Positions 1-34,836 of a stretch of 34,836 bases of DNA are shown here, one piece after another. Both the position numbers and the translations under genes were made by a program. Each line of letters starts with the position of its first letter. Position 1 is the stretch's first letter. The notes beneath the pieces are model-generated. The model worked only from the letters and a program-made list of their open reading frames with translations. It had not been told where the DNA came from and did no database searches. Source of the DNA: an uncultured Bacteroidota bacterium (GTDB taxonomy: Bacteria; Bacteroidota; Bacteroidia; Chitinophagales; LD1); contig CAIOTH010000162.1 of the NCBI GenBank assembly GCA_903861145.1, positions 1 through 34,836 of the forward strand, in the 5' to 3' direction.

Positions 1-2
1 AC

Positions 3-89
3 CAAGGGCTGAACCTGGGTTGGATGAAATTAATGCCGGGAAGGTTGAATAATTACTTTCCGAAGGATTGGAGGATTTTGAAGAGGTAG
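3..89 (+). CDS. C-terminal tail of a gene cut by the left window edge
   Basis: A frame is open from the first bases and stops at TAG 87-89, giving 28 residues rich in Trp, Arg and Lys (ending DWRILKR). The composition and the MPGRLNN stretch would suit the C-terminus of a short-chain dehydrogenase, but this is only a weak resemblance. A second frame is also open from the edge and stops at 50-52, so the choice of frame rests on length and residue composition alone. Confidence 0.35.
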   Translation, partial: QGLNLGWMKLMPGRLNNYFPKDWRILKR

Positions 90-107
90 ACACTAACATA
101 CAATAAG

Positions 108-115
108 TATTTTTG
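108..115 (+). promoter_or_regulatory. -7 box TATTTTTG for the secreted protein gene at 133
   Basis: This is an exact match to the Bacteroidota primary-sigma -7 consensus TAnnTTTG. Seventeen bases separate it from the ATG at 133, implying a leader of about 10 nt. No convincing -33 TTG lies at the usual distance. Confidence 0.55.
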
Positions 116-132
116 CACCCAAGCTATTCCTG

Positions 133-870
133 ATGAAAATACAATCAAATAAGGTATCACATTTAGGTTTGTTGATGGTTTTTGCCATAGGTGTTGGTTC
201 GTTCAGTTTCACACCGGGGAATAATGAGTTTGAGATGTACCGTCATGATCTGCGCACCCACAAGTCTCTCTGCTATTCAGTCAGAACAAAAACATGGATT
301 TTGGGCATTTCAGATACTTCGCTATCGGCAGATACTATGTTTATAGAAGAATTTGTTGCTATGGGCAAAATACCCCGCGATAAGGTGTTTGGGGGCAAAA
401 TTTTTGCACGAAACGAAAACGCTGAATTCTACGACGAAATATACTATGACGGAAGCGATATTTATACGCATGAAAAAGACTCGGCATCCATAAAGAAATG
501 GTTAATATCCGAAAATGGTAATTATCAGCTACAGGGGGATGTGGCGGCCAGGGGTGTATTATTTGATTTTCTAGATACTGCCAGATGGACATTCGATGAT
601 GCCGGATTTTTATCAAAATCGACCTTAGATAATCATATTCTGACTATTAACCTGTTTTTGCTCGACACTGCGAATGGAAAAATGGATATAACTTACACGT
701 TTAAAGAAAACAATTCTTTCCCTTTAAAAATGAGCTGGCACACCATTATGGCAGGCATGGACATGAACCGGGAAATAACATTTAAAAATGTAAAGTATGA
801 TTCGGATATTGAAAAATACGGCAAAGGATTAATGAGCAAGGGTTATCGTGTAGTGTTGTCGCATCGCTAA
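133..870 (+). CDS. Secreted protein of unknown function (245 aa)
   Basis: An N-terminal signal peptide is visible (hydrophobic segment at about residues 11-26, ending near SFSFTP), so the product is probably exported to the periplasm or surface. The rest is rich in beta-strand-like segments with alternating polar and hydrophobic residues. The C-terminal half (an ITYTF strand, then SFPLKMSW, then REITFKNVKY) vaguely recalls LolA-type lipoprotein-binding folds, but no signature is strong enough to assign a family. The ATG at 133 is chosen because it starts a good signal peptide just after a perfect -7 box. The gene appears monocistronic: the next gene starts 128 bp downstream behind its own promoter. 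Confidence 0.75.
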   Translation: MKIQSNKVSHLGLLMVFAIGVGSFSFTPGNNEFEMYRHDLRTHKSLCYSVRTKTWILGISDTSLSADTMFIEEFVAMGKIPRDKVFGGKIFARNENAEFYDEIYYDGSDIYTHEKDSASIKKWLISENGNYQLQGDVAARGVLFDFLDTARWTFDDAGFLSKSTLDNHILTINLFLLDTANGKMDITYTFKENNSFPLKMSWHTIMAGMDMNREITFKNVKYDSDIEKYGKGLMSKGYRVVLSHR

Positions 871-984
871 AAGTTATTCCGTTGACTTATGGAACCTAAC
901 TCACTTAAAAGTAGAGCTACCCAAACCGATAGATGGTTCTCATTTCTGCTTTTTACGACTACACCTCTTAATCCAATAAAAATT

Positions 985-992
985 TACTTTTG
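985..992 (+). promoter_or_regulatory. -7 box TACTTTTG directly upstream of the TPR lipoprotein
   Basis: This is an exact TAnnTTTG match. Only six bases separate its final G from the ATG at 999, so the transcript would start at or almost at the start codon, giving a leaderless or nearly leaderless mRNA. The box also rules out the in-frame TTG at 990-992 as a start, because that codon is the end of the promoter element. Confidence 0.55.
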
Positions 993-998
993 CCGAGT

Positions 999-2078
999 AT
1001 GAAAAATTGGATATTGTTTTTGCTTTTATCGGGTGTGGTGATAGTTGGATTTGATTCGTGCAGCCAGTGCAACAGAACCAAGGATGTGCAGGTGGTAGCA
1101 AATGATACAAGTTCATCAGCTAAGATACTTGCTGTGAATGAGGAGATAAAGAAGGATTCATTAAACCCGCTTTTATACTATAAGCGCGCGCATATTTACG
1201 AGCATAGCGACGATTTGAAACATGCCCAGGATGATATGTTCAAAGCACTTTCGCTTGACTCGAACCGGGCGGAGTTTTTTTTGTATGCAGCCGAACTGTT
1301 TAAAAAAAGCGGTGAGCCAAGGCGTGGAATAGCCTTAATGGATAAGGCCATTGTTATTGACAGTATGAATACGGCCTTGTATGTAAAGGCGGCTGAGCTG
1401 GCGTATATTGATACAACTATTAAGGGCAACTACATTATTGCGCTATCGTACCTTAATGCGGCTATTCTTAAAAACCCACAAAACGCGGATACCTATTTTT
1501 ATAAGGGCAATGTTTTTAAAGAATTAAAGGATACTGCAAGAGCTATTACGTCGTTTCAAACTGCTACGGAGTTAAACCCTAAGTTTTACAATGCATACGT
1601 ACAGTTAGGGTTATTATTGGCGCAAAAGAAGGATAAGAATGCTGAGAAATATTTTGATAATGCCATTAAGGTTAGCGATAAACCGGAAGATGCCCTTTAC
1701 GCTAAAGCCAATATATTGAAGGAAACGGCAACTGCACTTTTTGAAGCCAATAAGGACGCGGAGGCCAGGGAAAAATATAATGCAGCCATTGAAACCTATA
1801 AGAAAGTAATTGATGTTAACTACAAAAACGTTGAATCGTACATGGGCATTGGTTTTAGCTATTATCAAATGGACTCGGTAATGCAGGCTTATAAATATTA
1901 CGGGCTTGCCAGCAAAATTGAACCTACTTATGCCGGTGCTTATTTTAGCCAGGGACTTTGCGCTGAAGATTTAGGCCGCAAAAATGAAGCGGCACAACTT
2001 TACCAAGGCTGCCTGAATATTGACCCCAAATTTACAAGGGCCCAGGAGCATTTAAAGAAACTGCAAGCCAACCCGTAA
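999..2078 (+). CDS. TPR-repeat lipoprotein (359 aa)
   Basis: The product starts with a lipoprotein signal (MKNWILFLLL, then GFDSC with the lipid-acceptor Cys at residue 21), so it is probably anchored in an outer or inner membrane leaflet. From about residue 35 to the end it is a chain of tetratricopeptide repeats. Recurrent features are LYYKRAHIY, DTYFYKGNVF, NAYVQLGLLL, ESYMGIGFSYYQ and AYFSQGLCAEDLG, each paired with a helix ending in a P at about 34-residue spacing. TPR lipoproteins usually act as protein-protein scaffolds; the partner is not visible here. It converges tail to tail with the small lipoprotein gene, leaving a 3-bp gap. Confidence 0.88.
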   Translation: MKNWILFLLLSGVVIVGFDSCSQCNRTKDVQVVANDTSSSAKILAVNEEIKKDSLNPLLYYKRAHIYEHSDDLKHAQDDMFKALSLDSNRAEFFLYAAELFKKSGEPRRGIALMDKAIVIDSMNTALYVKAAELAYIDTTIKGNYIIALSYLNAAILKNPQNADTYFYKGNVFKELKDTARAITSFQTATELNPKFYNAYVQLGLLLAQKKDKNAEKYFDNAIKVSDKPEDALYAKANILKETATALFEANKDAEAREKYNAAIETYKKVIDVNYKNVESYMGIGFSYYQMDSVMQAYKYYGLASKIEPTYAGAYFSQGLCAEDLGRKNEAAQLYQGCLNIDPKFTRAQEHLKKLQANP

Positions 2079-2081
2079 TTT

Positions 2082-2309
2082 TTAAAGAGCGCAGTGAGTT
2101 GTTTGAGAACCGCCTTGTTGATAGACCTCGCCATATAAACAAATTGTTGCGGCCTCCTGTTGAGTTGCATCGGGAATAATTCTAACATTAGTTGTGACTA
2201 TAGTTGCGTTTCCAACTACTGTGTTAGTTGTGCAGGTGCAGGTATAACTCTTTTTGCATGAGCTGGCAAAAACGATTGCAATTATTAAAACGAAAGCTAG
2301 ATTTTTCAT
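2082..2309 (-). CDS. Small Cys/Thr-rich lipoprotein (75 aa)
   Basis: A lipoprotein signal peptide ends in FASSC, with the lipidated Cys at residue 18, followed by the Lys-Lys often seen in exported Bacteroidota lipoproteins. The mature part is only about 58 residues and contains a short CTC pair, a Thr/Val-rich strand-like segment and two more Cys near the end. No family is recognised. The ATG at 2309 is preferred over the in-frame TTG at 2336, because the -7 box at 2344-2351 puts the transcription start roughly at 2336-2339 and the signal peptide begins at this ATG. Confidence 0.7.
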   Translation of the reverse strand: MKNLAFVLIIAIVFASSCKKSYTCTCTTNTVVGNATIVTTNVRIIPDATQQEAATICLYGEVYQQGGSQTTHCAL

Positions 2310-2343
2310 GAGGGTATGTTTTTTGTATTGAGTCAAGATACGC

Positions 2344-2351
2344 CAAATATA
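2344..2351 (-). promoter_or_regulatory. -7 box TATATTTG for the small lipoprotein
   Basis: This is an exact TAnnTTTG match on the minus strand, 34 bases before the ATG at 2309. No -33 TTG is seen at a normal distance. Confidence 0.5.
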
Positions 2352-2410
2352 GAATTACCTGGTATTTAAAAAAAGATGTTGGAAACAAAGCAGTTAAACA
2401 GGTGATATTG

Positions 2411-4174
2411 TTAATTCGAGGGCTTCTTTACTAAAGCGCGCAGTGTTTCGATAGTGCGGTCTTCGACGGGGTGGCCGAGTTTTTTAGCTGTCAGTTCATC
2501 ATCAAGGGCCTGATCAAACTTTCTGAGATTGTAATATACGATGCCGCGATTGTTATAGGCCTTTGCATTCGTTGGTAAGGCATTGATGGCGAGTGTATAA
2601 TCTTTTATAGCATCGTCGAATTGATTTTGCATGTGGTGTGCGAGGCCACGGTTATAGTAGGTTTCCATAAAGTTAGGATACAACTGCTGCAACTTGTCGA
2701 AATCCTTAATGGCGTCGGGATATTTGGCAATTTGTATGTAGGAAATACCCCGGTTGTAGTAACCATCGGGCACCTCTGGTTTTAATTCGATTGAGCGGGT
2801 AAAATCGACAATGGCTTTATCTATTTGCCGAAGGCTGAAATAGGCTTCCCCCCTTTTGCGAAAAATAGTGGCTGAAGTGGTAGATGTGGTCGCGGCGTTT
2901 TCCCAAAGGGCTATATCATCGTGCCAAACTTTGGTGCGCTCGTAACTAAGGTAGCTGCATATCAGAACAAACAATAACAATGCACCGGTTACCGGCAGCT
3001 TAAGCGATTGGAATTTGGCGGACTTGTTTTGCCACAGATAATTTATACCCCTGGCAATAATGAAGAACAAACCGATGTATGACATGTAACTGTATCGCTC
3101 GGCAAGTTGGGTTCCTCTTACAGGTAAAACGGGGAGAATAAGAGCGATGCCGATGAGGAAGAATACTAAGCCAAATAGAACATCTTTTGTGAAACGAATG
3201 GACCGATAAATACCGTAAGCAAGAAGAGCAATAACTAATGGAGCAAGGTAAAAACCAATGGGGTACATGCCATCCTGCTTTACAGGGAAATCGTAATAGC
3301 AGCTTAGGTTTATTGGTAAAAGGAGTTTCCAGAGGTAGGTATAGATTGCGTAAAAGGTAGCCATGAGACGCTCGCCAAAATGGTAGTCGAGGGAATTGGT
3401 ATTGGCATCGTGTTTTTGAAGTTTAATAGCGATTAGGCCAAATACGATGGCGGTTAAAATGAAAGCGGCCTTCTCCCAAATAATTTTGAGGGACCATTTT
3501 CTGCCAGTGTAATAATCAACGGCGAAGAATACAACGGGCAGGCTTACCGCCATTACCTTGCTGCCTACCGAAAAAAGGAAAAGGACATAAGTGAGGACAT
3601 AAAGAGCCCACTTCCATTTTCCATCTTTTAAATAAAGCAAGTATGTACAAAGCGCAGAGAGGTAAAAAAAGGAATAGAGCACATCAACACGCCCGGCGAC
3701 CCATGAAACGGATTCGACGTGCATGGGGTGAAGTGCAAACAGCGCGGCGGTAATGAGGGCCACCCATTGCTGTGAAGCTAGTAGCCTGATAAACCAGAAA
3801 ACCAGGGCTATGTTAAGCAGGTGCAGTATCAGGTTTGTGCGGTGATAAGGACGTGGGTCGAGATTGGATGTTTCGTACTCAAGGCAATATGTTAGATTGG
3901 TTATAGGCACATACATTACAATCTCGGGTGAGATAAATATCTTGTTGAGGGTATAACCTATGCTATCGCCATGCAGGGTTTTAATGGCGGGGTTATTGGT
4001 AATGTTTACGTTATCATCCCAACTGAGAAGTTGGTTTTTTAACGAGGGATAGTAAATTAAAGTGGTAACCAACAGCAAGACAGGCAGCAACCACTTAAAA
4101 TATGGCTTTGCCTCACCCGGTTTTCCGGGAACACTTTTGACCACTTGCTTAGGTGCTTTTTTATTGCCTTTCAT
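2411..4174 (-). CDS. TMTC-like polytopic membrane protein with C-terminal TPRs
   Basis: The 587-residue product has a basic cytosolic N-terminus and a first membrane helix at about residues 27-42. An SWDD motif follows (W52, D53, D54), matching the acidic site that follows the first helix in GT-C fold glycosyltransferases. About ten further hydrophobic helices run to about residue 410. The segment LHPMHVESVSWVAGRVDVL matches the conserved loop of TMTC proteins, whose eukaryotic members are O-mannosyltransferases. Residues of about 430-587 form four TPRs (FRKRGEAYF, GYYNRGISY, TYYNRGLAHH and AYNNRGIVY). A transfer of a lipid-linked sugar to exported protein is plausible but inferred. It lies 95 bp downstream of the DUF4139 gene on the same strand but has its own -7 box. 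Confidence 0.8.
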   Translation of the reverse strand: MKGNKKAPKQVVKSVPGKPGEAKPYFKWLLPVLLLVTTLIYYPSLKNQLLSWDDNVNITNNPAIKTLHGDSIGYTLNKIFISPEIVMYVPITNLTYCLEYETSNLDPRPYHRTNLILHLLNIALVFWFIRLLASQQWVALITAALFALHPMHVESVSWVAGRVDVLYSFFYLSALCTYLLYLKDGKWKWALYVLTYVLFLFSVGSKVMAVSLPVVFFAVDYYTGRKWSLKIIWEKAAFILTAIVFGLIAIKLQKHDANTNSLDYHFGERLMATFYAIYTYLWKLLLPINLSCYYDFPVKQDGMYPIGFYLAPLVIALLAYGIYRSIRFTKDVLFGLVFFLIGIALILPVLPVRGTQLAERYSYMSYIGLFFIIARGINYLWQNKSAKFQSLKLPVTGALLLFVLICSYLSYERTKVWHDDIALWENAATTSTTSATIFRKRGEAYFSLRQIDKAIVDFTRSIELKPEVPDGYYNRGISYIQIAKYPDAIKDFDKLQQLYPNFMETYYNRGLAHHMQNQFDDAIKDYTLAINALPTNAKAYNNRGIVYYNLRKFDQALDDELTAKKLGHPVEDRTIETLRALVKKPSN

Positions 4175-4234
4175 TTAAAATATTCTGGACGGAGTTTAGT
4201 TCTCTAATCGTCAATAGTTAAGGTATTGACATTC

Positions 4235-4242
4235 CAAAGATA
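4235..4242 (-). promoter_or_regulatory. -7 box TATCTTTG for the TMTC-like gene
   Basis: This is an exact TAnnTTTG match in the 95-bp gap behind the DUF4139 gene, about 60 bases before the ATG at 4174. The box lies between short inverted arms (CATTCC 4230-4235 and GGAATG 4253-4258). The leader can form a hairpin from GTCAATA 4210-4216 and TATTGAC 4224-4230. Whether these arms regulate anything is unknown. Confidence 0.45.
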
Positions 4243-4269
4243 TTTTTTTAAAGGAATGACGGAGCGTTC

Positions 4270-5808
4270 TTATGGAATAAAATAGACTTCGTATTCGTAG
4301 CTAAGCATCTTTTTATCGTTAGGCTTTACTTTGATATCCCATTTAATTTGAGAGAGGGGGTTAACATAACTACGCGGTGTTTGCTTGGTTAAAACACCTC
4401 CATCGCTTTGACTGCTAACGGTTCCGCTCATCAGTTTTGTGATGCTTACGGTAACTTCCTTGTTTTGATAGTTGGCCACCTCAATAGTTCCCTTTAGCAA
4501 CACCTTACTGTAATTCTGCTTGCCTATTTTCTTGGCATTGTCTTCGCGGCTCTTTTCTTCCTCGTTGTTCTTAGTAATTATATCGATGGCCTTGCTCAAC
4601 TTAATGGTGCTGCTGGCACCTACAGGAGTGTATTTCAATTCATCCTGGGCTACAAATTGTTCCTTTTCATTCAGCACCATTATTGAGGCTGTTGTTAAAG
4701 GGACATTAGAGGTGTTCTTAACTTCCAAAGAATGGAATACGTCGTAAGTTTTCTCTTCGGTTGAGCAAAAGCGGGTATCGTAGTAATTGGTTTTATCAGG
4801 AATGCTGCCTTCATACTTATCCTTGTATTCAATCACTCCGGAGTAAATGGGGAAAGTGCCTTTTGATTGTTTTGGTAGGGTAACCTTGCCTAATTGATAA
4901 ATATACATATCATCGGTCTTTTCGCCGGCTACGCCAAAATCCCAATCGTATGTTGCAGTTCCATTAGCCATGGCATATGTTGTGACGGCATTACTTTGCA
5001 TATAGTTCGTCATTGGCCGTCCATCATTGCCATTGTAAGAACCGGAAACGCTGAGGTAGTTATAAGTCATTGGGTCGGGCTTGTTGCTGTATATCATTTG
5101 GGGCGAGCCTACTACTAATTCCATTTCAGTCTCGCTCAAATCCTCGGCATAGTTTTCAATTGTAGCTTTCATCTCTAACCGGGCTGTTTTATCGTCTTTT
5201 AGACGCAGAAAGTAAGAGGGAATCCAGTTAATGCCGCCGGTCATATAAATTTGTTGTAGTGAAATATCGCTAGCAGGTTTTTCGGGTTTTAGCACCATCA
5301 TTCGCTTAATGCTATCGGCCATATAATAGTTAGAGGGGTCATCTTTAAAATCGGCTTGGTAAATACTGCCAACATGCATTACCATGGTTTTACCGCCATC
5401 GGTCATAAATTTTAAAAGGCCGTTGTAGAGGTCGTATGACAGAACTTTACCCGAAACCGATTTATCAATGCCCTGCGTTGGAGTGTAATTAAGCGTAACG
5501 GGCTTATTAACGTTGCCTGCAATAAACTGCCATACGGCACGAGCCTCATCGCGCTTTTTGAGCGTATCGTTTCTAAATACTACATTTTTTATTGCATTAT
5601 CCTTTGGGCTGCCCATAAAGAATGTACCGAATAAAACCTGGTCGGGTATCGGCATGGCCACCCCTCCATCTTTTACAGGTAGGCTGCCTTCTTTAACTAT
5701 CATTCCGGTAGCGTTTTTAAACAGGGTTATCTTTTTAATGGGCAATGAGTTTTGTGCAGGTGCGGACAAAGCGAGAACAGCGAATAGAATGATGAGGGTT
5801 CTTTTCAT
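4270..5808 (-). CDS. DUF4139-domain secreted protein (512 aa)
   Basis: A signal peptide of about 19 residues (MKRTLIILFAVLALSAPAQ) is followed by an N-terminal strand typical of this family (KKITLFKNATGMIVKEG). The DUF4139 core begins with GGINWIPSYFLRL and a following NYAEDLSETEMELVVGSPQ segment, both characteristic. The end returns to beta-rich sequence (SQIKWDIKVKPNDKK). Family members are sometimes called mucoidy-inhibitor MuiA-like, and no biochemical activity is established. The ATG at 5808 is chosen because the seven-residue extension up to 5829 would precede the signal peptide. It lies head to head with copA, with 200 bp between start codons. Confidence 0.8.
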   Translation of the reverse strand: MKRTLIILFAVLALSAPAQNSLPIKKITLFKNATGMIVKEGSLPVKDGGVAMPIPDQVLFGTFFMGSPKDNAIKNVVFRNDTLKKRDEARAVWQFIAGNVNKPVTLNYTPTQGIDKSVSGKVLSYDLYNGLLKFMTDGGKTMVMHVGSIYQADFKDDPSNYYMADSIKRMMVLKPEKPASDISLQQIYMTGGINWIPSYFLRLKDDKTARLEMKATIENYAEDLSETEMELVVGSPQMIYSNKPDPMTYNYLSVSGSYNGNDGRPMTNYMQSNAVTTYAMANGTATYDWDFGVAGEKTDDMYIYQLGKVTLPKQSKGTFPIYSGVIEYKDKYEGSIPDKTNYYDTRFCSTEEKTYDVFHSLEVKNTSNVPLTTASIMVLNEKEQFVAQDELKYTPVGASSTIKLSKAIDIITKNNEEEKSREDNAKKIGKQNYSKVLLKGTIEVANYQNKEVTVSITKLMSGTVSSQSDGGVLTKQTPRSYVNPLSQIKWDIKVKPNDKKMLSYEYEVYFIP

Positions 5809-5826
5809 GGGGTTAAAATTTGATAC

Positions 5827-5834
5827 CAAAGATG
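5827..5834 (-). promoter_or_regulatory. Candidate -7 box CATCTTTG for the DUF4139 gene
   Basis: It matches TAnnTTTG at 5 of its 6 fixed positions (C for the first T). It lies 18 bases upstream of the ATG at 5808, a spacing similar to other boxes in this window. It is weak on its own. Confidence 0.25.
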
Positions 5835-5863
5835 TATGAATGATTTGAATTCCATAAGCACTT

Positions 5864-5871
5864 TACTTTTG
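5864..5871 (+). promoter_or_regulatory. Candidate -7 box TACTTTTG upstream of copA
   Basis: This is an exact TAnnTTTG match, but it lies 137 bases before the copA ATG, implying a leader of about 130 nt. A near match, TACCTTTA at 5931-5938, is closer. Which one is used cannot be decided by eye, and no known copper-sensor operator was recognised. Confidence 0.3.
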
Positions 5872-6008
5872 ATAACATATTGGATGATATGAAGATTATC
5901 TACATGCTACCTGATTACACTCATAAACTTTACCTTTAAACTATTGCAACTTGCAGGTGTTTATTTAAAGCGTTTTTGCTTAGTATAAACCCGCAGAACA
6001 ATTAAACC

Positions 6009-8219
6009 ATGGCGACACTTGTAAAAAAACCATTCCCTGTTATAGGTATGACCTGTGCATCGTGCGCAGCGAGTGTTGAGAAGACTCTTTCTCAGCAAAA
6101 GGGTATTGCTTCGGCATCGGTAAATTTTGCCAATAATACTGCCACCGTTGAATATGATGAAAGAGCCACGGATTTAAACCAGATAAAAAAGGCTGTTCAG
6201 GCAACGGGTTATGATATTGACGTAAGTGAGCAAAAAACTGCAGATGAATATGATACCGAGCGCGACAATCATTTGAAGCGGATAAAAATCAATGCCATTC
6301 TTTCGTTTGCGTTTTCGATCCCGGTTGCTGTTTTGGGCATGGGCTTTCATCATCTTGTTGTGGGTCAATGGGTAGCTATGGGCCTATCGGCCATAGTTGT
6401 ATTTTACTTTGGCAGGCAGTTTTTTATAATGGCCGGTAAGCAATTAGTGCATGGCCATGTAAATATGGATACGCTGGTGGCGCTTAGCACCGGGGTTGCA
6501 TATATCTTTAGCGCGTTTAACGTTATTGCCCCGCAGTTTCTTTTGGCACATGGCATACACCCGAATGTGTATTTTGAGAGCGCTGCACTTATTACTTCGT
6601 TTATTTTATTGGGTAAGTTTTTTGAGGAGAAAGCCAAAGCGGGGACCTCGGGCGCTATAAAGAAACTAATTGGCCTGCAACCTAAAAAGGTCAGGGTAAA
6701 CCGAAACGGTAAGGAAATAGAAATTGGCATTGCTGATATTTTAAAGGAAGAAACCATTAATCTTAGGCCGGGCGAAAAAGTGCCGGTTGATGGACGGGTA
6801 ATTGGCGGACACTCGTTTGTTGATGAAAGCATGATTAGCGGAGAACCTGTACCTGCGGAAAAAAATGAAGGCGCCAAAGTATTTGCAGGCACCATTAACC
6901 AAAAGGGCAGCCTGACGATTAAGGCCGAAAAAATAGGCAGCGAAACTTTGCTGGCCCAGATTATTAAAACGGTGCAGGACGCACAAGGAAGTAAGGCCCC
7001 TGTGCAGCGTTTGGTTGATAAGGTGGCATCGGTTTTTGTGCCTGTGGTTATTGTTATTGCTGCAATAACCTTTATAGCCTGGTTTGCAATTGGTGGTAAA
7101 GCCCACCTGGCCCAAGGCCTGGTGGCGGCCGTTAGCGTTTTGGTTATTGCCTGCCCATGTGCATTAGGTTTGGCCACCCCAACCGCAATGATGGTGGGGG
7201 TTGGTAAGGGCGCCGAAAATGGCATCCTGATACGCAATGCAGAGGCTTTGGAGCACGCCAAAAACCTGGATGTTTTTGTGTTTGATAAGACGGGGACTAT
7301 TACCGAAGGAACGCCGCAGGTTACCGATATTATTTGGATAAAGGAGGAATATAAGGGACGCTTCGCTCCTATCCTTTCAGCTATTGAAAACAAGTCAGAG
7401 CATCCCTTGGCACAGGCGGTAGTTAGGGCTTTGGGGGGTACCAATAGCAACTCGCCTATAATCAAGTTTGAATCAATTACGGGCCTGGGAGTAAAGGCTA
7501 CTACGGCTGAAGGTATCTTTTATGTTGGTAGTGATAAGTTAATGAACAACAAGCTTATATGGATTGATAGCGGAAGTGAATTACAGGCCGGACATTTCCG
7601 TTCAAAAGCTAAAACGGTGGTTTACTTTAGCACGGACAAGGACCTGATTGCGCTGATTGCTATTACTGATAAAGTGAAGGAAAGTTCAGTTACAGCAATA
7701 CGCGAATTGGCTACCACCCATGAGGTTTATATGCTTACGGGCGACAACGCCGTTACCGCCAAAGCAGTGGCCGATGAGGTAGGCATCACCAATTTTAAGG
7801 CCGGCATGTTGCCAGTCGATAAGGCGGCTTTTATAAAAACTCTGCAAGCCCAAGGCAAGCGGGTAGCGATGGTGGGCGATGGCATTAATGATAGCGAAGC
7901 CATGGCCGTTGCCAATATAAGCATGGCCATGGGCAGGGGGACAGACATAGCCATGAACGTTGCCGATATTACCCTGATGAACTCGGACCTTAACTCAATA
8001 CCTAAGGCAATTCGGTTATCAAAACAAATAGTAGCAACCATTAGGCAGAATTTGTTCTGGGCGTTTATTTATAACCTGGTAGGTATACCTATTGCAGCAG
8101 GTTTGCTTTACCCCTTTACAGGCTGGCAGTTAGACCCTATGTTTGCTAGCGCTGCAATGGCTTTAAGCTCGGTTTCGGTGGTGGGGAATAGTTTGTTGTT
8201 GAGGGGGAAGAAGATATGA
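6009..8219 (+). CDS. copA: Copper-translocating P1B-type ATPase
   Basis: The 736-residue product exports Cu(I) across the inner membrane using ATP. An N-terminal heavy-metal-associated domain carries GMTCASC (C16, C19). The actuator domain has SGEP at 277-280. The membrane metal site is CPC at 382-384. The phosphorylation motif is DKTGT with D426. The P1B-specific HP pair lies in SEHPLA (H465, P466). TGDN is at 577-580 and GDGINDS at 623-629. The last membrane segment has the M-x-x-SS-x-S-V-V-x-N pattern typical of copper members. All catalytic motifs are intact and the length is normal for a one-HMA CopA. No chaperone, CueR or CsoR gene is adjacent. Downstream lie a broken beta-rich gene and a Cys-rich lipoprotein on the same strand. 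Confidence 0.96.
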   Translation: MATLVKKPFPVIGMTCASCAASVEKTLSQQKGIASASVNFANNTATVEYDERATDLNQIKKAVQATGYDIDVSEQKTADEYDTERDNHLKRIKINAILSFAFSIPVAVLGMGFHHLVVGQWVAMGLSAIVVFYFGRQFFIMAGKQLVHGHVNMDTLVALSTGVAYIFSAFNVIAPQFLLAHGIHPNVYFESAALITSFILLGKFFEEKAKAGTSGAIKKLIGLQPKKVRVNRNGKEIEIGIADILKEETINLRPGEKVPVDGRVIGGHSFVDESMISGEPVPAEKNEGAKVFAGTINQKGSLTIKAEKIGSETLLAQIIKTVQDAQGSKAPVQRLVDKVASVFVPVVIVIAAITFIAWFAIGGKAHLAQGLVAAVSVLVIACPCALGLATPTAMMVGVGKGAENGILIRNAEALEHAKNLDVFVFDKTGTITEGTPQVTDIIWIKEEYKGRFAPILSAIENKSEHPLAQAVVRALGGTNSNSPIIKFESITGLGVKATTAEGIFYVGSDKLMNNKLIWIDSGSELQAGHFRSKAKTVVYFSTDKDLIALIAITDKVKESSVTAIRELATTHEVYMLTGDNAVTAKAVADEVGITNFKAGMLPVDKAAFIKTLQAQGKRVAMVGDGINDSEAMAVANISMAMGRGTDIAMNVADITLMNSDLNSIPKAIRLSKQIVATIRQNLFWAFIYNLVGIPIAAGLLYPFTGWQLDPMFASAAMALSSVSVVGNSLLLRGKKI

Positions 8220-8372
8220 TAGCATATAATATCCTATCATAAGTCTAAGATTACACAAACGCCCATGTTCATCAGGAAATAAACCCGTTCAAATTAAAAA
8301 AAATATTCGTGCAATTACTACATAATAAATCGATTTTATTTATATTTATTCTGATGTCTAAAATGAGCGAGC

Positions 8373-9224
8373 TTGAAAACCTGTAAAATATCATTTCGTT
8401 TGCTTTTTACATTTGTGTGTGTTCAGGCATGTTACACAGCAAGTGCACAAGACAAAATATACTCCAATTTCAGAAAAATATTTTACGGAAAAGTCACCGA
8501 AATCGGCCCCAAGCAAATTAAATACATAGCAACAGATAATCCCGGCGGTCCAGTATATGTTATCAATAGTAGAGACATTGATTCTATCGTATACGCTAAT
8601 GGCAAGATCGATACGTTAACCGGATTTAGAATCCACAAAGATTTAACAGCAAATATTCCACAACTCAATACCTGGACTTTTGATTTACTAGGGTTTACTT
8701 TTCTCAGCGTATCGCAAAGCTATGAACGACGTCTTAAGAATGGTAAAGTGGGTTTCAGAATCCCGCTATACATAGGTTTCTATGGTGGTGGATTAGCAGG
8801 GGTCGGAACTTTTAAACCAAATATCGGCGTATATTACCCAAGTAACGTCTACTACTATGATGCCTCCTGATCTGGTTCAAGTGTGGCTACAGGATTGAAT
8901 ATAAAATGCTACTTGTTTAAGCGTAGGATTGTTCGTCTTTTTGCCGGTCCTGAGGGCACAATAGGATACTCATCCGTGGGGCCAACTACTTACAATCCCA
9001 ATTTGGGCTATTACACTAGCAGTAACAATAATCTTATAACTTATGGCACCGTTGCGCTTTTGGGCAAAGTCGGGTTGTGCTTAAATCCAATTGACAAATT
9101 CAACATTACATTTGATGGCGGCGCTGGCGTAGGTGACATTTTTGGCCATTCAAGTTCAACTCCAAGTCCTGTGGGCGTTACCAACCTCTGGCATATTGGT
9201 TTTGCTATGGGAACTAATTTTTAG
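8373..9224 (+). pseudogene. Secreted beta-rich protein gene interrupted by an in-frame TGA
   Basis: Two open stretches, 8373-8870 and from 8871 to 9224, lie in the same frame and are separated only by TGA 8868-8870. Read through, they give one protein of about 283 residues. It has a signal peptide (LLFTFVCVQACYTASAQ), an N-terminal soluble part (KIYSNFRKIFYGKVTEIG), and a Gly/Tyr-rich beta part that would suit an outer-membrane barrel. It ends in Phe (GFAMGTNF), as many barrels do. Only TTG at 8373 is available as a start: TGA at 8364 closes the frame upstream and no in-frame ATG precedes the signal peptide. A missing ATG plus an internal stop suggests decay; a single sequencing error at 8868 (for example GGA read as TGA) is an alternative. 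No family is recognised. Confidence 0.6.
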
Positions 9225-9227
9225 GGA

Positions 9228-9569
9228 ATGAGGAATAAAAAAAATATCGTGGGGAATTATGCCCTTCTATTTACTTTAGGAGCCTCTATGATATTTGCCC
9301 AAGGTTGTCGGCAATGCATGTGCTGTGGTCCAATTATGGGTAACATTATGTGTGTACTTGGTACAGATACGGTAAAGCGCGAAACGGATCCGGGCAATCA
9401 AGGAAACATAGTAGACTCACTAAATTATTACCAAGGTAAAGGCTACGCTTGCAATAGCTATCTGTTTCCGTATACAATCGGTCTAGTCTGTGGTCACGCA
9501 GCGATTAGAATTGAAGAAGCTAATGACAATGGCTGCGTTGCAACCTACGACGATGGCGAGTGTCATTAG
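9228..9569 (+). CDS. Small Cys/Met-rich lipoprotein (113 aa)
   Basis: A lipoprotein signal ends in FAQGC, placing the lipidated Cys at residue 27. The mature N-terminus is unusually rich in Cys and Met (CRQCMCC, then PIMGNIMC), and the protein ends in DDGECH. Its ATG lies three bases after the stop of the broken gene, so the two were probably one operon with translational coupling. No family is recognised. Metal binding is suggested only by composition and by the nearby copper ATPase. It converges with ffh, leaving 27 bp with no obvious terminator. Confidence 0.65.
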   Translation: MRNKKNIVGNYALLFTLGASMIFAQGCRQCMCCGPIMGNIMCVLGTDTVKRETDPGNQGNIVDSLNYYQGKGYACNSYLFPYTIGLVCGHAAIRIEEANDNGCVATYDDGECH

Positions 9570-9596
9570 ACCAGTATTTTTTCTTCAATTATTTTT

Positions 9597-10925
9597 TTAC
9601 CTCCCCGGTATCCCCTTTATCATCCTACCCGCAGTGCTCATCTTCTGCATGCTCTTCATCATCTTCTTCATTTCGTCGAATTGCTTGATGAATTGGTTAA
9701 CCTCTTGTATGGTGTTACCGCTGCCTTTGGCAATACGGAGTTTGCGTTTGCCATCTAACAATTCAGGGTCTGCGCGCTCCTTTGGTGTCATGGAAAGGAT
9801 AATGGCTTCTACCTTTTTGAATGAGTCGTCGTTAATATCAACGTCTTTCATGGCTTTGCCCATGCCGGGTATCATGCCCAACAAGTCTTTAACGTTACCC
9901 ATTTTTTTGATTTGGGCTAACTGAGCAAGGAAGTCGTTAAAGTCGAATTGGTTTTTGCGGATTTTAGCTTCAAGCTCTTTCGCCTTCTTCTCATCGTATT
10001 GCTCCTGTGCCTTTTCAACGAAGGACACGATATCACCCATGCCGAGAATACGGGATGCCATTCTATCAGGGAAGAATACATCGAGGGTATCGACCTTCTC
10101 TCCTGTCGAAACAAACTTAATTGGTTTGCCAACTGTGTAAGTAACTGTAAGGGCGGCACCACCACGGGTATCTCCATCTAACTTGGTTAATACTACGCCA
10201 TCAAAATTAAGACGGTCGTTAAAGGCTTTTGCTGTGTTTACGGCATCCTGACCGGTCATCGAGTCTACTACAAATAATATTTCATCAGGCTTGGTCTTTG
10301 CTTTTACTGCAGCAATTTCCGTCATCATCTCCTCGTCAACCGCTAAGCGGCCGGCGGTATCTATAATCACGCAATCTAAACCCAACGACTTGGCATGTGC
10401 TATACCATTCAGCGCTATTTCTACCGGATTCTTATTTTCCTTTTCGTGATAAACAGGTATATCAATTTGCCCGCCCAAAACAATCAACTGGTCAATAGCC
10501 GCAGGGCGATACACATCGGCGGCAACCATTAGCGGGCGTTTAAACTTTTTGGTTTTAAGCCAGTAAGCCAGCTTATGCGTAAATGTAGTTTTACCCGAAC
10601 CCTGCAAACCTGCAATTAAAATCACCGCAGGGCTACCCTTAATATTAAAATCTGCCTCCTTGCCTCCCATTAGCCGGGTAAGCTCGTCGTACATAATCTT
10701 GGTCATTAACTGACCGGGTTGAACAGCATTAAGCACGTTTTGACCCATTGCCTCGTCCTTCACCTTATCAGTAAATTCTTTGGCTATTTTATAGTTAACG
10801 TCGGCGTCGACAAGGGCACGGCGCACTTCTTTAATAGTTTCAGCAACGTTAAGTTCTGTAAGCTTTCCCTGGCCCTTTAGTGTTTTAAACGCACCTTCTA
10901 ACCGTTCCGATAAATTCTCAAACAT
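9597..10925 (-). CDS. ffh: Signal recognition particle GTPase Ffh
   Basis: The 442-residue protein binds signal sequences of nascent membrane proteins together with 4.5S RNA and docks on FtsY. The N domain starts with FENLSERLEGAFKTLKGQG. The G domain carries the P-loop GLQGSGKTT at 106-114, DTAGR at 189-193 and TKLDGD at 247-252. The Met-rich M domain occupies about residues 300-442, including GMIPGMGKAM and a terminal run with KKMMKSMQKM. All motifs are intact and the length is standard. It lies 148 bp downstream of gap on the same strand, with a long inverted repeat between them. No SRP RNA gene is visible in this window. Confidence 0.97.
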   Translation of the reverse strand: MFENLSERLEGAFKTLKGQGKLTELNVAETIKEVRRALVDADVNYKIAKEFTDKVKDEAMGQNVLNAVQPGQLMTKIMYDELTRLMGGKEADFNIKGSPAVILIAGLQGSGKTTFTHKLAYWLKTKKFKRPLMVAADVYRPAAIDQLIVLGGQIDIPVYHEKENKNPVEIALNGIAHAKSLGLDCVIIDTAGRLAVDEEMMTEIAAVKAKTKPDEILFVVDSMTGQDAVNTAKAFNDRLNFDGVVLTKLDGDTRGGAALTVTYTVGKPIKFVSTGEKVDTLDVFFPDRMASRILGMGDIVSFVEKAQEQYDEKKAKELEAKIRKNQFDFNDFLAQLAQIKKMGNVKDLLGMIPGMGKAMKDVDINDDSFKKVEAIILSMTPKERADPELLDGKRKLRIAKGSGNTIQEVNQFIKQFDEMKKMMKSMQKMSTAGRMIKGIPGR

Positions 10926-10950
10926 GGTGTTCTTTTATTTAATACATTTT

Positions 10951-11066
10951 TACCGCAAAGTGCGCAAAGGCCGCAAAGAAATACTTAAGATTATTAGGAC
11001 AAACCAGCAAACCATTTCGTTTCCTTTTGCATTATAACCTTTGTGCGCTTAGCGTTCATTGCGGTA
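10951..11066. repeat. Imperfect inverted repeat between gap and ffh
   Basis: The left arm at 10951-10978 begins TACCGCAAAGTGCGCAAAGG. The right arm at 11039-11066 ends TTCATTGCGGTA. Their reverse complements agree at 21 of 28 positions, with a 60-bp spacer. The CTTTGCG-type repeats resemble short dispersed intergenic palindromes seen in many Bacteroidota genomes (from memory, not checked). The RNA could fold into a long hairpin between the two transcripts. Confidence 0.6.
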
Positions 11067-11073
11067 ATTAAAT

Positions 11074-12522
11074 TTAATAGTAAATCAATCTCCTTACTCC
11101 GGCCAAGTGTTTTGCAAGGCGTATTACCTGGCAAGTGTAACCATATTCGTTATCGTACCACGCGTATATTATTACGCGCTTTCCATCTTCTGAAACGATG
11201 GTTGCCTTACTATCGATTTCGCAACCGTGGCTATTGCCTACTACGTCGCTTGATACCAGTTCTTCGGAAGTAGAGTAATCAATTTGCTCAACTAACTCGC
11301 CATAAAGCGATGCGTTGCGCAATATCTTATTTACCTCTTCAACCGAAGTTTTATTCTTTACCTCCAATTGCAGAATAGCCAACGATACATTTGGAACCGG
11401 CACACGCACTGCATTTGATGTAAACTTACCCTTCATATCGGGGAATACCTTAGTAACTGCTTTACCAGCGCCGGTTTCGGTAATAACCATGTTAACCGGT
11501 GCGCCACGGCCTCTTCTTGCTTTTTTGTGATAGTTATCTAACAAGTTTTGGTCGTTGGTGTATGCATGAACGGTTTCGATATGGCCTTTCTCAATGCCCA
11601 AAGTGTCCTGAATAACCTTGATAACCGGAACGATAGCATTGGTGGTGCAAGATGCTGCTGAGAAAATTTTGGTTTTCTCGGTAGAGTAGCCTTCGTGGTT
11701 TACACCATAAACGATATTAGGTATCTCCCCTTTGCCGGGAGCAGTCAACAAAACCATATCTGAACCCTTAGCTTTTAAGTGTTCTCCAAGGCCTTTATCA
11801 TCTCTCCAGACGCCGGTATTATCGATAATGATTGCATTATTAATACCATGTGCGGTATAGTCAACTTCAGCCGGTGTTTTGGCGCTAATCATCTTAACGG
11901 TATGCCCATTAATAACGATTGAGGTATTGTCCTTATCAATTTCTACTACCCCGGCAAAGCGGCCGTGGATAGAGTCTTTACGCAACAGACTTGCGCGTTT
12001 TTCAAGGTCATCACCGGCATGCTCGCGGGTAACGATTCCTTTTAAACGAAGCTGATGGCCACTACCTGCGTGTTCAATTAAAATACGGGCAGCTAAACGG
12101 CCAATACGGCCAAAGCCATACAAAACCACGTCGCGGGGAACAAGCACTTTTTTCTCAAGACCTACATAATCTTTTAGTTTGGCGGCAACAAACTGGTCGT
12201 AGCCGTTATAATTTGTGCCTTCTTGTAAATATTCATGGGCCAATCTACCCACGTCAATTCTTGACGGGGCGAGGTTTAGTTTTGATATTGAGCGGGTAAG
12301 GTTTGCGGTAAGTTCGAGGGTAATAGGAAGGCCGGCAAATTTTTGGGCGTAATCATGGTCGTTAATAATTGAGCTTATCTGCTTATCAAAAAGCTTTCTT
12401 CTGAATAATACCAGCTCAACTGATTTTTCGAGCTGTAATTGGCTACCTGAGTTTAATAGTTCTAAAGCCAGCTTTTCATTGCTGATCCATTGGTTCAATT
12501 CTTGTTCATAATTAACTGCCAT
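11074..12522 (-). CDS. gap: Glyceraldehyde-3-phosphate dehydrogenase, long form
   Basis: This glycolytic enzyme oxidises and phosphorylates glyceraldehyde 3-phosphate with NAD(P). The Rossmann signature GFGRIGR lies at residues 136-142. The active site SAASCTTNAI places the nucleophile at C292, with H319 (TVHAYTNDQ) as base, and the C-terminus has the usual WYDNEYGY. At 482 residues it is about 140 longer than classical GAPDH, owing to a helical N-terminal extension (residues 1 to about 128). This long form is known in Bacteroidota and some Proteobacteria. The ATG at 12522 starts that extension cleanly. Confidence 0.95.
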   Translation of the reverse strand: MAVNYEQELNQWISNEKLALELLNSGSQLQLEKSVELVLFRRKLFDKQISSIINDHDYAQKFAGLPITLELTANLTRSISKLNLAPSRIDVGRLAHEYLQEGTNYNGYDQFVAAKLKDYVGLEKKVLVPRDVVLYGFGRIGRLAARILIEHAGSGHQLRLKGIVTREHAGDDLEKRASLLRKDSIHGRFAGVVEIDKDNTSIVINGHTVKMISAKTPAEVDYTAHGINNAIIIDNTGVWRDDKGLGEHLKAKGSDMVLLTAPGKGEIPNIVYGVNHEGYSTEKTKIFSAASCTTNAIVPVIKVIQDTLGIEKGHIETVHAYTNDQNLLDNYHKKARRGRGAPVNMVITETGAGKAVTKVFPDMKGKFTSNAVRVPVPNVSLAILQLEVKNKTSVEEVNKILRNASLYGELVEQIDYSTSEELVSSDVVGNSHGCEIDSKATIVSEDGKRVIIYAWYDNEYGYTCQVIRLAKHLAGVRRLIYY

Positions 12523-12917
12523 GCATGTAGGTGTTTATGGTTTAAAAATGCGGTGCGAATATAGAAAAAAAACAGCCCCGTCCGTCCCCAAAGGGGAAAC
12601 TACCAGAAAACAGCCATAGGCTTGTGTTTGTTTAAAGGCAATGCAACAAAACAGAGTAAGCAGTTGCTGCATTTATACCAGCATCCTCTTTAAACACAAG
12701 GTACGTTTAACCCAAAAGGCAACGGTTGCCAATTGCATTATAAACGCATAAAACCTAACACTAAATAAGCAGCTTAAAAATAGGGGTCATGGTGTACAAA
12801 ATCAAAAATTGTAAACCATCCATTTTTGCAACGTATTAAAATTCAATGCTTTGCAAACAATCAGGTGTAAACCATCTTTGCCATTCTTATGCAATTCTTT
12901 TGCTGTGTTTAAAACAA
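12523..12917. other. Intergenic region between gap and the rpoD terminator
   Basis: No gene or structured RNA was recognised in this roughly 395-bp stretch. It holds the weak gap promoter near 12556, a small palindrome (TCCCCAAAGGGGA around 12584-12596), and an 11-bp direct repeat TGTAAACCATC at 12810-12820 and 12866-12876. Short frames here lack gene-like composition. Confidence 0.5.
12556..12563 (-). promoter_or_regulatory. Candidate -7 box TATATTCG for gap
   Basis: It matches TAnnTTTG except for one C in place of T. It lies 34 bases before the gap ATG. TTCG variants also precede the M20, AsmA and desaturase genes here. Confidence 0.35.
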
Positions 12918-12952
12918 AAATGCACCAACATTCGGTTATTGTTGGTGCATTT
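12918..12952 (-). terminator. Rho-independent terminator after rpoD
   Basis: Perfect 13-bp arms (12918-12930 and 12940-12952; core TGCACCAACA) enclose a 9-nt loop. On the minus strand the stem runs into ATTTTTGTTTT. It lies 30 bases beyond the rpoD stop. Confidence 0.85.
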
Positions 12953-12981
12953 ATTCCGGTTCCCTTTGTTCCGCCAGCGGC

Positions 12982-13848
12982 TTACCCTAAATACCCCTTC
13001 AAAAGCTTGCACCTTGAAGTGCTCTTTAAGCGCATAATAGCTTTGTCTTTAATCTGCCTCACGCGTTCGCGGGTCAGGTCGAACTGAATGCCTATATCTT
13101 CAAGGCTCATAGGATGGGCCATGCCTATACCAAAATGCAGCTTTAATACTTCGGCCTGCTTGTCGGTAAGGGTGGCTAATGAGCGGTCGATTTCATTTCT
13201 TAGCGATTCCCTATACGCAAGTTGCACATCGGCTGCATCAGCATTGGGGTTTTGAAGCACATCCATTAATGAGCTGTCTTCGCCTGAAGCAAACGGAGCG
13301 TCTACCGAAATGTGCCGGCCGGCAACGCCCAGGGTGGTTTGCACTTCTTCCAGTTCAACATTCAACAAAGTGGCAAGTTCATCGGGCGATGGCTCGCGTT
13401 CGAACTCCTGCTCAAGCTGTGCAAAGGCCTTGTTGATTTTATTGAGCGAGCCCACTTTATTTAGCGGCAAACGCACAATGCGCGACTGCTCGGCTAAGGC
13501 CTGTAAAATTGATTGGCGGATCCACCACACGGCGTACGAAATGAATTTGAAACCGCGGGTTTCGTCAAAGCGCTCGGCGGCTTTAATTAAACCCAGGTTG
13601 CCCTCATTAATAAGGTCAGGTAAAGTGAGGCCCTGGTTTTGGTATTGCTTGGCAACCGAAACCACAAAGCGAAGATTTGCTTTAGTTAGTTTTTCGAGCG
13701 CTTTGGCATCTCCTTGTTTAATGCGTCGGGTGAGGATAACCTCTTCTTCAGCCGTTATTAAATCAACCCTTCCAATTTCCTGCAAATACCTCTCCAAAGA
13801 GGCACTCTCACGATTCGTGATGCTCTTGGTAATCTTAAGCTGGCGCAT
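12982..13848 (-). CDS. rpoD: Primary RNA polymerase sigma factor, Bacteroidota type
   Basis: The 288-residue factor directs RNA polymerase to housekeeping promoters. Region 1.2 is [16 protein letters not shown]. Region 2 spans about 57-115, with [15 protein letters not shown], the core-binding [13 protein letters not shown] and the -10 recognition and melting part [13 protein letters not shown]. Region 3 follows. Region 4 has the helix-turn-helix [24 protein letters not shown] at about 247-270. The long region 1.1 of proteobacterial RpoD is absent, as is usual for this phylum, whose primary factor recognises TTG / TAnnTTTG. That motif precedes many genes in this window. The gene is monocistronic, with its own terminator. 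Confidence 0.95.
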
Positions 13849-13891
13849 AGGCTTAGTAGATTTGTTTCGTTAGCGGATAGTTTTAGTGTGT

Positions 13892-13899
13892 CTAATATA
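13892..13899 (-). promoter_or_regulatory. Candidate -7 box TATATTAG for rpoD
   Basis: It matches TAnnTTTG at all but one fixed position and lies 44 bases before the ATG. A TTG occurs 14 bases upstream of it, closer than the usual spacing. Confidence 0.3.
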
Positions 13900-14026
13900 A
13901 ATGCTTTCCGAATCAATTAAAAGGGGATGAGTTTTAATTTTCCGTACGCTTAGCTAAAGATAATGGCAGTTTGAAAAAAAAGCAAGTTTTGCGAAAAAGA
14001 ATTTTTTGAAGATAGACCCATTCACT

Positions 14027-14065
14027 CCGAGTCCCCATTCCGCAGGGCCGGAAAGGGAGACTCGG
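14027..14065. repeat. Compound hairpin (CCGAGTC ... GACTCGG)
   Basis: Three nested stems pair: CCGAGTC 14027-14033 with GACTCGG 14059-14065, CCC 14034-14036 with GGG 14055-14057 (one bulged A), and TTCCG 14038-14042 with CGGAA 14049-14053. A 6-nt loop closes it. Fifteen base pairs in 39 nt is far from chance, and there is no following T-run on either strand. It could be a degenerate transposon end, a REP-type unit or a structured RNA. Confidence 0.7.
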
Positions 14066-14086
14066 CTGGAAAGAAATTGAGTTTTT

Positions 14087-14156
14087 ATTTTTTGAGAAAT
14101 ATACTCGCGATGTTTCGCGAGTATGCGCTTATCGTTTAGGTTATATCTCAAAAAAT
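14087..14156. repeat. Two-tier hairpin (11-bp outer and 10-bp inner stem)
   Basis: The outer arms ATTTTTTGAGA (14087-14097) and TCTCAAAAAAT (14146-14156) are perfect reverse complements. Inside them, ATACTCGCGA (14101-14110) and TCGCGAGTAT (14115-14124) form a second perfect stem with a TGTT loop. The arrangement suggests a selected structure, but its function is unknown. Confidence 0.7.
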
Positions 14157-14259
14157 AGCTGTTTGAGGAAAAGGCAAATTTTTGAATTGCGTTTAAAATG
14201 CAATGCTTTCCGGCACCATAGGTGCTTAAGCTTTGTAGAAACATGCCCGCAAGCTAATA

Positions 14260-14281
14260 TAGCACCGATTTATCGGTGCTA
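14260..14281. repeat. Left inner hairpin overlapping the transposase stop
   Basis: TAGCACCGAT and ATCGGTGCTA form a perfect 10-bp stem with a TT loop. Its last three bases are the reverse complement of the transposase stop codon TAG, so the hairpin sits directly at the end of the reading frame. Confidence 0.75.
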
Positions 14282-14749
14282 CCCTTCCTCAACCGGCAAT
14301 TTAAAAATGTAACGCTCATCATATTCAATTCCGGATTTTTTGAGCATTATTTTGTATTCTTCAATAAAGGTTGTCTTCATATGATGTTCCTGTTGTTTCT
14401 GAATATACTTAACCACGGCATCAACCTGCGATTTGGAATGGCTAAATGCACCATATCCGTCCTGCCAGTTAAATTTTCTCTTTGTCAATTTTTCGTTATT
14501 AATCCATTCAGAAGAATCACCCTTAACGATTCGTAACATGTCTGAGATGGATTGATTGGGATTAAGCCCAACAAAAAAATGAAGGTGATCGGACACGTTA
14601 TTAATGGCAATCATTTTATGTTTATGATTTTGCACGATAGCGGTAATATATAAGCGCAGGCGTTCGTCCCATCCGGGTTGTAACATAGCCGCGCGATATT
14701 TTACGGCAAAAACACAATGAATATAAAGTTGGGTATAGGTATTAGCCAT
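14279..14749 (-). CDS. Y1 HUH-type transposase (IS200/RAYT-like TnpA)
   Basis: The 156-residue protein has the TnpA fold signature. An N-terminal strand is YIHCVFAVKYR, the HUH metal motif is HLH at 55-57 (SDHLHFFVGL), and the likely nucleophile is Y115 in VKYIQKQQEHH, with Q119 one turn later. Such enzymes cut single-stranded DNA at hairpins and join it through a 5'-phosphotyrosine. It appears intact. The ATG at 14749 is used, not the TTG at 14767, because the -7 box 14765-14772 includes the first bases of that TTG. The flanking hairpin units are the expected substrates. Assignment to RAYT versus classical IS200 is uncertain. Confidence 0.85.
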   Translation of the reverse strand: MANTYTQLYIHCVFAVKYRAAMLQPGWDERLRLYITAIVQNHKHKMIAINNVSDHLHFFVGLNPNQSISDMLRIVKGDSSEWINNEKLTKRKFNWQDGYGAFSHSKSQVDAVVKYIQKQQEHHMKTTFIEEYKIMLKKSGIEYDERYIFKLPVEEG

Positions 14750-14764
14750 ACAGAAGATTTTAGC

Positions 14765-14772
14765 CAAAAATA
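14765..14772 (-). promoter_or_regulatory. -7 box TATTTTTG for the transposase
   Basis: This is an exact TAnnTTTG match, with 15 bases between it and the ATG at 14749. The transposase therefore seems to carry its own host-type promoter with a very short leader. Confidence 0.5.
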
Positions 14773-14804
14773 CTTATTCCTCGATTTATATAGCCAGGCT
14801 AAAG

Positions 14805-14826
14805 TATTGCCCGCTACGGGGCAATA
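14805..14826. repeat. Right inner hairpin of the transposase cassette
   Basis: TATTGCCC (14805-14812) pairs perfectly with GGGCAATA (14819-14826) around a 6-nt loop. It occupies the same relative position as the left inner hairpin but has a different stem sequence, so the structure is conserved rather than the bases. Confidence 0.65.
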
Positions 14827-14884
14827 ACGGGATCGTTAATGCATATCTCTACAAAGCTTTAGCGCCTACGGCGCATTTTCTGTG

Positions 14885-14995
14885 TACAAATATTCTAAAG
14901 AAGATTTAGCTGAATTATTTGCCTTATCTATTAAGGAGTTTGAAGAGAAGTTTTTAGAAACTCTACCCCAATTAAACAAACTAAGAATAGCTTAA
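14885..14995 (+). pseudogene. 3' remnant of a truncated gene
   Basis: The frame encodes 36 helical, gene-like residues (YSKEDLAELFALSIKEFEEK, then a Leu-rich end) and stops at TAA 14993-14995. A proper terminator follows four bases later. Upstream, the frame runs straight into the outer hairpin of the transposase cassette 11 bases away, and no ATG is available (a GTG at 14882 is possible). This looks like the tail of a gene whose 5' part was lost when the cassette arrived. A real 37-residue peptide is less likely. Confidence 0.45.
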
Positions 14996-14998
14996 CAT

Positions 14999-15021
14999 AA
15001 GCCCCGAAAAGGGGCTTTTTT
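14999..15021 (+). terminator. Rho-independent terminator
   Basis: AAGCCCC and GGGGCTT form a 7-bp stem with a GAAAA loop, followed by a T-run to 15021. It fits the end of the truncated plus-strand gene. The T-run overlaps the stop codon of the convergent minus-strand gene at 15020. Confidence 0.85.
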
Positions 15022-15274
15022 ATTTCAGATTCAATTCTCTTTCCTTTTTAACTGGTGCAATTACCCAGCGTTCAATTATTCTATTTTTAAGCAATATCCT
15101 TAATTCATTACCCACTACAATTGCCCCACGAGCTTTGTGCTCTCTAAATAATATTTCTAATAATTGTTGCGCAGATAACAAAGATGTTGAACGATATACA
15201 ATGTGATGCCTTATATTCTTAGTATTGGTTGCGTCCTCGTGATACAGTATATGTGTAACAGGAACTCTTTTCAT
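15020..15274 (-). CDS. Small protein of unknown function (84 aa)
   Basis: The product is basic, has no signal peptide, and is probably cytosolic. It begins MKRVPVTHILYHED, has a helix SLLSAQQLLEILFREHKARG and a strand AIVVGNELRILL, and ends in a Lys/Glu/Arg-rich tail. No family is recognised. The ATG at 15274 is chosen because the -7 box at 15289-15296 lies between it and the longer possible start at 15328. A perfect palindrome overlaps the promoter, hinting at self-regulation. It sits beside the transposase island. Confidence 0.6.
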   Translation of the reverse strand: MKRVPVTHILYHEDATNTKNIRHHIVYRSTSLLSAQQLLEILFREHKARGAIVVGNELRILLKNRIIERWVIAPVKKERELNLK

Positions 15275-15278
15275 TTGC

Positions 15279-15297
15279 TTACTTTTGACAAAAGTAA
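15279..15297. promoter_or_regulatory. Perfect palindrome containing facing -7 boxes
   Basis: TTACTTTTGACAAAAGTAA is a perfect 9+1+9 palindrome. Each strand carries an exact TAnnTTTG box: TACTTTTG at 15280-15287 on plus and at 15289-15296 on minus. The minus box suits the 84-residue gene, 14 bases before its ATG. The symmetry would suit a dimeric regulator. No gene uses the plus box directly. Confidence 0.5.
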
Positions 15298-15354
15298 TAA
15301 TTAAGTGTCTTGAGGGGATACATACCAATTTCTTGCGTCCCTTTCTGGTAAATT

Positions 15355-16725
15355 TTATTTACTCATCTCAGCAAAATATTGATAAAAGTAAGGTAGCGTT
15401 TCAATACCCTTGTAGTAATTGAACAGGCCGTATTTTTCGTTAGGTGAGTGGATGGCATCGCTATCTAAACCAAAGCCTAATAGCACTGATTTAATGCCCA
15501 GCACTTTTTCGAACATGGTTACGATAGGAATGCTACCGCCGCTGCGCAATGGTATAGGTGTTTTGCCAAAGGTTTTTTCCATGGCTTTTGCAGCAGCTTT
15601 GTAGGCAATCGAATCGGTAGGGGTAACAGCTGCTTCGCCACCATGGTGAGGGCTTACCTTTATTTTTACATAAGGCGGCGCAATCTTCTTCATGTGCGCT
15701 TCGAACAAGGCCATTATTTTTTCGCTTTTCTGATTTGGCACCAGGCGCATTGATATTTTGGCATTGGCTTTTGATGGGAGAACGGTTTTTGCACCCTCTC
15801 CTGTATAACCACCCCAAATGCCGTTTACATCTAAAGTTGGGCGGATAGAAACTCTTTCTAAAGTTGAATAACCGGTTTCGCCTTTTACTTCGTTAATATC
15901 CAAATGCTTTTTGTATTCGTTCAAATCAAAAGGGGCTTGTGCCATTTGGTCGCGTTCTTCTTTAGATACCTCCTGCACATCATCGTAAAAACCGGGGATG
16001 GTAATTCGGCCATCTTTATCCTGCAAAGAGGCAATCATATCGCACAAAACGTTAATTGGGTTAGCTACTGCGCCACCGTAAACACCCGAGTGCAAATCGC
16101 GGTTAGGGCCGGTTACTTCAACTTCCATATAGGCTAGTCCACGAAGGCCTGAAGTGATTGAAGGAATATCGTTTGAAAGCATGGATGTATCTGAAATCAA
16201 AACCACATCGCTCTTCAGTTTTGCTTTATTGTTTTCGGCAAAGCTTTCGAGGTTTACTGAGCCTACTTCCTCCTCTCCCTCTATCATAAACTTTACGTTG
16301 CAGGGCAGCACATTATTCTTCAGCATCATTTCGAATGCTTTTACGTGCATGTACATCTGGCCCTTGTCATCGCAAGCTCCACGGGCATATATGTTGCCGT
16401 CTTTAATAACCGGTTCGAACGGCGGCGAGTTCCATAGATCCAAAGGATCTGCGGGCTGAACGTCATAATGACCGTAAACAAGCACGGTAGGCAATTTGGC
16501 GTCAATTATTTTTTCGCCATATACTATAGGGTATCCTTTGGTAGGACAAACTTCAACCTTATCGGCACCGGCAGTTATAAGTTGAGCTTTTACAAACTCG
16601 GCGGCACGGTTTACATCGGCCGAGTATTTTACATCGGCGCTTATAGATGGTATGCGCAACAGATCGAGCAGTTCATTCAAAAATCTTTCTTTGTTATTAT
16701 CTAGATAAGGTTTTAACTGGTCCAT
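15355..16725 (-). CDS. M20-family dipeptidase/peptidase
   Basis: The 456-residue zinc enzyme removes residues from small peptides in the cytosol. The first metal ligands are in YGHYDVQP (H86, D88). The bridging Asp lies in RGACDDKGQ (about D119/D120), and the catalytic Glu and next ligand are in EGEEEVGS (residues 149-156). The dimerisation lid begins near SGLRGLAYMEV, and the last His ligand lies in the C-terminal part (DAIHSPNE). Length and motif order are those of the M20/M25/M40 dipeptidase group. There is no signal peptide. It is divergent from the acetyltransferase gene. Confidence 0.92.
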   Translation of the reverse strand: MDQLKPYLDNNKERFLNELLDLLRIPSISADVKYSADVNRAAEFVKAQLITAGADKVEVCPTKGYPIVYGEKIIDAKLPTVLVYGHYDVQPADPLDLWNSPPFEPVIKDGNIYARGACDDKGQMYMHVKAFEMMLKNNVLPCNVKFMIEGEEEVGSVNLESFAENNKAKLKSDVVLISDTSMLSNDIPSITSGLRGLAYMEVEVTGPNRDLHSGVYGGAVANPINVLCDMIASLQDKDGRITIPGFYDDVQEVSKEERDQMAQAPFDLNEYKKHLDINEVKGETGYSTLERVSIRPTLDVNGIWGGYTGEGAKTVLPSKANAKISMRLVPNQKSEKIMALFEAHMKKIAPPYVKIKVSPHHGGEAAVTPTDSIAYKAAAKAMEKTFGKTPIPLRSGGSIPIVTMFEKVLGIKSVLLGFGLDSDAIHSPNEKYGLFNYYKGIETLPYFYQYFAEMSK

Positions 16726-16755
16726 ATTATAAGTTTTGAAGTATTAAACGATGGG

Positions 16756-16763
16756 CGAAAGTA
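16756..16763 (-). promoter_or_regulatory. Candidate -7 box TACTTTCG for the dipeptidase
   Basis: It matches TAnnTTTG with one substitution and lies 31 bases before the ATG at 16725, in the 98-bp divergent spacer shared with the acetyltransferase promoter. Confidence 0.35.
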
Positions 16764-16788
16764 ATAATTTGGCAATTCGATGATTCTG

Positions 16789-16796
16789 TATTTTTG
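16789..16796 (+). promoter_or_regulatory. Promoter of the acetyltransferase: TTG -N17- TATTTTTG
   Basis: This is an exact TAnnTTTG box with a TTG at 16769-16771, 17 bases upstream. It is the best two-part match to the Bacteroidota primary promoter in this window. The leader would be about 20-23 nt. Confidence 0.6.
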
Positions 16797-16823
16797 CACG
16801 AACCAGGTTAAATACCCAAAAGT

Positions 16824-17363
16824 ATGATCCAACCGATTATAACCACACCGAGGCTAATTCTTCGCCACTGGAAGGATGAAGACACCGAGCCGTTTATTAA
16901 AATGAACATGGATGAAGAGGTGATGAGGTTTTTTCCGGCCATGCAAAGTGCCGATGAAACCATTGCACTAATAGCCCGAGTGCAAAAGCATTTTGAGGAT
17001 TATGGCTATGGACCCTATGCTGTTGAGCGAATTGATACAGGGCAGTTTATTGGATTTACAGGCTTTTTCCATCCACGATTTGAAAGCTATTTTACCCCAT
17101 GTATTGAAATTGGATGGCGGTTAAGTAAAGACGCCTGGAACCTGGGCTTTGCTACTGAAGCAGCCAAAGCGTGCCTTGGCTATGGATTTGAGAAACTGGG
17201 CCTTAAAGAAATCTATTCGTTTACTTCCACGACAAACCAGCCCTCGATAAATGTTATGGTAAAGGCCGGGCTAAAAAGGGTTGGAGAATTTGAGCATCCC
17301 TTAGTGCCCGAAGGGCATGAACTAAAAACACATGTGCTTTTTAAACTTGTTAACGAGGGCTGA
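16824..17363 (+). CDS. GNAT N-acetyltransferase, RimJ/RimL-like
   Basis: The 179-residue protein transfers acetyl groups from acetyl-CoA, in this subfamily often to protein N-termini or small amines. The start TPRLILRHWKDEDTEPF is typical of the Acetyltransf_3 group. The acetyl-CoA-binding segment is EIGWRLSKDAWNLGFATEA, and the late signature NQPSINVMVKAGL is present. The substrate cannot be told. It is probably monocistronic; a weak A/T-rich hairpin lies just after the stop (about 17364-17386). Confidence 0.9.
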   Translation: MIQPIITTPRLILRHWKDEDTEPFIKMNMDEEVMRFFPAMQSADETIALIARVQKHFEDYGYGPYAVERIDTGQFIGFTGFFHPRFESYFTPCIEIGWRLSKDAWNLGFATEAAKACLGYGFEKLGLKEIYSFTSTTNQPSINVMVKAGLKRVGEFEHPLVPEGHELKTHVLFKLVNEG

Positions 17364-17497
17364 ATCTATCTTTACTGAATAGATTTATTAATTTCGATTT
17401 TCCGGTTATCAACAAACTACCTGTGCAGAGGCAGGCTCCCCGAAAACAAATGATTGAGCGCCGGTTTAGTAATATTGTTCAATAAAACACCATTAGC

Positions 17498-18100
17498 ATG
17501 GCACTTAGATATTTTGTAACGCTGACATTTGCCATTTTTGTTTTTACGTTTTCGGCCTCAGCGCAAACCCGAGAGTTACCCAGATACCTTGAACATACGG
17601 TGAGAGACAGGGAGACTCCATCGTCTATTGCCAACGATTATAATTTAAGGCTCAAAACCTTTCTTTTATTAAATAATTTTCCGGATGACGTTAAGTTAAA
17701 GCCCGGGCAGATTGTGCTTATCAGGCAACTGGAATCATGGGAAAAGCAAGTAAAGGAAAAAGGCTACGTGCAAAAAGCGGATGATGATGACCAACCGGTT
17801 GCCACACCTAAAAAAACAACGAAGTACGTTGAAAGGGAAGACCGTGTAAAAACCGAGAAACCGAAATCAGCAGCAAAAGCTGAGGCTGAGCCAGAACCTG
17901 TTAAAGAAAAACCGGCTAAAGCACCTTCCGTATCAGGCAATTTGTATGAAAAAACCACGGGAAATACGCACATAGTTCAAAAAGGCCAAACTTTTTACCG
18001 CATTGCGCTAACCTACGGCATTACTGTCGACCAGCTGAAAAAACTCAATAATATGCCTAACTACGATATTAAGGTTGGGCAAGAGTTGAAGATTAAGTAA
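17498..18100 (+). CDS. Secreted protein with two LysM domains
   Basis: A signal peptide (residues 1-23, ending SASAQ) leads to two LysM modules, one at about 30-77 (ETPSSIANDYNLRLKTFLLL ... LKPGQIVLI) and one at about 153-199 (QKGQTFYRIALTYGITVDQL ... IKVGQELKI). A Lys/Glu/Pro-rich linker of about 70 residues separates them. LysM modules bind peptidoglycan, so this is probably a periplasmic wall-bound protein. No catalytic domain is present. The first LysM has a slightly atypical start (TVRDRETPSS). Confidence 0.88.
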   Translation: MALRYFVTLTFAIFVFTFSASAQTRELPRYLEHTVRDRETPSSIANDYNLRLKTFLLLNNFPDDVKLKPGQIVLIRQLESWEKQVKEKGYVQKADDDDQPVATPKKTTKYVEREDRVKTEKPKSAAKAEAEPEPVKEKPAKAPSVSGNLYEKTTGNTHIVQKGQTFYRIALTYGITVDQLKKLNNMPNYDIKVGQELKIK

Positions 18101-18148
18101 GAATGTGTGCCTGCTTTCACGTGTTAAAGTGCTCACGTTCAAAATCAT

Positions 18149-18156
18149 TACCTTCG
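18149..18156 (+). promoter_or_regulatory. Candidate -7 box TACCTTCG for the desaturase
   Basis: It matches TAnnTTTG with one substitution and lies 37 bases before the ATG at 18194, in the 93-bp gap after the LysM gene. Confidence 0.3.
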
Positions 18157-18193
18157 CCCTGCAGGTATAGCGCTGTATAACTGTAACACTATT

Positions 18194-19207
18194 ATGAATC
18201 ATTTAAAATGGTATAATAAAACCTTGCATGAATATCTCAGTAACGATGAGATTAAAATGGCTATGCAAAAAAGCAACTGGAAAGGGGCATTGGAAATTGC
18301 CAATACCTGGGGCTGGATTGCATTTGCGTTTGCACTTTCGGGTTTGTTTCCTAACCCGGTTACTATAACCATTTCGTTGTTTATTATTGGAGGAAAACAA
18401 TTGGCCTGCGCCATTATACTGCACGATTGCTCGCACGATTCAATGTTTACCACAGCAAGACTAAACACCTTTATCGGCAACTGGTTTGGTGCCTATCCTA
18501 TTTTACACGACCTGAAAAAATATCGGCCCTACCACACACAACATCATATTAATACCGGGCTTGCTGATGATCCCGATTTGAGTTTAACCAAAGGATACCC
18601 TACTACTGCAATTAGTATGGTAAGAAAATTCAGCCGCGACCTGGCCGGGGTATCAGGAGCAAAAGCAACTTTTGCGGTAATATTTATGCAGTTGGGCTTT
18701 ATTAAATACGCACTAAATGGCACTGCAGAGTGGCTATCGCAAAAAGGGAAAGACATTTTTAGCATTGTGAAGACCGGCGCCCAGAATTTGGCGGGACCGG
18801 TGGCGGCTAACCTTATTATGTTTGCCATTTTGTATGCCTGCGGAAAGCCGTGGCTGTATTTATTGTGGTGGGGAGCCATGCTTACCACGTTTAATTTTTC
18901 GTTACGCGTTAGAAGCATGGCAGAGCATAGCATGGTTGAAGACCGTGAGAACCCACAAAAAAATACCCGTACTACTTACGCCAATTTTTTTGAAAGAATA
19001 CTTTTTGCACCGCACCACGTTAACTACCATGCAGAGCACCATTTATGCATGGGAGCACCATCATATAACCTGCCGAAAATGCACCAGCTTTTATTAGAGC
19101 GGGGGTTTTATAAAGAAGGTACATTGGAGCCTAATTACTGGAAGGTTGTTAAGCGGGCGATTGTGCCGTTAAATACAGATGATACTACAGAGAAAACGGC
19201 TGCGTAG
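18194..19207 (+). CDS. Membrane fatty acid desaturase
   Basis: The 337-residue di-iron enzyme introduces a double bond into acyl chains of lipids. All three His boxes are present: HDCSH (H77, H81), HTQHH (H114, H117, H118) and HAEHH (H279, H282, H283). Further conserved His lie in MAEHSM and APHHVNYH. Hydrophobic helices flank the boxes (about 38-72 and 200-230). Regiospecificity and electron donor cannot be inferred. It converges with the gene ending at 19222, leaving 14 bp. Confidence 0.93.
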   Translation: MNHLKWYNKTLHEYLSNDEIKMAMQKSNWKGALEIANTWGWIAFAFALSGLFPNPVTITISLFIIGGKQLACAIILHDCSHDSMFTTARLNTFIGNWFGAYPILHDLKKYRPYHTQHHINTGLADDPDLSLTKGYPTTAISMVRKFSRDLAGVSGAKATFAVIFMQLGFIKYALNGTAEWLSQKGKDIFSIVKTGAQNLAGPVAANLIMFAILYACGKPWLYLLWWGAMLTTFNFSLRVRSMAEHSMVEDRENPQKNTRTTYANFFERILFAPHHVNYHAEHHLCMGAPSYNLPKMHQLLLERGFYKEGTLEPNYWKVVKRAIVPLNTDDTTEKTAA

Positions 19208-19221
19208 CAGGGTTCAAACAG

Positions 19222-20106
19222 TTATTCAATCCAGGTTAATCGCGATGAAATAAGTTTCCACTTGCCATTATCATTCTCTAAAATTGCCTCGCCACCCTGG
19301 TATACCATCCTAAAGTTAACTTTTGCATAACGCATTTGCCTGTCAAATGTAATGCGTCCTGCAACCGGGTAAGAATTAAATTGCCAATATCCTCCCCAGT
19401 GCCCGTAAAATATTTTAATACCCTTTTCTAAAAATTCCTTTCGCCTTTCGCTTTCGCCTTTCGATGTGGCGGGGGTCATCATTCCACTTCTACCAAGTTG
19501 ATAATGGTCATCGCCTAAAAACCTGTTTAGTATATCCTCATATTTCGAATTAAGATATAAGGGTAGTTTCCCATCACAATTAATTTGCGGCCTGAAATTA
19601 ATGATAGAATCGGCCAATGTATCTTTCATGTCTGGCCAAAAATTCTCTCGCACCATTTGCGAAAGTTTGCCATTATATCTCTTTAAACAACGGGCACGGA
19701 AGGCAGTATCCTTAACTGTGGTTTTGATATAATTTACCATGCGGTCATCACTATCCTGTGCACTATAAACTAGTTTAGGGGTGAAATATATCTTCACATA
19801 GTTCTGTACCACAAAAAAATCAACTGATTTATAAATATCGTTTCCCCACTCCGAGCCGCCCAGCTTTTCAATATTCAGAGGCTTGTAAAAAGCTGTAAAA
19901 GCAAGATAAGCCTGCTTTAGCGTATCGTTCATGGCATTAAGCTCGCTATCAGTTGCAGGTTTAATTTCCCGGTTCCAATCGGTGTAAAACTGATGCAATA
20001 GTTTTGTAGAGTTTGCAGCATAAGCGTCTTCTAACGTGCGAGGTGTAGTTTGCGGCTGATAACACATTGCAAAAAGTAATAACAAAATGGCAAGTGTTGC
20101 TTTCAT
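19222..20106 (-). CDS. Secreted protein of unknown function (294 aa)
   Basis: A short hydrophobic signal (MKATLAILLLLFAMC) precedes the mature part. Cys15 could be lipidated, but Met at -1 is not a standard lipobox residue. The mature protein has an N-terminal helical part and a C-terminal beta part (FYGHWGGYWQFNSYPVAG, then a strand MRYAKVNFRMVYQGGEAIL and LISSRLTW) that resembles NTF2-like or lipocalin-like ends. No family is assigned. It is the last gene of a three-gene minus-strand run, 32 bp after the histidine kinase. Confidence 0.75.
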   Translation of the reverse strand: MKATLAILLLLFAMCYQPQTTPRTLEDAYAANSTKLLHQFYTDWNREIKPATDSELNAMNDTLKQAYLAFTAFYKPLNIEKLGGSEWGNDIYKSVDFFVVQNYVKIYFTPKLVYSAQDSDDRMVNYIKTTVKDTAFRARCLKRYNGKLSQMVRENFWPDMKDTLADSIINFRPQINCDGKLPLYLNSKYEDILNRFLGDDHYQLGRSGMMTPATSKGESERRKEFLEKGIKIFYGHWGGYWQFNSYPVAGRITFDRQMRYAKVNFRMVYQGGEAILENDNGKWKLISSRLTWIE

Positions 20107-20138
20107 AAAATTTTAACTTAAGGCATATACAATACAAC

Positions 20139-21647
20139 TCAGGCCTTCGGTATCAAAATCCTAAACGTAGTTCCCTTATCAATTTCAGAGCGCTTAACAC
20201 TTATTTTGCCATTGTGGTATTCTTCAACAATGCGCTTAGTAAGCGAGAGGCCAAGACCCCACCCCCGGCGTTTGGTTGAGTAGCCGGGTTCGAAAATGGT
20301 GTCGAATTTGTTTTTAGGTATTCCCTTTCCGCTATCGGTTACGTCAATTATTACGTGCTGGCTATCAGAAGTAACTTCAACATCAATTTTACCTTCTCCA
20401 TCCATTGCATCGAGGGCATTTTTTAATAGATTCTCAAAAACCCAATCAAACAATTGTTTGTTGATTTTGAACTGCAGGTTATCGGGACATTGAACAGTCA
20501 TGATAACTTTTTGGCTCGCGCGCCGGCGCATGTAGCTTACATTACGTTCTACACATTCCTTCACGTTCTCAGCTATCAGTTGCGGCACCGAACCAATTTT
20601 TGAAAAGCGCTCAGCCACCAGGGATAAGCGGTTAATATCGCTCTGCAGCTCTTCGAGTATTTGCGGGCTTTCTTTAACGCCGTCCATTTCCTTCAATACC
20701 TCAACCCAGCCTTCTAACGATGAAATGGGTGTACCCAATTGGTGCGCGGTTTCTTTGGCCATACCTACCCAAACCATGTTCTGCTCTGCTTTACGAGCGT
20801 TGCTAAAAGCAAAGTAGGATATGATTAAAAACGCTGCAAAAATACCCAACTGAACAAAAGGGAATATCCGAAGTTGCTTAAGGGTTGAAGAGTCATCGTA
20901 ATAAATAAAGCGCATAACCCCTTCGCCCAAATCGGCAACAACGGGGTCGTTGGTGGCCTGCATTTTTTTAATCATTCTAATTTCAGCATCCTGGCCAACC
21001 ATTTTGCTTGAATCGATATTGCCGAACGCCAACACATTCATTTTTTCATCGGTGAGGACAACCGGCGCTGATGCGGTATTTAATACTACTTCAGAAATAA
21101 AGTTCTCCAATAAGTCGTTAAGCGTTTGCTTAAGCTTGCTAAAAAGGTTAGAGTCTTTATAATAAATGTAGTTTTTGGTGTATTTGGAGTCGACAAGGAT
21201 TGGAGGGTAAACAGAAAACTCTTGCCGCATTGCGGCCGGAAGTTCGGCTATGGTTTTAGCTCCTTTGGGCAGTTCAATATTACGGGCTCCAACTATGTTT
21301 CCTTTATCATCGGTTAGAATAGCCGGAATGTCGTTATTAGAAGTAATAATATCGTTAAAAAAGGTAAGCTGGTCGTTCTCAGCCGTTAAAACAAACTTAG
21401 TTGACTGGGCGTAGATATTTACTTTACGCCTTTCATCGGCAGCCAGTTTTGTAAAAAGTTCTTTGGTATATCTAACCAATTTAGCCTTGCGCGCAATGGC
21501 CTCGGCCCACAGCTTTGCTTTGTATTTCTCCTCGCCTGCCATTTTATTTGCCAGGTGGTCAGTATACAAAACCGTGGCAATACCGATAAACAGCCCGAGA
21601 AGAAGCAGTATAAATTTAAGATTCGATTTTTGGGAGTATACGTCCAT
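20139..21647 (-). CDS. Membrane sensor histidine kinase
   Basis: The 502-residue protein has a membrane helix at about 11-28, an extracytoplasmic region of about 230 residues, and a second helix at about 262-281. The HisKA domain carries AKETAHQLGTPISSL with the phospho-accepting H302. The ATPase domain has the N box ENLLKNALDA (N410), G1 DSGKGIP (438-444) and G2 RGWGLGLSL (461-469). The sensed signal is unknown. No response regulator gene is adjacent, so the partner is encoded elsewhere. It lies 27 bp after the AsmA gene and is probably cotranscribed with it. Confidence 0.93.
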   Translation of the reverse strand: MDVYSQKSNLKFILLLLGLFIGIATVLYTDHLANKMAGEEKYKAKLWAEAIARKAKLVRYTKELFTKLAADERRKVNIYAQSTKFVLTAENDQLTFFNDIITSNNDIPAILTDDKGNIVGARNIELPKGAKTIAELPAAMRQEFSVYPPILVDSKYTKNYIYYKDSNLFSKLKQTLNDLLENFISEVVLNTASAPVVLTDEKMNVLAFGNIDSSKMVGQDAEIRMIKKMQATNDPVVADLGEGVMRFIYYDDSSTLKQLRIFPFVQLGIFAAFLIISYFAFSNARKAEQNMVWVGMAKETAHQLGTPISSLEGWVEVLKEMDGVKESPQILEELQSDINRLSLVAERFSKIGSVPQLIAENVKECVERNVSYMRRRASQKVIMTVQCPDNLQFKINKQLFDWVFENLLKNALDAMDGEGKIDVEVTSDSQHVIIDVTDSGKGIPKNKFDTIFEPGYSTKRRGWGLGLSLTKRIVEEYHNGKISVKRSEIDKGTTFRILIPKA

Positions 21648-21674
21648 TCGGGGTAAAGTTAACAGAAGCTTGGT

Positions 21675-24233
21675 TTAATTCCCTGTTGAGTCTAAATCAA
21701 TGAATTGCGGTTTTTGTTGAACGTTATAATACCGTTCCTCCTTCTTCTTTTCATCGCCGTCCATTTTTGTCGGGGCAGAATTATTTAAAAGGTTCTTCAG
21801 GTTCGCTCTTTCATTTTTAAAGTCATCCTTAATCTTATTCTTGGTGGCCTTTTTGTTAAACTTTATACGAGGGTTACTCAATACCCCAGTCATACTTAAG
21901 TAGAGATTAATGCCCTCGTACGGGTCTTCTTCCATGTATTGAATATCATCGCGTTTACGGTTGAATTTTTGTGCTAATAGTTTATGCAGGTTTACTTTTA
22001 TGCTGTAATCTATACTATCATTAAAGCAGTGATAACCTTCAAACATCAAATTGAGCGCACTGGATTGAATTTCGAAAAGAGGTATATCAATACGCCGATG
22101 GGCAATTTTTATTGTGTTGTGCAGGGTAGCAAATTTTATATCCTCCAACTCATTAACCCTTATAAATTTTGAGGCCGCTTTTAAAGGTTCAAATTTCACC
22201 AATTCGCCGTTGCGGATATTAAAGTCGGCGATGGCGCTTAGTTTATCCTGATCAAGGGTTTTGTAATTATCCCAGGTGGCATTAAAAGAAACTGCCGCAT
22301 CCAGCGTTCCCTTTAAATTACGGTCCGTAAGCGTTGATTGTCCAAAATTTTCACATTCGTTAAACAAGGCAGGTATGCTGAGATTGATGGTTTTTACATC
22401 GTAAGCAAGGTTAATTGAATAATCATCGCCAAAAACAACTTTGCCATTCAATAATACATCGCCGCCCATTGTTTTGCTTTGAATATTATTGCACTGAATA
22501 ACACCTGGGGATATTTGCAGATTACCGGTTACCTGATTGAACTCCATTTTGCGAAAAAGGAATTTGTCCATTTCAACATCAAGGTTGCCCTGCATATTCA
22601 CAATTTCGCGCAAATCAATTTTGCCTCTGGGCATTGTTTGGGGATGACTGCGCTTACTGTAAGCATCAATAATGCCTGACAAATTGAATGTTTTTATTTT
22701 GAGTTTACCATTTACCCCAAGCACTACATTATCGGCACTGCGGTTAATGCTTAAGTTGTAAATAAATGCAGCAAGATGTTCGATGTTGCCTGAAAACACG
22801 GCCTGGTTACCAATAAAGTTCGCACTTAAGTTTTCGGCTTCAATTACCTGGTCGTGGTATCTCAATACGCCATTAATATTGCCATAGCTAATACCACCCT
22901 GCTGAAATTCAATATCAGCCATTTTAAACTCGCCACTACCGGTTAAGGTAGAGTTGGTAACATCGGTAAAATCGCGTTTACGGCCTTTTAAATGAAATTT
23001 ATTGAAGGTAATTGTTCCACCCAAATCGCGCATAATGCTGTCCGGTACAAAGGAAGATATTTCAGAGAGATGCAACACACCCTGAGCGAAAAAATCAAAG
23101 TCGGGGTCGGACAGCTTTGTTAACGACAGTTTAAAATTGAAAGGCAAATCGTTCAAAGTACAATCAAAATTGCTTATCACTATTTTATCGTTACCGGCGG
23201 GGTCCATTTCGTAAGTGGCTTTGGCATTTACTTTTTTCAGAAGCTTATTATACCGCCCGAGTTTTATTTCGCTGTTAATCAGGTTAGCATCAACATTTAT
23301 TTTGGGGCCATTACCTTTACTTAAAGTTCCTTTTACTAAAGCCGTAATTGAGTATTGACCATTACCTTCGGCATTGTCGAATGACTGGCGGTATTTCTCA
23401 GGTATCAATCCAACCAGTTTCTTTATATCCTTGCCTTCATTTTCAAGTTTAAAATCAAGCTGGGTTCCTTCTTTTACATTGGCAAAAAAACCGCTTACAT
23501 TAAACTCGTTATCCTCAATATTTATCTTCCCTTTTTTGAAAGTAAATCGGTGTGTATTGTTATTCACTTCTAAAACAATGTCCACTTTCAGGTTTCTTTG
23601 CACCATATATTTTTGGCCATCGGAGCTGATATCGTTAACACGTGCGGTAATGGTGGTTTGCAAATCGAATTGGGCACTGCTGAAATTGCCTTTAAGCAAA
23701 ACATCCTTTAAAACTACGTCGGTGTTTGTTGCAAGCGACTTGTCGAAATATGTAAAATGAACATTCTTCAACTCAGCCTTTTTAAGCTGCACAGCCAAAT
23801 CGCTTTTTGTGCCTGAATTATCGGTAGAGGGTTTGAGGATATCAAAATTCATCAACCCCTTTTCGTCCTTGTATAAATTTATCTCGCCATCGCGAACCAG
23901 TATTTTTGATAACTCGATTTTATTGCCGAAGAGACTAAATACGTTGCATAAAAGAGAGAACTCCTTTACGTCTAACAAATTATGGCCTTTGCGCAGCTTA
24001 TCGGCTATAATAACGTTGCTAAAACTTAGCGATGCGTACGGGAAGTGCTTTAATAGAGAGAAATCAATTGCCCCTTTAACCTGCACCGGAACCGTTACCT
24101 GTTGGTTTATTTCAACAATGATTTGTTGTTTTACCTTATCCTGTAACGCGTATGCAAGTATTACTGCTGTAAGTAAAATGCCAGCTACAACACCGGTTGT
24201 GATTAATATTATATTTCTAATCCGCCTATTCAT
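21675..24233 (-). CDS. AsmA-family membrane protein
   Basis: The 852-residue product starts with a membrane anchor (about 7-30) followed by the AsmA N-terminal pattern QVKGAIDFSLLKHFPYASLS, then a long run of beta strands with repeated NFDILKPS-type and VLLNGKV segments. It ends in a charged Lys/Glu-rich tail. AsmA/TamB-like proteins form long periplasmic beta-grooves thought to move or regulate phospholipids between membranes. Its co-localisation with a histidine kinase suggests an envelope-stress or lipid-homeostasis context, which is inference. Confidence 0.88.
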   Translation of the reverse strand: MNRRIRNIILITTGVVAGILLTAVILAYALQDKVKQQIIVEINQQVTVPVQVKGAIDFSLLKHFPYASLSFSNVIIADKLRKGHNLLDVKEFSLLCNVFSLFGNKIELSKILVRDGEINLYKDEKGLMNFDILKPSTDNSGTKSDLAVQLKKAELKNVHFTYFDKSLATNTDVVLKDVLLKGNFSSAQFDLQTTITARVNDISSDGQKYMVQRNLKVDIVLEVNNNTHRFTFKKGKINIEDNEFNVSGFFANVKEGTQLDFKLENEGKDIKKLVGLIPEKYRQSFDNAEGNGQYSITALVKGTLSKGNGPKINVDANLINSEIKLGRYNKLLKKVNAKATYEMDPAGNDKIVISNFDCTLNDLPFNFKLSLTKLSDPDFDFFAQGVLHLSEISSFVPDSIMRDLGGTITFNKFHLKGRKRDFTDVTNSTLTGSGEFKMADIEFQQGGISYGNINGVLRYHDQVIEAENLSANFIGNQAVFSGNIEHLAAFIYNLSINRSADNVVLGVNGKLKIKTFNLSGIIDAYSKRSHPQTMPRGKIDLREIVNMQGNLDVEMDKFLFRKMEFNQVTGNLQISPGVIQCNNIQSKTMGGDVLLNGKVVFGDDYSINLAYDVKTINLSIPALFNECENFGQSTLTDRNLKGTLDAAVSFNATWDNYKTLDQDKLSAIADFNIRNGELVKFEPLKAASKFIRVNELEDIKFATLHNTIKIAHRRIDIPLFEIQSSALNLMFEGYHCFNDSIDYSIKVNLHKLLAQKFNRKRDDIQYMEEDPYEGINLYLSMTGVLSNPRIKFNKKATKNKIKDDFKNERANLKNLLNNSAPTKMDGDEKKKEERYYNVQQKPQFIDLDSTGN

Positions 24234-24260
24234 TTGTTCAATTTAACGCAATAACATCAT

Positions 24261-24268
24261 CGAAATTA
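24261..24268 (-). promoter_or_regulatory. Candidate -7 box TAATTTCG for the AsmA operon
   Basis: It matches TAnnTTTG with one substitution and lies 28 bases before the AsmA ATG, within the 131-bp divergent spacer. Confidence 0.35.
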
Positions 24269-24308
24269 CATTGATTACAATAACTACCTTATTGTTATGA
24301 GGCTATCG

Positions 24309-24316
24309 TATTTTTG
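24309..24316 (+). promoter_or_regulatory. -7 box TATTTTTG for the T9SS protease
   Basis: This is an exact TAnnTTTG match. It contains the TTG at 24314, which is therefore not a start codon. The true ATG is at 24365, giving a leader of about 42 nt. Confidence 0.55.
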
Positions 24317-24364
24317 TTGCCATTTCAAAAAAGTTATTTTCACTGCGTAAGAAAGAATGAACGT

Positions 24365-26692
24365 ATGAAAAATTTCGTTGCGGTATGTATTTCCTGTTTT
24401 GTTTTTTTAACGCAGGCTAATGCACAAATGGATTTATCGATTGCGCCCAAAACATCAAAACTATCTGCTAATATATTGGGTAAGGTAAGTGAAATTGTGG
24501 TGCCCCCGTTTTCGAAGGAACAAACTGAGCAGTTTGACTATAACGATACAAAAAACGGGCACATGCCGGTAATGGCTCGCAATATTGCGGTAAATATAAA
24601 TACAACCAATGCCGGTAGTTGGACTGAATTGCCCAATGGTGACAGGATTTGGAGAGTTGAAATAAGTGCCGCCGGAGCACAGGGAATTGTGCCTTTATTT
24701 GACCAGCTTTACTTACCACCCGGAGCAACTTTGCACGCTTATATGCCTGGAAAAGAAGAAGTGTTGGGTGCTTTTACCAATGATAATACCCCGGAAACCA
24801 GAAGCTTTTGCTTCGGCCTTATACACGGCGACAGGTGTGTGCTTGAATATTATGAACCCCAAGAGCAAAAAGGCAAAGGCAAAGTAAGCCTTGATAAAGT
24901 AGGTTATGCTTACCGCTGGGTATCGCCTTTGGCTAAAAGTATGAAAAGCGGCTCGGGGGCTTGCGAGGTGAATGTTGCCTGCCCGGAGGGTAATGCATGG
25001 GCAAACCAAAAAAGGTCGGTGGCGAGAATATTTGTGGTGAGTGATGCAGGAGAGGGATTTTGTAGTGGGGCTATGGTAAATAACGTGCGTAAGGATTGTA
25101 CGCCATACATGCTTTCGGCTGAGCACTGCACTGAGGGAGGAGTTTCGACTACTCAATATGGGCAATGGGTGTTTTATTTTAATTACCAGGCGGCTACCTG
25201 CGCAGATACCGTTGGGCCACAAACGGATATGGTAAACGGCTGCAAGAAAATAGCAGATAGCGAAGATGGCGGCGGCAATTCAGGTTCGGACTTTTTGTTG
25301 CTACAGTTGTATCATACCCCACCCAGCGCTTATAATATTTACTACTCGGGCTGGGATATAACGAACACAACTCCTGCTACTGGGGTGGGTATTCATCATC
25401 CAAATGCGGATATAAAAAAGATATCAAGCTACTCGAGTGCGGCTCAGTCAATATCGTGGGGCAATATTGCCCAAAATACGCATTGGCAGGTGATTTGGGC
25501 CAGCACGGTTAGTGGCCACGGAGTAACTGAGCCTGGCTCATCTGGCTCGCCTTTATACAACCCTAATTCGCTAATTGTGGGCCATTTAACGGGTGGCGCT
25601 TCATGCTGCACCTTAGGCGGTTGCGGAAGTGATGGAATTGGGCCCACGTCTCCAGATGCTTACGGAAAGGTTGCCTATGATTGGACCAGCGATGGAGTAA
25701 CTAGTGCCGTGCAACTGAAGCCGTGGTTAGATCCCGATAACACGGGGTCAACCACCCTGCAGGGTATGAATCCGCCATGCGGCAGCGCAGTGCCTAATGA
25801 CGTGGGCATGCAGGCTATACCTGAACCCAGCGGTACGGTATGCTCGGGCACGGTAACACCAGTTGTGGTGTTGCGCAATTTTGGTTCAAACACCCTTTCA
25901 TCGGCTACCATAAACTATAAATACGATAATGGAAGCACCAGCAGTTTTAGCTGGACCGGAACGCTTTTTGCGGGGAATACCGTTAACGTAACGCTACCCA
26001 CTGCTACGCTTAGCGCGGGGGCGCATACTTTTGCGGCAACTGCGTCGGCGCCGAACGGGTTAACTGATGCTAATTCATCTAACAACAGTTTAACTTCTAA
26101 TTTCTTTGTATCGGGGCCAACAGGTAGCCTGTTACTTGCGCTTACTACCGATAACAGCGGAACTAAAACCACCTGGCAAATTGCCGATGCCTCAACTAAT
26201 GTTGTGGCTTCGGGTGGGCCTTATCCAAATCTATCGGGCGGCACTACTTATGATATTCCAATTTGCCTGGCATCGGGCTGCTATACGTTTACCATATTTT
26301 CGTCAACCAATAATGGTATGACTGATGGCGAAAACGGGAATTACGTGTTAACCGATGCGGGCAATACCAGCATATTTACCAGTTTAAGTAACCCTGCATT
26401 TGGCAGCCATGAAACACGCAATTTTTGCGTGACACCTTCGGCTGTAAACGAGGTTCCTACTTTAAGTTTCAGTATTATTCCAAATCCATCAACAGGCCAG
26501 TTTAATTTGGTTATTAATAGCAATGAAGAAAAAACAGTCAGGGTTTACGATGTTACCGGGCGGATAATAAAGGAAAGAAAAACAATTGAGCAAAACTTCA
26601 TGCTGGATTTAAGTAGCGAAAGCCGGGGAGTTTATATTTTGGATATAGAAACCGCTAACGGAAAGGCGGTTCAAAAATTAGTTTTAAAGTAG
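24365..26692 (+). CDS. T9SS-exported trypsin-like serine protease (lysyl-endopeptidase-like)
   Basis: The 775-residue product has a signal peptide (MKNFVAVCISCFVFLTQANA) and a propeptide-like N-terminal part. A chymotrypsin-fold domain spans about 200-470, with H254 (LSAEHC), D309 (GSDFLLLQL) and Ser393 in PGSSGSPLY; paired Cys are typical of the lysyl endopeptidase group. A CARDB-like Ig domain lies at about 478-582, then a beta domain with GCYTFTIF. The end is a type A T9SS sorting domain (IIPNPSTGQFNL ... RVYDVTGRI ... RGVYIL), so it crosses the outer membrane and is anchored or released. Cleavage specificity is inferred from family only. The next gene starts 3 bases after the stop. Confidence 0.92.
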   Translation: MKNFVAVCISCFVFLTQANAQMDLSIAPKTSKLSANILGKVSEIVVPPFSKEQTEQFDYNDTKNGHMPVMARNIAVNINTTNAGSWTELPNGDRIWRVEISAAGAQGIVPLFDQLYLPPGATLHAYMPGKEEVLGAFTNDNTPETRSFCFGLIHGDRCVLEYYEPQEQKGKGKVSLDKVGYAYRWVSPLAKSMKSGSGACEVNVACPEGNAWANQKRSVARIFVVSDAGEGFCSGAMVNNVRKDCTPYMLSAEHCTEGGVSTTQYGQWVFYFNYQAATCADTVGPQTDMVNGCKKIADSEDGGGNSGSDFLLLQLYHTPPSAYNIYYSGWDITNTTPATGVGIHHPNADIKKISSYSSAAQSISWGNIAQNTHWQVIWASTVSGHGVTEPGSSGSPLYNPNSLIVGHLTGGASCCTLGGCGSDGIGPTSPDAYGKVAYDWTSDGVTSAVQLKPWLDPDNTGSTTLQGMNPPCGSAVPNDVGMQAIPEPSGTVCSGTVTPVVVLRNFGSNTLSSATINYKYDNGSTSSFSWTGTLFAGNTVNVTLPTATLSAGAHTFAATASAPNGLTDANSSNNSLTSNFFVSGPTGSLLLALTTDNSGTKTTWQIADASTNVVASGGPYPNLSGGTTYDIPICLASGCYTFTIFSSTNNGMTDGENGNYVLTDAGNTSIFTSLSNPAFGSHETRNFCVTPSAVNEVPTLSFSIIPNPSTGQFNLVINSNEEKTVRVYDVTGRIIKERKTIEQNFMLDLSSESRGVYILDIETANGKAVQKLVLK

Positions 26693-26695
26693 TAC

Positions 26696-27163
26696 ATGAA
26701 GAAACAAATATTGGTTTTGATTTTGCCCATTGCGCTGGCATATTCTTGTAAAACAACGAAAAAGGCAAGTGTTGATACTTCTGCTTCGGTAGAGTTGATA
26801 AATGATGAGTCTTTCCGTAAACCTATCAGAGATAAAGACCTTTACAAATCAACCGCAGAAATTATTCCGCTTGATACCGTTTATGTGAGTAAGGATACTT
26901 TGAACATTATAACCAAAAAAATTAACGGCTGCGATGCCGATAATTTTAACCTGATGTGGAACGGCGATTTGGGTAAATCAATACCAGCGCAAACCACGCT
27001 TAAACTGTTGCAGTATGTTGATGGGGCATGTAAAGAGAAGCACAGGTTTCACCTCACCTATAACCTGGCCCCATTAAAGCTTAAAAGTGATACATCGGAG
27101 GTAAAAAGCACATTAATTAAAGTTGGCGGTTGGGTCAGAACGACCAATTATATCCACAATTAA
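26696..27163 (+). CDS. Lipoprotein of unknown function (155 aa)
   Basis: The signal peptide ends in LAYSC, with the lipidated Cys at residue 18, followed by KTTKKAS. The mature protein contains one Cys pair (GCDADN and GACKEK) and a strand-rich second half (KHRFHLTYNLAPLKLK). No family is recognised. It starts 3 bases after the protease stop, so the two are surely cotranscribed, and it may assist or accompany the surface protease. Confidence 0.8.
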   Translation: MKKQILVLILPIALAYSCKTTKKASVDTSASVELINDESFRKPIRDKDLYKSTAEIIPLDTVYVSKDTLNIITKKINGCDADNFNLMWNGDLGKSIPAQTTLKLLQYVDGACKEKHRFHLTYNLAPLKLKSDTSEVKSTLIKVGGWVRTTNYIHN

Positions 27164-27389
27164 AGTCTGCTGCACTAGCGGCTAAGCAAAGTATAGGGAC
27201 ACATTTTTTTGCGGATTCAAAGTAAGCCTTTCCATTAATAGCGGCATCAGACCACAACCGTTAAAATACGAGTAGTAGCTTACGACCAACGCATTTTGTT
27301 TGAAGCTCAATTACGGTGGCTTTATTATAATGATAACTACAAATAGCCCTGAAGCCAAGGTTTTATTTTGCTTAACACTTTATTAAAAC

Positions 27390-27424
27390 AAAAATGCGGC
27401 CTGTTAAACAGGACCGCATTTTTT
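27390..27424 (-). terminator. Bidirectional-type terminator hairpin
   Basis: AAAAATGCGG with CCTGT pairs with ACAGG, a bulged A, and CCGCATTTTT around a TAA loop. On the minus strand the stem leads into ATTTTTGTTTT just after the giant surface-protein gene. On plus it could also stop the protease-lipoprotein transcript, 227 bp away. The remaining 27164-27389 shows no gene. Confidence 0.85.
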
Positions 27425-27448
27425 AATGGTGGGGTGAACAAATTTATT

Positions 27449-30400
27449 TTACTGGGCAACCATTTTGCCTTTGCCTATTACGGTACCGTTATGCGTTACT
27501 TCATACATATACACTCCTGAAGCCATGGTACCTCTATCAATACTGAATATGCTGCCGGTTGCTGTCTGGTTTTTAACCACCCTGCCAAGCATGTCATATA
27601 CATTCAATTCGTAAGGACCATCGACACCGCTTATTCTTATTGTTGTATATTGACTAAACGGATTAGGCTGCAATGCTATTGTAACATCATTAGGCACAAT
27701 TGGGTTAACCGATAAGGTGTAATCAATAGTGTTAAGTGTTTTGTTAGTAGACACGCCTGCGTTGTAATCAAAGAATATATCGGCCTGGTTGGTAATTGCT
27801 GTTTTAGAAGGTAATCCCTGAATTGGTAATATCATAAAGGTTACAAAACCATGGCTGGCTTCCTGGTCGGTGCTGCTATCGGGTAAGCTTACTGCATTGA
27901 ATTTCCAGATAGCTTCGTTGCCCGCAAATTGCATGGTGTATGGTAAACTTGCACCTATCATTTTGAATGTGCTGACATCGAGGTACTGTGACAGTGTATC
28001 CTGGATAACGATATTGATAGCAGGAGCTGTTCCGGTATTCTGGAAGTTGATAGTATAAGTTAACCATTGGTCGCCATGTATTAAACCTTCAGGACCAACG
28101 CCTATAGGCGATACCTGTTTGTTATTAGGATCCCAGCTAGCCGTAACGTTTTGGTGCACCGTATCAACATTATTGCTTTGGTTGGCATCCTGGCAACTAT
28201 CGGTTGTTACATTACCAAGTGTAAAGATGAACTGACCGGCTGTAAGTGTGCTATCGGCAGTAAACCTAACATAGTAATACTGGCAGCTGCCCGGGTTTAA
28301 GTGGTTAAGCGCCCATGAGGCAGTGTAAGTTGATGAGTTTTGTGAAGTAGCTGCCGGTGACGAGTAATTGTATGTTAACGACGGATCGTAGAACAAGTTA
28401 ACAGTGCCGCTGCTAACATTGGCACCAACATTACATACCTCAATTTCATAGTATGCAGGATAGCCCGGTGTAACTGTGGTGTTAGGGGTAACATTAATGC
28501 TAAGGTCGCAAGCACCAGGTTGTACGTAAACACCGAAGTTATTATTATCGTAAGAGTTACCCGCTGTTGTAGCATTAACGGTTATTGAAGTAGGTGTTAT
28601 AACTCCATTATGGTAGCTGGTAGTTACAGCGGTAATAACATATGTTCCGGTTGGAAGCACAGCACAGTAATGGCCGTATTGATCAGTATAACCGGTATAT
28701 ACAATGTGACCTGAATCAGTAAATACTACCTGTGCGTTAGGAACACCAGATTCTCCCTGATCCTGTGAATGGTTATTGTTAGCGTCAAAATAAACAGTTC
28801 CACAAATGGTTACACTATTGTTCTGGATACCGAAGTTATAGCCACAGTTTTGGCCGCTGGTAACTTGTATGTTTTGATATGCAGAGCAGTTAACGTTAGA
28901 GTTAAGCGGTGTATGCACCGGTATAGTAAAGGTATAGCCTGTAGGTGCACAATAGTAAATGGAGTAGGTACCTGCTGGCACAACTATTACATAGTGGCCG
29001 TTTGAATCGGCATGAGTAACATAACTACCTACGTGAATTTCGGCATAAGGAACACCTGTTTCGCCTGTATTCTGAACACCATTGCCATTTAGGTCGTTAA
29101 ATACCACACCACAAACAGTATCGCCAACGGCAGTGCATGAAGGAACGTTAATAACCACTGTATCAAAGTTATAACAGTTAACGCCATAGAAGTGAAGGAT
29201 AACAGTATAGTGTCCACCTTGAGCGTAAACGTGTGTTGGGTTCGATAGGGTATCGGTTGTTCCATCACCATAAATCCATCTTAAGAAACTCAGGTCACCG
29301 GTTGAGGTGCTGGTAAAGGTTACTCGTTGGCAGCTATCGATGGTATAGGTAAATGAAGCGTGACAAACAGTAGTAATGGCATGGCCAACATGAACCGAAT
29401 CGCAATAAGTATTAGTGCAACCGTTAGCGCTGGTTATAGTAAGACATACGTAATAAGCGCCGGTATGAGTATATGTGTGGTAAATATTGCTGTAAGTTGA
29501 ACTTGCACCATCACCAAAGTTCCAAACATATGACACGATAGAATCAGTACTGCTGGAGTGATTTGTAAATATAATTGTGCTAAGGTTGTTAGCATATGCC
29601 GAATCGGTAAAGTTAGCATGGCAGCTTGTGCCTACGCCAGTTCCCTGAACGCTTTGGCAAGATGTATCGGAACACAATGTACCCGGAATAGTTACAATGT
29701 GGCAAACTGTGTAAACACCTGCTTGAGTATAATAGTGCGTCGGGTCAAATGTGGTTGCTGTAGTTCCGTCGCCGAATGTCCACAGATTGGTTACTCCTGC
29801 AATAGTTGTGGTGCCTGCAAAATGAACACCACCGCTTTGGGTATAAGTATACGTATAGTTTGCACTTAAACCATTGCATGGGTTTCCGATTACAGTTATC
29901 GAATCGCAGTAGGTGCTTGAGCAACCGTGTAGAGAGTAAATGTAAAGGCAAACGTAGTATGTGCCACTATGCGCATAAATATGCGTGCCGTTTTTAAAGG
30001 TACCTGTAGCGCTATCCCCAAAAGTCCAACGGTATGATATTATTGAATCGGTTGAAGTTGAAAGGTTAGTGAAATAAATACCGTTAGTGCCATACGACTG
30101 GTGGCTAAAGTTAGCAATACAACCTGATGCATTTGCCTGCACATTAGTGCAGAATGAATCGATACAGTTAGTTACACCAGCATAGTAAACATACTGGCAA
30201 ACATGGTATAAGCCCGATGATGTATAAGCATGTGTAGGGTCGTTATTGGTAGAAACGGTACCATCACCAAAGTGCCAGTAGTGAACTACACCGGCAGCTG
30301 TATCGGCCGGAATGAACTGCACGTTACCATTAGTAAGATGGGTAGTAGTGAAGTTGGCATTTAAACCAGAGCAAGGATTGGTTGTATTAGTTATGGTTAT

Positions 30401-33400
30401 AGTTTGGCAAGTTGAATCGCAGTATGTATTGGCGTTAGCGTTTACATACAAGCAAACTGTATAAGTGCCGTTTGGCAGTGCATGGCTTAACAAGCTAGAC
30501 GAAGTTCCCTGGCCGGTAGCGGTTTGAACAATAACGCCATGTGCATTGGTTACAACCCACTCATAAATAGTGCTGGTAGTTACACCAGTTGAATTGCTAA
30601 AGGCATGTATAATACTATCCTGGTAAACATACTGGCTAAACGCGGCCACAGGACAAGGTGTAGTTGTTGTAATAGTAATGTTATTGCAAACGGTATCGCG
30701 ACATGTGTTGCCGTTAAAAACCACCAGGCAAACCGTATAAGTACCTGACTGAGCATAACCATGTGTTATGTTTTGTCCGTATCCATATGTTCCATCGCCA
30801 AATGTCCATCTGTAATAAGTACCAGTTGGGTCACTCACGGCATGAAACTCAACTGAATCTGTTGAATTGGCTTGAAGGTTAGAAGTCCACGCAGCAGATA
30901 AGCCGGCACAAGGATTAGTGCCACCACCTACTACTACAGATTGACAGATTGAATCGCAAATACGAGTAGAGTTAGTAGCACGTATATATTGGCAAACAAC
31001 GTAAGTACCGCTATCAAGTACTGATGACGTGAAATCGCCACCGGTGAAGGTTTGAACCAGGTTACCATGAGGACCCCAAATCTTCCAGCTAATCTGAGAC
31101 AGAGAATCAATATTAGTTGAGGTTGTATAAGCGTGTATAGCACCACCACCAAGACCGGCGTAAACAGTATCGGCGAAAGCAGGCGTTCCACAAGTGCCTA
31201 CGGTAGGCACAAAGACATAATTGCAGACAGAATCGCAGAAGGTAGTTCCGCTATAAAGAGTTAAACATACGATATAGTAACCCGGTGACAGGTGTTGGCT
31301 GGCTATGTAATTATTAGTACCAGTTTGGGTTTGAATAATATTGCCGTTGGTTCCTTTTATAGTCCATTTGTAAATGGTACCGGTATTAGTACCGGTTGAG
31401 TTGCTATAAGCATGAATGCTGGTATCGCCATAAATATAATCCTGGAAAGAAGCGGTACCACAAACCACACTTGTTGGTATGGTAATAGTTTCGCAAGATG
31501 AATCGGCACAATTCAATCCAACTATGTAATCATAGAAACAAACACGCACGGTGCCATAGTTTGGATATACATGTACAACGCGGGTTCCAGAACCGGATGT
31601 TCCATCTCCGAAACTCCAGTAGTGGTTGGCATGCGTATTGGTGTCAAGTGATTCAAAAACTACAGTATCATGCGATATAGCGTATGTCCATTGTGCAGTA
31701 ATGCCAGGGCAACCGTTTAAAGTTGCAACGGTGCAAGCCGAATCGCAGAATTGCTGATTGCTGTTGTATAAATACATACACACTGAATAACTACCATTAG
31801 GCAAGCCACCGGTGGCGAAAAAATAATAATTGCGTCCATCGTGTGTTGCAACGATTGCGCCCGATGAATTGCGGATAATCCAGTTATAAATACTGTTAGT
31901 ATCGGTACCGGTTGAGGTGCTATAAGCATGGATTGAAGTATCGCCAACAACATAAGCACCTACCGAGGCTACACCGCAACCTGCCGGGCTTGTAATAGTT
32001 ATATGACCGCATGAAGTATCGCGGCAACCAAGTGCGGTATTAATAGCTACCATGCAAATAGTATAGCTACCGGTGCTGGTGTAAACGTGTGTTGGATTTG
32101 AAGATGTGGCGTTTACTCCATCACCAAAACTCCAGTAATATGATGTACCTGATGGGTTGCTAGCGGCAATAAACTGAAGTGTTGAGCCTGGATTTGCAAG
32201 GCCGCTGTAAGTCCATGCAGCACTTACACCTGAACAGCCAGAGCCACCTACCGTGATGCTACGACATGCTGTATCGTGGCAGGTAAGTGCAGGGTTGCTT
32301 AAAATCAAGCAAACCGTATAAGTGCCGGCTGTTGCGTAAACGTGCGTTGCACCAGGCAAAGTAGACGAGCTTCCGTCGCCAAAAGTCCAGGCATAGGTTG
32401 TACCTACCGGGTTGTTTGTTGGCGCTGTTACCTTTAAACTATCGGAAGTATTTGATGCTATATCTGTCCATTGTGGGTTATAGCTTGAACAACGATAAAC
32501 ATTGACCTCAGAACAAAACGAATCGCAAAAAACATGTTGAGCGTTATACAGATCCAGACATACCCTATAGGTGCCTATTGGCATACCACCAGTTAGTAAT
32601 GTACTTGTATGACCGGTATTATATGATTGAATAAAGCCACCGTTGGCATTATACACATTCCAAACGTAGCTGGTTGAATCAGTAGTACCGGTAGAGGTAC
32701 TATAACCGCGAATGGTAGAATCGTTAAGAATGTATAGAGCAAAAGAAGCCGTGCCGCAGGCGTTAGGATTGCCAACTGTAACAGTTTGGCAAAACGTATC
32801 GCGGCAGACGATAGCAGTGTTACTTACAATTAAACAAGCAGTATAAGTTCCGGCTTGCGCATAAACGTGGGTTGGATTAGATACTGTTGAAGTACTTCCA
32901 TCACCAAAAGTCCATGCATATACAGTTCCACTTGGGTCAGTAGCCGGGTAAAACAATATAGTATCGGAGTTAGTTGTGTGAGGAACGTATTGCCAAGCAG
33001 CACTTAAGCTTGTACAGTTGAGCACGGTTACGCTGTTGCAAACCGAGTCGCAAAGTTGTTGGTTACCATTGTAAAGGTACAGGCATACGCGGTAAGTACC
33101 CGCAGGTAAACCATGTGAGGTATAGTCATTTGTGTGGCCCGTTGCCCCATATTGAAGCAGCGTGCCTGTTGGCCCGTAAACGTACCATAAATAATTAGTA
33201 GAAGTATCAACCCCGGTTGAGTTACTGTAAGTGCGAATAGCAGAATCGCCGATAATGTAACTTAAGAAGGATGCGGTGCCACAAGTACCGGAAGGCACTA
33301 CCACACTTTCGCATAATGAATCGGTACAAATAGAACCCGGGATATAAGCGTAGAAACAAACATGGTAAGTGCCCGGTGCGCTATATATGTGAGTTACCGT

Positions 33401-33841
33401 AGTGCCCGAACCGGTTGTGTTATCGCCAAAACTCCAGGCATGGTGTGCTATACTATTGGTATCGGCAGCAGAAAACCTTACGGTGTCATGCGTTCCTATC
33501 TGGTCGGTCCATTGTGCGGTGAGTGTGCCGCATGAAGTTAATGTAACCGATTTGCAAACGCTATCGCATAAAGTAGTGTTTTCGTAAACATACATACATA
33601 TGCTGTGCGTGCCAGCAAACACATTTTGATAGGTATAAGAGGTATTAGGGTTTGCCGCCTGCACCTGGGTACCATCCAAACGCCACGCAAAAGTCCATCC
33701 CGTTCCGCTTGTTACTATTGCGTTTACCGCGATGGTATTGCCATGTATAGTATCGGTAAATTGAGTGGGACATTGCGCATTTGCAAAGTACGAACAACAC
33801 AAGGCCAATATTAAAATGGTAAAGTGTTTAATTGCTTTCAT
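27449..33841 (-). CDS. Giant T9SS-exported modular surface protein (2130 aa)
   Basis: A signal peptide (residues 1-23, ending NAQ) is followed by 18 modules of 80-94 residues (24-1572), each opening with Cys. Some are PKD domains with W-x-F/Y-GDG. Two SdrD-B/collagen-binding-like beta domains follow (about 1573-1676, VVFNDLNGNGVQNTGETGVP; 1677-1777, VYFDANNNHSQDQGESGVP). Then come a CARDB/DUF11-like domain (1778-1901) and a conserved pre-sorting domain (1902-2048, SWDPNNK ... INFQNTG ... DIFFDYNAG) often annotated DUF7619. A type A T9SS sorting domain ends the protein (2049-2130, ALQPNPFSQYTTI ... VYDMLGRVV ... SGVYMYEV). It is probably a long extracellular adhesin or matrix fibre; ligand unknown. 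No catalytic domain is seen. A terminator follows the stop. Confidence 0.93.
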   Translation of the reverse strand: MKAIKHFTILILALCCSYFANAQCPTQFTDTIHGNTIAVNAIVTSGTGWTFAWRLDGTQVQAANPNTSYTYQNVFAGTHSICMYVYENTTLCDSVCKSVTLTSCGTLTAQWTDQIGTHDTVRFSAADTNSIAHHAWSFGDNTTGSGTTVTHIYSAPGTYHVCFYAYIPGSICTDSLCESVVVPSGTCGTASFLSYIIGDSAIRTYSNSTGVDTSTNYLWYVYGPTGTLLQYGATGHTNDYTSHGLPAGTYRVCLYLYNGNQQLCDSVCNSVTVLNCTSLSAAWQYVPHTTNSDTILFYPATDPSGTVYAWTFGDGSTSTVSNPTHVYAQAGTYTACLIVSNTAIVCRDTFCQTVTVGNPNACGTASFALYILNDSTIRGYSTSTGTTDSTSYVWNVYNANGGFIQSYNTGHTSTLLTGGMPIGTYRVCLDLYNAQHVFCDSFCSEVNVYRCSSYNPQWTDIASNTSDSLKVTAPTNNPVGTTYAWTFGDGSSSTLPGATHVYATAGTYTVCLILSNPALTCHDTACRSITVGGSGCSGVSAAWTYSGLANPGSTLQFIAASNPSGTSYYWSFGDGVNATSSNPTHVYTSTGSYTICMVAINTALGCRDTSCGHITITSPAGCGVASVGAYVVGDTSIHAYSTSTGTDTNSIYNWIIRNSSGAIVATHDGRNYYFFATGGLPNGSYSVCMYLYNSNQQFCDSACTVATLNGCPGITAQWTYAISHDTVVFESLDTNTHANHYWSFGDGTSGSGTRVVHVYPNYGTVRVCFYDYIVGLNCADSSCETITIPTSVVCGTASFQDYIYGDTSIHAYSNSTGTNTGTIYKWTIKGTNGNIIQTQTGTNNYIASQHLSPGYYIVCLTLYSGTTFCDSVCNYVFVPTVGTCGTPAFADTVYAGLGGGAIHAYTTSTNIDSLSQISWKIWGPHGNLVQTFTGGDFTSSVLDSGTYVVCQYIRATNSTRICDSICQSVVVGGGTNPCAGLSAAWTSNLQANSTDSVEFHAVSDPTGTYYRWTFGDGTYGYGQNITHGYAQSGTYTVCLVVFNGNTCRDTVCNNITITTTTPCPVAAFSQYVYQDSIIHAFSNSTGVTTSTIYEWVVTNAHGVIVQTATGQGTSSSLLSHALPNGTYTVCLYVNANANTYCDSTCQTITITNTTNPCSGLNANFTTTHLTNGNVQFIPADTAAGVVHYWHFGDGTVSTNNDPTHAYTSSGLYHVCQYVYYAGVTNCIDSFCTNVQANASGCIANFSHQSYGTNGIYFTNLSTSTDSIISYRWTFGDSATGTFKNGTHIYAHSGTYYVCLYIYSLHGCSSTYCDSITVIGNPCNGLSANYTYTYTQSGGVHFAGTTTIAGVTNLWTFGDGTTATTFDPTHYYTQAGVYTVCHIVTIPGTLCSDTSCQSVQGTGVGTSCHANFTDSAYANNLSTIIFTNHSSSTDSIVSYVWNFGDGASSTYSNIYHTYTHTGAYYVCLTITSANGCTNTYCDSVHVGHAITTVCHASFTYTIDSCQRVTFTSTSTGDLSFLRWIYGDGTTDTLSNPTHVYAQGGHYTVILHFYGVNCYNFDTVVINVPSCTAVGDTVCGVVFNDLNGNGVQNTGETGVPYAEIHVGSYVTHADSNGHYVIVVPAGTYSIYYCAPTGYTFTIPVHTPLNSNVNCSAYQNIQVTSGQNCGYNFGIQNNSVTICGTVYFDANNNHSQDQGESGVPNAQVVFTDSGHIVYTGYTDQYGHYCAVLPTGTYVITAVTTSYHNGVITPTSITVNATTAGNSYDNNNFGVYVQPGACDLSINVTPNTTVTPGYPAYYEIEVCNVGANVSSGTVNLFYDPSLTYNYSSPAATSQNSSTYTASWALNHLNPGSCQYYYVRFTADSTLTAGQFIFTLGNVTTDSCQDANQSNNVDTVHQNVTASWDPNNKQVSPIGVGPEGLIHGDQWLTYTINFQNTGTAPAINIVIQDTLSQYLDVSTFKMIGASLPYTMQFAGNEAIWKFNAVSLPDSSTDQEASHGFVTFMILPIQGLPSKTAITNQADIFFDYNAGVSTNKTLNTIDYTLSVNPIVPNDVTIALQPNPFSQYTTIRISGVDGPYELNVYDMLGRVVKNQTATGSIFSIDRGTMASGVYMYEVTHNGTVIGKGKMVAQ
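29126..33772 (-). repeat. Eighteen tandem Cys-rich Ig-like modules of two kinds
   Basis: Type A modules carry W-x-F-GDG/GDS/GDN and a C-x4-C pair (CRDTFC, CTDSLC). Type B modules lack GDG, contain a STSTG-type turn and GxY-x-VCLYLYN, and end with C-x3-C (CDSVC). By residue start the order is B24, A104, B187, A276, B362, A451, A536, B622, A711, B794, B884, A978, B1063, A1157, A1241, A1322, A1407 and a divergent A at 1493. Most have four Cys: the first residue, one in V/I-C-L/M/F, and the terminal pair. The C-terminal five are all A-like, and the last loses the middle Cys. Confidence 0.85.
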
Positions 33842-33899
33842 AGCGTTTGGTTTTATGGTAACTTTAAAAAACTTACTGGTTTATGCGTTATTGACTGAG

Positions 33900-33907
33900 T
33901 AAATATA
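33900..33907 (-). promoter_or_regulatory. Candidate -7 box TATATTTA for the giant surface protein
   Basis: It matches TAnnTTTG with one substitution, 59 bases before the ATG. A TTG lies about 22 bases upstream of it, within the wide end of usual spacing. Confidence 0.3.
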
Positions 33908-33948
33908 CGTTGAGGTTGTAAGAAGGTAGCAAAAACTTACTCAGTTTC

Positions 33949-34836
33949 TTACTTGTCCAAAACATCGGCCGTTACCCCCACTTTGGGTGCCAGCCATGCC
34001 CTATAACGCAATATTTCGCCATCTTCAACTGATTCAGCCACAGTTGTCTTAACAAACTTAGCCACCTCATTAAAAGTCTTTGTTCCGGGCTGTAGCTCCT
34101 GAATACCTGCTAATTGGGGTAAAAGTTTCAAAATGAAACGCTCTCGCTTAAAGTCATCCGAATCCAGTTGCTCTTTGAACTGTTTTTTTACCTGTTCAAC
34201 CCTTTTTAACATACTCTCCTCGTCCCCCGATTCGTGCTGCATAATGCATTCGGCGGCCGCAATTTTGACTTTGAAGGAGGCATCGGTCTTTTTGTAATGG
34301 TCGTTAAGATAGAGCTTAACCAGGTTTTTGATGGCATCGTTTGTTTTGCGCTGAAAGAATAAAAGGCTGGCTTTGTTTAGCAGAATGAAGAAATCGTAAT
34401 AACTGTTTTTAATATCCTTCATTTCGCGTTCGGCCTCATCCAAGGCTTTTAAACCGCGGGTAAGGTCGGTTTGCGTATAGTTTATTACAAGTGCGTTGTA
34501 ATAGTAAAATACGTACTTTTTGTATAGCAGGTCGTTAAATGCACTCAGCTCCTCTCCCAGTGCTTCGGCATAATCAAGGCTTTCGCGGTACTTGCGGTTT
34601 TTAAAAGTGGCGTTGATAATATAGATAAGCATTTGAATTTTAGTCTCATGATTGGTTTTATCGAACCACTTTTCGTTTAGAAACTTTTGGTAAGTACTGA
34701 GCATAAACTTTTCGAGCTCGATAAAGTTGTGGTTTTGTATCAATAGCTGGCTCACCGCCCTGAATATGCGGGTTTGAAAGGTTTTGCTTTGCCTGATGGA
34801 ATCGTCGGAAGCAAATTCTTTAATAGTTGCATCGAG
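33949..34836 (-). CDS. Helical protein, 5' end beyond the right window edge
   Basis: The frame stays open past the GTG at 34755 to the last base of the window (27 further codons, all gene-like: EFASDDSIRQSKTFQTRIFR), so the gene is partial and the true start lies outside. The visible 295 residues are almost wholly alpha-helical, with TPR-like helix pairs (KYRESLDYAEALGEE, TRGLKALDEAEREM) and no signal peptide in view. No catalytic motif or family is recognised; a TPR-like scaffold is the best description. It stops 107 bp upstream of the giant surface-protein gene, on the same strand. Confidence 0.8.
   Translation of the reverse strand, partial: LDATIKEFASDDSIRQSKTFQTRIFRAVSQLLIQNHNFIELEKFMLSTYQKFLNEKWFDKTNHETKIQMLIYIINATFKNRKYRESLDYAEALGEELSAFNDLLYKKYVFYYYNALVINYTQTDLTRGLKALDEAEREMKDIKNSYYDFFILLNKASLLFFQRKTNDAIKNLVKLYLNDHYKKTDASFKVKIAAAECIMQHESGDEESMLKRVEQVKKQFKEQLDSDDFKRERFILKLLPQLAGIQELQPGTKTFNEVAKFVKTTVAESVEDGEILRYRAWLAPKVGVTADVLDK

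Follow-up and report, generated by a model that had tools for sequence, protein, structure and literature searches.

The 34,836-nucleotide stretch of DNA analysed here (the window) carries on its minus strand a single open frame for a giant secreted protein of 2130 residues, which is probably a long type A cargo of the T9SS made of 18 PKD-superfamily beta-sandwiches, each putatively closed by disulfides, and which most likely serves as a surface-anchored or released stalk. The modules belong to two classes, one of which (class B) has no GDG and is, by profile comparison, a divergent offshoot of the PKD superfamily; Pfam does not pick it up in the window.

Architecture of the giant protein

The modules span residues 24-1569 (window positions 33772 down to 29135) in the order B-A-B-A-B-A-A-B-A-B-B-A-B-A-A-A-A-A, and every one of the 18 contains exactly four cysteines; in module number, order and cysteine count, reading of the open frame bears out the initial annotation. 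The C-terminal domain matched TIGR04183 with 43 bits against a cut-off of 23, and the host genome contains a match to SprA_N. The features are as follows.

27449-33841, minus strand: giant secreted protein, 2130 aa, 84 Cys including 2 in the putative signal peptide
33773-33841, minus strand: putative Sec signal peptide, residues 1-23 (sequence reading, extent by eye)
33533-33772, minus strand: module M01, class B (C-x3-C), in one group with the orthologues' N-terminal B type
33284-33532, minus strand: module M02, class A (FGDN, C-x4-C)
33017-33283, minus strand: module M03, class B; AlphaFold2 model
32759-33016, minus strand: module M04, class A (FGDG, C-x4-C)
32492-32758, minus strand: module M05, class B
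32237-32491, minus strand: module M06, class A
31979-32236, minus strand: module M07, class A
31712-31978, minus strand: module M08, class B
31463-31711, minus strand: module M09, class A, clusters with M02
31193-31462, minus strand: module M10, class B
30911-31192, minus strand: module M11, class B
30656-30910, minus strand: module M12, class A
30374-30655, minus strand: module M13, class B
30122-30373, minus strand: module M14, class A, clusters with M16
29879-30121, minus strand: module M15, class A (FGDS), clusters with M17
29624-29878, minus strand: module M16, class A
29366-29623, minus strand: module M17, class A
29135-29365, minus strand: module M18, class A (YGDG), no C-xn-C pair, four Cys otherwise arranged
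28892-29110, minus strand: SdrD_B-like domain 1, residues 1578-1650
28532-28804, minus strand: second SdrD_B / transthyretin-like domain, residues ~1680-1770, approximate limits
28157-28507, minus strand: DUF11 domain, residues 1779-1895
27731-28132, minus strand: DUF7619 domain, residues 1904-2037
28118-28120, 27998-28000 and 27788-27790, minus strand, within DUF7619: candidate isopeptide residues K1908, D1948 and N2018
27458-27667, minus strand: T9SS type A sorting domain (Por_Secre_tail, TIGR04183), residues 2059-2128
33949-34836, minus strand: next gene upstream, truncated at the edge of the window and without a Pfam match

Two module classes

The F/Y-GD of the W-x-F/Y-GD motif is present in all 11 class A modules. 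The initial annotation had given this motif as GDG; the GD stands, but the third residue may be G, N (M02) or S (M15). GD occurs together with C-x4-C in 10 of the 11 (M02 to M17). In each of the seven class B modules (M01, M03, M05, M08, M10, M11 and M13), the spacing is C-x3-C and the central turn lacks GD. M18 keeps YGDG and is missing the C-xn-C pair, so that the spacing rule once claimed for every module is true for 17 of the 18. Assuming independent modules, the chance of a perfect 10+7 split is 1/19448, a figure that overstates the evidence because the modules are duplicates of each other. M10 also has an unrelated YGD close to its N-terminus.

Thirteen proteins encoded at this locus within the genus contain 32 GD-less modules with C-x4-C (the pattern gave 33, but L056_398 among them has FGDG), and a same-genome paralogue, L003, has 11 GDG modules with C-x2-C. 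The occurrence of both combinations led us to reject a coupling between GD loss and C-x3-C. With a stricter pattern, none of 33 further C-x3-C modules had GD in the central turn; a loose GD pattern had mis-flagged some C-x3-C modules (three in one pass, one in another). All 41 domains that scored above 60 bits with the B profile, from 14 proteins, have C-x3-C, and the next-best domain scored 30.6 bits.

A tree of the modules separated A from B with support of 93/91, in keeping with the two separate classes originally proposed. Support for the split was 72/68 after removal of the GD region and everything from C3 onward, and 100/99 once orthologues were added. The 40 C-x3-C modules formed one clade, which included none of the sampled C-x4-C modules.

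Relationship of class B to PKD domains

In HHalign, the B and A profiles matched at 98.1% with an E of 1e-13 (97-98% across comparisons), whereas two other beta domains from the same proteins, used as controls, gave 9.4% and 0.4%. On this comparison we reject the reading of class B as an Ig-like family unrelated to PKD. What survives of the suggestion of an undescribed Ig-like family is that class B is uncatalogued, each Pfam family matching, at E<=0.01, no more than 3 of the 37 B modules compared; its homology to the class A and PKD modules places it within the PKD superfamily. Normal scores against the standard PKD profile, which had been named as evidence against a distinct class B, were not seen: none of the seven window B modules reached the Pfam cut-off, and the best PKD score was that of M01B (15.7 vs 23.5 bits). 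PKD at E<=0.01 was found in one of the 37, and PHROGs matches were limited to at most 3 of the 37 (best E 0.004, to a head decoration family resembling Hoc). Class A modules, in contrast, are members of PKD (PF00801; PKD_4, PF18911); PKD_4 gave 338.8 bits for the whole protein over 11 stretches, and the three of 11 A modules that were tested singly (M04, M15 and M18) all exceeded the Pfam PKD/PKD_4 cut-off.

An AlphaFold2 model of M03B (37 B modules; pLDDT 93.4) is a predicted seven-stranded sandwich. Its structure matches are headed by FnIII domains rather than PKD; PKD1 also occurs among them (4l9d, TM 0.73/0.79, rank 11) but comes after FnIII monobodies, and in another listing no PKD chain was among the 50 matches listed. 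Class B further differs from PKD in its central hairpin, which replaces the GD turn and is longer in 6 of the 7 window B modules, and in its four cysteines with C-x3-C. In a PDB sequence search with the B profile, the closest solved sequences were KIAA0319L-like PKD domains (PF22352; PDB 6nz0 and 6jcq), and KIAA0319L was also best with the 7-module B profile (E 0.005). The aligned KIAA0319L stretch likewise has no GDG, but it has no cysteine, the match is weak (whole-chain E 6e-4; best single stretch, i-Evalue 1.6) and PF22352 matched 1 of the 37 modules (E 6e-5). The available parts of the literature on Cys-rich or disulfide-bonded PKD modules, T9SS cargo, disulfide formation in Bacteroidota and DUF7619 do not describe these modules.

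Evolution of the array at one locus

All of the C-x3-C modules found belong to one length-variable gene, whose locus is shared by 14 genomes of the genus; in all 13 same-genus loci examined, the upstream gene adjoins the orthologue of this gene. Among the genomes sampled, with at most 13 first-look candidates scored per genome in the profile searches, class B was restricted to one genus, where it was seen in 14 of 18 genomes. Among the 13 orthologues from the genus, 11 carry just 1-2 B modules each. The best 80 of 466 relatives from the genome scan were distant (23-37% identity).

Duplication of an A-B dimer followed by losses had been proposed as the origin of the module order. Such copying is visible only around M03-M06, where the nearest orthologue, L054, has extra B-A copies, indicating renewed copying of B-A pairs in the L054 lineage. 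Modules M10-M18 pair one-to-one with N12-N20 of this orthologue, and M14-M17 are an A'-A'' repeat of their own (M14/M16, M15/M17). B losses are therefore not required to explain the final A run, and we regard that origin as unsupported.

Cysteine covariation and disulfide pairing

We computed the covariation of the four cysteines (C1 to C4) in 290 modules, with C1 scored at either of two positions. C2 and C4 were both present in 238 modules and both absent in 51, with a single mismatch (p 2e-56); C1 and C3 were both present in 276 and both absent in 10, with four mismatches (p 4e-15). The remaining four pairings gave p values of 0.46-1. The first offset set covered 312 modules, and a rule limited to C-x3-C and C-x4-C misread the C-x2-C paralogue and partly double-counted, yielding 22 C2-C4 mismatches in 302. 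The 290-module rule also takes C-x2-C; 12 duplicates were removed and 10 modules near ORF ends omitted. This rule was adjusted once after the exceptions were seen, and a separate, wider set comprising 1180 modules at 80 loci (titles mostly of Bacteroidota; 3 duplicates and 9 end modules were taken out) was analysed afterwards with the same rule, with search ranges that differ in the tail (to +19, not +22) and in the second C1 range (one residue wider). In the wider set, C2 and C4 were both absent in 1127 modules and both present in 43, with 10 mismatches (p 2e-68). The C1-C3 association was also recovered (p 4e-34), yet C1 and C3 disagree in 205 of the 1180 modules; other pairs gave p 0.09-0.70.

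On a Cys-masked tree, C2 and C4 shared 17 changes that fell on one branch with one direction, out of totals of 17 and 18 (p 9e-32). The C1-C3 signal on the tree is weak: the two coincide in 2 of 4 changes (p 0.0002), and C1-C2, C1-C4 and C3-C4 each coincide twice too (p ~0.005). An independent-pair test limited to well-supported branches left two pairs for C2-C4 and one for C1-C3, numbers with which significance is out of reach. C2 and C4 are separated by a distance of 15 in 24 of 40 C-x3-C and 110 of 178 C-x4-C modules; in the 11 C-x2-C modules it is always 14. In the M03B model, with strand F at 62-71 and strand G at 77-87, C2 (67) should oppose C4 (82) within one residue, and C3 (78) should not lie opposite C2. 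The best reading of these sequence patterns is that each module would have two disulfides, C2-C4 and C1-C3, with C3 shifted by one residue in class B. Because a Cys pattern was used to collect the B modules, their invariant cysteines are in part a product of that selection, and the pairing in class B would be carried over from the other modules by homology. The covariation backs the disulfide part of the initially proposed disulfide-stapled fibre; a straight fibre or rigid rod is unsupported, the tandem model having a pTM of 0.50. The mature window protein has 82 cysteines, for up to 41 putative bonds.

One could envision other uses for four cysteines. With their short C-xn-C spacing they resemble zinc ligands, and each module might bind a metal ion instead of forming disulfides. 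A metal site, however, is expected to come and go as a unit, whereas the cysteines behave as two independent pairs: 40 modules have C1 or C1' and C3 only and 9 have C2 and C4 only, and C3 slides (x2, x3, x4) while the C2-C4 distance is nearly fixed. We consider a metal site very improbable. Alternatively, disulfides might link adjacent modules, C4 to the next C1, in a covalent ladder. The two cysteines are only 7-12 residues apart in the window protein, but C1 and C4 within a module do not covary in either the 290- or the 1180-module set, and N05 of L054 retains C1 even though the preceding module, N04, is without C2 and C4. A ladder therefore seems improbable, and intramodular disulfides are the reading that we prefer.

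A different question is whether the class difference has functional meaning. Class B could be an old PKD duplicate that has drifted, with C-x3-C as a marker of descent, and we take this to be a serious possibility, if a little short of an even chance. That class B is a single clade, that GD loss without C-x3-C is common (32-33 modules) and C-x2-C coexists with GDG, and that most orthologues (11/13) have just 1-2 B modules would all fit this interpretation; less easily reconciled with it are the occurrence of B in 14/18 genomes of the genus, the C-x3-C spacing kept in 41/41 strong domains and the B-A pairs copied anew in the L054 lineage. A mere descent marker would be compatible with the disulfides.

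C-terminal domains

CLIPPER (DUF11), SdrD_B and DUF7619 have been described as intramolecular isopeptide domains (PMC12617251), and DUF11, SdrD_B and DUF7619 domains all lie C-terminal of the module array here. Unlike the domains of that report, the SdrD_B and DUF11 regions of the window protein are free of lysine and hold 10 cysteines: 4 in residues 1570-1675 (SdrD_B-like domain 1), 2 in 1676-1774 (second SdrD_B) and 4 in 1775-1900 (DUF11). The reactive lysine of DUF11 and SdrD_B isopeptide domains is thus missing throughout residues 1570-1900, and no Lys isopeptide bond is possible there. Orthologues L054 and L057 have lysine in DUF11 alongside its four cysteines, so the cysteines there are not a simple replacement of the isopeptide lysine; in orthologous DUF11 stretches, lysine is the sixth residue in 2 of 6. 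DUF7619, by spacing and motif, keeps the reported Lys, Asp and Asn (K1908, D1948 and N2018), at offsets 0, +40 and +110 here vs 0, +38 and +107 in the table of PMC12617251, and may form a Lys-Asn isopeptide bond. In 14 other proteins, the lysine is present in all 14, the Asn place is held by Asn in 5 and by Asp in 9, and a pattern for the middle acidic residue found 10 (once Glu) and missed 4.

Discussion

Class A is the ordinary GD-bearing PKD type, and we propose that class B is a derived branch in which another hairpin took the place of the GD turn. In the 17 standard-pattern modules, the C2-C4 disulfide would bridge strands F and G of the last beta-hairpin, and the C1-C3 disulfide would fasten the N-terminus at the point where strand G begins; M18 would have another disulfide arrangement. 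In class B, C3 lies one residue closer to C4, with the C2-C4 distance unchanged. The array probably grows and shrinks at one fixed locus, partly through copying of B-A pairs. The stalk would continue C-terminally in the Lys-free, Cys-bearing SdrD_B and DUF11 domains and then in one DUF7619 that retains the residues for a Lys-Asn isopeptide bond. Such disulfides might confer mechanical or proteolytic resistance on a stalk or adhesin.

SprB-type T9SS adhesins are likewise long T9SS cargo at the cell surface (putatively so here), but the sorting domain of the window protein is of type A. In Flavobacterium johnsoniae, disulfides are important to the gliding machinery and the T9SS; according to PMC12635249, which deals with SprB, SprF and GldK, they connect carrier proteins to the track, and the word PKD is absent from that paper. 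Models for DsbA, DsbB, VKOR and Thioredoxin_4 had no match in the host genome (98.65% complete). One could imagine that the T9SS surface stalks of this lineage are heavily disulfide-stapled without DsbA, DsbB or VKOR, which would imply an unrecognised oxidation route for T9SS cargo, that disulfides replace, in some stalks including this one, the isopeptide clamp found elsewhere in these domain families, and that the C3-shifted, GDG-less PKD branch evolved within that system; taken together, this seems unlikely. If the modules are indeed disulfide-bonded, the oxidising enzyme becomes a concrete question, because the four standard thiol-oxidation models match nothing in the genome.

If our interpretation is correct, natural cysteine covariation would provide a structure-free disulfide map of widespread Bacteroidota surface modules, class B would be a PKD branch overlooked by Pfam, and the lineage would combine disulfides and isopeptide clamps in one stalk.

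Results

Eighteen modules make up most of a giant secreted protein, and the last of them departs from the others:
27449-33841, minus strand: giant secreted protein of 2130 aa, a frame without an internal stop
29135-29365, minus strand: M18, the eighteenth module

The array spans residues 24 to 1569, and cutting it at each first Cys yielded modules of 77-94 aa (M01-M18), each with exactly four Cys (C1-C4, of which C3 and C4 form the C-xn-C pair). Their order in the 2130-aa frame is that given in the initial annotation. Ten modules have GD and C-x4-C (class A), and seven have C-x3-C and a central turn without GD (class B). The proposed rule that GD content predicts Cys spacing thus holds in 17 of the 18 modules but breaks down in M18, which has GD and lacks a C-xn-C pair. 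The four Cys of M18 are arranged otherwise (C1493, C1504, C1556 and C1569), and the nearest orthologue, L054, has the same arrangement.

As had been predicted, one branch of the 18-module tree divides the two classes (support 93/91), and the split persisted, at lower support (72/68), after deletion of the GD region and of all positions from C3 onwards. When the 20 modules of L054 and 25 other C-x3-C modules from other same-genus proteins were included, class B formed one side of a branch (100/99). The 40 C-x3-C modules likewise formed one clade (SH-aLRT 98) in a tree of 138 genus modules, among which are 22 modules termed SprB-like on the basis of a sequence pattern and 11 other C-x4-C modules that the GD pattern did not catch. 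These B modules had been chosen by Cys pattern. The B profile alone detected 41 domains above 60 bits in 14 proteins, all 41 with C-x3-C, and the next domain in these proteins followed after a gap, at 30.6 bits.

A profile of the seven window B modules found matches at E<=1e-4 in 14 of the 18 genomes of the genus. When 396 genomes of the order were searched with a 37-module profile, every match below E 1e-20 fell within those 14 genomes, and weaker matches, down to E 2.7e-12, occurred in other genera. Of 395 genomes sampled across the phylum, the window's genome alone gave a match at E<=1e-6. All 40 scored C-x3-C modules come from the window protein or from 13 proteins of the same genus, the latter retrieved for containing B and therefore not an unbiased sample; C-x3-C was seen in none of the 38 paired modules of 80 wider loci (28 x4, 10 x2).

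Two genes flank the giant gene:
33949-34836, minus strand: upstream neighbour, directly beside the giant gene
24314-26692, plus strand: T9SS-sorted protein of 792 aa, convergent to the giant gene

The upstream gene, which has no Pfam match, adjoins the orthologue in 13 of 13 same-genus loci (52-80% identity), and the 13 proteins are therefore assigned to the same locus. It is a possible partner of the giant protein, or the association may reflect mere stable gene order. Twelve orthologue frames are uninterrupted (1037-2345 aa); the thirteenth, L063, is interrupted by a stop. The convergent gene product has a sub-threshold trypsin-like match, and two of the 13 same-genus loci, L054 and L064, contain relatives.

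No Pfam family reached its cut-off on any of the seven window B modules, and at E<=0.01 no family had matches in more than three of the 37 B modules examined. The B profile matched the A profile with 97-98% probability; two different beta domains from the same proteins, used as controls, reached 9.4% and 0.4%. The closest solved sequences were the PKD domains of KIAA0319L, a weak match (E 6e-4). A model of M03B, built from 37 sequences, has seven strands (pLDDT 93.4); FnIII domains ranked first among its structure matches and PKD1 domains came shortly after them, so the fold by itself does not tell PKD from FnIII. Judged by sequence, class B belongs to the PKD superfamily, as a branch lacking GDG.

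Loci of the genus and family supplied 290 distinct modules, in each of which the presence of C1-C4 was scored. C2 and C4 were concordant in 289 and C1 and C3 in 286, and the other four pairings showed no association (p 0.46-1). On a Cys-masked tree, C2 underwent 17 changes and C4 18, and in 17 cases the two shared a branch; C1 and C3 coincided two times of four, and C1-C2, C1-C4 and C3-C4 likewise twice each. A strict independent-pair test yielded too few well-supported pairs to judge. Over 1180 modules from 80 loci, concordance was 1170 for C2/C4 and 975 for C1/C3 (p 4e-34), with no significant link for other pairs. Of these modules, 841 carry a C1-C3 type pair alone, so the C2-C4 pair looks like an addition. 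The C2-C4 distance is about 15 irrespective of C3-C4 spacing in the 290 modules, and in the M03B model C2 lies opposite C4, to within one residue, as judged by the strand limits. We infer that the disulfides are C1-C3 and C2-C4; class B would then differ by a one-residue shift of C3, its own pairing being assigned by homology. A paralogue in the same genome (L003, contig C134) has 11 GDG PKD modules with C-x2-C, a third spacing class.

The array had been suggested to grow by copying of an A-B dimer followed by losses. Modules N12-N20 of L054 correspond one-to-one with M10-M18, and N03-N10 are four B-A pairs whose window counterpart is M03-M06 plus the more divergent M07A-M08B. B-A copying is thus borne out in this one stretch, but the losses are not. 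An A'-A'' repeat constitutes M14-M17, M14 pairing with M16 and M15 with M17.

The array is followed by SdrD_B (two stretches), then DUF11 and DUF7619:
28157-28507, minus strand: DUF11, without Lys and with four Cys

PMC12617251 reports all three as intramolecular isopeptide domain families and describes many SdrD_B predictions as low-confidence. Residues 1570-1900 contain 10 Cys and no Lys, and K1908, D1948 and N2018 of DUF7619 lie at nearly the reported isopeptide spacing. DUF11 stretches were detected in the window protein and six orthologues, and the four Cys occupy matching places in six of these seven, L064 being without the middle two. The second and third Cys are jointly absent there, the first and last being kept. 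This joint absence is a hint of 1-4 and 2-3 pairing. The sixth DUF11 residue is Lys in L054 and another orthologue, L057, and Asn in the window; Cys and Lys can therefore coexist, and replacement of the isopeptide Lys by Cys would be at most partial. The protein ends in a T9SS type A sorting domain, and the genome encodes an SprA-like translocon protein.

Discussion

If the disulfides form, their oxidation poses a problem. VKOR, DsbB, Thioredoxin_4 and DSBA had no match at E<=0.001 in the window's own genome (98.65% complete); each of the four models detects its family in some of the control genomes, and VKOR is present in 7 of 149 genomes of the order. Oxidation is either spontaneous or carried out by a different enzyme, unless the disulfide interpretation is mistaken. 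The window's genome nonetheless codes for several Cys-rich PKD proteins of T9SS-like architecture.

What is new here is a PKD branch with a proposed disulfide map. The giant protein would be a long, length-variable, covalently stabilised T9SS stalk, held at the surface or released, and probably adhesive.
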